A stretch of 42,047 nt of DNA from a virus. The notes under the pieces are model-generated. The model made no database searches. It had not been told where the DNA came from and worked only from the letters and a program-made list of their open reading frames with translations. The stretch lies in IMG/VR virus record IMGVR_UViG_3300025000_000207, positions 1 to 42,047 of that record; one strand, given 5' to 3'. Shown here in pieces: positions 1 to 42,047 of this stretch (position 1 is its first letter; every line of letters begins with the position of its first letter). The position numbers and the translations under genes are program-made.

Positions 1-2631
1 ACGCAACAGGCGTGCCGCTTCCTCGTCGGTCAAGTGGGGATACAACTCTTTCGCCAGCGACAGGCTTTCGGCCTTCGCCGCTTCGTCCACCGCGAACAGC
101 TCCGCCTCGGCCCGCCGTTCCTCAATTCGCCGCAGGCGCTCGCCGCGCAACTTCTCGGCATCCAACTTACGCTTGGCTGCCACCAGATCCACCAGGGTCG
201 CCGCCTGCCCGCCCAGCCCCTGTTTGCCGCTGGTAATTCCCTTACCCGAAAGATAGCGGTCAATCGCCGCCAGCGCCACGTTTTTATTAAATCCTTTATT
301 CTGAAAATACTGCGGAAAGGTTGACGGAGACGCCACCGTTTCGGCTGTTCCTCCATTTCCGATGCCACCACCGACAGCCATTCTGAATCCGGATTCGCTT
401 TCGGCGATCTCCTGCCGCATCTCCGTCAGAGTCTGGCGAATCGAGGAATCAATGTTCCGCGCCGCATAGATCGGCGCCCCGCCCCGCTTCTTTCCGGTCG
501 ACACCAGGTTCAGGCGCGAGGAGATCTCCTCCGGCGCAACGGGCACTGCTTCTGGCGAAACCGTTGCCGCGACCGGCGGCGGCAGCGTTCCGCCCAGGGG
601 CTTGGCCGTGTTCCCCTCCTTGAGCCAGCCCCTGAACTGCTCGACGGACATTTCTGTCATCGCTCCCAGTCGCTGACTCCCCTTCATGTCCGAGAATCCG
701 GCGCGGTACAGGCTGGCGGCCTGCGCCCGGTTGTCCGTGCCCAATATCGCCTTGTGCTCGTCAAACTTGCCCGTCTTGTGATCGAGTTGATCCACCACGA
801 ACACCCTGGAGCTCTCCGGGTTCGGCCCGACATAGACGTCCACCTGGTCGCCGTCGGCTCCCGTGGTCCGCTTCACATAGCCATAATGCGCCGGCATCCG
901 CACCGACCAGGGTTTTCCGCCCGGGTCGATTCCCGAACGCGCCGAGCCCTTCGGGTTTTCGATGGAAATATCCAGGCCATGCAGGGACACGTGGCCCTTC
1001 TTGTAGTTTCCAGCCTTCGCCTGAGCCTCCGTCGGCTGCGGCAGGTCGTTGGCCGGAGATGTCGCCGCCTCGTGTGCCCGCACGTCAACGGGCGTTTCCG
1101 CCGCCATCTCTTCCAGCCGGTCCCAATCCCGCGCCGCGTTCCCCTTCTTGGCTACCGCCCCCGAATCCACCGTTTCAGGCTGCCCCTGATCCGCTTGATC
1201 ATCAACCCGCACTGCGGGCACTTCTTGCGCCGCCCCGCCGATTTCTTGTTGCACGCTGGACAAACCATTTGCACCTCCCCGTTGGTTGTAAGCATCCACT
1301 TCATCCAGAAACGCCAGTTCATCGGCGGTCAGTTCCAATTCGGCTTCGGCGATTGCAGGGACACGAGAGGGAGTCACGTCAACCGACGGCCGCAATGGCC
1401 CTGCCGCCAGTTTCTGGCGGCTCTCGGCAATCTGCGCCGGGCTCATTCCTCCCCGCTGCGTCGCCAGCCCCTGATTTACCAACCCGGTCATCTGTTGCGA
1501 GGTGACCGCCGTTCCTTCCGGGGTCACGGCAATCGCCGGAGCCGGCAGGGATAGCGGCGGAGCCGGCTCGACTACGGGAGGCCGAACTATTGGTGGCGGA
1601 GCCGGCAGAGGGGTTTCCTGTCCGGCGCTTTCGGCACCCAATCGAGCCATGCCGGCGCCTCCCTGCATCAACAGGTTTTGAACCGTCGTGGCCCGCATGG
1701 TTTCCTCGAAATTGGCCCAAGCCTCGGTCATCCCGGTTCGCGAATCGACCCGAGTGAAATAGTCGTCGACCATCTGCTGCCGCTGTTCTGGCGTCAATTT
1801 CGGGTCGGACAGATACTTGTCGGTGACATCTTGCCCCAGGGTGGCCAATGCCTCGCCAAAATATTCAGAAGCATTAAACTTGAGCGCCAACTTGGCCAGT
1901 TCCCGAATCCCCGCCTTGGCTTTTCCAGTCGCAAACGACAGTGCGGTATCCATCGGCAACAGTTCCGTACCGACCTCCACCAACTCTTCCACGCCGGCGC
2001 CAACATTCGCCGTGGCCGGGTCGAACCCCCGCTCCCGATATTTCTCGTAACTCTGACCGCCGGTGATTTCTCCCAATGGCAGCAACGAAGTCGCCAACCC
2101 GGCGGCTCTCTGCCCGGCCTTCACCAGCGGCCCGGCGGCAATCATGCTCGGCACCTGCATGTAGGTACTGGCCATGCCGCCGCGGATAGAATTGGCCCAG
2201 GACCCGGGCTCCAACGGTTCCGACCGTTGAATCTCCCCTTCGACCGTCTGACCCTCCCGCGCTAACAGGTGACCGGCTTCGGCCATCCGCATTCCCGCCG
2301 GGGCGGACGTTGGGGAAGGTGCTCGGCTCTTGAACGGCATCGGCAGCATCCGCGCCAGTAATTCTGCCTGAGTCAAAGTATCGCCGAACTGCCGGATCTT
2401 ACCTCCGGCACCCTGCACCGCTTGCGACGCCGCCAGCGCCGGCACAGGTTTAACCACCCGTTGCACCGTCTGCGCCATCGCTTGTTCTTCGGGAGACGCG
2501 AACCCCATGACATCCTGCCGCGTCCCGGACTTCGCCAAGGGATTCGCGTCGGCCTGCCTGATTTCGTCTTCAATCTGGTCGAAAATATCCAGACCGGACC
2601 CATCCTCCAGTTGGTCGAAAATATCCGTCAC
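1..2631 (-). CDS. Polyvalent ejection protein, N-terminal 877 codons (runs off left edge)
   Basis: Reading from GTG at 2631, the frame stays open for 877 codons to the window edge. The start overlaps the upstream stop as GTGA. Residues about 584-670 match the pyrophosphatase-like module common in giant phage polyvalent proteins (GYVKRTTGADGDQVDVYVG, then VFVVDQLDHKTGKFDEHKA and a closing EMSVEQFRGWLKEG). Around it lie Ala/Pro-rich linkers and a charged C-terminal coiled coil of KRKLDAEKLRGERLRR type. The first 20 residues repeat the motif DIFDQ(L/I)ED. In known phages such multidomain proteins are packed in the capsid and injected with DNA to disable host defence; that role here is inferred. 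Missing C-terminal domains probably include further enzymatic modules. Confidence is high for the gene and good for the class. Confidence 0.8.
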   Translation of the reverse strand, partial: MTDIFDQLEDGSGLDIFDQIEDEIRQADANPLAKSGTRQDVMGFASPEEQAMAQTVQRVVKPVPALAASQAVQGAGGKIRQFGDTLTQAELLARMLPMPFKSRAPSPTSAPAGMRMAEAGHLLAREGQTVEGEIQRSEPLEPGSWANSIRGGMASTYMQVPSMIAAGPLVKAGQRAAGLATSLLPLGEITGGQSYEKYRERGFDPATANVGAGVEELVEVGTELLPMDTALSFATGKAKAGIRELAKLALKFNASEYFGEALATLGQDVTDKYLSDPKLTPEQRQQMVDDYFTRVDSRTGMTEAWANFEETMRATTVQNLLMQGGAGMARLGAESAGQETPLPAPPPIVRPPVVEPAPPLSLPAPAIAVTPEGTAVTSQQMTGLVNQGLATQRGGMSPAQIAESRQKLAAGPLRPSVDVTPSRVPAIAEAELELTADELAFLDEVDAYNQRGGANGLSSVQQEIGGAAQEVPAVRVDDQADQGQPETVDSGAVAKKGNAARDWDRLEEMAAETPVDVRAHEAATSPANDLPQPTEAQAKAGNYKKGHVSLHGLDISIENPKGSARSGIDPGGKPWSVRMPAHYGYVKRTTGADGDQVDVYVGPNPESSRVFVVDQLDHKTGKFDEHKAILGTDNRAQAASLYRAGFSDMKGSQRLGAMTEMSVEQFRGWLKEGNTAKPLGGTLPPPVAATVSPEAVPVAPEEISSRLNLVSTGKKRGGAPIYAARNIDSSIRQTLTEMRQEIAESESGFRMAVGGGIGNGGTAETVASPSTFPQYFQNKGFNKNVALAAIDRYLSGKGITSGKQGLGGQAATLVDLVAAKRKLDAEKLRGERLRRIEERRAEAELFAVDEAAKAESLSLAKELYPHLTDEEAARLLR

Positions 2632-3977
2632 AGAGCGTACCCCCGGTCCCTGGCGATCTGCCGCGCCTTTTCCTTGTCTCCGCCGGCTTCTCTCAGAATC
2701 TCCAGCGCAATGTTTCTATCGAGAGGAACGGAAGCTTCTTTGTTTGGCGGAAGTGTCATCGGTTGCGCTCCCGCATCGGGTGCCATCCCATCCGGTTTTT
2801 TTCGGGTCGCCCCAAACTCCTCGAAAAAGAAGTTGGCGGCGCCGACCGCCTGCTGCCGCAGCTCATCGTCCGACATTTTGCGGTTCATGGGATTACCGGC
2901 CAACTCTCCGTAGAGCTTGATCGCCAGATCCGCAGGATTTCCCTTGCCGTTCTTCACCCACTGGGCCGCCTCGTCGTAAGTCATGCCCAGCACGTTTTTG
3001 TAATATTCCACCAACTGTGCCTCGGCCGGCAGTTTGCCGTAATCGACCGCGCCACCTTCCGGCTTGCCTCCGCCGGCAGCCACCAGCGGGGTGGTTTTTT
3101 GGGTGGCCGGGTCAAACGAAAAGTAGCCCGTTTCCGGGCTGCCAAACGTTTTCAGATCCGATCCTTTTCTTCCGGCCTTGATCTTTTCAAGTTCAAGATC
3201 CCGCTTAAACTTCCGTTCTTCCTTCGCCAACTCGGCCTTCGACTTTTTGCGCTCTTCGATCCGTTTCATCACCCCCGGATCGCCCAGCGCCACCAGTTGC
3301 GACTCAATCGATTGGCTCATATATCCCAACGCCCGCAACAGCTCGGCGCCGTCCACTTCCTTCACCTCGTCCGTGTCCGCCGTGCCGCGCCCGGCCGTCA
3401 TCGGTGCCACCTTGTATTTGCCGTCCTTGTCCTTCATTTCCAGGTCCAGGTAAAACCCCCGGCCCGATTTCGACGGTAGCACATGCTTGATCCTTTTTTC
3501 CGTGCCGCCCTCGCCCCGGTTGACATAATCGCCCAGCACAAAATTGGCCGAATCGATAGCGCCTTGATAATCGCCACCCTCGCCTGAAATCGCCGAAAAC
3601 AGGTTGTCGATATGCCCCAATGCTTCCGTCGCCTTTTCCGGCGTGCCGAAACGGTCCAACGTCCTGCGGGTAGGTTCATCAATCGAATCATCGATAAGCT
3701 TCCGATCCTCTGGCGTCAGCTCCAACCCCGATTCGACCTTATACTGCACGGCCGATAAACTTCTTATTCGATCGGCTCGCTCGAACTCCTGCTTCTGGCG
3801 CGCCGTCACCAGATCGGCATATTCGTCCGTCTTCGCCTCGCGCGTCAATCGCCGCCCCCGGTCTTCCTCGGCCTGCATCCCCAACCGCTCCTGCCGCTTG
3901 TCCTCCGTATCGCGCCGCTGCATATCGTCGGCCCACTGGTACCCCTGCATGAGCCCGGTCAACACATTTTGAGCCAT
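2628..3977 (-). CDS. Probable internal virion / ejection protein, 449 aa
   Basis: Starts at ATG 3977 behind GGAGGG and ends in a GTGA overlap with the polyvalent gene. The N-terminal 90 residues are highly charged and probably helical (QRRDTEDKRQERLGMQAEED). A second charged helix follows near residues 235-270 (RIEERKKSKAELAKEERKFK), and the C-terminus is Gly/Pro-rich. There is no signal peptide or enzyme motif. Long helical soluble proteins between the tail genes and the giant protein are typical internal or ejected proteins of podoviruses. I do not recognise a named family, so the role rests on position and composition. Confidence 0.6.
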   Translation of the reverse strand: MAQNVLTGLMQGYQWADDMQRRDTEDKRQERLGMQAEEDRGRRLTREAKTDEYADLVTARQKQEFERADRIRSLSAVQYKVESGLELTPEDRKLIDDSIDEPTRRTLDRFGTPEKATEALGHIDNLFSAISGEGGDYQGAIDSANFVLGDYVNRGEGGTEKRIKHVLPSKSGRGFYLDLEMKDKDGKYKVAPMTAGRGTADTDEVKEVDGAELLRALGYMSQSIESQLVALGDPGVMKRIEERKKSKAELAKEERKFKRDLELEKIKAGRKGSDLKTFGSPETGYFSFDPATQKTTPLVAAGGGKPEGGAVDYGKLPAEAQLVEYYKNVLGMTYDEAAQWVKNGKGNPADLAIKLYGELAGNPMNRKMSDDELRQQAVGAANFFFEEFGATRKKPDGMAPDAGAQPMTLPPNKEASVPLDRNIALEILREAGGDKEKARQIARDRGYAL

Positions 3978-3989
3978 ACCGCCCTCCGC

Positions 3990-4487
3990 TTAAAAAAACC
4001 GCGACAGCAAAATTCCCGCCGCGGCGCCGATAATCGTTCCCACCACCGGAGCAACAAACGACCCCGCCGTCGCGCCCGTCGCCGCACCCGTCCCGGCGCC
4101 CGCCGCAACTCCGGTAGTCGTACCCGCCGCAGTGCCCGCCGCCGCACCTGTTCCAGCGCCAGCGGCAACGCCAGTGGTCGCTCCCGCCGCCGTCCCCGTT
4201 GTGGTTCCTGCGGCAACGCCAGTGGCCGTTCCCGTCGTTGCCCCCATCCCCATCGCCGACATACCCTTTGCGGCTAACGCCACACCGGCCTTGGTTCCTC
4301 CGGCTTTCATTCCCATGCCAGCGCCGATTGTCGCCATCGAATCTCGGTTTTGTTTCTGCGCGGCGGCAGCCTTATCCCGCATCGCTTCGCCCAACTGTTC
4401 CCGGTTCTGTTGCAACCGGGACTGCGTTCGCGTGCCCGCCGTCGCCTGGTTCTGGTACGAACGGCCCATCCCTATCAGCGATTGCAT
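3990..4487 (-). CDS. Gly/Ala/Thr-repeat glycine-zipper protein, 165 aa
   Basis: ATG 4487 overlaps the upstream stop by one base (TGATG). The first 55 residues are Gln/Arg-rich and helical. From about residue 55 to the end the protein is almost only Gly, Ala, Thr and Val, with repeats such as GVAAGTTTGTAAG and GVAAGAGTGAA. It closes with a hydrophobic GTIIGAAAGILLSRFF. Glycine-zipper and GxxxG patterns of this kind pack membrane helices. In a virion gene cluster this suggests a small ejected protein that inserts in the envelope during DNA entry. That is an inference; no homolog is recognised. Opposite-strand open frames across the repeat are composition artefacts. Confidence 0.65.
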   Translation of the reverse strand: MQSLIGMGRSYQNQATAGTRTQSRLQQNREQLGEAMRDKAAAAQKQNRDSMATIGAGMGMKAGGTKAGVALAAKGMSAMGMGATTGTATGVAAGTTTGTAAGATTGVAAGAGTGAAAGTAAGTTTGVAAGAGTGAATGATAGSFVAPVVGTIIGAAAGILLSRFF

Positions 4488-4918
4488 CAATAACCCACCG
4501 ATCCCCGGTTCGCCGTCAGGCCCCCGGATAAAAGTTCTTCATCCCGCTGCGCCATTTCCCGCCGCGCCTCATTGGCTCCATCCGTCAGCGCCGCCGTTTT
4601 CACCAACCCCATCGTTCGCTGTTGCTGCGCCTGCTGTTGTGGCGCCATGCCCACCTGGTAACGACTCAGGGTCCGGTCCTTAATCCCCGCCGCCGTGTCG
4701 AATCCCTGGCCAATGTAATCGCGGGTATCGGTCAGCCGTGTCGTCATCATGGCCGGATTATCGTACGACTCCATCAGCATGTCTTCAATCGGCAGAAATC
4801 GGCGCTTATAGTCCTCGTACTGAGCCTTGGCCAGCGCCGTTTCGTCCGTCGTGGACGATTTCAATCCCGCCGTGTTGTTCAAAGTATTCAGATAGGTCTG
4901 CCGATCTACGCCCGTCAT
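4487..4918 (-). CDS. Small virion-associated protein, 143 aa
   Basis: ATG 4918 overlaps the preceding TGA as TGATG, and the gene ends the same way, so it is translationally coupled on both sides. The sequence is soluble and helical, with a Tyr/Arg-rich stretch (AQYEDYKRRFLPIEDMLMES) and a Gln run (QQQAQQQ). It resembles its upstream neighbour in having an early Tyr-rich helix followed by a small-residue region, so the two may be paralogous internal virion proteins. Comparable small proteins sit before the ejection proteins in podoviruses. No family name can be given. Confidence 0.6.
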   Translation of the reverse strand: MTGVDRQTYLNTLNNTAGLKSSTTDETALAKAQYEDYKRRFLPIEDMLMESYDNPAMMTTRLTDTRDYIGQGFDTAAGIKDRTLSRYQVGMAPQQQAQQQRTMGLVKTAALTDGANEARREMAQRDEELLSGGLTANRGSVGY

Positions 4919-5484
4919 CACTCCTCCTCGTCCTTCGTCCAGCTCCGCATGCCTATCCCGGCCACGGTACCGATAGCCTCATTCTTCGAACTGGCGTTTG
5001 TCGTCTTGGTATTGAATCGGTCCAACGTCAACCGATTGGCGTATCCCGCTTCCTGACCGGCCAGATCCGACAGCGTACCCGTGCTTTCCGTCGCTTGGCC
5101 CCGGCCCATGGCCACCGCATTGCCGATCTGCACCAATCGCCGATCATCCACCGCGCCGGCCGCCGATGCCATGGCCCGCCCGGTAGCATTTCCCCGCGCC
5201 ATGCCCGAGGTGTTTACACTCCCGGCGAAACGGGCCCCGCCCGCATTCAGCTCGGCGGGATTGGTCTGGGCATCGAATTCAGGGGTCAGCACCGCATTGG
5301 TTATTCCCGTCGCCGACGCTTTCTCCGCGTCCGTCGGTACCGTCAGATCGGCCAGATACTCGTTCTCAAAAACCCGCATATCATCGAGATAGCGGTTCCA
5401 GGTTTCGGCATTCTGCTTTCTCAGTTCCATTTCCAACGCCGTCGGCGGTGGATTTTTAACCTTGCTCGACCCCTTGCTTCCCAT
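4918..5484 (-). CDS. Small virion-associated protein, 188 aa
   Basis: ATG 5484 follows AGAGAGGGAC and lies 28 bases inside the end of the upstream gene. The N-terminus is basic (MGSKGSSKVKNPPP), followed by a Tyr-containing helix (WNRYLDDMRVFENEYLADL). After it comes a long Ala/Gly/Asn-rich region with methionines, and the C-terminus is acidic (WTKDEEE). The pattern resembles internal virion proteins encoded just before the ejection proteins of podoviruses. No catalytic motif is visible. Function is inferred from position and from its likeness to the 4487-4918 product. Confidence 0.6.
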   Translation of the reverse strand: MGSKGSSKVKNPPPTALEMELRKQNAETWNRYLDDMRVFENEYLADLTVPTDAEKASATGITNAVLTPEFDAQTNPAELNAGGARFAGSVNTSGMARGNATGRAMASAAGAVDDRRLVQIGNAVAMGRGQATESTGTLSDLAGQEAGYANRLTLDRFNTKTTNASSKNEAIGTVAGIGMRSWTKDEEE

Positions 5485-5866
5485 GACTCATGTCCCTCTC
5501 TAAAACATATTCGCTATCCCCGAGCATCCCCGTAATCGTCCATCCCAGCCTCACCCAGCCGCGCCGCCGAGAAACACACTGAACTTTTCGGATACCGACT
5601 TCGGCCCCGAGCCGTTCCAGCACCGGCCAATACCGCTCCAGCGTTTTTTTACTTCGGCCATAAAACAACCAGACAAAAATTATCGGATCGGCATCCGGCA
5701 GCCAGTCGGTTCGACACACCATAAACGCATCGGGAGAGACCAGCAGCACCCCTTGGCCCGAATCGATCAACTCGGCAACCTCAGCGGGATCGGCCTTCAG
5801 TTCCGCCAATTCCTCGCGCAGAAACCGCAGATAGTCCGATCCCACCGAAAAACATCTAAATGCCAT
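5456..5866 (-). CDS. GNAT-like small virion protein (T7 gp13-like?), 136 aa
   Basis: ATG 5866 is chosen because GGTGG sits five bases upstream; an in-frame GTG at 5875 is the alternative. The central part alternates strands and helices (GVLLVSPDAFMVCR, DPIIFVWLFYGRS). It then has a segment ending RRRGWVRLGWTITGML, recalling the C-terminal part of GNAT-type acetyltransferases and of the small T7 gp13-type virion proteins. The acetyl-CoA loop is not convincing, so enzymatic activity is doubtful. A perfect 19-bp palindrome lies 11 bases upstream of the start. Confidence 0.5.
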   Translation of the reverse strand: MAFRCFSVGSDYLRFLREELAELKADPAEVAELIDSGQGVLLVSPDAFMVCRTDWLPDADPIIFVWLFYGRSKKTLERYWPVLERLGAEVGIRKVQCVSRRRGWVRLGWTITGMLGDSEYVLERDMSHGKQGVEQG

Positions 5867-5876
5867 GGCAACCACC

Positions 5877-5895
5877 GTTCGTTATCATAACGAAC
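5877..5895. promoter_or_regulatory. Perfect 19-bp palindrome, copy 1 of a dispersed family
   Basis: GTTCGTTATCATAACGAAC has perfect 9-bp arms around one base. It lies directly upstream of the ribosome binding site of the 5866 gene. Related 19-bp sites occur at 22397, 27881 and 39602, each upstream of a minus-strand gene. It could be an operator or a leader RNA hairpin. No T-run follows, so it is not a simple terminator. Confidence 0.6.
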
Positions 5896-5919
5896 AGATA
5901 GCACAACATAGGCGGGGAT

Positions 5920-6342
5920 TTACATAAAAAACGAAACAACGATGGCGCGCACTTCGGCTTTGGTCGTCGCCGCATTCACCGCATCCACCAACTGTCCCTT
6001 GCGTTTCCAGTGTTCGTTGGCCAGTGCCCCCTGCTGCAACATGATCTGTGAAGCGACCGTCAAGGGGATGTTCAAATGATCGGCATTATAAAAATCCCGG
6101 ATTTTATCCATCTCCGACCTACCCAGGCGTTCGGTCAACTGAACCCCGAGCAACATCTTTGCGGCGGCATTCTCGCCGGCATCCATGCGAAACGTCCCAG
6201 CGGTAGTGATGCAGTCGATCCACATCCGATCCCCCGTATCCGGATGGATACCGGCACACAGCAACCGGTATTGCCGGTCAACCTTGGTCAGCTTCTCGGC
6301 CTTTAATTGCTCCAGGTTCCGCACCGCCACGTCAATACGCAT
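5920..6342 (-). CDS. Small tail-region protein, 140 aa
   Basis: ATG 6342 lies inside the end of the upstream gene (11-base overlap) with GGCGGTGATTC before it. The N-terminal half is mixed alpha/beta, with a Cys-Ala-Gly-Ile segment and DTGDRMWIDCITT. The C-terminal half is helical (EHWKRKGQLVDAVNAATTKA), recalling the terminal helix of DUF4376-like proteins encoded beside tail fibres. This could be a fibre chaperone or a small fibre-tip component. The assignment is weak and rests on adjacency to the tail-fibre cluster. Confidence 0.5.
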   Translation of the reverse strand: MRIDVAVRNLEQLKAEKLTKVDRQYRLLCAGIHPDTGDRMWIDCITTAGTFRMDAGENAAAKMLLGVQLTERLGRSEMDKIRDFYNADHLNIPLTVASQIMLQQGALANEHWKRKGQLVDAVNAATTKAEVRAIVVSFFM

Positions 6343-6763
6343 GAATCACCGCCTTGAACGGAAGATAGGGAAAAGACTCCAGTCGGATTTGGTACTCGCC
6401 CGGGGTGTCGAATGTTAATTCTTGTGATCCCTCGTCTACCACATACGAAACACCATTAATAAAAAGAGTTCCTGCTGCTGAATTAAGTAAAGCAACGGCA
6501 ATACCATCCGCCTGCACGCTTGTAGCCGATAAACTAGATTGAGATAAAGGCCTGTCACATACACTATCGTCTTGCGAAATATACTTGCTTGCTAAAAAAT
6601 CGAACCTATTTATCGACTCTTCAATAACAAGCTCGGCGTAAAGTTCCGAATCCAGCCCCATGAATCCGCATATGTCGGCCACCGTGAACGTATTGTTCAA
6701 AGGGATAATAAGGCAAGACAAAACAGTTTTAGCTGCTTTATCGTAAACTATATGGGTAGGCAT
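6332..6763 (-). CDS. Tail-fibre-associated small protein with Ig-like tail, 143 aa
   Basis: ATG 6763 lies one base after the tail-fibre stop. The N-terminal half has hydrophobic strands. The C-terminal half (ALLNSAAGTLFINGVSYVV, then DEGSQELTFDTPGEYQIRLE) forms a short beta-sandwich pattern often seen in small proteins next to prophage tail fibres. The phrase TPGEYQIRLESFPYLPFK is characteristic of that group as I remember it. It probably attaches to or assembles with the fibre. Local composition is more AT-rich than the genes around it, suggesting recent exchange with the host-range module. Confidence 0.55.
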   Translation of the reverse strand: MPTHIVYDKAAKTVLSCLIIPLNNTFTVADICGFMGLDSELYAELVIEESINRFDFLASKYISQDDSVCDRPLSQSSLSATSVQADGIAVALLNSAAGTLFINGVSYVVDEGSQELTFDTPGEYQIRLESFPYLPFKAVIHAY

Positions 6764-6764
6764 T

Positions 6765-9700
6765 TTAGGAACCCTCGACAGCTAAATAGGTAACGGTACC
6801 CTGCACGGAAGAAGCGACTTCGGTTGTGCTAGATACACTGCGCCAAACTGGGTACTCCGACGTATACCCCCAAAATGAATACGGAATCTTCGTTACCCTA
6901 ATTGAAAAACGATTAGGGTTAACTGAGTACAAAACTTCAAACGTACTGGGTGAGTCAGTATAAATAATACCATCCGCAGAGTGAAATGTTGCCAGTGCTA
7001 ACGCTGAATAAGCCGTGGTCCACACACCTGAGCCATAAATTGACCACTCAATTTTAAATGTGCAAGGGGTTGTTCCGTACAACCAATACCCAGGTTCTGT
7101 AACCCAGTAATATGCCGTGGTTCCACCGGACATCGTAAGGTTGACCCTCGTTAAATTCGACGCCGTGGTATGAACGGTGTACACCGAGTTCGCGGCTACT
7201 GGAAAAGCATAGTTAACGGTCTGCGCCGAGGCCGTTCCTTGACGAAGATGCCGAGCCACCACCTTAAACCCGGAAACCGTGACAAGCTCTGCTCTGAATT
7301 CTAATTTTTGAGGGGATGCAGCATACGCCGGGTCGTAACATAACGTGGTCTTCGGGACGACCAGAATTTTGGGAGTTGTATAAAACGCCGGATTAAACGT
7401 AATGGTGTCGGCATCCACGGCCTCGCCAACAACAACCCTTCTGACGTTTTTATAAAGAGATCCTCCGACATAAAAACTGAGGTCTCCACCACTGAGGATG
7501 GAATACCTGCCGTCCGTTCCGAGTGTTTTAACGAATCCACCTGTACTCAGAGTTACGGTGCCAGCGGTAATCGTTCCCATGTTTGCCGACAACGCCGACA
7601 ACGTTGCCACGCTGATACTGTCTGCGCCGATTCCATCCGCTTGAATATTGGTCGACGTCAGTTTTCGAACCAGTGCCGTATCCATAATGACGCCATAGGT
7701 CGCATCCACGACAAACGGCACCTTGGTTCCCGTGCCCGACGTATTGCAAATTGCAAACCGGTCCGCCACAATCTCGAACGAACTGGTCGCCCCATCGTTC
7801 GCCAGGCCAAACCCCGCCACCTTGCCGTTCACATCGGTCTTTACCGTATGCTGCGCATACAGACTGGCCGTCACCACCTTCCAGTAGGTTGCATTCGGCG
7901 GCATCTGATCGGTGTTGGCCACAATCGCCTGATACAAAACCCCGTCTCGATGCACGACCTTTCCAACAGCATAAACCGTAAGGCTCGACCAGTCGGGACC
8001 GGCCGTCGTGCCCCGCACCAGCTGCTCCGTCGCAATGATCGCCGCGCTGCCATCCACATCGATCTGCAGTTGATCGATCGACGCCGCATTGGCCGTAGCC
8101 ACGCCGCTAACCGTATCCAATTCGCCATCCAAGGTGGTGATTCGGGTATGCGCGGCGGCAAGCCCCGTGGTGGCGTGGTTGACGACCAGTTCCAGCGCAT
8201 CTATATCCGTTGCCGCTCCCGTAGCCACGCCGCTAACCGTATCCACTTCGCCACTTAGCGAAGTGATCGCCGTATGCGCCGCTGCAAGCCCGCTGGTCGG
8301 GTTTTCGATTGCCAACTCCAGGCTGTCGATATCGGTCGCATTGCCGGCCGCGACACCTTCGACCACATCGACCCGTCCGTCGAGCGAGGTAATCGCCGTA
8401 TGGGCGGCGGAAAGCCCGGTGGTGCCGTCATTGATCGTTGCGGTCAGGGTAGAGATTGAATCCACATTGGCCGTGATATCGTCCTCGGTCTGATCAACCC
8501 GAGCTTCCAGCGCGGTGAACGCCGCTGCGGTCGCGGTGACATCGGCACCATCCTCGAAAGCAAGATCGGCGCGGTCCAGTGTAGCCAAGTCGCCTTGATT
8601 TAGAATTGTTCCGGCATCCAGTAATGCATCGGGAAAATCTGCCGAAATTGCATATCCGGTTAAGTCCGAAACGACAGAAACTGCCCACCCAGATCCCCAC
8701 AACGAATAGGTGTAGTTTGAAAACGCCGCCTTAAAATTGGAGACAACAACCCTCGGGTGAATCCAGGTGCTGTCATCATCACCAATCAGAATACAACATT
8801 TTGTTCCATCATGACCAAACCGGACCCTGTTGTAACCACTCTTATTACCTAATATCTGAGCAAAGCCGCGAGTCCATGCGGATGCAGAATTATACCCCCC
8901 GCAGAAGACCTTGAAAGATATTCCACCCCCAGGAGGGGCTGTGGCAATGTCGATTTCCATTCTCAACATTGTTCCAGTCCATGACTGCGGAAGCGTTATC
9001 TTTAGGCACCCAATAATTGTTGGCGAAAACGAATAAGAACCACCGATCGGTTTATTAATTGTTGTAATGGAATTTTCCGTGCTTGTAGTTATGTTTTGGC
9101 TTAACGTCGCCGAAACCCCTGAAAGCGTTGACGCCAATGCATTATTACCAACGGTGCCGCTATTGACAACCAACTCCACCGTATCCAACGCATTGGCCGT
9201 GGCCATCACACCCGTTGTGCCGTCATTGACAGTGGCTTCCAAGATTTCCAGCCGGCTTACCTGTGCCGCATCCGCCTGCGCACTGGCGGTAGCCAACTCA
9301 TTCAAAGCGGCAAAGGATGCCCCCGGAGACGGCCGGCCAATGGCGATCCAATCGATCTCATAATAGTTCGACGCATCGACCGCCGAAGAAAGATCCACCC
9401 TGATCTGATCAATGGTTCCAGTCCATTCCAGATCAAAGGTAATCATCGAAAAACCATTCAGATCGAACGTCGGTTCGGTAATCGCCAGAGAGCGGGCGGC
9501 ATCCCAGGTTTCGTCGGTCGTCGCCTTCCAGTACAGTCGGCCCGCCCAGGTCGGCGCACCGGTTTGCTTGATTCTCGCCTTGGTCTGACGATAGGTCGTC
9601 GACAAAATCGCCAGCCCCGTCGGCGAAATCAACTCCGGGTCGGTCGTATCTGCCGGCCTGATCATACCATTAGCCACCACCGGTGCCGAACTACCGGTCC

Positions 9701-10808
9701 ACCCTTCGGCGTCCTCATCGAAAAACCAGATGACCGCCGTGTCGAACTGTTCGCCGGCTCCCGCCGACAGCATCGAGATGGAATAGGCCAGCGCATCGCC
9801 CTGATTTACCCTGGCGATTTTCTCTTGGTAAACCAAGCCTGAGACCAGGCTATTCAGATCGGTACCGGTATAGTTGCCCCGAAGTTGCGCCGCAAGGGTC
9901 AACCTTGCACTGGCCTCGGCCGAGACATCGCTGGCCCGTACCGCCGACTCGGCGTAAATCAGGCCGGCTGTCAGATCTCCAAGTTCCAGCCCGGTCGGAT
10001 CGGTGACCCCGGTTACCACCGCCGAAAGCGTTTCCCGCTTGGTCGCCTCTACCTCATCGGCGCCTTCGAGAATCGATACCTCGGTGGCAATGGCGGCATC
10101 GCGGTCGGTCACCTCCTGAGCAATGGCCAAAATCCGGTTGCTGGTTTCCACCAGGATTGCGTCGTTGCGGTCAGAAATCTCCTGTGTCAATGCCGCCGCC
10201 CGGGCCAACGCTTCCTGATACACTCGCCAGTCCACCGAATTTTCCACCGACACATCGGCATCGATCAAATCGATCCGCGACGTCAACGCCTCGTGCAGCT
10301 CACTCGCCGTAATCTCCCCGGCCAGAATCTCCAGCACATAGGCCGGATCGTCCGCCGTGGTCGCCGCCGTGCCCGCCGCCTGGTTGAACAGGCTCACTCC
10401 CGTTTCCGAGGCAAACCGAATCCAGTAATAATAGGTCTGCGCCAGCACCACTTCGGGCAGCGTGTCGTCCACCACCATGTTCAGGCTGGGCGGTGCCCGC
10501 AGCACCATCACCGCGCTACCCAGATCGTCGGTCTGCGAACGAAACACCTCGGTGATATACGCACCGCCATTCGCCGGGGCGTTCCACTCCAGCAGAATCT
10601 TGGCAAACAGCCCCGTCGCCACCAGGCCCGTCGGCGCCGGGATAATTCCCGGAGTCGGCGTCAAACCCGCTTCCAAATCCCGCAACGCCGCCGTCACCGC
10701 GCTGTTCCGTACCAGCGGGTCGTTGCCCTCGATCAGCATCTTGACCGCCCGCCAGAACCGTGCGACTTCTGGATCGACCTTGCTCGATGGAGTTCCCAGA
10801 TTACTCAC
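6765..10808 (-). CDS. Tail fibre / host-specificity protein with FN3 and J-type C-terminal domain, 1347 aa
   Basis: I use GTG 10808, which overlaps the upstream stop as GTGA; the frame extends upstream but lacks support. Residues about 55-150 form a fibronectin type III domain (PAPTGLVATGLFAKILLEWN to YYYWIRFASETG). ITASELHEALTSRIDLID then starts the helical section typical of lambda gpJ-like tail proteins. About residues 780-910 hold long helical repeats (DNA unit 126 bp). The gpJ C-terminal signature follows: QHTVKTDVNGKVAGFGL, SFEIVADRFAI and NIQADGIGADSISVATL. The last 250 residues are beta-rich and probably contact the receptor. J-type domains on a short-tailed phage suggest modular exchange. 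The 8.6-9.1 and 6.8-7.5 kb parts are more AT-rich, consistent with host-range swapping. Confidence 0.85.
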   Translation of the reverse strand: MSNLGTPSSKVDPEVARFWRAVKMLIEGNDPLVRNSAVTAALRDLEAGLTPTPGIIPAPTGLVATGLFAKILLEWNAPANGGAYITEVFRSQTDDLGSAVMVLRAPPSLNMVVDDTLPEVVLAQTYYYWIRFASETGVSLFNQAAGTAATTADDPAYVLEILAGEITASELHEALTSRIDLIDADVSVENSVDWRVYQEALARAAALTQEISDRNDAILVETSNRILAIAQEVTDRDAAIATEVSILEGADEVEATKRETLSAVVTGVTDPTGLELGDLTAGLIYAESAVRASDVSAEASARLTLAAQLRGNYTGTDLNSLVSGLVYQEKIARVNQGDALAYSISMLSAGAGEQFDTAVIWFFDEDAEGWTGSSAPVVANGMIRPADTTDPELISPTGLAILSTTYRQTKARIKQTGAPTWAGRLYWKATTDETWDAARSLAITEPTFDLNGFSMITFDLEWTGTIDQIRVDLSSAVDASNYYEIDWIAIGRPSPGASFAALNELATASAQADAAQVSRLEILEATVNDGTTGVMATANALDTVELVVNSGTVGNNALASTLSGVSATLSQNITTSTENSITTINKPIGGSYSFSPTIIGCLKITLPQSWTGTMLRMEIDIATAPPGGGISFKVFCGGYNSASAWTRGFAQILGNKSGYNRVRFGHDGTKCCILIGDDDSTWIHPRVVVSNFKAAFSNYTYSLWGSGWAVSVVSDLTGYAISADFPDALLDAGTILNQGDLATLDRADLAFEDGADVTATAAAFTALEARVDQTEDDITANVDSISTLTATINDGTTGLSAAHTAITSLDGRVDVVEGVAAGNATDIDSLELAIENPTSGLAAAHTAITSLSGEVDTVSGVATGAATDIDALELVVNHATTGLAAAHTRITTLDGELDTVSGVATANAASIDQLQIDVDGSAAIIATEQLVRGTTAGPDWSSLTVYAVGKVVHRDGVLYQAIVANTDQMPPNATYWKVVTASLYAQHTVKTDVNGKVAGFGLANDGATSSFEIVADRFAICNTSGTGTKVPFVVDATYGVIMDTALVRKLTSTNIQADGIGADSISVATLSALSANMGTITAGTVTLSTGGFVKTLGTDGRYSILSGGDLSFYVGGSLYKNVRRVVVGEAVDADTITFNPAFYTTPKILVVPKTTLCYDPAYAASPQKLEFRAELVTVSGFKVVARHLRQGTASAQTVNYAFPVAANSVYTVHTTASNLTRVNLTMSGGTTAYYWVTEPGYWLYGTTPCTFKIEWSIYGSGVWTTAYSALALATFHSADGIIYTDSPSTFEVLYSVNPNRFSIRVTKIPYSFWGYTSEYPVWRSVSSTTEVASSVQGTVTYLAVEGS
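8095..8470 (-). repeat. About three tandem 126-bp coding repeats in the tail fibre
   Basis: The segment GTAGCCACGCCGCTAACCG begins at 8095 and recurs at 8221, a 126-bp (42-codon) period. A more diverged copy starts near 8347. The protein units share GLAAAHTxITSL, DTVSGVA and ATDIDxLELxV. They fit a trimeric coiled-coil shaft. Unequal recombination could change fibre length here. Confidence 0.75.
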
Positions 10809-12370
10809 GCCAAATCCTCCGACGTTTCCGCCACGGCATATTCCCGCACCGTCGCCGAACCCTCCATCTCCACATGCCACTCATCGGCCAGATATCCCGC
10901 CGGCAAGGGAAACTCCCCGCTGTCGGTCACCGCCTGCGTATGTTTCAGCAAGCCTCCGGCATACAACCGAAACGTCAACGCCCCATCGGCGAACACCTGC
11001 GCCCGCCCCATATTCACCAGCGGCGTGCGCTCCACCTTCGAGCGCCACAAATAGGTTTTTTTAGTCGAAGAACCCTGCCACTTGACAATATCGTTGCCCA
11101 CCATCAGAAACAGATCGGTGCCATCCGAATAGGCCGCCGTCGCCACTGTGGTATCGGTAATCACCGTCGGCTCTTCTTTCGGGTCGATAATGATGCACCC
11201 CGTCGCGTGAAATCCGTAATATTTACCTTGGTGGCAAACCCCCAGCATGGTCGCCGGCGACAGCGCCAGCCATTCGTCCGGAGTGTACATCTTCTCCGTC
11301 AGAATTTTGTTCACCCCCAACCCGATTGCCACCAGCCCCACAGGCGCCGGATAGACCACATAATCCCCCATGTCGGCCATGCCCCGCTTGTTCAGGCACA
11401 TTTCTCCGGTGTCGATCCGCTCCACCGACAGAGTTCCGGGGTCCATTCCCGCGACCACATAGGGCCGATCCTCCGTGGTCACCAGAATATTTTGACCGAA
11501 GATGTCGATGCCCACGATATTGGCATCGACAATCACCTGCTTGTTGGCGTCGAACGCATGCGGCAGATACGGTTCCGAGGGGATCAGCGCCTTGCCGTCA
11601 AACCCAACAACGAACCCGCCGGGATGCATTCGCAGGCCCGTCATGGTCGCTGGAGGCGGATACCAGGTAACGCTCGGCAGCGTTTCCCCCAGGGCACTCG
11701 ACGCAACACTATCGGTATAGGCCGTCGCCGCGTCGTCGACTTCCGCCACAAACATGAATTCCCCTTCCAGGGTCCGGTAGATCCGCTTGGCTACAATGTT
11801 GTACGCACCCACCGGCACCGCCGCGATGCCGGTTAACGCCACCGACTCCCCCGGGCTCCAGGTCACAATCCCCGAAGCCGGCGACGGCGGGCCCTCTTCG
11901 CCCCAAGCCGACACATAGGTCACCACATAGGCCCGGTCCTCCTGCGTCGCCGGGTCCACCGGTTCGGTTGCCGTCCCCGTCAACGCCGCCGCCGGCCCGG
12001 TATCCGGAGCGGGAACCCCCAAGGCATACGCCGCCATCGGATAATTCGTGCCGCCGCTGGTGGCAATGCCGGCGTCTGTCGCTTTCGGTGCCCCCTGCCC
12101 CGTGAAATAAATCCGGTTCAGGGTATCTCCGGCCAGCGGCGCTTTAACGATATCCACATCCTCGGTCCAGTGCATCCACACCGCCCCATAGGGATAGATC
12201 GTTAGTTTCGTCCCCGGCTTGGTCGGAGTCACCACCGCCGACGGAGTTTTCAACGGCGCCAGATAGCCCTTGTCGAGATTACATGACCGCGCCACCTGCG
12301 CATGTCCCGCCGGCAACAGATGCGGCGCGAGGCGAGGGATTGCCCCCATGAATGCATTGGCTCCAAACAT
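10805..12370 (-). CDS. Tail-hub/needle-region beta-propeller-like protein, 521 aa (P22 gp10-like)
   Basis: ATG 12370 follows AAGGGGGCGGG. The chain is dominated by beta strands with blade-like repeats such as IVGIDIFGQNILVTTEDRPY, DYVVYPAPVGLVAIG, KYYGFHATGCIIID and GTDLFLMVGNDIV. An FN3-like insert (EDRAYVVTYVSAWGEEGPPS) occurs near residues 140-235. The layout resembles the tail stabilisation/hub proteins of P22-like phages (gp10). Its place between the adaptor-type gene and the fibre supports a role joining connector and fibre. The fold call is by pattern only, so confidence in the exact family is moderate. Confidence 0.6.
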   Translation of the reverse strand: MFGANAFMGAIPRLAPHLLPAGHAQVARSCNLDKGYLAPLKTPSAVVTPTKPGTKLTIYPYGAVWMHWTEDVDIVKAPLAGDTLNRIYFTGQGAPKATDAGIATSGGTNYPMAAYALGVPAPDTGPAAALTGTATEPVDPATQEDRAYVVTYVSAWGEEGPPSPASGIVTWSPGESVALTGIAAVPVGAYNIVAKRIYRTLEGEFMFVAEVDDAATAYTDSVASSALGETLPSVTWYPPPATMTGLRMHPGGFVVGFDGKALIPSEPYLPHAFDANKQVIVDANIVGIDIFGQNILVTTEDRPYVVAGMDPGTLSVERIDTGEMCLNKRGMADMGDYVVYPAPVGLVAIGLGVNKILTEKMYTPDEWLALSPATMLGVCHQGKYYGFHATGCIIIDPKEEPTVITDTTVATAAYSDGTDLFLMVGNDIVKWQGSSTKKTYLWRSKVERTPLVNMGRAQVFADGALTFRLYAGGLLKHTQAVTDSGEFPLPAGYLADEWHVEMEGSATVREYAVAETSEDLA

Positions 12371-12379
12371 CCCGCCCCC

Positions 12380-13078
12380 TTAACCTGCCTGACTGGTTAC
12401 GTCCACCGGCTCCGTGGCCGTTTCGGCCGCTTCTTTGACGCCAAGTGCCTCCAGCGCCGCCGCCCGGTGCGCCGCCGCCCTCCCGGCATTGCCGGCATAC
12501 TTCGAGTCCTTGCTGTAGGCCCGATACAGCATCAGATCCAGCAGCGGGCTTTCATAGGCATCGTCCAAAGCAATCACACTATCGACCTCGCCAGTAGACA
12601 CCCCATCGAACTCGGCCAGGGTGCAATCCGTCGGCGTGGCCGAATGAATGATTTCCACGTATCCCATCCCCGTGGCCGGCTGCGGCGGATACACGTAATA
12701 ATGTTTCGGGTCGCGTTTGTCGAACACGTAATGCAAAACCGTGGCGCTGGCCGCGGTGGTGTGCCAATCCGGATTCAGGGCATCGAGAACCCCCTGGGGC
12801 ACCATGCGGATCGTTTTGCCGGCTGTCGTTCCATCGGCGCCCATGTTGCGCTTCACGTCGACCAGCACCGTTCCGTCCGCCGGCAGACTCTGCTTGGTCC
12901 CGGCGACCAGTTGTACCGGCACGTTTTTAACATAGGCATCCGGCTTGACCGCCACCACATCCCGCTGCGCCTGGTTGCACCAGCCCAGAAACTCCGAATC
13001 GGGGTATCTCACCCCGGTATTGTCCTGCACAATGATCTTGGCTTTATTCACGATACTGCGAGCCGTCAACGTCGGCAT
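12380..13078 (-). CDS. Head-tail adaptor-type protein (DUF6682-like), 232 aa
   Basis: ATG 13078 follows AGGGAGGCCCAAC. The opening (TARSIVNKAKIIVQDNTGVR, then YPDSEFLGWCNQAQRDVVAV KP) and the middle (PADGTVLVDVKRNMGADG, HYVFDKRDPKHYYVYPP) match a widespread podovirus family I know as DUF6682, usually next to head-tail connector genes. These proteins are thought to sit at the portal/tail interface. The Ala-rich C-terminal helix, then TEPVDVTSQAG, is probably flexible. Length is normal for the family. Together with the 18112-18708 product it would build the connector ring. Confidence 0.75.
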   Translation of the reverse strand: MPTLTARSIVNKAKIIVQDNTGVRYPDSEFLGWCNQAQRDVVAVKPDAYVKNVPVQLVAGTKQSLPADGTVLVDVKRNMGADGTTAGKTIRMVPQGVLDALNPDWHTTAASATVLHYVFDKRDPKHYYVYPPQPATGMGYVEIIHSATPTDCTLAEFDGVSTGEVDSVIALDDAYESPLLDLMLYRAYSKDSKYAGNAGRAAAHRAAALEALGVKEAAETATEPVDVTSQAG

Positions 13079-13089
13079 GTTGGGCCTCC

Positions 13090-13398
13090 CTAAGTGTTCG
13101 ACACTTCCATTAAAAACTCACGCTCATATTTTGACCCCTGATCGCCGACCACTCGCAGCGTCCCCTTATAGGTGACACCATCGACTCCGCCCCGCAGCCA
13201 CACATAAACATCCGTGCCGCTTGTCGACGTTTTGTCCGCATCGATCAACACGCTGGTAACATCCTCGGTGGTATTCTCCGGGGAAACCGACACGGTGACC
13301 GAACCGATCGTTTCGGCACCCAGATCTCGCGAAAAACCCAACCGTACAAAATATTCTTCGTACGGTTGTTTGGGTGACAGTCTTTTCGGAAACGACAT
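13090..13398 (-). CDS. Small Ig-like structural protein, 102 aa
   Basis: ATG 13398 follows AGAGGAGATTTGTA. The sequence is beta-rich with Thr/Val/Asp strands (VTVSVSPENTTEDVTSVLID) and ends GTLRVVGDQGSKYEREF. Proteins of about 100 residues with this pattern occur beside adaptor genes in many phages. They look like single Ig-like or jelly-roll domains. No motif gives a precise function. It probably decorates or stabilises the tail base. Confidence 0.6.
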   Translation of the reverse strand: MSFPKRLSPKQPYEEYFVRLGFSRDLGAETIGSVTVSVSPENTTEDVTSVLIDADKTSTSGTDVYVWLRGGVDGVTYKGTLRVVGDQGSKYEREFLMEVSNT

Positions 13399-13416
13399 TA
13401 CAAATCTCCTCTGAAA

Positions 13417-16400
13417 TCAGGGCAACATCGTGTTGCGGCCGGGGAAATCCAATTCTTTGCGCCGGCCGGGGAAATCCAACGAATACCGCGCCACCAGATC
13501 AACCAATTCGAGCACCTGCAACAACAAATCCTGCTCCGTCGTCAGATCGCTGGAAACCGACAGACTCAAATCCTGCCTCACCACATAGCCAATGATCCCA
13601 GAAATCTCTAGCAGAGTTTCTTGCAGTGTGCTGATCTCTGTCGCTATCCGTACCGCGACGTCTTGCGTCAGCGTCTGCCCGGTGGCGACCTGTACAGCCA
13701 GATTCGCGAGGGTCGTGAGCGAGGACGACACGGCGGCGGCGAGATCGTGAGCGGTTTGCATCTGGGTCGATACCTGCAACTCCAGATCCTGTCGCACCAC
13801 GTAGCTGACCAGCTCTGAAACTGTGAGCATCAAATCTTGGGCCGTGGCCAGTTGGGTCGCGACAATCAGTGCCAGGTCTTGACTGACGGCCTGCTCGGTG
13901 GATACCTCTGTGGCCAGGTCTTGCCCCGTGACAAATTGCGTTGCTACAGTAGTGCTCAGGTCTTGGCGGTTGCTCAGGCTGGTAGCAATAGCGGCAACCA
14001 GGTCTTGAGTGATAGTGTATGAGATCCCACTCGTTACCAAATCCTCGGCCTGAACCCAGTCCATGTGCATGCCGGTTGTGGCGGTTGATGCAACAGACGA
14101 TGATCCCCTGACACCAGCGTAGCCAGCATCCGGGATTGCCGTATCAGTAACCGGGCCAATGATTGTAGTGCCGTCAACCTCGACCGAGATTTGGTCATCG
14201 TCCATGACTAAGGTGAGGGTTTTGGATTGACCTGCGGAAAAACTAGGGGTGGTGGATGATCCTTTGAGAGTTGTCACCCCGGCTACTATTTTGTATAGTT
14301 GCCATCCGGTCGTTGCATCTAACCACCTGGCAAAATACATTGTGGCTGTTGGCTGTACCCTACCAACAACACCTAAACTATTGTTTGCCAGTATAGATAA
14401 AAGAGTTAGCCCACCACTTACTTTATAATTTGGGCTAGCTGGTACGCCTGAACAAAACGCCACGGCTTGCGCAGTTGTGGATTGGAATATCTGCCCAGTT
14501 GCTGCATCCAAATAAGGTGCGACGGTATATGATGGATGTCGTGTATAACTCGCCCCTACCTCACCTGTGTGACCAGTGATTGCACCTGAAACCGTGTCGG
14601 TGAAAGTGTCGTAGACAAATGCCGCTGGAAGTACCGATAGTGCCAGATCCTGTAAAGTTGTCTGGGTAGTGGTGACGGTGGTGCTTAGGTCTTGAGTGAT
14701 TGAGTAGGGGGTGCCTGTAATACCAGAGGGCGCAGCATCTCCGTTTAGGCCTATTCCGATTGCCTGATAAACAACTTCCTTGTCTTCTGCGAACCCAATA
14801 TGTCCAATCCAACCTGTTGATAGAGTGAGATTGCTATTGGTTGTGTTTATATCCCACGTTGTTGGTTCTGCGTCGTAATATTCCCAACAACGCATTTTTA
14901 GTATGTTTGGACTACCGGGTGTAACTGTAAACCGCAGTTTGTATGGCCTGCCAGCAACCAAAGATGTGTCCGATAGGCTTACTATCGAAGTGAATACACC
15001 TGCAACTCTACGATAGACTGTTTTTGCATTGTTAAAAACATCTACGTAGCAACCATACTCATTATCTGGGGCATCAGATGCAAAAACAACAACGCGCCCA
15101 GAGGCTGGAGATGAGTCATTAATATCGTTAAACTCAAGATAAACATCTACCTCACCAGCAGATACCATATTGGTATACGCAAGACCCCGCGCGATACTGC
15201 CACCATTTGGTGCCAAATAGCGCAAGCTCTGGCCGTCTGTATCTATACATTGATAATCGCCCGATACAGACCCGCGTTTCAGGATAGTATCGGGGGGGAG
15301 TAATCCCGGGGTAGTGGCTGAAAAATCTGTAAAAAACTGGTCGCCACTCTCAACCCACCCAGGGTCCATGTCTACGGTAGATGTCAGGGTTGCATCTGTT
15401 GCCAAACCTGTTTCAATAAAATTGTATTCTTTGCTAGGTGTGGGTCCAGTATAGGTCTCAGTATTAAGAGCTATGGCATTGTAACGATTGCGAGCGTGCG
15501 CAGATGACAACTCAACCCCACCCCATATAGAGACGACGGCATGTGTTGTATTTGTCATACCCTCGGCGACTGGAGTAGTGGGTATATCGTACCGAGTATT
15601 TATAATTGCTGGTTTAGCTGTTCCGGTGCCTCCGTTACTCCGATACCCGTAAATAGCAGTATCAAGATTCAGATTATTATCTTTTACAATTTTACCGTTG
15701 GCGTATAAACGCCAATGTCCTGACCCATCGTGTGTACAAACAAGATGCACAGGTTTACCGGCCTGAAAAACTACACCGGTGTTTATGTTGTAGTAATTGA
15801 TCGACCCTTCGTCTCTAGTGGGCGAGTAATAATCATGCTGGATGATCCTGCATACCAATCCCGACCAACCGTGGGCATCCGGGTCTGTATTGTACAGGTA
15901 CAGACCGCCGTTATACTCCCCTTCGCTGGTCGCCTTTGTACCCGCATCTCCGGCGCCAAACATCATCAGATATACAGGGTCGTGGTAATTGTAACGAGGT
16001 ATACCGTACCACTCCAGACTGCACGCTCCGACTAAGTCCGGCTCGTTAACGATGTCGCCATAACCAACAGCGTTACGAAATGTAACAGGGGTACGATCAT
16101 TGATGACGTGAGTGTCTTCGACCGATGCTTCCGCATTATCGCAAAAAACAAGGGCGACGTATGTTCGACCTGTCGCGTTATACGAGGCATCGGATAAAAC
16201 CAATCCCGCAGAAGAAAAACCACTAACGCGGCCAGAAATAAGAGAGGTATTACCGAATTCTTTGAGCGTGCCTGATGGCATTGTTTGGGAGACAAAACAA
16301 TGTGGCATCGTTGTAGCCGTGGCATCGTTTATAGCATCTAAAATTATAGCAAATGTGGGTTGGAACCCTGCTGATATTGTGCGGTTTAGTGCGCCATCAC

Positions 16401-17028
16401 CAGTCCATGTGAGCAACTCGTAATTTGCGTCAGCTAAAAATGCAACACCTTCAATCCCTTCGCCCCGTCCGAGGTTGTTGTTCTCGTTCGTCTGGACCGA
16501 CCCATCAACAACAATTCCGCCGGCTGACAGACTGGTGATGTAGGTACCGGTCCCACCTTGATAGTCGCCTCTAAGTGAAGTGCTTGCCCCATCCCAACGC
16601 CAAATTGACGGCTTTAAACCCGACGCATCCCGTTTGACAAAGACAGCAGACGGTTGGGCAGCGGTCCAATCCAGTGTCCTACCGGCCGTTGCGTTGCCGA
16701 TCCAGCTTGTATGTTGCAAAAAATTCGTTTGATTATCACGGATAGCGAAGTAGTGATAAACGGTGCCGAGGGTGTTTGCTACCCCAGTGACTGCAAATCC
16801 CTCCCCGTGGAACGGCTCGTGTAGTTTCCCCCAAAAACTGCCAAGGGCCGGGGCGCTTGATAGATCCCCAAAAAATTGGGTGCGACCGTGCCAACAGGTA
16901 TTGGTTCTAAAGCACGGATAATCTCCCGCACCCGCGACAATAATCATGTCAGGGACAAAATCCAGCGGGACTTTTTGCGTCAGCGTCGCCCCTGTGCCGG
17001 TATATGTCCCTGTTTTAAGAGAGGCCAT
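13417..17028 (-). CDS. Large tail adhesin with LamG-like domains and 14-residue repeats, 1203 aa
   Basis: ATG 17028 follows AAGGACAG. Residues 1-310 show two turns of a phage tail beta domain (LDFVPDMIIVAGAGDY; ISAGFQPTFAIILDA), each ending in a YVALVFCDN-type strand. About residues 370-530 resemble a laminin-G/concanavalin lectin fold (GKPVHLVCTHDGSGHWRLYA NGKIV). Further carbohydrate-binding-like sandwiches follow at about 600-760 and 850-1000. The last 200 residues carry eleven QDLxxxV repeats, then two LDFPGR copies at the end. It is probably a surface-binding tail protein. The 14.2-16.9 kb part is AT-richer than its neighbours, a sign of module exchange. No diversity-generating retroelement template was seen. 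Confidence 0.75.
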   Translation of the reverse strand: MASLKTGTYTGTGATLTQKVPLDFVPDMIIVAGAGDYPCFRTNTCWHGRTQFFGDLSSAPALGSFWGKLHEPFHGEGFAVTGVANTLGTVYHYFAIRDNQTNFLQHTSWIGNATAGRTLDWTAAQPSAVFVKRDASGLKPSIWRWDGASTSLRGDYQGGTGTYITSLSAGGIVVDGSVQTNENNNLGRGEGIEGVAFLADANYELLTWTGDGALNRTISAGFQPTFAIILDAINDATATTMPHCFVSQTMPSGTLKEFGNTSLISGRVSGFSSAGLVLSDASYNATGRTYVALVFCDNAEASVEDTHVINDRTPVTFRNAVGYGDIVNEPDLVGACSLEWYGIPRYNYHDPVYLMMFGAGDAGTKATSEGEYNGGLYLYNTDPDAHGWSGLVCRIIQHDYYSPTRDEGSINYYNINTGVVFQAGKPVHLVCTHDGSGHWRLYANGKIVKDNNLNLDTAIYGYRSNGGTGTAKPAIINTRYDIPTTPVAEGMTNTTHAVVSIWGGVELSSAHARNRYNAIALNTETYTGPTPSKEYNFIETGLATDATLTSTVDMDPGWVESGDQFFTDFSATTPGLLPPDTILKRGSVSGDYQCIDTDGQSLRYLAPNGGSIARGLAYTNMVSAGEVDVYLEFNDINDSSPASGRVVVFASDAPDNEYGCYVDVFNNAKTVYRRVAGVFTSIVSLSDTSLVAGRPYKLRFTVTPGSPNILKMRCWEYYDAEPTTWDINTTNSNLTLSTGWIGHIGFAEDKEVVYQAIGIGLNGDAAPSGITGTPYSITQDLSTTVTTTQTTLQDLALSVLPAAFVYDTFTDTVSGAITGHTGEVGASYTRHPSYTVAPYLDAATGQIFQSTTAQAVAFCSGVPASPNYKVSGGLTLLSILANNSLGVVGRVQPTATMYFARWLDATTGWQLYKIVAGVTTLKGSSTTPSFSAGQSKTLTLVMDDDQISVEVDGTTIIGPVTDTAIPDAGYAGVRGSSSVASTATTGMHMDWVQAEDLVTSGISYTITQDLVAAIATSLSNRQDLSTTVATQFVTGQDLATEVSTEQAVSQDLALIVATQLATAQDLMLTVSELVSYVVRQDLELQVSTQMQTAHDLAAAVSSSLTTLANLAVQVATGQTLTQDVAVRIATEISTLQETLLEISGIIGYVVRQDLSLSVSSDLTTEQDLLLQVLELVDLVARYSLDFPGRRKELDFPGRNTMLP
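13486..14007 (-). repeat. Eleven degenerate 42/48-bp coding repeats (QDL repeats)
   Basis: Residues 1008-1181 of the adhesin are eleven units that nearly all begin QDL, mostly 14 residues long (QDLSTTVATQFVTG, QDLATEVSTEQAVS, QDLALIVATQLATA). Three are 16-residue units ending VVR or VAR. Hydrophobic residues at positions 3 and 7 of each 14-mer suggest a regular fibrous shaft. Confidence 0.75.
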
Positions 17029-17037
17029 AATCTGTCC

Positions 17038-17619
17038 TTACGCCGGATTTTCTGTTGCAGTAGTCTGAATATCAGGCACAGTGTAAATTCCCGTCGCCAC
17101 AGTCCCGGCGTTACCAACCACACAGCGGGCATAAATAGTTTTGAGTTGGTCGGTGCTGGTGGCGTCCATGGCTGGCAGGTCAGTTGAGTCCAGTGACTCT
17201 TCCCAAGTAGTACCGTCGGCCGAGAGCTGCCAGTTTCTGTCCGTCTGCTCGTTGACGAGAGTCATGGCAATACCCGTGTAGTTGTAACTTCTGGCAACCA
17301 GATACAGGGTCACGGGGTCGCTGGTGATCGTCGCCGGAGTGCCGGTGTTGTCTAGGGTCACAGACACACTCGTCGGGTTGCTGGCCAGAGACTCACAGCG
17401 CCAGGTCACGCTACCGTCGGTTACGGTTGCATCGGTCACAGTGGGCCACGTCGGGGCACTGGCAGCAGTAGTCCCTGCCACAGTGCAGCGATAGGTATAG
17501 TCGCCCACGGTTACGGTCTGGCCAATGGTAAAGGCAGTGGAGGCTGCATAAGTGTGGCTGGCAGTGCCGATGCTCAGGTAGTCGTAGGCGGCGCCGTTGG
17601 TTTTGCTAAGTCTCAACAT
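17038..17619 (-). CDS. Tail-associated protein with carbohydrate-binding-like motif, 193 aa
   Basis: ATG 17619 follows AAAGGAGCCAAACC. Residues about 28-75 contain AFTIGQTVTVGDYTYRCTV and then SAPTWPTVTDATVTDGSVTW. This is the small Tyr/Cys/Trp module found in many phage tail and fibre proteins and recalls chitin-binding type domains. The remainder is a beta sandwich (SVSVTLDNTGTPATITSDPV). It stands directly upstream of the big adhesin and probably belongs to the same surface structure. Glycan binding is an inference. Confidence 0.65.
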   Translation of the reverse strand: MLRLSKTNGAAYDYLSIGTASHTYAASTAFTIGQTVTVGDYTYRCTVAGTTAASAPTWPTVTDATVTDGSVTWRCESLASNPTSVSVTLDNTGTPATITSDPVTLYLVARSYNYTGIAMTLVNEQTDRNWQLSADGTTWEESLDSTDLPAMDATSTDQLKTIYARCVVGNAGTVATGIYTVPDIQTTATENPA

Positions 17620-17648
17620 GGTTTGGCTCCTTTATGCTAGGTCGTAGA

Positions 17649-17912
17649 TCAGTTGATTTCAAGGCTGTGCGGGATCAGTATTCCGCATCGGCTGCGCTCC
17701 CATCGGATGGTTTTGATCCCTGCCTGGCGGCCGACCGATTTGAGCCCCTGAATATCCAGCAGGGTGCCGTTGCCGCCTTTGATTTCGGCCATCGCTCCAT
17801 TGACCAGACACACGTCCGAAAACGTGTAAGGGTCGCCAAAACGCACATGTGACTCTCCCGAGCGCAGGAGATAAATCTTTTCGGCGTTTAACAATTCAAA
17901 GGTGACCGGCAT
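17649..17912 (-). CDS. Small tail-region protein, 87 aa
   Basis: I choose ATG 17912 because GGGGGGAAA directly precedes it; a longer frame begins upstream without support. The product (MPVTFELLNAEKIYLLRSGE ...) is beta-rich and basic, with DVCLVNGAMAEIKGGNGT in the middle. It ends HSLEIN. No family is recognised. Its place between connector and adhesin genes suggests a minor structural part. Confidence 0.55.
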   Translation of the reverse strand: MPVTFELLNAEKIYLLRSGESHVRFGDPYTFSDVCLVNGAMAEIKGGNGTLLDIQGLKSVGRQAGIKTIRWERSRCGILIPHSLEIN

Positions 17913-18061
17913 TTTCCCCCCATCGGCAAAACGGGTGATGGCATTACGCAGCCCGTCTCTTTCGCGCACGCCTCAATGTCGGCCCGGCAATACCCGGTCG
18001 GCGAATAATGACAGCGGCGCCCCTGGTCCTTTTCGCAGTGATTACGTGCTTGGCTTGACAT
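17888..18061 (-). CDS. Possible cysteine-rich small protein, 57 aa
   Basis: This short frame fills the gap between the 18112 and 17912 genes and overlaps the latter by 25 bases. ATG 18061 has only a weak GGTATGTG upstream; GTG 18097 is an alternative start. Seven cysteines (NHCEKD, RRCHY, GYCRAD, EACAKE, GCVM, KCRS, NC at the end) suggest metal binding. Without homologs it may be spurious. Confidence 0.4.
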   Translation of the reverse strand: MSSQARNHCEKDQGRRCHYSPTGYCRADIEACAKETGCVMPSPVLPMGGKCRSPLNC

Positions 18062-18111
18062 CACATACCATTGATCGAATCGGCCAGAATATTCCACTGT
18101 TATGCCTATGG

Positions 18112-18708
18112 TTAATAATGAAACCCACTAGCCCTGCGTGGTCGGGCTCCGGTTCGTACAGATAACATCTGTTCCAGTTCTTGCTTAATAAATGCCCGAA
18201 AAACCGGATCAACCGCATGGTTTAACCCTTCCGATGAAATTCTGAACACCGCTTCCGTCAACAGTTCATCCATCATGTTTTCCCATGGCAATTCATCGGT
18301 CAGGCTGTAAAGGCTCTCGGGCAGCCAAAACCCTATTCCCTTGACCGTCACGGTGGCGTCTGGATAAGGGAAAAGATATAATTGCGCTCCGACAAGTTCA
18401 TATTTTTGGGGCGTTCCGATCTTATCCTTATCGGCCCGCTCTCCCGGAAGCAAAGGCGTTAGCTCAATTTTGGTATTCCCGGAAAGCAAGTAGGGGTCTT
18501 CCGAAAATCCCAAAAACTCCACTGGCAAGCCAATTCTTTTTCCAGCCGGAAAATTAAACGAAACAGTCTGGCGAATCAAATCACTGCGCCGATAAGCCAA
18601 TTCCTTGCCAATGCTGCGCACTGCAGCATTGGCGGCCTGAATAATATTCACTCCGGTTGACCCGTCCAGACGGGGTAACAAGGAAAGCAGCAGGTCCTGT
18701 ACGGTCAT
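18112..18708 (-). CDS. Head-tail connector/adaptor-like protein, 198 aa
   Basis: ATG 18708 overlaps the upstream stop (ATGA). The pattern is that of phage adaptor proteins: an N-terminal helical part (MTVQDLLLSLLPRL, then INIIQ-type helix NIIQAANAAVRSIG), a beta region with LPVEFLGFSEDPYLLSGN and YELVGAQLYLFPYP, and a C-terminal helix bundle (MMDELLTEAVFRISSEG). These normally dock under the portal. It would pair with the 12380-13078 protein. Confidence is moderate because no diagnostic residue exists. Confidence 0.6.
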   Translation of the reverse strand: MTVQDLLLSLLPRLDGSTGVNIIQAANAAVRSIGKELAYRRSDLIRQTVSFNFPAGKRIGLPVEFLGFSEDPYLLSGNTKIELTPLLPGERADKDKIGTPQKYELVGAQLYLFPYPDATVTVKGIGFWLPESLYSLTDELPWENMMDELLTEAVFRISSEGLNHAVDPVFRAFIKQELEQMLSVRTGARPRRASGFHY

Positions 18709-19286
18709 CGCTTCGACACCTCGTCAACGATCTGTTTTGCTTCGGCGCTCGAAAGACCAAACTGCTTTTGCAGTTGCTCCGCCGCCGTCTTCTTGGTCCC
18801 CGACTCTTTCAACACCCTCTGGGCCGCCCCGATCACCACGGGGTCATGCAAAGGGTCCGCCGGGATGTCCTCCTGAATCTCCTCCAGCGACTTGGTATCC
18901 ACGGATGCGGCGAAGAGACCCTGTTCGGCTGCCTCCTCGGCGCTCTCCATCTCTGGGAAGACCTCATCGGCTGAACTATCCCCATCGTGGAGGGCATTCT
19001 CGGCCTCCCGGCCCTCCGTGATCCCCACTCTCTCCTCGAAAACTTCCTCGTCCTCTTCGATGACGGTCTGCTTCGGGAGCATTTTCATGGCTCTTGCATG
19101 CATTTCGGCCTGGGCTCCGTAGGGGCGATAGATTGTCGGCCCCATGCGCAGAAAAATCCGAGCATGATCGTCGTTCTGGACCTCGCAAACGGCGTGGCCC
19201 TGTCTGTTTTGCCGAAAAACGTAGTTCACTCCGCCGCGGGGGATCACGGTATCCCCGGCACGATCAATAAGGCAGTGAATTAACAT
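18705..19286 (-). CDS. Capsid-cluster protein with acidic middle, 193 aa
   Basis: ATG 19286 follows CCAGGAGGACACAC. The first 60 residues (IDRAGDTVIPRGGVNYVFRQ, then HAVCEVQNDDHARIFLRMG) form a small beta domain seen near capsid genes of many phages. The middle is very acidic (EEDEEVFEERVGITEGRE), and the C-terminus looks like a small helical domain (AAEQLQKQFGLSSAEAKQIV). Function is unknown. An acidic linker with terminal domains could serve assembly or DNA-end handling. It follows a strong hairpin that separates it from the decoration gene. Confidence 0.6.
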   Translation of the reverse strand: MLIHCLIDRAGDTVIPRGGVNYVFRQNRQGHAVCEVQNDDHARIFLRMGPTIYRPYGAQAEMHARAMKMLPKQTVIEEDEEVFEERVGITEGREAENALHDGDSSADEVFPEMESAEEAAEQGLFAASVDTKSLEEIQEDIPADPLHDPVVIGAAQRVLKESGTKKTAAEQLQKQFGLSSAEAKQIVDEVSKR

Positions 19287-19314
19287 GTGTGTCCTCCTGG
19301 ACTGAGATAGGTGG

Positions 19315-19339
19315 CAAGGGGGGCCTTGAGCCCCCCTTG
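19315..19339 (-). other. GC-rich intercistronic hairpin, 10-bp stem
   Basis: CAAGGGGGGC and GCCCCCCTTG pair perfectly around a 5-base loop, just after the 19343-19792 gene. No T-run follows on the minus strand. It therefore looks like an mRNA-stabilising or partial-stop structure rather than a canonical terminator. Confidence 0.7.
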
Positions 19340-19342
19340 CGG

Positions 19343-19792
19343 TCAGGCAGGTTTATGGAACAGGCGAACCGTGAAATCCGCATCCGTCGTTCCGGTAGTC
19401 GCCGGGGTGGTGATTTTCATGGCGACGATTCGGTCGCTGTCGCTGGCTGTGAGTTGCAAGCCACCGGCCACCGCCGCGCGGGCCACCCCGCCGGCCTGAG
19501 CGACAGTAGAACCGGTGATCAGATTCTGACCCGATTCCAGGTCGTCCTCGTCGCCGTTGAGGATGCCCACATCGAAAACGATGTCGGCGCCGGTCGAGCC
19601 ATCCTCGGCAATGACGATCAAATCCACCGGCACATGGCCGGCGGGGAGAATGACGAGTTCACCTATCTGGTTGTCGGTTTCCAGTTCCGCCTTGAGCAGG
19701 TTGACGGTCCCATCGTCCGTCACCACGCCGCCCGCGCGGCTGCCGCTGATCCCGACGCCGTTGTTAACGCGGGTGCTTTTTTTGTTAGCCAT
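19343..19792 (-). CDS. Capsid decoration-type protein, 149 aa
   Basis: ATG 19792 follows AAAGGAGCCAGTC. The product is small and beta-rich without cysteine: NLLKAELETDNQIGELVILP, VPVDLIVIAEDGSTGADIVF, GVARAAVAGGLQLTASDSD. Genes of this size right after the major capsid gene usually encode decoration or stabilising proteins. The gene is bracketed by two GC-rich hairpins, fitting high and separately set expression. The family is not named. Confidence 0.6.
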   Translation of the reverse strand: MANKKSTRVNNGVGISGSRAGGVVTDDGTVNLLKAELETDNQIGELVILPAGHVPVDLIVIAEDGSTGADIVFDVGILNGDEDDLESGQNLITGSTVAQAGGVARAAVAGGLQLTASDSDRIVAMKITTPATTGTTDADFTVRLFHKPA

Positions 19793-19822
19793 GACTGGCT
19801 CCTTTCAATGTTAAATGGTGTA

Positions 19823-19847
19823 CAGGGGGGCCAAATTCGCCCCCCTG
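19823..19847 (-). other. GC-rich intercistronic hairpin, 9-bp stem
   Basis: CAGGGGGGC pairs perfectly with GCCCCCCTG around a 7-base loop, between the major capsid gene and the decoration gene. No T-run follows on the minus strand. It resembles the hairpin at 19315 in size and sequence. Confidence 0.7.
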
Positions 19848-19862
19848 CCGTTATTCATCCAC

Positions 19863-20960
19863 TCAGGCGGCCGCTGCGGTATCGACAGCCATAATCCCGA
19901 AGTCGATGCCGTTAAATGTGGTCTTTTTGCAGCCCCAGATACACGACGTGGAGATGACCGCCTGATTGCCGTTGTCCCGGCTCTCCTCGTACCAGTCGAA
20001 ACGGAATCCCGTTCCCGGGCTGCCGAAGGCCACCCCGCCGGCCTGCTCTCCAAGAAAAAGCGCCCTTGCTGCCGCAACGTTTCCGCCGGACCCGTAATCC
20101 GAGAAGCGGATGATCCCCTTGTGCTGTTGCAGGACCACGCCGTTATGCATTCCCAGTCCACCCTTGACGATAGGGGACCTTTCCCCCACAGCCGCGGCCA
20201 GGGATTTTTGGATTTCCAGCCAACCCGTCCCTCCGGTGTCGGCGCGCAGGTCCCGGGCCTGCCAGGGATTCATCACCATGACGTAGCGGTCCTCGCCGTT
20301 GATTTTGATCGGCTGAATGGCCGGAATTTCCGTCGTTTCCCCGCCCATCATGTCCGCCACCGCCAGAGCCTTGTCGATGATCGTGGTGGTCATCTTATCC
20401 GTGGCCGCCAGGGTCGCCTTCACCGTCGCCCCCGGCATCACCAGATGGTCACTGTCCGGAGCCGACAGGCTGTTGTTTGCCCGGCCCGTCCAAGAGGTCG
20501 GCAGCAGATATCCGGCATTCACTCCGCGTGCCCCCGCAAGGTAAATAAACAGGATCTCGTCGAATACCCGACCCCACCATTCGGCCTGACGCTTGCGGGC
20601 GATTTTGCGCAGGTCGTGCAAGGTGCGCTTTCGGGTCATCTTCCCCCCCGTATTCACCCCGGCGCGCATCTGATCGATCCACACCTGGTCCGTGTAGAAC
20701 GTCAAATCCTCCTCGGTCCCCTCCTGCACGTTGTCCCCCTCGATCGGCTGCTGCTTGAGCTGCATCGAGAGGTCATAGGTGATCGTTTCACCCGCATCGC
20801 TTTCCAGCTCAGTAAGCCGGGTGATGGGCATTCCACTGTCCACGCCTTCGCCCATCATTTTGGACGTGAAGAAAGAGTGTTTGGGACTGTCGACGGCCAG
20901 GAAGGCACTGTACTTCTTTACCGCCTTGGGGTCGTTAAGACCAATAATCGTGCGTGCCAT
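19863..20960 (-). CDS. Major capsid protein, N4-gp56 family, 365 aa
   Basis: ATG 20960 has an ideal AGGAGG 6 bases upstream. The sequence carries typical N4-gp56-family features: an N-terminal LNDPKAVKKYSAFLAVD, then GMPITRLTELESDAGETITY, LTFYTDQVWIDQMRAGVNTG, KARKRQAEWWG-like RKIARKRQAEWWGRVFDE, and later RYVMVMNPWQARDLRADTGG. The C-terminal strand block includes FDWYEESRDNGNQAVIST. Length fits the family. It forms the HK97-fold shell, assembled on the scaffold encoded just upstream. The call is secure. Confidence 0.92.
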   Translation of the reverse strand: MARTIIGLNDPKAVKKYSAFLAVDSPKHSFFTSKMMGEGVDSGMPITRLTELESDAGETITYDLSMQLKQQPIEGDNVQEGTEEDLTFYTDQVWIDQMRAGVNTGGKMTRKRTLHDLRKIARKRQAEWWGRVFDEILFIYLAGARGVNAGYLLPTSWTGRANNSLSAPDSDHLVMPGATVKATLAATDKMTTTIIDKALAVADMMGGETTEIPAIQPIKINGEDRYVMVMNPWQARDLRADTGGTGWLEIQKSLAAAVGERSPIVKGGLGMHNGVVLQQHKGIIRFSDYGSGGNVAAARALFLGEQAGGVAFGSPGTGFRFDWYEESRDNGNQAVISTSCIWGCKKTTFNGIDFGIMAVDTAAAA

Positions 20961-21000
20961 GGTAAACCTCCTATGGCTTTGGCGGCCCTCCTGAGCCTGG

Positions 21001-21261
21001 TTATTTCCGTTCTTTTCGTTCCGTTCGCTCTATGGGGATGGACCGGTTTGCCGTGAGCTTGAGTTGCACTCTCCGGCCCTCCTCTTGGACACCGCATACG
21101 ATGTCCTCGCCGATCCGAATTTCGACGTGCTCCCGGACCCCCACCGTCAGTCCGAGGCGGATCTTCCGCCGGTCCTTGCGGTCAGCCCTGATCGTCACCT
21201 GATCAGGGCCTTCCCCGATGGTGACCTGTTCGCCCTGGGCTATATCAAGGTAAAGGGCCAA
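21001..21261 (-). CDS. CsrA-like small beta protein, 86 aa
   Basis: TTG 21261 is the likely start: GGGAG stands upstream at proper spacing and the scaffold stop lies 3 bases before it. The first 50 residues follow CsrA order: short strand, GEQVTIGEG, QVTIRAD, then KIRLGLTV and EHVEIRIG, comparable to GExxxIG, VxVxV, VRLGI and VxVHR. The Arg of strand 1 and the exact AP motif of CsrA are missing. The tail (QEEGRRVQLKLTANRSIPIE) is unlike CsrA. It could be an RNA-binding regulator of the capsid gene that follows, or an unrelated capsid-cluster protein. Confidence 0.45.
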   Translation of the reverse strand: MALYLDIAQGEQVTIGEGPDQVTIRADRKDRRKIRLGLTVGVREHVEIRIGEDIVCGVQEEGRRVQLKLTANRSIPIERTERKERK

Positions 21262-21264
21262 TTT

Positions 21265-22140
21265 TCATGTCTCCCGCGTCCAGCGGTCACGTTGCTCTGG
21301 CGTCATGCTCGCCACGGCCGCTTCCAGATCCAGCCCTTGAAGATTGTCCAGATGGGCGAATTCACCCTGTCCGACCTCCGCAGGTGCCGCCGCCGGAGCC
21401 GTCCCCAGGGCATGGGTCGCCGCCGCCGGGCGGGGCGAAGCCGGGCGTTTTTTCCCATCAAGCGTCGCCGGCTTTGTCTCGGCCTCAATCTGTCGCCGTC
21501 CCCGTACACTATCGAGCGCCTGGCTCACCCGCTCCTTGGCCGCATAGATCAGTTCGATACCGCTGAGTCCCGCCGCTTTTTCACTCGCTGCAAGGCGGAT
21601 CACCTCGCCGTTGAGCATGTCTCCCAGGGGGGTTCCGAGGCGCCACTCTTTGTTGTGCTGCCAGAACGTTTCACACTCAGCCGTCCAGAGTTGAACGTCG
21701 GCCTTGGCGTTGTTCATTTGAGCCTTCAGAGCGTCGCGCTGCTCATTGTACTCAGACAGGGTAATATCCCCTTCATCGTACCTTGCATCCAATCCCGTGA
21801 ACTGGTCCTTGAACTCCGGCAATACCTTCCCGTCATCCCGAAACCTGAACCGCACCGGCGGGATGTCGGCGGGAACTTCAATCTCCTCCGTTTCCCCCAA
21901 TTCCGGCAGAGAAAAAACCGTCTCGGCACTCGTGGAACTGGATGGAACCCCAGGCTTGTCCCCATCTTCCGTGACGGGTGCCTTTCCTTCCGGTTCCTTT
22001 TCGGACTTACCTTCTTCTTCGCCCGAAACCGCCTCATCCCCTTCGCCGGCCACCGAAGCCAGTAACTCATCCGTTTGTGTCTCGTCCTCGCCTTCCATGG
22101 CCGCCAGCTCTTCCGGGCTCAGCCCTTCCTTCCCTTCCAT
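21265..22140 (-). CDS. Scaffolding protein, 291 aa
   Basis: ATG 22140 follows CGGGAGGAGACG. The first 85 residues are strongly acidic (MEGEDETQTDELLASVAGEG). The middle is helical and charged (DEGDITLSEYNEQRDALKAQ), and the C-terminal region is Ala/Pro-rich, then helical (DLEAAVASMTPEQRDRWTRE). This acidic, helical composition directly before the major capsid gene is the usual scaffolding pattern of P22-like and N4-gp56 phages. No protease motif is visible. Confidence 0.8.
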   Translation of the reverse strand: MEGKEGLSPEELAAMEGEDETQTDELLASVAGEGDEAVSGEEEGKSEKEPEGKAPVTEDGDKPGVPSSSTSAETVFSLPELGETEEIEVPADIPPVRFRFRDDGKVLPEFKDQFTGLDARYDEGDITLSEYNEQRDALKAQMNNAKADVQLWTAECETFWQHNKEWRLGTPLGDMLNGEVIRLAASEKAAGLSGIELIYAAKERVSQALDSVRGRRQIEAETKPATLDGKKRPASPRPAAATHALGTAPAAAPAEVGQGEFAHLDNLQGLDLEAAVASMTPEQRDRWTRET

Positions 22141-22168
22141 GCGTCGTCTCCTCCCGGCTCAGCCGGTA

Positions 22169-22384
22169 TCAGGGGTTTTTGCCTTCGCCCATATCGACCA
22201 TCTTCTGATGCTGGTCTCGGCGGGCCTTGTTTTCTTCCAGCTTTTCCTTCGCCATTTTGCGGCAGGCATCCATCCGCTTTGGGTCCTTCTTGACCGCCTC
22301 GGCACGGCACAGAGCTTTCAGGTCCCGCTCGATTTCGTACTCTTTTTCGTAATCCACCCGGGTACAACTATTTCCTTTAGCCAT
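22169..22384 (-). CDS. Small charged helical protein, 71 aa
   Basis: ATG 22384 follows GGGAGTTGAGCC. The product is almost wholly charged helix with Lys/Glu/Asp runs and three cysteines (NSCTRV, ALCRAE, DACRKM). It sits between portal and scaffold, where small accessory head proteins are common. A 19-bp palindrome of the dispersed family stands 12 bases before the start. The function is unknown. Confidence 0.6.
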   Translation of the reverse strand: MAKGNSCTRVDYEKEYEIERDLKALCRAEAVKKDPKRMDACRKMAKEKLEENKARRDQHQKMVDMGEGKNP

Positions 22385-22396
22385 GGCTCAACTCCC

Positions 22397-22415
22397 GTTC
22401 CTTATAATAATGAAC
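22397..22415. promoter_or_regulatory. Imperfect 19-bp palindrome, copy 2
   Basis: GTTCCTTATAATAATGAAC matches the perfect site at 5877 at 16 of 19 positions. It lies between the portal stop and the RBS of the 22384 gene. Bases after the palindrome also resemble those downstream of copy 1 (GAACGG, TTG, CCATGGC on the minus strand). Confidence 0.5.
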
Positions 22416-22418
22416 AAT

Positions 22419-24683
22419 CTAGACACCCGTTTCCCCGTTCTCGATCTCTTCCAGCGCCCCCCGCTGTGGAGTCACCGGGACATTGGGCGACGGATTATTA
22501 TCGATCTGCGCGGCCGGCGGAACGGTCTGCGACGGAACTCCTTCTGGGTAGATTTCTCCGGCGTCCTGATCCACAAACCCAGCGCTTTTGGCAATAGCGT
22601 CCGCCACCGGCGTCACACCCGGCACCAGCACCGCCGTCTGCGCCGTGTTCATGGCCGCAAACAGGGCCTCCACCCGCTTGGCCGTCGCCTGCACCTGTTT
22701 CAGGGCCGCATCCGCCTGCTCCTTCATCGCCCTGCCCTCCAGTAGGGCGATCTGGGCGGCGTCCGTCCGCTCCTTCTTGTCGGCTTCCCGCTTCGCCTGT
22801 TCTTGCTCGGCCGCCTGTTCTTCCTCTGATACTTCCTTGTCCGGATCATTCTGCCCGTTGATTTTGCGAATACGTGACACCAGCTCGGCGCGCTGCGGCA
22901 CGTCGGAGAGATCGACCACCAGATCCAGCAGGTTCACAGCGATTTTCGGATCGAGGCGAGACAGCAGGTCCATCATCGTTTCAAACATCGCCTGCCTGGC
23001 GCTGGCCCGGAATGCCTGCTCGTCGATAATAAAATCCGCCTTGTTTCCCCACACGTTCTCCGCCTGCACGTCCACGAACGAAGCGCCGCCCTTTGGGCCG
23101 AGGATGCGCACCGCCGTATCTTCCGTGGTGAACTGCTCCAAGTTGCGCAGGCGCTTTTCCCCGCTGATCTGCAACGCCAGTCTCAGGTTGTCGAACATAT
23201 CCATGGTGGTCGCCTGCCCCTGGTCCTGCTTGGCCAGCACCGCCTTGCCCGACTGGCTCGACCCCCCTTCGCCGCGCAGCTCCGGAGTCACCCCGGATAT
23301 GGAGTTGATCAGCCGTACATCCTCCATGGCCAGGTTTGTCAACTGCGCGGCCAACTGGTGGTCCGTCTCAATTTTTAGGTTTTTGCCCTGTACAACCTCG
23401 ACAATGGCGTCAGGGCGGGCCACCTCCTCGGCGTAGGCGTCGATGTCGTCCACCGCCCCCTTATCCATAATCGTCCGCTTGGTCGAAAGGATGTGGGCCG
23501 TTTTGCTGCGCTTTTTATTGAAATCGTCCTGCGGGTCCCGCAGCTTTCGAACCATCCCGTAGGGCGCGCCGTCGCGCTTGCGCCGGTAGCCCCATACCGG
23601 GGTGAAGGGGTACTGGTTGTGCCAATAGGGATTTTGTATCCCGTCCTGAAGCATCGTTCCCGGAATAAAAATCGCCTGTTTTACCACCGTTCGCACGGCG
23701 TCGAAGAGAGAGACGTGCCCGTTTTCCACCAAAAAAGCATGCAGCGGATCGGCCGGATTCATCACCGCGCCGTCCCATGCCCCATCGCCCCGGATCACCT
23801 GCACCCTGGCCGGCTCCCGGTACCAGAACTCAACCAGGCACACCCGCTCCCGCCGTCCGTGCACGTTCCAGCTCTCCTCCGGGGCCGTGCGGACCTTCCC
23901 GCGCGGGCTTCCCGTCGGGTCGTAAAGGTAGGGGTTGTCATAAAACTCGTCCGGGTCCTGCTGCGTCAGCGACAACGTGTTCGCCCGGGCTCGCAAAGCG
24001 TTTTCGAATCCCGGAAACATCGCCAACGAAAAATCCAAATCGATAAATTTTTCTCGGAGCAAATAACGACAGTCCGACAAGTCGAAGGCCCGCGAGAGGG
24101 GGTCGTACCAGATGTTGCGCCACGACTCGCTGCGCAGAAAAAGCGGCTCCTCGTCCGTATCGCTGCGCACGCCCTCCTCCAACCACCCCAGCCCCGCCAC
24201 TACCGCATCCCGAAACGACGCACTGATATGAAAAGGTGCGCGGTTCAGGTCCGAATCCGCCTTCAACATCGCCGTTTTCTGTTCCGCCCCCGCGCCGAAC
24301 TCCTTACGCCTCGGCACCACCTTGTAATCAACCCGTGAGCGCTTTTCCGTTCCCGTCACCCAAGCAATGGTCGGGGTGATCAAATCGAACGTCAACGCCG
24401 GCTGGCCGCGCACCACCTCCAACTCGTACCGCTCCTCCGGCGTCCACTGGATGCCGTCGGCATAGTCCTCGTCCAGGGCCATCTCGGCCCGGTTTTCGCT
24501 CTGCCCGCTCTTGGCCTGGGCGCGCCACTCCTCCAGGCGATTCAACAACCGCCGCCCCGTAGCCGGGCCTTCGGCGCCGTAGCCACCGTCGTGCGTGCCC
24601 GCCTTGCCGACGAAATAGGGCTCGGATATCTCCGACTCCCCGGGGACATGTCCCTTCTTGCGCTGGACGTTCTCGAAACTCAT
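22419..24683 (-). CDS. Portal protein, P22 type, 754 aa
   Basis: ATG 24683 follows TGAGGGACCT. The N-terminal part includes ALDEDYADGIQWTPEERYEL, RGQPALTFDLITPTIAWVTG and SRVDYKVVPRR, the wing/stem pattern of P22-type portals. WRNIWYDPLSRAFDLSDCR and ERVCLVEFWYREPARVQVI follow. The core helix region has LRDPQDDFNKKRSKTAHIL. The C-terminus is Gln/Glu/Ala-rich and helical, a barrel-like extension known from this family. Twelve copies would form the DNA channel at the vertex. The family call is firm from motif order, length and position after terminase. Confidence 0.9.
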   Translation of the reverse strand: MSFENVQRKKGHVPGESEISEPYFVGKAGTHDGGYGAEGPATGRRLLNRLEEWRAQAKSGQSENRAEMALDEDYADGIQWTPEERYELEVVRGQPALTFDLITPTIAWVTGTEKRSRVDYKVVPRRKEFGAGAEQKTAMLKADSDLNRAPFHISASFRDAVVAGLGWLEEGVRSDTDEEPLFLRSESWRNIWYDPLSRAFDLSDCRYLLREKFIDLDFSLAMFPGFENALRARANTLSLTQQDPDEFYDNPYLYDPTGSPRGKVRTAPEESWNVHGRRERVCLVEFWYREPARVQVIRGDGAWDGAVMNPADPLHAFLVENGHVSLFDAVRTVVKQAIFIPGTMLQDGIQNPYWHNQYPFTPVWGYRRKRDGAPYGMVRKLRDPQDDFNKKRSKTAHILSTKRTIMDKGAVDDIDAYAEEVARPDAIVEVVQGKNLKIETDHQLAAQLTNLAMEDVRLINSISGVTPELRGEGGSSQSGKAVLAKQDQGQATTMDMFDNLRLALQISGEKRLRNLEQFTTEDTAVRILGPKGGASFVDVQAENVWGNKADFIIDEQAFRASARQAMFETMMDLLSRLDPKIAVNLLDLVVDLSDVPQRAELVSRIRKINGQNDPDKEVSEEEQAAEQEQAKREADKKERTDAAQIALLEGRAMKEQADAALKQVQATAKRVEALFAAMNTAQTAVLVPGVTPVADAIAKSAGFVDQDAGEIYPEGVPSQTVPPAAQIDNNPSPNVPVTPQRGALEEIENGETGV

Positions 24684-24690
24684 AGGTCCC

Positions 24691-25152
24691 TCAGTTTAAC
24701 TTAATGAATCCATCATTCGCGCGGGCGTCCGGACCCTCGGTCGCCACCGTCCCCACCCTGTCGCCATCGATGAACACGTCCGCCTCCGCATTGGGACGAA
24801 ACACCGGCATTCTCGGCGGCATGTCGAACACCGACTGAATTTTGAACTGGATGAACGACAGCAGGCGATTCACCGTCTCCCAATCCGGGGTCATCCCCAA
24901 AAACTCCGCAACGCTCCTCGCCTTCACCAAGGCCGCAAACTGCGCCGCCGTCACCTGTTTGCCCATGTCCTCGATCCAGACCACATCCTCGTTGTTGTCG
25001 CTGGTGGAGTCCGGCCAGTACTCGTGCAGAGTATTCATGGGCAAAATGGCGCTGCGCCCCAGCAGCCCCTTGCGATAGAGAAACAGCGCCGGTTCGTCGT
25101 CGGCTCCGACATAACCCAGCCTGAAGCGAAGATCCGCATACCAGATGCCCAT
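24691..25152 (-). CDS. Hypothetical packaging-region protein, 153 aa
   Basis: ATG 25152 is supported by GGGAG seven bases upstream; a TTG lies two codons earlier. The product starts MGIWYADLRFRLGYVGADDE and has a hydrophobic N-terminal part and a long helix (VNRLLSFIQFKIQSVFDMPP). It sits directly behind a strong terminator and before the portal. I do not recognise the family. It could be a portal accessory protein. Confidence 0.55.
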   Translation of the reverse strand: MGIWYADLRFRLGYVGADDEPALFLYRKGLLGRSAILPMNTLHEYWPDSTSDNNEDVVWIEDMGKQVTAAQFAALVKARSVAEFLGMTPDWETVNRLLSFIQFKIQSVFDMPPRMPVFRPNAEADVFIDGDRVGTVATEGPDARANDGFIKLN

Positions 25153-25162
25153 ACTCAACTCC

Positions 25163-25214
25163 CAAAAATAAAAAAGAGCGCCTACCGAACGATTTTCCCG
25201 TCAGTAGGCGCTCT
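25163..25214 (-). terminator. Rho-independent terminator, minus strand
   Basis: AGAGCGCCTAC (25175-25185) pairs perfectly with GTAGGCGCTCT (25204-25214), an 11-bp stem with an 18-base loop. On the minus strand it is followed by a T-rich run (TTTTTTATTTTT). It separates terminase and com from portal and capsid genes, so the latter need antitermination or their own promoter. Confidence 0.85.
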
Positions 25215-25280
25215 GTGGCGCTCGCAAAAATGTTGTTTTCCTTAAATTTTGCACAACATAAATCGCCGTGCAAGAAAAAA

Positions 25281-25487
25281 TTACCCCAGATTTCTTACCA
25301 ACGAAAAGACCTTTTCCCCGATCATGATCCGCGCCTGGTCTATCGGCATCGTCCGGTCCACCAGAATCACATAAGCTCCGACCACCGAACCTTCCACCCG
25401 GGCTTTACAGCGCGGACAGACAATCTCAAACCCGCCGGACGCCTTCCCCACCAGCCGTTGACACTTGGGGCAACGGACCTCATTCAT
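25281..25487 (-). CDS. com: Com-family zinc-ribbon protein, 68 aa
   Basis: ATG 25487 follows GGAGGCAGAAGAAC. The N-terminal 33 residues (MNEVRCPKCQRLVGKASGG, then FEIVCPRCKARVEG) are a four-cysteine Com-type zinc ribbon. In phage Mu, Com switches on translation of the mom DNA-modification gene. The extra 35 residues (VVGAYVILVDRTMPIDQARI) have no counterpart in Mu Com. No mom-like gene is seen next to it, so its target here may be a different mRNA, possibly packaging or portal genes. Confidence 0.8.
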   Translation of the reverse strand: MNEVRCPKCQRLVGKASGGFEIVCPRCKARVEGSVVGAYVILVDRTMPIDQARIMIGEKVFSLVRNLG

Positions 25488-25521
25488 GTTCTTCTGCCTC
25501 CTGACCTCAATTGAAAAACTC

Positions 25522-25645
25522 CCGGCGTGCCGGCCTTGTTTCCTGTTGGACGGTGTGGCGCCGGGCGCGCCACCTCTACCCGCGGAGTACTCCCTTGCGG
25601 GCCCCCCTTGCCTGTACGCCGAAGCTTTGGCGAAGGCGTATGCAG
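25522..25645. repeat. Cluster of hairpins, REP/MITE-like insert
   Basis: This non-coding block between terL and com packs several hairpins: CCGGC/GCCGG near 25522, GTGGCGC/GCGCCAC (25555-25573), CCCGC/GCGGG (25579-25601) around GGAGTACTCC, and TACGCC/GGCGTA (25615-25640) enclosing GAAGCTTTGGCGAA. I recall the last motif as common in dispersed repeats of some bacterial genomes. It may be a host repeat landed in the phage. Confidence 0.55.
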
Positions 25646-25666
25646 ACCGGCAGACGGCGGGGGTTG

Positions 25667-27193
25667 TTATGCCGTTTTCCATGATCGCTGCCCACGCACG
25701 CCGCCGCGCGCCCGCTGTTCGTGGCGCTGCTGCGAAATCCCCGGGGCCAGGCCAATGCCTCGGGCCAGAGTCTCCGCCGAGTCGTAACCGTGAGAAGCCC
25801 AGTTATGCACCGGCTTTTCCTTGAAGCAACCCATCGTCTCGTCCCACTCCCGCTTGTAGTTATCCAGGCAGCGGATCAGCGGAGCGCACTTCTCCTCATC
25901 GATGTAGCACGACGGCAGAAAGCCGCGCGTCTCGTTGATCGCCGCCATCTTGTCCGGAGTCCGGGGCACCGTGTAGATGTTGGGGATAAAGTCGATCTGT
26001 TCCACCAGCGTTTTGCCGTCCTTCGGCTGCTTGTGTCCGGCGTCGTGGGGCAAATAGTTCCATCCCACCATGTAGCCGCGCTTCTGAATCTCGGCCCAGT
26101 AGTACTCGATCCCCTCACCCGTGCCGTACATGCAGTCGAAAATCCGGTTCACCAGCCCTTGGCGCTGGTGAAAGACGATCCACATCTCGTCGTTCACCCC
26201 GATGTCCCAGGACGTGTTCACCGGCAGCGTCGGCAGGTAGGGCACGCGGGCGATCTGCCCGTTCTTGCGCAGCGCCGTCATCTGCTTGGCCAGGTACGCC
26301 CCCTCCACCGCCGCCTTGAACGCCTCCTCCGGCGTCGAAGGGTGCTCCCTGAAAATCAAATCCTTCAGCGTACGCGACTTCGCCGCGTACCAGCACTTCT
26401 GCCCCTCGTCCAGGTCGATGCCGTGCTTCGTCTTCAGGTCCAGGAAATACTGCGCCAGTTCCTTCGTGACAATCTCGCTCCCCGCCGGCAGCCGGTTGCG
26501 CTTCTCCTCGTGCCAGGCGTAGAAGTGAAACTTGTAGGCCATCTGGTGCAGCGGCCGGCCCGCTTCCGCCCACTTGCGGGCCGCTTCGCTCATCTCGTAG
26601 AACGGCCCCTCCGTTCCCTCCGCCGTCGACTCGATGAAAACGAACGATCCCGCATGAACCGTCTCCAGCGAGCCCGAGACAATCTCCGCCGCCCGGTTCG
26701 GAAACCGCGCGCAGATCTTGCCGAACTCCGAGATATGCAAAAACTGGCAGGTTCCAGAACGCAGCGAATACGCCACTTCGATCGATGAGCCGTTAGGGAA
26801 GGACAGCGCCCGGCTGTTCGACTTGTCCGCCGGCCGCGCCGTCTTCAACCCTTCCGGCAGTTTCTTATAGGGGAACAGTACCTTCCGCTCAAAAATTTTT
26901 CCTACATCAGGCATCGTCTGAGCAATTATCCCCACCGTCTGATTATCGCAGAACAGCGCCTGGTCCAGTCCCAGGATGTCGATGAACGTGGTAAACCCGT
27001 GCTGCCTGGATTTCAAAATCAGATTAAGGTACCACAGCTCCGCGTAGAAGCGCTCCTGAGCCGAGTTCATTTTGAACGGCACAGCCTTCCCCTCGTCCGT
27101 GACGATGGTGTAGAGATTGTTCAGCCGCCAGAGCCGATCTCCAAACTTTTCCCGCACCTCGATTCGGGTATGTTCGCTCGCAGCCGTTGCCAT
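25667..27193 (-). CDS. terL: Terminase large subunit, 508 aa
   Basis: ATG 27193 lies two bases after the terS stop. The ATPase half shows NLILKSRQHGFTTFIDIL with an atypical Walker A (SRQHGFTT, as in T4-like terminases with no GKT), followed by QTVGIIAQT. The Walker B/catalytic segment is QFLHISEFGKI, and FVFIESTAEGTEGPFYEM is the coupling motif. The nuclease half has NTSWDIGVNDEMWIV, WNYLPHDAGHKQ and GYDSAETLARGI, giving the metal-binding aspartates. The enzyme cuts and pumps DNA into the prohead. The last residues are basic and may be extended into the neighbouring repeat block. Confidence 0.92.
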   Translation of the reverse strand: MATAASEHTRIEVREKFGDRLWRLNNLYTIVTDEGKAVPFKMNSAQERFYAELWYLNLILKSRQHGFTTFIDILGLDQALFCDNQTVGIIAQTMPDVGKIFERKVLFPYKKLPEGLKTARPADKSNSRALSFPNGSSIEVAYSLRSGTCQFLHISEFGKICARFPNRAAEIVSGSLETVHAGSFVFIESTAEGTEGPFYEMSEAARKWAEAGRPLHQMAYKFHFYAWHEEKRNRLPAGSEIVTKELAQYFLDLKTKHGIDLDEGQKCWYAAKSRTLKDLIFREHPSTPEEAFKAAVEGAYLAKQMTALRKNGQIARVPYLPTLPVNTSWDIGVNDEMWIVFHQRQGLVNRIFDCMYGTGEGIEYYWAEIQKRGYMVGWNYLPHDAGHKQPKDGKTLVEQIDFIPNIYTVPRTPDKMAAINETRGFLPSCYIDEEKCAPLIRCLDNYKREWDETMGCFKEKPVHNWASHGYDSAETLARGIGLAPGISQQRHEQRARGGVRGQRSWKTA

Positions 27194-27195
27194 CG

Positions 27196-27837
27196 TCAAA
27201 ACTGCCCGCCCTTCTCTTTCACGATGTCCCGGTGCTCATGCCGGCCGGAAATTTCGTTCAGCAGATCCGCCAAACCCGCAGCCCCTTCCTTCGCCGCGTT
27301 CACTCCATCCTTGTGCAGCCCCATAATTCGCGCCATTTCAACGGCCGACTGATGCCGCTGCGGAACCTTGAACAGCACATGAATCCGGCCCTTCGCGTCC
27401 TTCTCGCAGTCCAGATCCAAAATCGACAGCGCTTCCGGACTGATCTCATCCAGCTTACGCGGCCGCAGCCGCCCATCCTTCTCCGCCGAGTAAAACTCAT
27501 CGCGACTAATCGCCAGCACCTTGCCGTGATACTGGAGGACGTCGTCCACCGTCACCGTATAACGCCGCCTCATTTCCTCTCTAATCTGCTCGATACGTCT
27601 CCTAACGTCCTCTTTTTGCAGAAGTTTATGCGCGTTCTTCCGCGCCTGATCCCGCTTCATTTCCGGATTAATCGCCGCCAGGTAGGCCGACGCCGGATTA
27701 TCCTTCCGCAGCACGAACTCCCAGCAGAAACGCTCAAGCCACGGCTTCAGCACAATCACCTCATAACCAAGCTCCTCGGCCATCCCCGGCAACACTGTCT
27801 GCCCAGGTACGCTATTTTCCATAATTGGCTCACTCAT
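27196..27837 (-). CDS. terS: Terminase small subunit, 213 aa
   Basis: ATG 27837 begins MSEPIMENSVPGQ, with a weak RBS. Residues about 30-80 contain an HTH-like helical part (WLERFCWEFVLRKDNPASAY, then AHKLLQKEDVRRRIEQIREE). Central helices include LQYHGKVLAISRDEFYSAEK. Positions and domain order fit the Terminase_2-type small subunits that bind packaging DNA and regulate TerL. The C-terminus (ISGRHEHRDIVKEKGGQF) is basic and probably contacts TerL. Function is strongly supported by the neighbour. Confidence 0.85.
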   Translation of the reverse strand: MSEPIMENSVPGQTVLPGMAEELGYEVIVLKPWLERFCWEFVLRKDNPASAYLAAINPEMKRDQARKNAHKLLQKEDVRRRIEQIREEMRRRYTVTVDDVLQYHGKVLAISRDEFYSAEKDGRLRPRKLDEISPEALSILDLDCEKDAKGRIHVLFKVPQRHQSAVEMARIMGLHKDGVNAAKEGAAGLADLLNEISGRHEHRDIVKEKGGQF

Positions 27838-27880
27838 AATCTCAACGCTTGCGCAACATTCAGCCTAATTGCAAGAAAAA

Positions 27881-27899
27881 AATCATTATCATAACGAAC
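27881..27899. promoter_or_regulatory. 19-bp palindrome relative, copy 3 (one conserved arm)
   Basis: AATCATTATCATAACGAAC keeps the right arm of the 5877 site intact while the left arm is degraded. It lies 44 bases upstream of terS, next to the GC-rich hairpin at 27903. Confidence 0.45.
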
Positions 27900-27923
27900 A
27901 AAGGGGCCGGAAAAACCGGCCCC
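27893..27923 (-). terminator. Probable terminator ending the early genes
   Basis: GGGGCCGG (27903-27910) and CCGGCCCC (27916-27923) pair perfectly around AAAAA. On the minus strand a TTTGTT tract follows, which is weak. It stands directly after the 27930-28112 gene and before terS, so it may mark the early/late junction. Confidence 0.65.
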
Positions 27924-27929
27924 AAAAAA

Positions 27930-28112
27930 TCACAACTCCAAGTGTTTGTTTTTCAACCGTTCTTTCATCCTCTTCCGCCGAGCATTTCCGGCCAGAGCGG
28001 CACACGTTTTGTTGCAATGTCGCCGCTTTGCAAAATTTTGCACCGTCTCAAACTCCCCTCTCACCAAAACCTGGCCGCAGGTCATCAACTCGCACCGCCT
28101 TGATTCCTCCAC
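27930..28112 (-). CDS. Small zinc-finger protein, 60 aa
   Basis: GTG 28112 follows AAGGGGG at a seven-base spacing; ATG 28085 is a later option. The cysteines CELMTCGQVLVRGE and FAKRRHCNKTCAALAG give a C-x4-C, C-x3-C zinc-binding arrangement with a basic core and a basic C-terminal helix (RKRMKERLKNKHLEL). Such proteins near replication or terminase genes often bind nucleic acid. The specific function is unknown. Confidence 0.6.
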   Translation of the reverse strand: MEESRRCELMTCGQVLVRGEFETVQNFAKRRHCNKTCAALAGNARRKRMKERLKNKHLEL

Positions 28113-28136
28113 ACCGAAACCCCCTTATGAAAAAAA

Positions 28137-28550
28137 TCACTGCCCCTTATCTCCGCCCACCGAAACCAATTCTGGCCGGCCCCTGACCTCGCCGACGGAA
28201 AACGTCGTCCCATAACGGGCGTTGAGTTGTCGCACCATTTCCACCAGATTTTCACGGGCCACATCCGGGGGAGTCAGGTCTTCGATTAAAAGCCTCCGCT
28301 TCTGCTCCACCAACCCCTGGTCTAGAACGTTGCGTGGAGCACAGGTCGACAACTCGATCAACTCAACCGCTTTGGGAAACCACCGCAGGGTCCGGATTGC
28401 CTCCCCCACCGCCCATTCCAGACTCGAAATCGGCCGGGCCTTCAACGCCTCCCAATACAGCGCCATGCGCTCCCGTGTCGGAGCTGCGTCGAACGCCACG
28501 CCCAGCGACGCCATCAACACCGCAAATCGTTTTTTATCACCCTCAACCAT
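28137..28550 (-). CDS. Helicase-loader-like replication protein, 137 aa
   Basis: ATG 28550 follows GGAGGTGACTGACG. The N-terminal half (KRFAVLMASLGVAFDAAPTR, MALYWEALKARPISSLEWAV, IRTLRWFPKAVELIEL) matches the helical pattern of phage helicase-loader/P-type proteins encoded right after an initiator. The C-terminal helix contains ENLVEMVRQLNARYG. It would bring the host replicative helicase to the origin bound by the upstream initiator. The family call is by pattern; the context is the main support. Confidence 0.6.
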   Translation of the reverse strand: MVEGDKKRFAVLMASLGVAFDAAPTRERMALYWEALKARPISSLEWAVGEAIRTLRWFPKAVELIELSTCAPRNVLDQGLVEQKRRLLIEDLTPPDVARENLVEMVRQLNARYGTTFSVGEVRGRPELVSVGGDKGQ

Positions 28551-28552
28551 CG

Positions 28553-29443
28553 TCAGTCACCTCCCGCAAAATCCCGCGCTGCTCTAAACGTCGCCTCCTG
28601 CCGACGCTGCGAGGCGTTCGATCCGCCCTTTCTGGGACCAGGTGGAGCCCGCTGCTCTATCCCGTCCCGAATCGCCTGCAGCCGCTCCACGATATTGCGC
28701 TGCCGATAGCACTGGATGTCCCCGCCATGCGCCTGGTAGACATCCCGAATCCGCTCAACCGGGATACCCTTCCCCAGAATCTCCCGCACCAGCGGCAATG
28801 GAGGAACCGACGACAATCCGCAGGTGCGCAGATGCAGCGCCTTGATCGCCAGCACTTCCTCATCATCTTCCGGGGGGGGCGACTGGCTCGGCTCATCGTT
28901 GCGCGCGCGCGAGGTAGTACCACTACCCCCCCCTATAAGACTCTGGTTTTGACTTTCTTCTTCTCTTCTAACCTTCAAACCTTCCGCGCGCGAAGGGGAG
29001 TCCGGGAGTAGTCCGGGAGTGGTCCCGGAGTAGTCCATTAGGTCAACAATATCGAGGGCTTCCAAGTCGCTGCCCAAAACACCACCCAACCCTGGCCATG
29101 AAGGCAGATCATCCGACCCCAATCTGTCTGCCCGCAAATCCTGATGATCATGAAAATCCAGAGCATGCAACCACCATTTTGCCCCAACCTGGAACCACTT
29201 AACATTTGTTTTGTCGGACAACTCCTGGAGTAGTCCGGGAATAGTCCCGTAGTTGATATACGGGATCAACGGGACCACCTCATCTTTTATCACTCCGGGG
29301 CCACCAGGCATTTTCCCGTGGGCATTAAAATGAGGGACCAACAAAACAAACAACACCGCCGCTTCCGCCGACAAACGGGAAAAATTCACTGACTCCGAAA
29401 TACTCCTGCGAATCATCCTGCCCCTAGCTGTAGGTGACGCCAT
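28553..29443 (-). CDS. Replication initiator / replisome organiser, 296 aa
   Basis: ATG 29443 follows AAGGGTGGGATGTA. Residues about 10-110 form a winged-helix N-terminal domain typical of phage replisome organisers: MIRRSISESVNFSRLSAEAA, VLFVLLVPHFNAHGKMPGGP, KWFQVGAKWWLHALDFHDHQ. A low-complexity linker follows (about 135-190), encoded by DNA containing iterons and two C8/G8 tracts. The C-terminal part has EVLAIKALHLRTCGLSSVPP and a helical VERIRDVYQAHGGDIQ. By analogy with lambda O, it should bind the repeats in its own gene and start replication. The next gene is a loader-like protein. Confidence 0.7.
   Translation of the reverse strand: MASPTARGRMIRRSISESVNFSRLSAEAAVLFVLLVPHFNAHGKMPGGPGVIKDEVVPLIPYINYGTIPGLLQELSDKTNVKWFQVGAKWWLHALDFHDHQDLRADRLGSDDLPSWPGLGGVLGSDLEALDIVDLMDYSGTTPGLLPDSPSRAEGLKVRREEESQNQSLIGGGSGTTSRARNDEPSQSPPPEDDEEVLAIKALHLRTCGLSSVPPLPLVREILGKGIPVERIRDVYQAHGGDIQCYRQRNIVERLQAIRDGIEQRAPPGPRKGGSNASQRRQEATFRAARDFAGGD
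28935..29247. other. Predicted replication origin with 11-bp iterons
   Basis: Inside the initiator gene, three contiguous 11-mers of consensus GGGAGTAGTCC occupy 29004-29036: GGGAGTAGTCC, GGGAGTGGTCC and CGGAGTAGTCC. A truncated copy ends at 29003. Two more lie at 29226-29247 (TGGAGTAGTCC, GGGAATAGTCC). A polypyrimidine AT-richer stretch at 28945-28980 adjoins them, as expected for an unwinding element. This copies the lambda ori-in-O arrangement. Function is inferred. Confidence 0.65.
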
Positions 29444-29474
29444 TACATCCCACCCTTCGAATACAATAAAAAAA

Positions 29475-30488
29475 CTATGCCGACTTCAACACCATCATCT
29501 GTGGCCGCGAATCCAACGGACTCACCACATCCGTCTTCCGAGGCAGCAGATGCAGATAAATCATCGTCGTTTTCACATCGTTATGTCCCAGCAATTCCTG
29601 TAGCCGCCTCAATGCCACCTCATGCGACCCTTCCGCGTTCTCCAGCCAGTGCGTCGCAAACGAATGCCGAAACGTATGGCAACTCGCCTTCTTGTTAATT
29701 CTGGCCGCCAAAATCGCCCGCCGCACCCGTTTCTGCACCGCCGTCTTATGCACATGGTAAAGTTTTCCAAGCCATTCCGGTTCCGCCACCTTTTTCCCTA
29801 TTCGTTCCCGCACCGGACCCGCCGCCGGGAACAACCAAAACCATTCCCACGAATAGGGAGCGTTCGGAAATTTCCGGTCCAGCCGGCCAGGAAGCGAAAC
29901 TGGAATGTTTTTTTCCGCGTAGTCTCGCTGCACATCGCCCAGCCAGCGCAAATGCCTCTCCATCGGCGCCACCAACAGTTCAGGCAGCGGCACAACCCGG
30001 TCCTTATCCCCCTTACCCTCACGCACCATGACCATGCGGCGATCCAGGTCGACGTCCTTAACCCGTAACCGGCATGTCTCTTCCAGGCGCAACCCGCAGC
30101 CATACATGAACGCACCCCACAACCATCCCGCACCATTCAATCGGTCCAGTACCCGCCACGCCTCCTGTCGGCTGAATACCTCCGGCAACCGCTGCGGTCG
30201 CCGAGACCGAAGAAAAGAAACATCTCCCAACTCCATCTTCAAAACCCGCTTGTAAAAATAAATAATCGCGCAAAGAGCCTGCTTCTGTGTCGCCGCCGAA
30301 ACATTGTCCTGCGTCACTATCCGCGTCAAAAACTGCCCCAATTTTTCCTCATGCGTTTCAGCGTCGTTCCCGGAAAGGAATACAGCATATTTCGCAAGCC
30401 ATTCCATATACGCCTTGATTGTCCACCGGCTCTTGCGCTGGAGGCGCATGCACTCATACATCCGCCTGTCCGCTTCCGCCTTTGTCAT
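29475..30488 (-). CDS. Integron-integrase-like tyrosine recombinase, 337 aa
   Basis: ATG 30488 follows GGAAAAGGGAGGTGTGGC. The active-site residues are visible: Arg134 (GCGLRLEETCRLRVKDVDL), Lys near 159-161 (VREGKGDKDRV), His271 and Arg274 (CHTFRHSFATHW), His302 (LQELLGHNDVKTT) and Tyr311 (TTMIYLHLLPR). Between boxes it has SLPGRLDRKFPNAPYSWEWF, WLFPAAG and the terminal VVSPLDSR. These correspond to the extra IntI segment and GVRSPLD-type end of integron integrases. A 5-residue insert follows FATHWLEN. It would integrate the phage. No cassette array is seen. Being beside an inverted-arm site strengthens the integrase role. Confidence 0.85.
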   Translation of the reverse strand: MTKAEADRRMYECMRLQRKSRWTIKAYMEWLAKYAVFLSGNDAETHEEKLGQFLTRIVTQDNVSAATQKQALCAIIYFYKRVLKMELGDVSFLRSRRPQRLPEVFSRQEAWRVLDRLNGAGWLWGAFMYGCGLRLEETCRLRVKDVDLDRRMVMVREGKGDKDRVVPLPELLVAPMERHLRWLGDVQRDYAEKNIPVSLPGRLDRKFPNAPYSWEWFWLFPAAGPVRERIGKKVAEPEWLGKLYHVHKTAVQKRVRRAILAARINKKASCHTFRHSFATHWLENAEGSHEVALRRLQELLGHNDVKTTMIYLHLLPRKTDVVSPLDSRPQMMVLKSA

Positions 30489-30531
30489 GCCACACCTCCC
30501 TTTTCCGGTTAGTTACAATCGCGGGGGAAAT

Positions 30532-30558
30532 ATTAGACAGCCGCATGGACCGTCTAAT
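30532..30558. other. Candidate att core: inverted 11-bp arms with 5-bp spacer
   Basis: ATTAGACAGCC, a 5-base GCATG centre, and GACCGTCTAAT: the arms match at 9 of 11 positions as inverted repeats (seven contiguous). It lies in the 75-bp gap between the recombinase start and the methyltransferase stop. Core sites of tyrosine recombinases have this form. It could instead be an operator for the recombinase gene. Confidence 0.5.
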
Positions 30559-30563
30559 TGATG

Positions 30564-31472
30564 TTATAATCCGAATCGCGCTGACAACCTCAACCATGCC
30601 TCAGCGTGGCATCTTGGCACCTGTCCATTTCCAAGGGCTTGCAGTCTGTCCACCCGAGCGGCCACCCCATGAGCCACTCGACCCATTCCGGGTTCAACTG
30701 TCCACCAGTTTTCTCGCCAGAACGCAGCAATGCCCCCGGTATATTGGCGTGCTTCACTTGGGAAGGCGGCAGCGTTGAGTTCTTCGAGTCGTTGACTGTC
30801 GGTGTCGGCCACTTCGTCACCGCCGTTCTCAAGATCAACCCGCCAGCCCTGCCGGAGCATCCCGGCCCGCCAGTTCCGTCCGATTTCGTAGGAGTCGGCC
30901 ACGTCAAATAACTCCGCGCCGATCTCTCCTTGCCCTTGTCCGCTCCCCGCATGTGGTGCGCCTTCGTATTGCTCGCCAGAGGTGTAGGCAACAATCCATA
31001 TTCTGTCTCGTTGGTGCGGCGCTCCCACGTCAACCGCTCCAACCACTCCCCATTCCGCATCGTACCCCATCGCGGCCAGGTCTCCAAGAACACGACCAAG
31101 CCCCCGAACAGTGAGCATTGGCGAGTTTTCCACAAAGCAGAAGGTTGGTCGTACTTCACTGATGATTCGGGCCATTTCCACCCACAACCCAGACCGTGCG
31201 CCGTCAAGTCCTTCACCGGTTCCGGCTGCGGAAATGTCCTGGCAGGGGAAACCGCCAGAAACCACGTCAACAATGCCTCGCCAAGGTCTGCCGTCAAATG
31301 TGCAAACGTCATCCCAAATTGGGAAAGGCGGCAAAAATCCGTCATTTTGTCGGGCGGCAAGTACGCTTGCGGCGTAGGGATTCCGCTCAACAGCGCAGAC
31401 GGTGCGCCATCCAAGCAGTTTACCGCCAAGTATTCCTCCACCAGCACCCGCGAATAAAGCCAACTCATTCAA
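30564..31472 (-). CDS. C5-cytosine DNA methyltransferase, 302 aa
   Basis: ATG 31472 follows AAGGGGGTAGATTTG. Motif I is LFAGAGGG (residues 6-13), motif IV is GGFPCQDIS with catalytic Cys77, motif VI is FVENSP (113-118), motif VIII is QRDRIWIVA, and motif X is LGNGQVP near the C-terminus. The specificity region is short. It lacks a restriction partner in the neighbourhood, so it probably protects phage DNA from host enzymes. Its DNA is also open in another frame for almost its full length (30590-31468). The gene is upstream of the integrase and downstream of a DUF5131-like gene. Confidence 0.9.
   Translation of the reverse strand: MNELALFAGAGGGILGGKLLGWRTVCAVERNPYAASVLAARQNDGFLPPFPIWDDVCTFDGRPWRGIVDVVSGGFPCQDISAAGTGEGLDGARSGLWVEMARIISEVRPTFCFVENSPMLTVRGLGRVLGDLAAMGYDAEWGVVGAVDVGAPHQRDRIWIVAYTSGEQYEGAPHAGSGQGQGEIGAELFDVADSYEIGRNWRAGMLRQGWRVDLENGGDEVADTDSQRLEELNAAAFPSEARQYTGGIAAFWRENWWTVEPGMGRVAHGVAARVDRLQALGNGQVPRCHAEAWLRLSARFGL
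30590..31468 (-). CDS. Overlapping 292-aa frame inside the methyltransferase gene
   Basis: ATG 31468 starts four bases after the methyltransferase ATG and may share its RBS; the frame is open for 293 codons. The translation has PTPQAYLPPDKMTDFCRLSQ, FGMTFAHLTADLGEALLTWF, WPTPTVNDSK, LNPEWVEWLMGWPLGWTDCK. I remember WPTPT...LNPxWVEWLMGxPxGWTD proteins as a frequent unnamed group in phage-derived databases. Comparison shows those motifs are the other-frame reading of methyltransferase phrases: WPTPTVND overlays VADTDSQR and GWTDCKPLEMD overlays RVDRLQALGNG. It is either true overprinting or a recurrent annotation artefact. Confidence 0.4.
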   Translation of the reverse strand: MSWLYSRVLVEEYLAVNCLDGAPSALLSGIPTPQAYLPPDKMTDFCRLSQFGMTFAHLTADLGEALLTWFLAVSPARTFPQPEPVKDLTAHGLGCGWKWPESSVKYDQPSALWKTRQCSLFGGLVVFLETWPRWGTMRNGEWLERLTWERRTNETEYGLLPTPLASNTKAHHMRGADKGKERSARSYLTWPTPTKSDGTGGPGCSGRAGGLILRTAVTKWPTPTVNDSKNSTLPPSQVKHANIPGALLRSGEKTGGQLNPEWVEWLMGWPLGWTDCKPLEMDRCQDATLRHG

Positions 31473-31597
31473 ATCTACCCCCTTAAAACCTTATGGCCTA
31501 TCGGCCAAGCGCGATTCGGATTCTAACCAAACATTCGACCTGACCGATGAACCCGGCAGGTCAATTCAAGCCGTTATCTCCATCTCCGCCCCCCTAC

Positions 31598-32542
31598 CTA
31601 TTTATCCCAAGGAAGGGCGTCGTAGGTACGGCCATCAAGCATGCGCCCCTTTTTTGGCAGGCTCATGTTGGCATTGACCAGAGGAACCGACTCGAAAGCC
31701 GAGACGTGGGGCCGGCTGCCCCACTGTTTGAAAAAAAAGGGAACCCCTGCATAGAAACACTGATCCCTCACCAGCCTGACCCAATCAGGGCTCATGGGCC
31801 GGGCCTTAGATCCGGATTCCCCGCCCAGGAGAACGGCGTGAATACTGGTAGCCCACGGGGAGATAGTTATCCGGCCGAGCATTGGATCGATGGAAATGAA
31901 CCGATGTCCCGGTACGGCCAGCAGGTCGGGAACACGTTCGTCGGCTCGCCGTTGGTCCTCCGTGGTAACGCCGTGCCACACATGGCTCAGCGCCCCGGAC
32001 ACCCCGCGCCGCTGCGCCGGCGGCAGCCTGTGATGTTGTTCCACCGCAAGATCGACGATGCGATCACTGACCCCTCCCTCGTCCCGCCAGGACCGCCAGT
32101 AGTCCGCCATGCGCCGCGAACGTTTGGTGAGGACCAGGAACGTATGCCGCCAGCACAGGGCCATGCCGACATAGGCGCGGTCGCGGAAATCGTCGGGCAC
32201 ATCGTCGTGAAACAGGTCATTCCACACGGCCCATACGGTCGGTTTTTTTGTGCGCAACGGCAGATCGAGGTTGTCCTCACGGAGCAGATTTTTTCCATCA
32301 AACCCCGTCACTTGCTGCCAGCCGCAGGCCGTTCCGTCTGCAATACTTCCATTCGCACTGCATTCCATCACAACAGCCCGTGCGCGACGCCGGATATTTT
32401 CGTTCGGGTGATTCGTTCGCATCAGCGTTTCCGCTTCGCTCCAGCAGTGGTCGCATCCCGGAGACACCTTCGCGCAACCCTCCACAAGCTTCCAACTCCT
32501 CATCCAGTATCGACCGTTACCAATCATTTCCGGTGAAATCAT
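31598..32542 (-). CDS. Gp37/Gp68-family (DUF5131) Cys-cluster protein, 314 aa
   Basis: ATG 32542 follows GCGGGAGGTTGGAAA and overlaps the upstream stop (ATGA). The signature CAKVSPGCDHCWSEAE gives Cys23, Cys30, Cys33 near the N-terminus. KKPTVWAVWNDLFHDDVPDD and HTFLVLTKRSRRM follow, then ISIDPMLGRI and FFFKQWG. These mark the phage Gp37/Gp68 family (DUF5131), a radical-SAM-like fold of unknown reaction. Enzymatic function is unproven. Its position two genes from a DNA methyltransferase hints at nucleic-acid modification or RNA-related chemistry, but that is inference only. Confidence 0.85.
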   Translation of the reverse strand: MISPEMIGNGRYWMRSWKLVEGCAKVSPGCDHCWSEAETLMRTNHPNENIRRRARAVVMECSANGSIADGTACGWQQVTGFDGKNLLREDNLDLPLRTKKPTVWAVWNDLFHDDVPDDFRDRAYVGMALCWRHTFLVLTKRSRRMADYWRSWRDEGGVSDRIVDLAVEQHHRLPPAQRRGVSGALSHVWHGVTTEDQRRADERVPDLLAVPGHRFISIDPMLGRITISPWATSIHAVLLGGESGSKARPMSPDWVRLVRDQCFYAGVPFFFKQWGSRPHVSAFESVPLVNANMSLPKKGRMLDGRTYDALPWDK

Positions 32543-32787
32543 TTTCCAACCTCCCGCCCCTTAGTCACGTCACACGGTCTGCCGCGACCGCCGGCCAGAG
32601 CAAGAACATCAACCAGTTCATCATGTAGCATAAGGGCGGCATCCACAGACAACACTCTGGTACAATAATACGACCCGTCGAGATCCGACATTTCAAGGGT
32701 TGTCAAGACTATTTTCCCGGCTTCAAGTGTGATTTTGACAGACTGGTCTGGATGCTCATGGCTTGCAATATCAATATCGGTTGTCAT
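32539..32787 (-). CDS. Hypothetical small protein, 82 aa
   Basis: ATG 32787 (MTTDIDIASHEHPDQ) is preceded by AGGAGAGATGGGCCG; it ends in an ATGA overlap with the DUF5131 gene, suggesting coupling. The chain is beta-rich (QSVKITLEAGKIVLTTLEMS) with one Cys (SYYCTRVLSV). A C-terminal helix (AALMLHDELVDVLALAGG) follows. No family is recognised. Confidence 0.55.
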   Translation of the reverse strand: MTTDIDIASHEHPDQSVKITLEAGKIVLTTLEMSDLDGSYYCTRVLSVDAALMLHDELVDVLALAGGRGRPCDVTKGREVGK

Positions 32788-32851
32788 CGGCCCATCTCTC
32801 CTTCCACCGTATCGCAATAAGGCCGCAAACGGTGACGCTCAAGCGTTGGCT

Positions 32852-33181
32852 TCACAGCGTCGCCGTGTCGTTAAGCGCGTTCCTGACGATAAAAATCAGT
32901 AGGTGGTTCGCATCGTGCTCCTCGTACTGGAGAGCTCTGCCGATACAAAGGCCGGTAAGCCCAAGGCTGAACAACACCTTCAGGTGCTGCGCGTTCCAGC
33001 GGACGTGCGTCGTATCACACAACAACATGGATGCTGTGTCGCAAATGTCTTTTTCGCTTCTTGGTTCCATCATCTTCTCCGTATCTGGGATTGCAGCACC
33101 CGGCAATCCCCCGCACGGCTCGGCCCGACCTTCCGGGCAACCGCCACCACAGGTCACGCAAACCATCTCACACGTTCCCAT
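32852..33181 (-). CDS. Hypothetical Cys-rich protein, 109 aa
   Basis: ATG 33181 is used; ATG 33166 (MVCVTCGGG) right after the upstream stop is an alternative. The N-terminus has GTCEMVCVTCGGGCPEGR followed by PCGGLPGAA, a zinc-ribbon-like Cys pattern. The rest is mixed, ending with a helical HLLIFIVRNALNDTATL. No family is recognised. Overlap with the upstream gene is 14 bases, consistent with a tight operon. Confidence 0.45.
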   Translation of the reverse strand: MGTCEMVCVTCGGGCPEGRAEPCGGLPGAAIPDTEKMMEPRSEKDICDTASMLLCDTTHVRWNAQHLKVLFSLGLTGLCIGRALQYEEHDANHLLIFIVRNALNDTATL

Positions 33182-33365
33182 GCACGGCAATTCCACTGAT
33201 CTCTCCTTCCAGCAAATCGGCAACCTCTTCCGCAACCAGCAGGGCCGCCCGCAGATGCCGACAGGACGTCAATAAGCCATCCGCCACCCTCGCCTGGTGC
33301 AACTCCTCATACATGTGCTCCAGCCGCGCCAAATACTCCACATCCACCAGCATTCCCGATCTCAT
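33168..33365 (-). CDS. Hypothetical helical small protein, 65 aa
   Basis: ATG 33365 overlaps the DHH-protein stop (ATGA), making this start more likely than the longer reading. The product is a helical hairpin (VEYLARLEHMYEELHQARVA, CRHLRAALLVAEEVADLLEG). The DHH gene is immediately upstream, so the two are probably co-translated. No family is known to me. Confidence 0.6.
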   Translation of the reverse strand: MRSGMLVDVEYLARLEHMYEELHQARVADGLLTSCRHLRAALLVAEEVADLLEGEISGIAVHGNV

Positions 33366-34153
33366 ATCATGACCGCCGCCACAAAACCCGCCGCATTGGC
33401 ATGGCCACCGCCACCCCATCGCCGGCACAGTTCCGCCACGTCGACATCCCCACGACTGCGCAGCGAAAAGTTCCGCCGGCCATCGGCCAAATCGTAGTAC
33501 ATCACCGCGAACGGCGACTCGGGATACCGCTTCAACAATTCCTGGCCCACTTCCGAAACATTCGCCGTGCAGTTCACCACCGGTATCCGGTGACCCTCGA
33601 ATTCCCGCACCCGCACCCGGGCATCGCCCAACACCTCGGCAATCTGCCTATCTCGAAACCCTCGCAGCGCCGTCCCCGCGAGAATCGCCGTATCCAAATC
33701 GAACCGGTCCCAGATCTCGAAATTCCACGGCAGCGAGGCGATGTACAGGTTCACCTCCTCCGAATGAGGCAACGCAAACCGCCACAGATCCCGATCCTGC
33801 ACGTAGCGGATCAATTCAGGAGCCGGCACAAAAGGGAAAATATACCGCCAGGCCAGCATAGCCCCCGACATCCCCTGATCGAAAATCGCATACGGCAACC
33901 CCCGCAACTCCTCCTCGGCCGTTTTATGATGATCGATCACCACCAGTCGATAGCGTTCCGCCAGAGCCTCGCAGGTCATCCGATCATACGAAAAATCCAC
34001 GATCAACAGCAGATCCGTTCCTCCCGGAATTTCAGGCACCGGCTCGCCATACCGCACCGGAATAAAATCGGCGCCGCCGTTCAAACCCTTCCATAACGCC
34101 CAGGCCGCTCCAAACCCGTCCGCGTCCGCGTGATGCAACACCGTAATCCCCAA
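33362..34153 (-). CDS. DHH/DHHA1-type phosphoesterase, 263 aa
   Basis: TTG 34153 has GGGAGG five bases before it. N-terminal HHADADGFGAAW (Asp10, Asp12), IVDFS (Asp53) and VVIDHHKTAEE (DHH at 74-76) are the metal centre of the DHH family. QDRDLWRFALP lies in the linker, and the C-terminal DHHA1 signature is GGGGHANAAGF. Relatives are nanoRNases, oligoribonucleases and cyclic dinucleotide phosphodiesterases. In a phage it may recycle short RNA or act on signalling nucleotides. The substrate cannot be read from the sequence. A strong terminator stands directly upstream. Confidence 0.9.
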   Translation of the reverse strand: MGITVLHHADADGFGAAWALWKGLNGGADFIPVRYGEPVPEIPGGTDLLLIVDFSYDRMTCEALAERYRLVVIDHHKTAEEELRGLPYAIFDQGMSGAMLAWRYIFPFVPAPELIRYVQDRDLWRFALPHSEEVNLYIASLPWNFEIWDRFDLDTAILAGTALRGFRDRQIAEVLGDARVRVREFEGHRIPVVNCTANVSEVGQELLKRYPESPFAVMYYDLADGRRNFSLRSRGDVDVAELCRRWGGGGHANAAGFVAAVMI

Positions 34154-34171
34154 CGCCGCCTCCCAATCCTT

Positions 34172-34208
34172 AAAAAAAGCCGGCGGGCGGAGAGAATATC
34201 CCGCCGGC
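34172..34208 (-). terminator. Rho-independent terminator before the DHH gene, minus strand
   Basis: GCCGGCGGG (34179-34187) pairs perfectly with CCCGCCGGC (34200-34208) around 12 bases. On the minus strand seven Ts (34172-34178) follow. It would stop early transcription ahead of the DHH-methylase-int-replication block, suggesting antitermination or a promoter at 34155-34170. Confidence 0.85.
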
Positions 34209-34323
34209 CAAAAATGCCGTCACCGGCACACCTATCGTTAATAACCCCCGACGCCCGTAAGAGCCACTCGGCCAGCGAGATTTTACCCTTAGCGACGTCT
34301 CCGTAAAAAAAACAGTTGAATAA

Positions 34324-34629
34324 CTACGAGCCGCCAGGGGTTCCGTGAAGCTTTCGCAACTGCAAAACGCCCTTGAGGGCGGTTACCGCCGTATCCATCA
34401 ATTCCGCGATCTGGCCATGCTCGCCAAACATATCGCCCGCAAGCAGCGCCTCCCGATACTCGTCCCATTCTCCCGTCACCGCTTCGAACACCAGGCCCTC
34501 GTCGTATTCGCGCCAATCCCCATGCTGGCGCACGCTCTGTTTAATCTGCTCGAACAACTCCTCCAGCAACGGCCGAAACTCGGCAAAATCCACCGCCGCC
34601 CGCGGGCCATTACAATGATCCAGTTCCAT
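34324..34629 (-). CDS. Hypothetical small protein, 101 aa
   Basis: ATG 34629 follows AGGGAGAGACGAC. The product is acidic and helical (AVDFAEFRPLLEELFEQIKQ, FEAVTGEWDEYREALLAG). Its second half is a helix pair ending in a flexible LRKLHGTPGGS. No motif is recognised. A strong hairpin separates it from the SPFH gene, and a terminator lies beyond it. Confidence 0.55.
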   Translation of the reverse strand: MELDHCNGPRAAVDFAEFRPLLEELFEQIKQSVRQHGDWREYDEGLVFEAVTGEWDEYREALLAGDMFGEHGQIAELMDTAVTALKGVLQLRKLHGTPGGS

Positions 34630-34678
34630 GTCGTCTCTCCCTGGCTGCTCATCAGCGCCGGGCCACCACGCCCGCCGG

Positions 34679-34710
34679 ATTATTCCGCCGTTTGCGACCG
34701 GCGGAATAAT
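34679..34710. other. Intergenic hairpin, 12-bp stem
   Basis: ATTATTCCGCCG pairs perfectly with CGGCGGAATAAT around 8 bases, between the SPFH gene and the 34629 gene. No T-run follows on either strand. It is probably an RNA-stability structure or operator. Confidence 0.6.
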
Positions 34711-34734
34711 TTCGCATCGTTAACCGCCTTGTGG

Positions 34735-35574
34735 CTACTTTGGCAACTGAATCAGCGGCGTGGCACCACCCGCTGCGAGCTGCGTTGTCGGTAGTGTGCC
34801 GTTCCATTTTTCAATCCACTTCAGCTGCACGTACTCGGCGCCGCCCTGCTTGTTAATCGCCTCCGCCTGGGCCTTGATCGCTTCCGCCTCGGCTTTCGCT
34901 GTGGCAATCCGCTGTTCGCCCTCGGTGCGAATCCGCGCAAGGTCGTGCTCGGCTTTCTTCGCCTGCTGCTCCGCCGTGACCTTCGCCTCGACAGCAACGC
35001 TGAAGCCCTTGGAAAAAGCGAAATTCGTGATGTTCACGTCTTTCACTGTCACATAGTGGGGCTGCAACTTCTCGCGCACGCTGGTCAGCAGTTTGTCGCG
35101 CACCGAAGTCCTCTGAGTGATAAGCTCTTCGGCCGTATGCCCAGCCGCCGCCGACTTAAAAGCTTCTTCAATCACCGGTTGCAGGGCTCGCGCCTGCAGC
35201 GTCTCCACGTCCCGATAGTTTCGGTAAACGTCCTTGGCGTCCACACGGTCAACGCTGAAGATCACGGCAACCTCGGCGGTTACGCTTTGCAGGTCGCGCG
35301 TCCCGGCGTCAATGCCCTTGCCTGCAAAAGTCAGGGTCTGCGTGTTCACGTCGTGCGCTGTCTCAATCAACGGCAATTTCAAGTGAAAGCCTTCTTCGTA
35401 AATAGTTTCCTGAATACTGCCGGCGCGTGTAATGACGCCAGAGTAGCCAGGCGGGACGATGAACCACGAACCCAGCGCCAGAAACAGGCCGACCAACATC
35501 AGGATAACGGCGCCGATAATTCGCCCAAGGCGTAGGCCGTCAATCCGGCCCCGTTCGTCTCTGCTCACAAACAT
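34735..35574 (-). CDS. SPFH/prohibitin-family membrane protein, 279 aa
   Basis: ATG 35574 is chosen for its GAGGAGCAAGACT; an in-frame TTG at 35589 would add five residues. Residues about 16-45 form one membrane helix (IIGAVILMLVGLFLALGSWF), then the SPFH domain: VPPGYSGVITRAGSIQETIY, EEGFHLKLPLIETAHDVNTQ, EVAVIFSVDRVDAKDVYRNY. A coiled-coil helix follows (QQAKKAEHDLARIRTEGEQR). Prohibitin-like proteins form membrane rings and can guard against host proteases such as FtsH. Its job in this phage is unknown; with the adjacent lipoprotein it may alter the host membrane or exclude other phages. Confidence 0.85.
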   Translation of the reverse strand: MFVSRDERGRIDGLRLGRIIGAVILMLVGLFLALGSWFIVPPGYSGVITRAGSIQETIYEEGFHLKLPLIETAHDVNTQTLTFAGKGIDAGTRDLQSVTAEVAVIFSVDRVDAKDVYRNYRDVETLQARALQPVIEEAFKSAAAGHTAEELITQRTSVRDKLLTSVREKLQPHYVTVKDVNITNFAFSKGFSVAVEAKVTAEQQAKKAEHDLARIRTEGEQRIATAKAEAEAIKAQAEAINKQGGAEYVQLKWIEKWNGTLPTTQLAAGGATPLIQLPK

Positions 35575-35626
35575 AGTCTTGCTCCTCAAAAATTGTAGCG
35601 CCTCTCGGGGAGGCGGCTAACCTTTC

Positions 35627-35659
35627 ACGGCACCGGCCGCCAGCGGCAGCCGGTGCCGT
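35627..35659. other. Intergenic hairpin, 11-bp stem
   Basis: ACGGCACCGGC pairs perfectly with GCCGGTGCCGT around 11 bases, between the lipoprotein and SPFH genes. No T-run follows on the minus strand. It could set the relative expression of the two genes. Confidence 0.6.
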
Positions 35660-35679
35660 CAATCGTTAAAAGTTAAAAA

Positions 35680-35943
35680 CTACTCGCTGGCGCCGCCCAC
35701 CGGCACACAGCGGGCCTCACCGTCCACCACATAGACGATAAACGCCGGCCGGTTCTTGTACGCCTCGCTCTGCAACGCCGGGTCCTGCAGTTCGCCCGTG
35801 TCGATCAGCGTATCCCGCTCCAACACCGGATCGCACGGCGACGGCTGCTTCGCCAGATCCCGCGTCGTCGTCGTCGTCGTGACCGGCCCGCAAGCAACCA
35901 ATCCCACCATCAACAACAAACCCAACAGAACCATTTTTTTCAT
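35680..35943 (-). CDS. Small lipoprotein, 87 aa
   Basis: ATG 35943 follows GGAGAGGAGCGGTAA. A lipoprotein signal (MKKMVLLGLLLMVGLVACGP) with lipobox LVAC puts the mature N-terminal Cys at residue 18. The mature part has a Thr run and two more cysteines (SPCDP; EARCVPVGG), which may bond. It likely sits in the envelope. Phage lipoproteins of this size can serve exclusion or lysis functions. No spanin-like partner is visible. Confidence 0.75.
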   Translation of the reverse strand: MKKMVLLGLLLMVGLVACGPVTTTTTTRDLAKQPSPCDPVLERDTLIDTGELQDPALQSEAYKNRPAFIVYVVDGEARCVPVGGASE

Positions 35944-35996
35944 TTACCGCTCCTCTCCATTAAACGTTTTAACTACCCATGTTTCCGGCCTACCAA

Positions 35997-36719
35997 TTAG
36001 GCCAGAATCGTCACATCCTCCGGCACATTCAGGCGCATCCAATCCCGGATACGCTTAATATCTTCCAACTGCCAGGCGCCGCCATCCGCTTCGAACAACG
36101 CCACCGCCGGCCGCCCGTTCGACGTGCCGTTGCCGCTCTTCAAGCGAAAGACAAACCGGCACCGCGCCTGCTCGATCTCGTTAAAACTGCGGTAGGGCGC
36201 CAACTCCACGGGATTGGGCACCATCCGCTGCTCCACCCTTCCGATACCGCTCTTGGCCGTCACCTGCTGCGTCACCCCGTCATCCGCATACACCTGAATC
36301 AGGTCGTCGGTAATCGTTCCCACCAATTGCAGGATATTGGCCGTCAGTTCGTCCTGAACAAACTTCGCCTGCAACTCGATGATGAACGTTTCGATATCCA
36401 TGTACTTCCCAAAGGGAAATTCCGGCAACGAGTGAGTCGCCTCCAGATACGGCATCCGCTGTTCGAACTTGCCCGACAGCCGCGAAAAAACCCGCACAGC
36501 CTTTGCGCTGACCACCTGGATCATCACCTGATCCAGCTCTAAACTATCCGGATTTTCCCCAAGGTAGTCCTTAACGCCGGTCAGCGTACTCAACTCCAGA
36601 GCCTTGGGTTCCGGAAGCTTGACCGGAACCAGCGCCCGGTCGGTATAATCGCGACCCTCGAATTGCTTCTGCTGAATGCTTGCCAAAAACAAAATCTTCT
36701 CAATGGCCTTTACGATCAC
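35997..36719 (-). CDS. Conserved phage protein resembling Firmicutes-phage early proteins, 240 aa
   Basis: GTG 36719 overlaps the previous stop (GTGA) and follows GGGAGG. Conserved-looking blocks are LELSTLTGVKDYLGENPDSL, PEFPFGKYMDIETFIIELQA, DGVTQQVTAKSGIGRVEQRM, VELAPYRSFNEIEQARCRFV and ALFEADGGAWQLE. I recall the same order in early proteins of clostridial and bacillus phages. There too they occur beside the small protein of the next gene. The molecular role is not known; recombination or replication support is plausible. Confidence 0.6.
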   Translation of the reverse strand: MIVKAIEKILFLASIQQKQFEGRDYTDRALVPVKLPEPKALELSTLTGVKDYLGENPDSLELDQVMIQVVSAKAVRVFSRLSGKFEQRMPYLEATHSLPEFPFGKYMDIETFIIELQAKFVQDELTANILQLVGTITDDLIQVYADDGVTQQVTAKSGIGRVEQRMVPNPVELAPYRSFNEIEQARCRFVFRLKSGNGTSNGRPAVALFEADGGAWQLEDIKRIRDWMRLNVPEDVTILA

Positions 36720-37090
36720 TTGGCACCTCCCACCGGGCGCAACGGTTGAAATTGAGAGTGGACCGGTCCCGACTCCGGTGCCTCAAGCGGCAATCGCATC
36801 TGGTTCGGATTATGCTCCGTCGCCACCGGGCCCCCCCTGGTCATCGAAAAGAACACCGTCGTCTCCACCTTCTCCGGCGGAGCCAGTTTGGATTGCACCT
36901 GGACGGCGACCTTACCCAGTCCCCGTCCACGATCCGGCTTGAACTCCACCTTTAGCACCACTTCCCGCTTCGCCATCGGCGCCGTGTTCGGGTCCACGAT
37001 ATTGGCCAGAACCTGCGCCAGGGCATCGTCAAACCGCTCCACCGCCATTCCCCCCATCAAACTGGCCAAACTCACCTTCTCCTGATCCAT
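36716..37090 (-). CDS. Replication-terminator-like phage protein, 124 aa
   Basis: ATG 37090 is used because AAAGGAGCA stands before it; a GTG frame reaches 37144 but overlaps the zinc-ribbon gene. The pattern SLASLMGGMAVERFDDALAQ, VLANIVDPNTAPMAKREVVL, KVEFKPDRGRGLGKVAVQVQ and SKLAPPEKVETTV resembles a Firmicutes-phage family annotated as replication terminator protein. That name is not functional proof. It ends in GTGA overlap with the 240-aa partner. Confidence 0.6.
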   Translation of the reverse strand: MDQEKVSLASLMGGMAVERFDDALAQVLANIVDPNTAPMAKREVVLKVEFKPDRGRGLGKVAVQVQSKLAPPEKVETTVFFSMTRGGPVATEHNPNQMRLPLEAPESGPVHSQFQPLRPVGGAK

Positions 37091-37109
37091 GCATTGCTCC
37101 TTTCCTGGT

Positions 37110-37302
37110 TTACTTCCCATTCCGCAAAACCCCGAACAGATCACCCACCGTGTCCCTCGTTCCAGCCCGCCGCAACGAAACCATCACTTCCCGCTCCGTC
37201 TCGCATTTTTTTACACAGATGCGAAACATCGATTCTCAACGTCGCATCGCGCAATTCGCCCAAATAGGTTCCGCATCCGGCACAGTGAATTTTTCGGGCC
37301 AT
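37110..37302 (-). pseudogene. Com-like zinc ribbon interrupted at an A7 tract (63 aa if one A is skipped)
   Basis: From ATG 37302 (RBS GAGGAGAACTGAGA) the frame gives MARKIHCAGCGTYLGELRD and reaches LCKKMRD, then stops after 53 codons at 37141. The A7 run at 37206-37212 is the break: with one A fewer the frame reads LCKKCETEREVMVSLRRAGT and runs to TAA at 37110, ending LFGVLRNGK. That restores a four-cysteine Com-type ribbon and a sensible C-terminus. It may be a broken gene, a sequencing error in a homopolymer, or a case of transcriptional slippage. A gene is clearly meant here. Confidence 0.6.
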
Positions 37303-37304
37303 TC

Positions 37305-37487
37305 TCAGTTCTCCTCGTCACGCCAGCACACCGCACAATATCTCAGCCGTAATTCAATTCCAGGTTTCAACGCACAGGTCGCGACCCGATTTTTTGCGTT
37401 GTACGGCGCCAGGATGATTTTCCCGTCAAACCCCCGGAGAAACGACCGGATATGTTCACACTCAGTCGAGCACTGGCCGGGTTTCAT
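37305..37487 (-). CDS. Small Cys-containing protein, 60 aa
   Basis: ATG 37487 overlaps the previous stop (ATGA). The frame has CSTEC near the start and YCAVCWRDEEN at the end, a possible zinc pair, with a hydrophobic FDGKIILAPYN between. It lies two bases before the Com-like gene start region. No family is recognised. Confidence 0.55.
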   Translation of the reverse strand: MKPGQCSTECEHIRSFLRGFDGKIILAPYNAKNRVATCALKPGIELRLRYCAVCWRDEEN

Positions 37488-37822
37488 ATCGCCTCAACCC
37501 CGCTTAACGCATTTTCCAACAGGTTCGCCTTGTTCCGCTCTCTTTCCGCCGCTTTCCTGTTTCCCGCCTTCTCGAACCGGGCCGCGTAAACCCGGTGGCG
37601 CAAAATCGGCCGTTCCTCGGCCGCAAGCAGCGACTCCGCCTGATTGAGTTCCCGCTCGCTCAGCAAAAACGGATGATTCGGATTCGCCTCCCGAGCCAGC
37701 GCCCAACCATCCATCATCGGCAGCGACGGCGGCGGTCCGGATGTCCCCAGCAACGCGCCCAACTCCTCCCGCACCACCCGCCTCAGCAACCGCTCAAACT
37801 GTTCAGCCCCGATTGTTTCCAT
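37484..37822 (-). CDS. Hypothetical helical protein, 112 aa
   Basis: ATG 37822 (METIGAEQFERLLRRVVRE) lies inside the end of the gene before it; the longer frame upstream is not supported by an RBS. The product is helical and charged, with SERELNQAESLLAAEERPIL and RKAAERERNKANLLENALSG. There is no enzyme motif. It is coupled to the 60-aa gene by an ATGA overlap. Confidence 0.55.
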   Translation of the reverse strand: METIGAEQFERLLRRVVREELGALLGTSGPPPSLPMMDGWALAREANPNHPFLLSERELNQAESLLAAEERPILRHRVYAARFEKAGNRKAAERERNKANLLENALSGVEAI

Positions 37823-38003
37823 GGCCCGTCTTTCGCCTTTCCGCCCGCCGATCCCGCCGAACCACCCAGGTTCGTTCCGTCCACTGCTCACACACGGGTA
37901 TTTCCCGCTCCTCGCCCATGGCGTTCCATACCGCCCTGGCATGGGCGCCCCTGAATGCCTCGGAGCACCGAGTAGCGCAGAAAAAACACCGAAGGTTACT
38001 CAT
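37803..38003 (-). CDS. Small zinc-ribbon-like basic protein, 66 aa
   Basis: ATG 38003 lies at the end of the 38163 gene (8-base overlap). Cysteines in LRCFFCATRCSEAF and PVCEQW suggest metal binding, with a strongly basic C-terminus (RRDRRAERRKTGHGNNRG) for nucleic acid contact. It belongs to the string of tiny coupled early genes. Function is unknown. Confidence 0.55.
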   Translation of the reverse strand: MSNLRCFFCATRCSEAFRGAHARAVWNAMGEEREIPVCEQWTERTWVVRRDRRAERRKTGHGNNRG

Positions 38004-38163
38004 CCACCATCACCACCCGTGGTCCGAGCGCCGCACGCTCAACCTGCCACAACAGCGCGTCGAAACCATGCGCCGTCAACAGCATCAGCAACGCCGCCAC
38101 CAGAACCACCGCCGCGCCGCGCTCCATCCTGTCCGTCAAGCGATCGATCCGATTCCAGTTCAT
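37996..38163 (-). CDS. Small single-pass membrane protein, 55 aa
   Basis: ATG 38163 overlaps the upstream stop (ATGA) and follows GGAGGCGCGGC. After a charged N-terminus (NWNRIDRLTDRMERG) comes one membrane helix (AAVVLVAALLMLLTAHGFDA) and a short acidic tail. It could be an exclusion or signalling protein. A holin role is less likely because it is among the first early genes. Confidence 0.6.
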   Translation of the reverse strand: MNWNRIDRLTDRMERGAAVVLVAALLMLLTAHGFDALLWQVERAALGPRVVMVDE

Positions 38164-38555
38164 GCCGCGCCTCCATCCGCAATAACCCTGCCCCGCGCGC
38201 AAATCAAAAACTTAGGCGCCCGTCCGTCCGCCTGCAACGCATCGCGAATCGCCACCAGTACCGCCGCCAGCGACTTTTCGTGCAGCGCGTATCCCATTCG
38301 ATACGCCAGCCACTCCAGCGGCAACAGGTTCTTGCAAAGTTCCATCAGCGGCACGATCAAATCCGGCGGAAAATGCCGACTGTCGTGCTCCCGAAACATC
38401 CGCGTGAAATGGTCGTAACCGATGCCCAACGCCACAGCCACCGCCTTCGGAGCCAACCCCGACCCCCGCACGCACAACTCGCACGCCTGGGTCAAACTCC
38501 CGATATCCGCCAGCAAAACCGCATGCAGATCGACAAAACCATCGTTCAGAGCCAT
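38160..38555 (-). CDS. CP76/CII-like regulatory protein, 131 aa
   Basis: ATG 38555 follows GAGGAGGGGCC. LAPKAVAVALGIGYDHFTRM (about residues 33-53) reads as a helix-turn-helix, and FREHDSRHFPPDLIVPLMEL with LEWLAYRMGYAL continues as in the CP76 group of phage regulators. In that family the protein often acts as an activator such as CII or an early regulator. The helical C-terminus is probably for oligomerisation. The assignment is by pattern. Confidence 0.6.
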   Translation of the reverse strand: MALNDGFVDLHAVLLADIGSLTQACELCVRGSGLAPKAVAVALGIGYDHFTRMFREHDSRHFPPDLIVPLMELCKNLLPLEWLAYRMGYALHEKSLAAVLVAIRDALQADGRAPKFLICARGRVIADGGAA

Positions 38556-38564
38556 GGCCCCTCC

Positions 38565-38744
38565 TCAAAATCGGTTGCGCACCGTTTCCCAAACCAGCTC
38601 CGCCGGACCGGCCACATCTTTAACGGCCACATCCCCCAGCCCCGCCAACATCAACCGGGCCAGTGCATCGTTGATCTGAAACAATTCGGCATCGCTCATC
38701 CCCTCCAACGCATCCACGATATCCGCCAGGTCATTGGATTTCAT
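38565..38744 (-). CDS. Hypothetical small protein, 59 aa
   Basis: ATG 38744 overlaps the Lar-like stop (ATGA). The product (MKSNDLADIVDALEGMSDAE...) is a helical acidic hairpin ending VWETVRNRF. It has no recognised motif. Longer frames here read the complementary frame of its neighbour and are discounted. Confidence 0.55.
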   Translation of the reverse strand: MKSNDLADIVDALEGMSDAELFQINDALARLMLAGLGDVAVKDVAGPAELVWETVRNRF

Positions 38745-39064
38745 ACGACACCCTCCGCCGCCTCGGCCGGACCATCCATCGCAACCCGCGCCGAAAACCC
38801 GCCCCACAGCGCCCAAGCCTCCGGCTCCGTCGCCGCAATCGGACCCTCCGCGCTGCACTGCCGGCACGCCACAAAATGATGCCACTCCTGGTCGATTTCC
38901 AGACCGTCCAGGTACAAATCCCGACCGCCACAAAAAGGGCACTTCAACCCCTGCCGATAACGCGGGACGCCCTCCCGGACAAACGCAACCAGGCAAATGA
39001 TCACCACCAACACCCAGCCCCCCAGCAACGCCCCCACCAGCAAACCCGACTGAAACTCACTCAT
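38741..39064 (-). CDS. Membrane-anchored Lar-like restriction alleviation protein, 107 aa
   Basis: ATG 39064 follows GGTGGAGGCGTT. A membrane helix (LLVGALLGGWVLVVIICLVA) occupies about residues 7-28. The zinc ribbon GLKCPFCGGRDLYLDGLEID, then FVACRQCSAEGPIAATEPEA and WALWGGF, is the Lar pattern (CPFCG ... C..C.A.GP ... EAW..W). Lar in Rac prophage eases type I restriction. The added membrane helix is unusual. Localising it at the envelope might let it act on entering DNA; this is inference. Confidence 0.75.
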   Translation of the reverse strand: MSEFQSGLLVGALLGGWVLVVIICLVAFVREGVPRYRQGLKCPFCGGRDLYLDGLEIDQEWHHFVACRQCSAEGPIAATEPEAWALWGGFSARVAMDGPAEAAEGVV

Positions 39065-39066
39065 AA

Positions 39067-39120
39067 CGCCTCCACCGTCCGATCTTCGATCTTTGCCCAA
39101 CAAAAAAAGCCGGTTACCCA
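39067..39120. repeat. Duplicated leader element, copy 1
   Basis: About 54 bp upstream of the Lar-like gene match 39546-39600 at roughly 80%. The shared parts are cgcctccaccgtcc (14 identical), tttgcccaa (9 identical) and the A-rich aaag..cgg block. On the minus strand it also holds a wobble hairpin followed by seven Ts, terminating the 39114 gene weakly. Confidence 0.65.
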
Positions 39121-39545
39121 GCCTTAACCTTTGTCCTTAGCTTGCACCCCGGCTCGACCAGCCCAATCATTTCCCCCAACGGCGTACAACCAACTTCATT
39201 TTTCGGCAAAGCGCCCACCAGCCCGGGCAGGTCAAGAGCACACCGCCGGGCAAACTTCTTAAGCGCCCCGACAAAACTGATCCCCGAACACGCAACAATG
39301 CGCCCCTGCGGCAAATCCAGCGTCACTGAAAACGTTTCCCGGTCGTCATGAACCCTATTCCGAAAAACAACGGTAGCCGTCAGTATTTCCCCGGCAGGGA
39401 TCGCGTTCAAAACAGAACAATCGGCCGAAGCCGGCGGCTCCGCATATTTAGATCCACGCCCCGGCCCGTCGAAACGGCACATCAGACACGCTCCGTCAAA
39501 CCTCGCCCCGCCGCACCTCGGACACATACCCGTATAAGAACCCAT
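39114..39545 (-). CDS. Zinc-ribbon protein, 143 aa
   Basis: ATG 39545 is preferred because the duplicated leader ends right before it, as for the Lar-like gene; an ATG at 39638 would translate the palindrome region. The N-terminus has MCPRCGGARFDGACLMCRFD (CxxC...CxxC). A beta-rich middle (ILTATVVFRNRVHDDRETFS) and a helical patch follow, ending EPGCKLRTKVKAG. It may be a nucleic-acid-binding regulator; the function is unknown. Confidence 0.6.
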   Translation of the reverse strand: MGSYTGMCPRCGGARFDGACLMCRFDGPGRGSKYAEPPASADCSVLNAIPAGEILTATVVFRNRVHDDRETFSVTLDLPQGRIVACSGISFVGALKKFARRCALDLPGLVGALPKNEVGCTPLGEMIGLVEPGCKLRTKVKAG

Positions 39546-39600
39546 CGCCTCCACCGTCCAACTTGTGGTCTTTGCCCAATAAATAAAGTCGGATACACAT
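39546..39600. repeat. Duplicated leader element, copy 2
   Basis: This is the counterpart of 39067-39120, in the same position relative to the next start (ATG 39545). On the minus strand it gives TTTGGGC-type spacing and GGTGGAGGCG as RBS. Conservation outside coding sequence suggests a shared regulatory leader or recent segmental duplication. Confidence 0.65.
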
Positions 39601-39601
39601 T

Positions 39602-39620
39602 GTTTATCATGATAATAAAC
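39602..39620. promoter_or_regulatory. Imperfect 19-bp palindrome, copy 4
   Basis: GTTTATCATGATAATAAAC on the plus strand; its minus-strand reading matches the 5877 site at 14 of 19 positions with only transition differences. The bases after it (AGATA) also match those after copy 1. It is flanked by direct GTGTATC repeats on the minus strand and stands upstream of the 39545 gene. Confidence 0.5.
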
Positions 39621-39630
39621 AGATACACAT

Positions 39631-39855
39631 TTACCCATCCTTGCTTTCTTCTCGGCGGATTTCGTCCAGCCGAAGCAAAACAGCCTCCCGCGCAAACGTC
39701 GAAATCGGCATGCCCCGCCGTCCAACCTCCCTCAGCAACTCATCCACGCGCCCCTCCGGGACGCCGAATGAGTAACGACACTTCGTAACCCTGCTTTCCG
39801 GTGCCTTATGAGGGGCACCCAGTTTTTTTCGATCATTGGCCGCACTGGATTCCAT
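39631..39855 (-). CDS. Ribbon-helix-helix-type DNA-binding protein, 74 aa
   Basis: ATG 39855 follows AAGGAGAAGTC. The core CRYSFGVPEGRVDELLREV then GMPISTFAREAVLLRLDEI reads as strand-helix-turn-helix of the Arc/MetJ type. As first gene of the leftward early operon, next to the palindromic operators at 39877 and 39934, it resembles Cro-like or Arc-like early repressors. The C-terminus is acidic (RREESKDG). The family call is by pattern. Confidence 0.6.
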   Translation of the reverse strand: MESSAANDRKKLGAPHKAPESRVTKCRYSFGVPEGRVDELLREVGRRGMPISTFAREAVLLRLDEIRREESKDG

Positions 39856-39876
39856 GACTTCTCCTTGCTTTTTTTG

Positions 39877-39892
39877 CTGTAAATAATTACAG
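39877..39892. promoter_or_regulatory. Operator O1, perfect 16-bp palindrome
   Basis: CTGTAA, ATAA, TTACAG forms a perfect inverted repeat just upstream of the early RHH gene. A relative at 39934-39949 (GTGTAAGTAATTTCAA) matches at 13 of 16 positions. The pair likely controls divergent early and repressor promoters. Confidence 0.6.
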
Positions 39893-39933
39893 TCAAACGA
39901 TTGAGCGGGCTCTACCACCCCTCGAACGCCTTG

Positions 39934-39949
39934 GTGTAAGTAATTTCAA
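39934..39949. promoter_or_regulatory. Operator O2, imperfect copy of O1
   Basis: It matches O1 at 13 of 16 positions, 57 bp away centre to centre, before the CI start. Its spacing suggests looping or independent binding by CI or the RHH protein. Confidence 0.5.
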
Positions 39950-39961
39950 GATAAAATTAAA

Positions 39962-39981
39962 TGACATTGGCACTTATGTCA
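39962..39981. promoter_or_regulatory. Inverted repeat TGACAT-N8-ATGTCA at the CI start
   Basis: TGACAT (39962-39967) and ATGTCA (39976-39981) are perfect inverted arms, and TGACATCGGCA near 39992 is a close direct copy. It overlaps the CI start codon at 39976, suggesting autoregulation. Confidence 0.5.
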
Positions 39982-40377
39982 ACAGAAAAAATGACATCGG
40001 CATCCGTAGATGCAATCATAGACAGAATGATTTTTGCCGCGAAAGCCAAGAACCAGCAGGATATGATTGAAAAAATTGGCCTCTCCAGTGGAATAGCCAG
40101 TAAGTGGAGAACTCGAAAAAAAGTGCCAGAGTCCAGCATTTTGAAGGTCGCCAAGGTCATGGGCGTCAGTTCCGAATGGCTCGCAACCGGCGAAGGCGAA
40201 ATGCTTCAATACGCGGGAGTGCCCGCGGTAACCCAGATTCATCGCCGGGTGTCCGACGAAGAATGGCAACTGATCGAGTACTTTGAATGTCTAGGCGAAG
40301 AGCAGCGCCAGTCACTCTTGATCGTGGCCAAAACGATGGCAATGGGTTTACCCGGCAAATCGCCCAAAAAAGACTAG
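39976..40377 (+). CDS. CI-type repressor, HTH-only, 133 aa
   Basis: The product starts MSTEKMTSASVDAIIDRM; ATG 39961 would add five residues but covers the operator. Residues about 9-72 are the Phage_CI_repr HTH domain: AIIDRMIFAAKAKNQQDMIE, then KIGLSSGIASKWRTRKKVPE and VMGVSSEWLATGEGEM. The C-terminal part is short (EEWQLIEYFECLGEEQRQSL) and lacks a LexA-type peptidase, so inactivation cannot be by self-cleavage. No RBS stands before the start, which may point to a leaderless mRNA. A terminator follows. Confidence 0.85.
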   Translation: MSTEKMTSASVDAIIDRMIFAAKAKNQQDMIEKIGLSSGIASKWRTRKKVPESSILKVAKVMGVSSEWLATGEGEMLQYAGVPAVTQIHRRVSDEEWQLIEYFECLGEEQRQSLLIVAKTMAMGLPGKSPKKD

Positions 40378-40379
40378 AC

Positions 40380-40411
40380 GGTTGCCCATGCCCCATCGGC
40401 AACCTTTCTTT
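40380..40411 (+). terminator. Rho-independent terminator after CI
   Basis: GGTTGCC (40380-40386) and GGCAACC (40398-40404) pair perfectly around 11 bases, followed by TTTCTTT. It lies 3 bases after the CI stop, so the next gene needs readthrough or its own promoter. Confidence 0.75.
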
Positions 40412-40427
40412 CAAAAGGAATATCCCC

Positions 40428-40652
40428 GTGTCCAATTTCAGAAAAAGAGTCGAACCGTTGACTCTCGACATAACCGACCAAGGAGAAATTCGCATCACGC
40501 AAGAAGATCCCAAAAAAGAAACCCACTCCATCATCCTTGTCTCACCCGACCAGATAGACCAGTTCATCGACTGGCTTAAGCAGGCCAACGAATCGATAAA
40601 CTCCAATCAGGCGTCCGGCCGATCAAGTTCCGTCGCCCCGGAGCAAATATAG
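40428..40652 (+). CDS. Hypothetical small protein, 74 aa
   Basis: GTG 40428 is favoured by AAGGAAT eight bases before it; the frame continues upstream into the CI terminator without an RBS. The product (VSNFRKRVEPLTLDITDQGE, IRITQEDPKKETHSIILVSP, DQIDQFIDWLKQANESI) looks like a beta-strand pair followed by a helix and a flexible tail. It stands between two repressor-like genes. The role is unknown; an anti-repressor is possible. Confidence 0.5.
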   Translation: MSNFRKRVEPLTLDITDQGEIRITQEDPKKETHSIILVSPDQIDQFIDWLKQANESINSNQASGRSSSVAPEQI

Positions 40653-40671
40653 TGATGCAAATAAAAATAAG

Positions 40672-40713
40672 CTGAGTTTATCGTCATGTCAACGGAAAAA
40701 TTAACTGAGTTTA
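40672..40713. promoter_or_regulatory. Direct repeats CTGAGTTTA around the second repressor start
   Basis: CTGAGTTTA occurs at 40672-40680 and 40705-40713 on the plus strand, and inverted (TAAACTCAG) at 40882-40890 inside the gene. The first two straddle the start codon. This suggests autoregulatory sites. Confidence 0.45.
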
Positions 40714-41129
40714 GCTCTCGATTGAAAGAAGCCAGAGAGCAAAAAAAACTAAGCAAGGCCGAAACAGCTCGGCTCGTTGGCGTTTCGGCGGCGTACATCG
40801 GCCAGCTGGAATCCATGACAGAACTTTACAAAAAAACACCAAGCGTTCTTTTAATCGAAAAGCTTTCCAATGTTCTTGAAATAAACTCAGTTTGGTTATC
40901 CAGCGGCGAGGGCGAAATAAGACCACCACCCTCGGTCGCCGAAACAAAATCGGGCTACGGCAATCAACCCCTGACCGCCGACGAGATGTACCTGATCAAA
41001 ACCTATCGCAAACTGAACCAGGCAGAAAAAGACAAAGTTATTGAAATTGCCGAACTGTATTGTGGAGCGAAAGAGTCGTGGAAAGACGTCGGAGGGGGCT
41101 CAGTCTCGAAGGAATCGAACTCAAAATAG
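40686..41129 (+). CDS. Second XRE-type repressor-like protein, 147 aa
   Basis: ATG 40686 begins MSTEKLTEFSSRLKEAREQK, nearly the same opening as the CI gene (ATGTCAACrGAAAAA). The HTH is KLSKAETARLVGVSAAYIGQ LESM with ELYKKTPSVLLIEKLSNVLE; INSVWLSSGEGEI closes it as in CI-type proteins. The tail (TADEMYLIKTYRKLNQAEKD) carries a helix and no peptidase. No RBS is seen, as for CI. It may regulate an alternative state or the accessory genes. Confidence 0.75.
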   Translation: MSTEKLTEFSSRLKEAREQKKLSKAETARLVGVSAAYIGQLESMTELYKKTPSVLLIEKLSNVLEINSVWLSSGEGEIRPPPSVAETKSGYGNQPLTADEMYLIKTYRKLNQAEKDKVIEIAELYCGAKESWKDVGGGSVSKESNSK

Positions 41130-41181
41130 AGATGAGACGACTTGGTTGGAGAACTACCTGAAATAAATATTTGGAGGAATA

Positions 41182-41562
41182 ATGGGTTTTATTAACAAAC
41201 TGCTTTCAAAATGCCCCGGTGGCCCGGCGAGCACCGCAAAAACCATGTTGAGGTCTTACAATCTTTTCCGCTGCGCCAACCCTGACATGCCGGAAACCGA
41301 TATCTACCGCGATCTTCTGCGGACCAGGTACGCTGTTTTTCGCAAAATGACTCATATCCAAATTGAAAACGCCGCCATCCTCGCCGAGAGCATCGGCGAC
41401 CTGATTTCCATCGTCATATTCCACGATACTCCCATGTCTTTTTCAAGAGACATGATTGGCTATACCCTTGAAGAACTGGACCGGTTTTACATGCAGCACG
41501 CACCAGAAGAACGAAGCTCTCTTGAAAGATCATTTTCAGTCATTCGCGCCTGGTGTTCATAA
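41182..41562 (+). CDS. Accessory protein, 126 aa
   Basis: ATG 41182 follows GGAGGAATA, a strong RBS. The product is helical with several cysteines (LLSKCPGG, LFRCANPDMP, RAWCS). It has SKCPGGPASTAKTMLRSYNL and IVIFHDTPMSFSRDMIGYTL. It may be a lysogenic conversion gene expressed with the repressor. No family is recognised. Base composition is lower in G+C than the virion genes. Confidence 0.6.
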   Translation: MGFINKLLSKCPGGPASTAKTMLRSYNLFRCANPDMPETDIYRDLLRTRYAVFRKMTHIQIENAAILAESIGDLISIVIFHDTPMSFSRDMIGYTLEELDRFYMQHAPEERSSLERSFSVIRAWCS

Positions 41563-41624
41563 TTATTTGGTACATTTTGTTAAGTTTGTAGCGGAGCATC
41601 CGACAACCATACAGGAGGGAACAA

Positions 41625-41906
41625 ATGAAAACAGCAACCATGATTATCGCCGCAATACTTTTACTTGCCGCCATCGCCACCGCCGGCGAATACGTCAACG
41701 GCTACACCCGCAGCGACGGCACCTACGTTTCCGGCCACTTTCGGTCCAGCCCCGACAGCAGCTACAACAACAACTATTCCACCCAAGGCAACACCAACCC
41801 CTACACCGGGCAAGAAGGCACCCAGCGCTCCACCTGGAACGACCGCACCCCCGAATACAACCAGCGCACCACCGGCGATTCCGGCTACAACGACACAAAC
41901 CAATAG
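41625..41906 (+). CDS. Exported small repetitive protein, 93 aa
   Basis: ATG 41625 follows ACAGGAGGGAACAA. A signal peptide (MKTATMIIAAILLLAAIATA) is followed by GEYVNGYTRSDGTYVSGHFR and SSPDSSYNNNYSTQGNTNPY TGQEG. I recall short secreted proteins with the YVxGY(T)RSxGTYV ... NPYTGxxG pattern in many proteobacteria. Its function is unknown, and it could be a host-envelope conversion gene. Confidence 0.65.
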   Translation: MKTATMIIAAILLLAAIATAGEYVNGYTRSDGTYVSGHFRSSPDSSYNNNYSTQGNTNPYTGQEGTQRSTWNDRTPEYNQRTTGDSGYNDTNQ

Positions 41907-41917
41907 CAGGTGAATTC

Positions 41918-42047
41918 ATGCTCCGCTACAAACTCTTACTCCAACGCGCTCTTGACCCCCAAAACAAACGCCCGCCTTCCATGCGCGACCTGTCACGGCA
42001 GTTTGGCTTTCCCGTGACCACCCTCTACAGCTACGTCCAGCTCGACG
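41918..42047 (+). CDS. HTH protein, N-terminal fragment (runs off right edge)
   Basis: ATG 41918 follows AGCAGGTGAATTC. The visible 43 residues (MLRYKLLLQRALDPQNKRPP, SMRDLSRQFGFPVTTLYSYV QLD) read as a helix-turn-helix. It may be a transcription regulator or a recombinase/replication HTH protein. The rest lies beyond the window. Confidence 0.6.
   Translation, partial: MLRYKLLLQRALDPQNKRPPSMRDLSRQFGFPVTTLYSYVQLD

Follow-up and report, generated by a model that had tools for sequence, protein, structure and literature searches.

Whether an integron-type integrase gene carried by a phage still serves an integron there, or has become the phage's own integrase, is the question raised by the locus described here. 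Integrons are commonly viewed as bacterial devices that turn up in phages only occasionally. The gene, intI, lies on the minus strand at 29475–30488 of the window, i.e., the whole 42,047-nt (42-kb) virus record that was analysed, which also encodes a P22-type portal, Phage_capsid_3 and a terminase. The window very probably carries a phage-borne integron made up of an integron integrase (IntI), its own attI and attC-bounded cassettes, the cassettes being inverted. This reading is drawn from the sequence, in which IntI membership, the attI-like site, attC, the cassette boundaries, a single phage clade and the genomic position can each be recognized.

The integrase and its relatives

The intI ORF is uninterrupted and codes for 337 aa. 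The protein scores 296.6 bits with TIGR02249, the NCBI curated profile for integron integrases (cut-off 265), and only 128 and 120 bits with the XerC and XerD profiles, far under their cut-offs of 335 and 330. Its nearest solved relative by sequence is the Vibrio IntIA, VchIntIA (2A3V; 188 bits vs 95 for XerA), which is also the top fold match of the predicted structure. The mean pLDDT of this model, based on 38 sequences, is 89.9; an earlier model built from only 11 close sequences had reached 58. R134, K159, H271, R274, H302 and Y311, the full R-K-H-R-H-Y catalytic set, are invariant across the 38 sequences. The IntI-specific insert between the second and third motifs, LPGRLDRKFPNAPYSWEWFWLFP, aligns with LPTALKEKYPNAPYEFRWHYLFP of VchIntIA and is invariant or nearly so among these relatives.

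A tree of 78 proteins unites 21 IntIs from phages and prophages in one clade with a support of 100/100. This clade falls within the integron IntIs, where those of Planctomycetota and Desulfuromonadia are its sister group (86/87), and the Xer proteins are separate from it. Judged by profile, fold and tree, the ORF is a true integron integrase. The original prediction had named it as such from the tyrosine recombinase residues and from the segments VSLPGRLDRKFPNAPYSWEWFWLFPAAG and VVSPLD, both of which are present in the ORF. The structure prediction that it proposed for the insert and the phylogeny against XerC/D bear the assignment out, while its suggestion of an ancestor-like IntI does not agree with the nested position of the phage clade.

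The carriers are diverse. They show at least four large terminase types, and one of them (L006) is Mu-like. Where hosts are known from MAGs, they are Geobacter-like Desulfuromonadia and related bacteria. The 846-aa large terminase of another record (L061, 12456–14993) has terminase profile matches on either side of an unrelated stretch, and seems from this pattern to be split by an intein-like insertion.

In the window, intI is placed between accessory genes (C5 methyltransferase, DUF5131 and DHH protein) and packaging genes, and not in a replication block as had been assumed. Downstream, two ORFs without Pfam match separate it from the packaging module with the small (27196–27837, minus strand; PF03592, phrog_51) and large (25667–27199, minus strand; phrog_2) terminase subunits. 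The same location just upstream of the packaging genes is taken by the integron lineage in ∼20 otherwise differing phages and prophages. The gene was rightly described as far from the repressor, as repressor-like HTH genes are found ∼10 kb off at 39961–40377 and 40686–41129. A tRNA search returned none.

The attI-like site, attC and cassettes

An attI-like site (30532–30566, minus strand) lies immediately 5′ of intI. It reads TAACATCAATTAGACGGTCCATGCGGCTGTCTAAT on the intI strand and has the core GATG|TTA on the opposite strand. A common site directly 5′ of intI is conserved in ∼20 phages, with the shared form TAACATC-ATTAGAC-GCCA..TGGC-GT-TAA on the intI strand, and similarity vanishes right upstream of it. 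In three pairs of records with similar intI genes (L055/L056, L060/L062 and L009/L051) the (A)TAAC of the site is the exact point from which the DNA is similar, and the similarity stops close to the end of intI. Past this edge, L009 and L051 share a few short, weaker matches, and L060 and L062 have one attC in common. A similarity edge at this place is the trace expected from recombination at attI, and edge and conserved site together point to the attI beside intI that belongs to a complete integron.

Upstream of this site there is an attC (31519–31580), with its canonical (top) strand on the plus strand, opposite to intI and the cassette gene. It was found with R1, a sequence model made from 24 sites of other phages with the window left out of training. 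R1 scores 30.4 bits at 31522–31578 (E 3.3e-7 for a search of 558 kb), at a distance of 1.03 kb from the start codon of intI; this is the only good match in the window and nothing else comes close. The earlier statement that no attC pair occurs nearby is thereby superseded, given this attC and the attI-like site at 30532–30566.

The 965-nt gene cassette at 30563–31527 (minus strand) has ends that are complementary at 19/20 positions, more than for any other pair of this kind in the window; the best value in dinucleotide shuffles (n = 40) was 16/20. Usual R boxes are 7 nt, and the complementarity seen here is much longer. It would lengthen the attC stem of the free circle. The cassette gene encodes a C5-cytosine DNA methyltransferase (30564–31472, minus strand; PF00145, E 1e-30; phrog_363), 52% identical to the product of the final cassette gene of phage L051, and its stop codon TAA falls inside the terminal TAAC.

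On its other side the attC borders a DUF5131 phage gene (31598–32542, minus strand; PF07505, phrog_2045), which is probably the gene of the next cassette, judging from its place; the far end of that cassette was not found in the window. Beyond the DUF5131 gene, as its boundary on that side, a probable decayed attC lies at 32804–32849 (minus strand), where AACGCTTGAGCGTCACC is identical to 17 nt of an attC of L062. Its R′ half is lost and it is not matched by R1. In total the window holds one clear attC and one certain cassette, and thereby the attC-bounded cassette of a complete integron.

A type II hammerhead ribozyme was also detected in the window (34639–34717, minus strand; 59.5 bits vs a Rfam gathering score of 37), with a Band_7/SPFH gene on one side and a small ORF on the other. 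The Band_7 gene (34719–35621, minus strand) has the flanking ends GTTAGCCGCC and GTTAACCGCC, which match at 9/10 positions, a value within chance, and the stretch may possibly be an old cassette ending at the hammerhead. A hairpin at 35616–35670, which also flanks the Band_7 gene, was considered as an attC and dropped as too weak.

The intergenic DNA of the relatives contains attC-like arrays upstream of the IntI gene, with up to eight sites. These attCs are short (∼50–70 nt) and all of one type. We could delimit 33 cassettes over 13 records, the window included. In 30 of them the intI strand carries the longest ORF, and the stop codon usually lies inside the terminal TAAC. Among 29 distinct cassettes the end complementarity averages 8.2/10, compared with 5.9 for random pairing, and none of 10,000 permutations came as high; one apparent cassette, in L008, fails this test (4/10). 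Exact duplicate cassettes are present in L057 and in L062. Recognisable cargo consists mostly of DNA methyltransferases, together with small accessory genes, and kindred cassette genes occur in phages where their neighbours differ (L003/L060, 66% identity; L007/L062, 45%; window/L051, 52%). In L003, L005, L052 and L054 the attI-like site is present and no attC was detected in the sequence examined.

The attC seeds were picked by eye and with a hairpin scanner that is prone to many false positives, and the conclusions on attCs and cassettes are based on R1, end complementarity and conserved boundaries. When the attCs were aligned with MAFFT, loops and bulges put the arms out of register and RNAalifold therefore gave no common structure, for which reason R1 is a sequence-only model. 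Sites of the phage type also occur on two further contigs. The phage contig L127 (1–4420) has four of them, with a more distant IntI (30–37% identical), upstream of a terminase small subunit gene and in the layout of the window lineage; it is possibly a second phage IntI lineage. The viral contig L126 (141–4103) has six, together with a C5 methyltransferase cassette; no intI was found within the 14 kb examined.

Since attC is quasi-palindromic, its strand has to be read from its asymmetry, and our orientation call is of this kind. In canonical attCs read on the ORF strand, a C precedes the GTT of R′ in 15 of 17 cases. For the phage sites the count of C at this position is 28/29 when they are read against the direction of the ORFs and 0/29 when they are read along it. 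R1 matches class 1 attCs solely on their ORF strand (3/3). The extra-helical bases favour the same arm, with 13 vs 4 for the phage sites and 5 vs 2 for canonical bottom strands, and the attI-like site at the intI end is consistent with inverted cassettes. By these asymmetries, attI and attC are arranged relative to intI as in ordinary integrons, and it is the cassette genes that are inverted with respect to the canonical attC strand, running toward attI and intI. The usual reading of cassette genes outward from attI, which is not strictly defining for an integron, is not seen in the phage integrons.

The role of IntI in the phage

From this arrangement we infer a reaction in which the phage IntI joins the attI before its own gene to attC sites, the latter probably in the form of folded single strands. 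Recombination between attI and attC would allow cassettes to be captured, shuffled and lost. Cassettes, intI and packaging genes are all read in one direction, with the cassettes upstream of intI. As the inverted cassette genes point to attI and intI, they would be expressed by a phage transcript running through them and not from an integron Pc promoter. The cargo, largely DNA methyltransferases and small accessory genes, probably has an anti-restriction function.

IntI itself could instead have become the lysogeny integrase, with the attI-like site serving as attP. We regard this as unlikely, although the window phage has repressor-like genes and no other tyrosine or serine recombinase was found in the 42-kb window; the record may be a fragment, and a missing second integrase proves little. 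A lysogeny integrase distinct from IntI, or a Mu-type transposase, is encoded by several relatives. In the prophages L009 and L011 the gene of an ordinary integrase lies beside the repressor, L006 has a Mu-type transposase, and L054, L055, L059 and L062 encode further tyrosine recombinases besides IntI. On the contigs of the prophages L008, L009 and L011, intI has phage genes to either side; the locus is internal and not terminal, and an attP beside the integrase with the prophage junction at that place was not found. The sites are moreover attI and attC with cassettes, not a single phage–host junction. Because of the separate enzymes of the relatives, IntI is most likely the cassette recombinase and not the integrase of the phage. 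The original prediction, in which a captured IntI had come to serve as the integrase of the phage, is not supported in this form, given the retained attI-like site and attC cassettes and the separate integrases in relatives. Since no other recombinase was found in the window, a double role of IntI in this phage, for cassettes and lysogeny, is conceivable and may apply.

Two other explanations concern the origin of the locus and the use of the enzyme, and both seem less probable still. A piece of a host chromosomal integron might have been taken up by imprecise prophage excision, the route of integron capture in the Vibrio phages p16 and p42 (PMC9892861). Integron integrases are indeed widespread in the host class, where 112 of 277 genomes exceed the cut-off, and captures of host integrons are already known (PMC9892861). 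We nevertheless find this very improbable, as the IntIs of diverse phages, 21 in all, group in a single clade that has an attI of its own and recurs at the same genomic place, and R1 gave a single weak match (L110, E 0.003) in 12 genome stretches. The nearest kin of the window IntI are likewise other phages and prophages, which is not the pattern of a captured host integron. The main task of IntI might also be to resolve Holliday junctions or dimers while the phage replicates, with the attC-like hairpins as relics. This would suit the position of intI just before the packaging genes and the several phages with few or no detectable attCs. It is the least probable of the explanations considered, as sharp cassette boundaries, duplicate cassettes and changing cargo beside a conserved attI indicate cassette traffic.

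Relation to known integrons and meaning for phages

The phage integrons resemble class 1, Vibrio, Desulfuromonadia and Planctomycetota integrons in the IntI insert and in having attI by intI. They also share attC-bounded cassettes, complementary cassette ends and the attC orientation relative to intI with chromosomal and mobile integrons. Unlike these, they reside in phages, their cassette genes are inverted relative to attC and share the direction of intI, which is followed by packaging genes, and the attCs are short (∼50–70 nt) and of one type. Co-directional intI and cassette genes are also known from Treponema-type integrons, where intI points to attI and the cassettes come after intI (PMC3607928); here, in contrast, the cassettes precede attI and intI, and intI is transcribed away from the attI-like site.

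Integrons and attC clusters (CALINs) with methyltransferase cassettes have been described in phages before (Qi et al., 2023; PMC9892861). The intact phage integrons of that study either resembled host or class 1 integrons or were derived from them, and in its virulent phages the attC clusters lacked an accompanying intI. Integron parts in phages and methyltransferase cassettes are common to both data sets, whereas the integrons described here have one phage-specific IntI clade, their own attI and a recurrent genomic place. Virus Rctr41k (KX853513, L050) likewise has an IntI-like gene (4680–5678) in the phage early region. Its protein is unlike the phage IntI clade and is found elsewhere in the tree, grouped with Chloroflexota IntI-like proteins. 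R1 found no site of the phage attC type in Rctr41k or in Tetrasphaera phage TJE1. Our literature search, which may have missed preprints and closed-access work, turned up no earlier description of an IntI clade specific to phages, nor of cassettes in inverted orientation. Phage integrons are thus already known, and what is new, as far as sequence comparison goes, is a phage-dedicated IntI lineage with an inverted-cassette layout.

A wider reading, on which our confidence is evenly divided, is that of a dedicated phage integron lineage with a private pool of inverted cassettes, a plug-in site through which unrelated phages would exchange anti-restriction genes. Its users would be podovirus, siphovirus-like and Mu-like phages, with the site recurring before the packaging genes. 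With genes that would lie antisense to Pc, phage cassettes would then be largely useless to host integrons. The inverted cassettes pose the question whether bacterial and phage cassette pools are kept apart by orientation. If the lineage is indeed phage-adapted, phages would operate their own cassette exchange for accessory genes such as DNA methyltransferases, and this would account for some of the mosaicism that phage genomes show at their early/late boundary.

Follow-up and report, generated by a model that had tools for sequence, protein, structure and literature searches.

M.EcoHK31I (YGGCCR) is a C5 methyltransferase (MTase) made of two polypeptides, and M.EaeI is also of this type. Lee, Kam and Shaw are said to have found in 1995 that the coding sequence of the small chain of M.EcoHK31I is nested in the large-chain gene in another reading frame. 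Few long overlaps on one strand are known whose two protein products are both strongly selected. The large chain of M.EcoHK31I carries motifs I-VIII and X and the smaller polypeptide motif IX alone, while M.AquI is split after motif VIII into an alpha chain with motifs I-VIII and a beta chain with motifs IX-X (PMC3404938). A different kind of hidden reading frame is found in ShiLan, where an HNH gene is inserted in a phage methylase (PMC11855218).

The window analysed here is a stretch of viral DNA of 42,047 nucleotides (IMG/VR record IMGVR_UViG_3300025000_000207). It contains a C5-cytosine MTase gene (chain 1) with a second reading frame (ALT) lying almost entirely within it (Table 1). In motif layout, the pair resembles M.EcoHK31I in that a motif IX-like element, recognised as a sequence motif, is placed on a second polypeptide, the rest being on the large one, and in that the coding sequence of this second polypeptide is nested in the first gene in another frame. 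The phage pair differs from M.EcoHK31I in several respects: ALT spans nearly the whole gene from a start located 4 nt behind that of chain 1, the catalytic domain is overprinted by the N-terminal half of ALT, and the pair is phage-borne and widespread. As in ShiLan, a phage methylase gene conceals a second gene in a different frame; in ShiLan, however, this is a mobile homing-endonuclease insertion and no part of the enzyme. The locus is flanked directly on its 5' side by a gene for a DUF5131 protein (phrog_2045; 31598-32542, minus strand) and directly on its 3' side by a tyrosine recombinase gene (29475-30488, minus strand). Farther away, a Hammerhead_II ribozyme (RF02276, 59.5 bits; 34639-34717, minus strand) is located between an ORF matching phrog_200 'lipoprotein' and the ORF 34324-34629 (minus strand).

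Table 1. Features of the overlapping MTase/ALT locus; positions are those of the window.
Feature	Sequence	Position	Strand	Remark
Chain 1, C5-cytosine DNA methyltransferase		30564..31472	(-)	302 aa, TTG start, motifs I-VIII and X-like end
ALT (second chain)		30590..31468	(-)	292 aa, ATG start, +1 frame inside chain 1
Shine-Dalgarno-like stretch	AAGGGGG	31478..31484	(-)	5' of both starts; from sequence
Chain 1 motif I	LFAGAGGG	31434..31457	(-)	
Chain 1 motif IV	GGFPCQDI	31233..31256	(-)	with catalytic cysteine
Chain 1 motif VI	FVENSPML	31113..31136	(-)	
Chain 1 motif VIII	GAPHQRDRIWIV	30990..31025	(-)	in split relatives chain 1 ends 4-50 residues beyond
Chain 1 X-like end	GRVAHGVAARVDRLQALGNGQVP	30615..30683	(-)	
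ALT conserved N-terminus	MSWLYSRVLVEEY	31430..31468	(-)	
ALT middle block	LWKTRQCSLFGGLVVFLETWPRWGTMRNGE	31046..31135	(-)	overlaps chain 1 motif VI-VIII region
ALT (L/W)PTP repeats	GLLPTPLAS, WPTPTKSDG, WPTPTVNDS	30785..30997	(-)	
ALT motif IX-like element	LNPEWVEWLMGWPLGWTD	30644..30697	(-)	same motif in frame in single-chain MTases

Chain 1 matches phrog_363 (1e-67) and the C5-MTase profile PF00145 (2e-30), the latter with profile positions matched only up to 174 of 324. Motifs I, IV (PCQ), VI (EN) and VIII of the C5-cytosine MTases are all present. The full IX and X region is lacking: no LTPRE-like motif IX occurs in chain 1 of the window, and an X-like LGNGQVP is present. Among relatives, the stretch between motif VIII and the X-like end of chain 1 comprises 28-188 residues (median 90) and looks hydrophilic and repetitive by eye. 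The motif that is absent from the MTase frame (I-VIII, X) has a counterpart in the other one, since the ALT motif LNPEWVEWLMGWPLGW resembles motif IX of C5 MTases. ALT itself matches phrog_1008 (4e-34). This family, which spans ALT of the window, ALT of K1ind1 and of L407, and the in-frame C-terminal module of the single-chain MTase L262, is the ALT family itself; the label DNA methyltransferase is its sole annotation and the overlapping second chain is nowhere marked. In our alignment of ALT sequences (alignment A1), M1 and S6 are invariant and S2, W3, L4, L9 and V10 nearly so. A Pfam search of ALT proteins returned nothing significant, a sequence search of the PDB with the ALT alignment gave chance matches only (E-values of 0.26 and above), and the AlphaFold2 models of ALT from the window and from L412 are of low confidence (mean pLDDT 57, pTM 0.25).

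The initial annotation had pointed to a near full-length second frame on the MTase, and this frame is indeed open over 292 codons from an ATG located 4 nt past the MTase start. The correspondences between frames that it had listed also hold: VADTD of chain 1 (30798-30812) reads as WPTPT in the other frame (30785-30811), and GWTDCKPLEMD of ALT overlaps RVDRLQALGNG of chain 1. As for its suggestion that a ribosome-binding site may be shared, both starts lie behind the same AAGGGGG; it had assigned an ATG to the MTase, which in the window starts with TTG, the ATG being that of ALT. Among relatives, the ATG of ALT is kept in 115 of 117 loci, including loci where the MTase start codon has moved. 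In these 117 loci, the codon 4 nt 5' of this ATG is ATG (54), GTG (25), TTG (16) or a non-start codon (22). In the last 22 loci, chain 1 has an upstream in-frame start, often at -18, and in several of them an AAGGAG serving as SD for ALT falls within chain 1. By a weak criterion, an SD-like stretch of at least 4 bases precedes the ALT ATG in 84/92 and 16/22 loci of the relatives. Finally, five loci (L107, L117, L139, L147, L149) encode the M(S/A)WLIS N-terminus of ALT some 27 nt farther upstream, using other codons of chain 1.

An open frame inside a conserved gene may in principle be an artefact, the second frame being kept open and similar merely by amino-acid conservation of the MTase, codon bias or base composition. 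Conservation of the MTase does indeed make the second frame more similar among loci; the +2 frame likewise exceeds shuffled sequences in identity. For this reason, excess identity over shuffles was dropped as sole evidence and frame-specific tests were used. Viral contigs were scanned with each of the two proteins, which yielded 120 unique loci, and synonymous codons were shuffled within each MTase gene, codon counts being preserved, to give the null model. For the window alone, 5.1 stops are expected in the ALT frame and none is observed; none of 200 shuffles was free of stops. The initial annotation had also asked for a lack of stops beyond chance among homologs, and such stops are nearly absent: over 115 unique loci, 1 is observed for 571 expected. 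The result is similar in the 73 loci fetched via the MTase rather than via the second frame (1 versus 366 expected) and in the N-terminal half of ALT alone (1 versus 319), and a separate E. coli-phage clade has none in the jointly open region versus 209 expected. In contrast, no depletion is seen in the third (+2) frame (2013 stops observed versus 1637 expected). Inside ALT, L145 has one stop, and L069, L030, L040 and L139 have a stop in chain 1; sequencing errors are possible in each case. A single in-frame chain 1 stop with ALT intact is seen in L183, L213, L208, L178 and L069, the stop being just past motif VIII in L183 and L213.

Substitutions were then compared between the two frames. Transversions at reference position 1 were counted as ALT-changing relative to ALT-silent, and intervals were obtained by bootstrapping over loci. 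The resulting ratio is 0.563 [0.535-0.594] in the MTase, whereas genes adjacent to it in these loci give 1.17 [1.00-1.35], these intervals being approximate because the loci are related by descent. It is 0.56 for the N-terminal and 0.48 for the C-terminal half of ALT, and 0.50 [0.43-0.57] in the separate E. coli-phage clade. At 4-fold sites, third-base identity reaches 0.61 versus 0.41 in neighbour genes, for 55-65% protein identity. As an illustration, Met267 of ALT is kept while the overlapping chain 1 residue varies between D, N and H (GAT/AAT/CAT). Thus, synonymous changes of the MTase do not freely disrupt the second frame, and ALT-silent changes are favoured here only, not in the neighbour genes. 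Stop depletion and purifying selection, two marks of an overprinted gene, are both found in the second frame.

Further evidence comes from C5 MTases that have a motif IX of their own. In a set composed of phage records and of genomes also holding ALT loci, mostly the latter, 10 chain-1 sequences with an LTPRE-type motif IX lack the ALT motif, and their ALT frame is interrupted by 5-24 stops. The ALT motif accompanies 25 of 25 chain-1 sequences with an RVDRLxALGN end, although most of these come from genomes chosen for ALT and the independent ones are the phage records L487-L490. An origin of the open frame in codon bias is rejected by stop depletion, by 4-fold-site identity, by the transversion ratios and by the E. 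coli-phage clade, and the artefact as a whole is barely credible; it would take an unmodelled constraint that imitates the stop depletion, the transversion ratios and the E. coli-phage clade result all at once. Of the two possibilities that had been left side by side at the outset, two truly coding frames in many phages or an artefact of a systematic kind, stop depletion and selection on ALT favour the former. As judged from sequence comparisons, the second frame is real and coding.

The natural variety of these loci bears on what ALT may do. Three arrangements are found, whose tallies are not frequencies, as some contigs entered the count twice and the loci had been retrieved with related queries (for most of them, ALT or this MTase). 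In the arrangement of the window (337 loci), the X-like end is in frame on chain 1 and the ALT motif is in the +1 frame. The register is fixed: in 331 of 338 loci, the distance from the end model of chain 1 to the start of the ALT motif is +7 nt. In the second arrangement (53 loci, actinophage by inference), single-chain MTases carry the ALT motif inside the catalytic ORF; in one case, L370, the PF00145 match runs over profile positions 6-313 (of 324) and so includes motifs IX-X. These single-chain phage enzymes (for example L262 and L370) share with ALT an L(S/T/N)PxFxEWLMG placed after motif VIII, with LPTP repeats as well in L262. They differ from the window pair in having one polypeptide and one frame, with motif X next in the same chain; in the window, the motif IX module lies in a different frame from the catalytic domain. 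In the third arrangement (17 loci, +1 frame), chain 1 extends only 4-50 residues beyond motif VIII, while motif IX and a GNGQVP-type motif X are both found on the ALT ORF. L418 resembles this arrangement, but in the other frame. Similarly, in the Mycobacterium phages Flux and Dylan chain 1 is truncated and ALT continues alone, the two being annotated as two DNA methylases. The question raised initially of whether ALT ever occurs without an intact MTase is thereby answered: it does, the MTase frame being truncated after motif VIII. Such split relatives, which retain ALT where the chain 1 C-terminus is lost, also argue against an artefact. L226, L230 and most of L407-L423 are split as M.AquI is, after motif VIII, with IX and X on the second chain; they differ from M.AquI in that the N-terminal part of the beta-like chain overlaps the catalytic domain in another frame. 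The window is not of this type, since its X-like end stays on chain 1.

Some loci depart from these three layouts. L411 (187-1662) is an intermediate form, with a chain 1 devoid of the motif X end while ALT carries one. L214 contains two tandem MTases, each with its own ALT-frame match. In L326, the ALT ORF ends at 1499 and the C-terminal parts of both proteins are found in a separate downstream ORF (2135-2986), a layout that suggests an insertion.

Taken with the motif IX-like end, the fused and split natural arrangements point to ALT as a part of the same MTase; ALT is most likely a subunit of the enzyme to which chain 1 belongs. For the C-terminal part of ALT, this assignment draws chiefly on a single short motif, together with the fused and split relatives. 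An ALT that is a real protein with a function apart from methylation, antirestriction or regulatory for instance, and that merely overprints the MTase, would account for an N-terminal half having no relative found outside the overlap yet selected in its own right, and for the lack of a Pfam match. We consider this unlikely, as the ALT motif and repeats are in frame in single-chain MTases and as ALT carries motifs IX and X in the split forms. Alternatively, a programmed frameshift beyond motif VIII might lead ribosomes into the second frame and thereby yield an MTase variant that ends in the ALT C-terminus. Although the ALT-type module fused in frame after motif VIII in single-chain phage MTases is what such a mechanism might lead one to expect, ALT is equipped with a conserved ATG and SD of its own and with a selected N-terminal half, for which a downstream frameshift has no need, and we hold this explanation to be very improbable.

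We therefore come back to an enzyme made of two chains and propose, with a probability of about 0.8 based on sequence comparisons, that the locus encodes two overlapping-frame proteins which together form one C5-cytosine DNA methyltransferase. Chain 1 and ALT would both be translated from one mRNA, at adjacent starts, and would then pair, ALT completing the small (DNA-binding) domain. Chain 1 would supply catalysis (motifs I-VIII) together with motif X, presumably resulting in active methylation. ALT would supply motif IX, behind a variable region of LPTP repeats, and possibly target recognition too, its N-terminal half being read across the bases of the chain 1 catalytic domain. A broader proposal can only be put forward tentatively. 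The two subunits, encoded nearly end to end in overlapping frames, might represent an old and widespread phage and prophage family of several phyla, in which overprinting of the catalytic domain gave rise to the domain carried by the second subunit. This domain may determine the specificity for the target, so that enzyme and specificity partner would evolve in the same bases.

The MTase/ALT pair is found in phages and prophages of Proteobacteria, Firmicutes, Bacteroides, Verrucomicrobia and others. It is commonly mis-annotated, with one frame dropped or with both named methyltransferase; E. coli prophage MTases, for example, show the same pair and RefSeq annotates the cytosine MTase only. Gp56 of Paenibacillus phage Shelly (L003, 1815-2519) is annotated as 'g55 internal gene', showing that the overlap was noticed by its annotators. 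Apart from this record, no earlier description of this phage overlap was found in the literature searched, and the near-full-length overlap, its wide occurrence and the motif-X-swapped forms appear to be new. The overlap reaches close to 300 codons. Should ALT prove to be the missing subunit, a phage MTase of which only chain 1 has been cloned may seem inactive. Moreover, the fused, split and overlapped forms provide a testable series for the origin of an overlap inside one enzyme.
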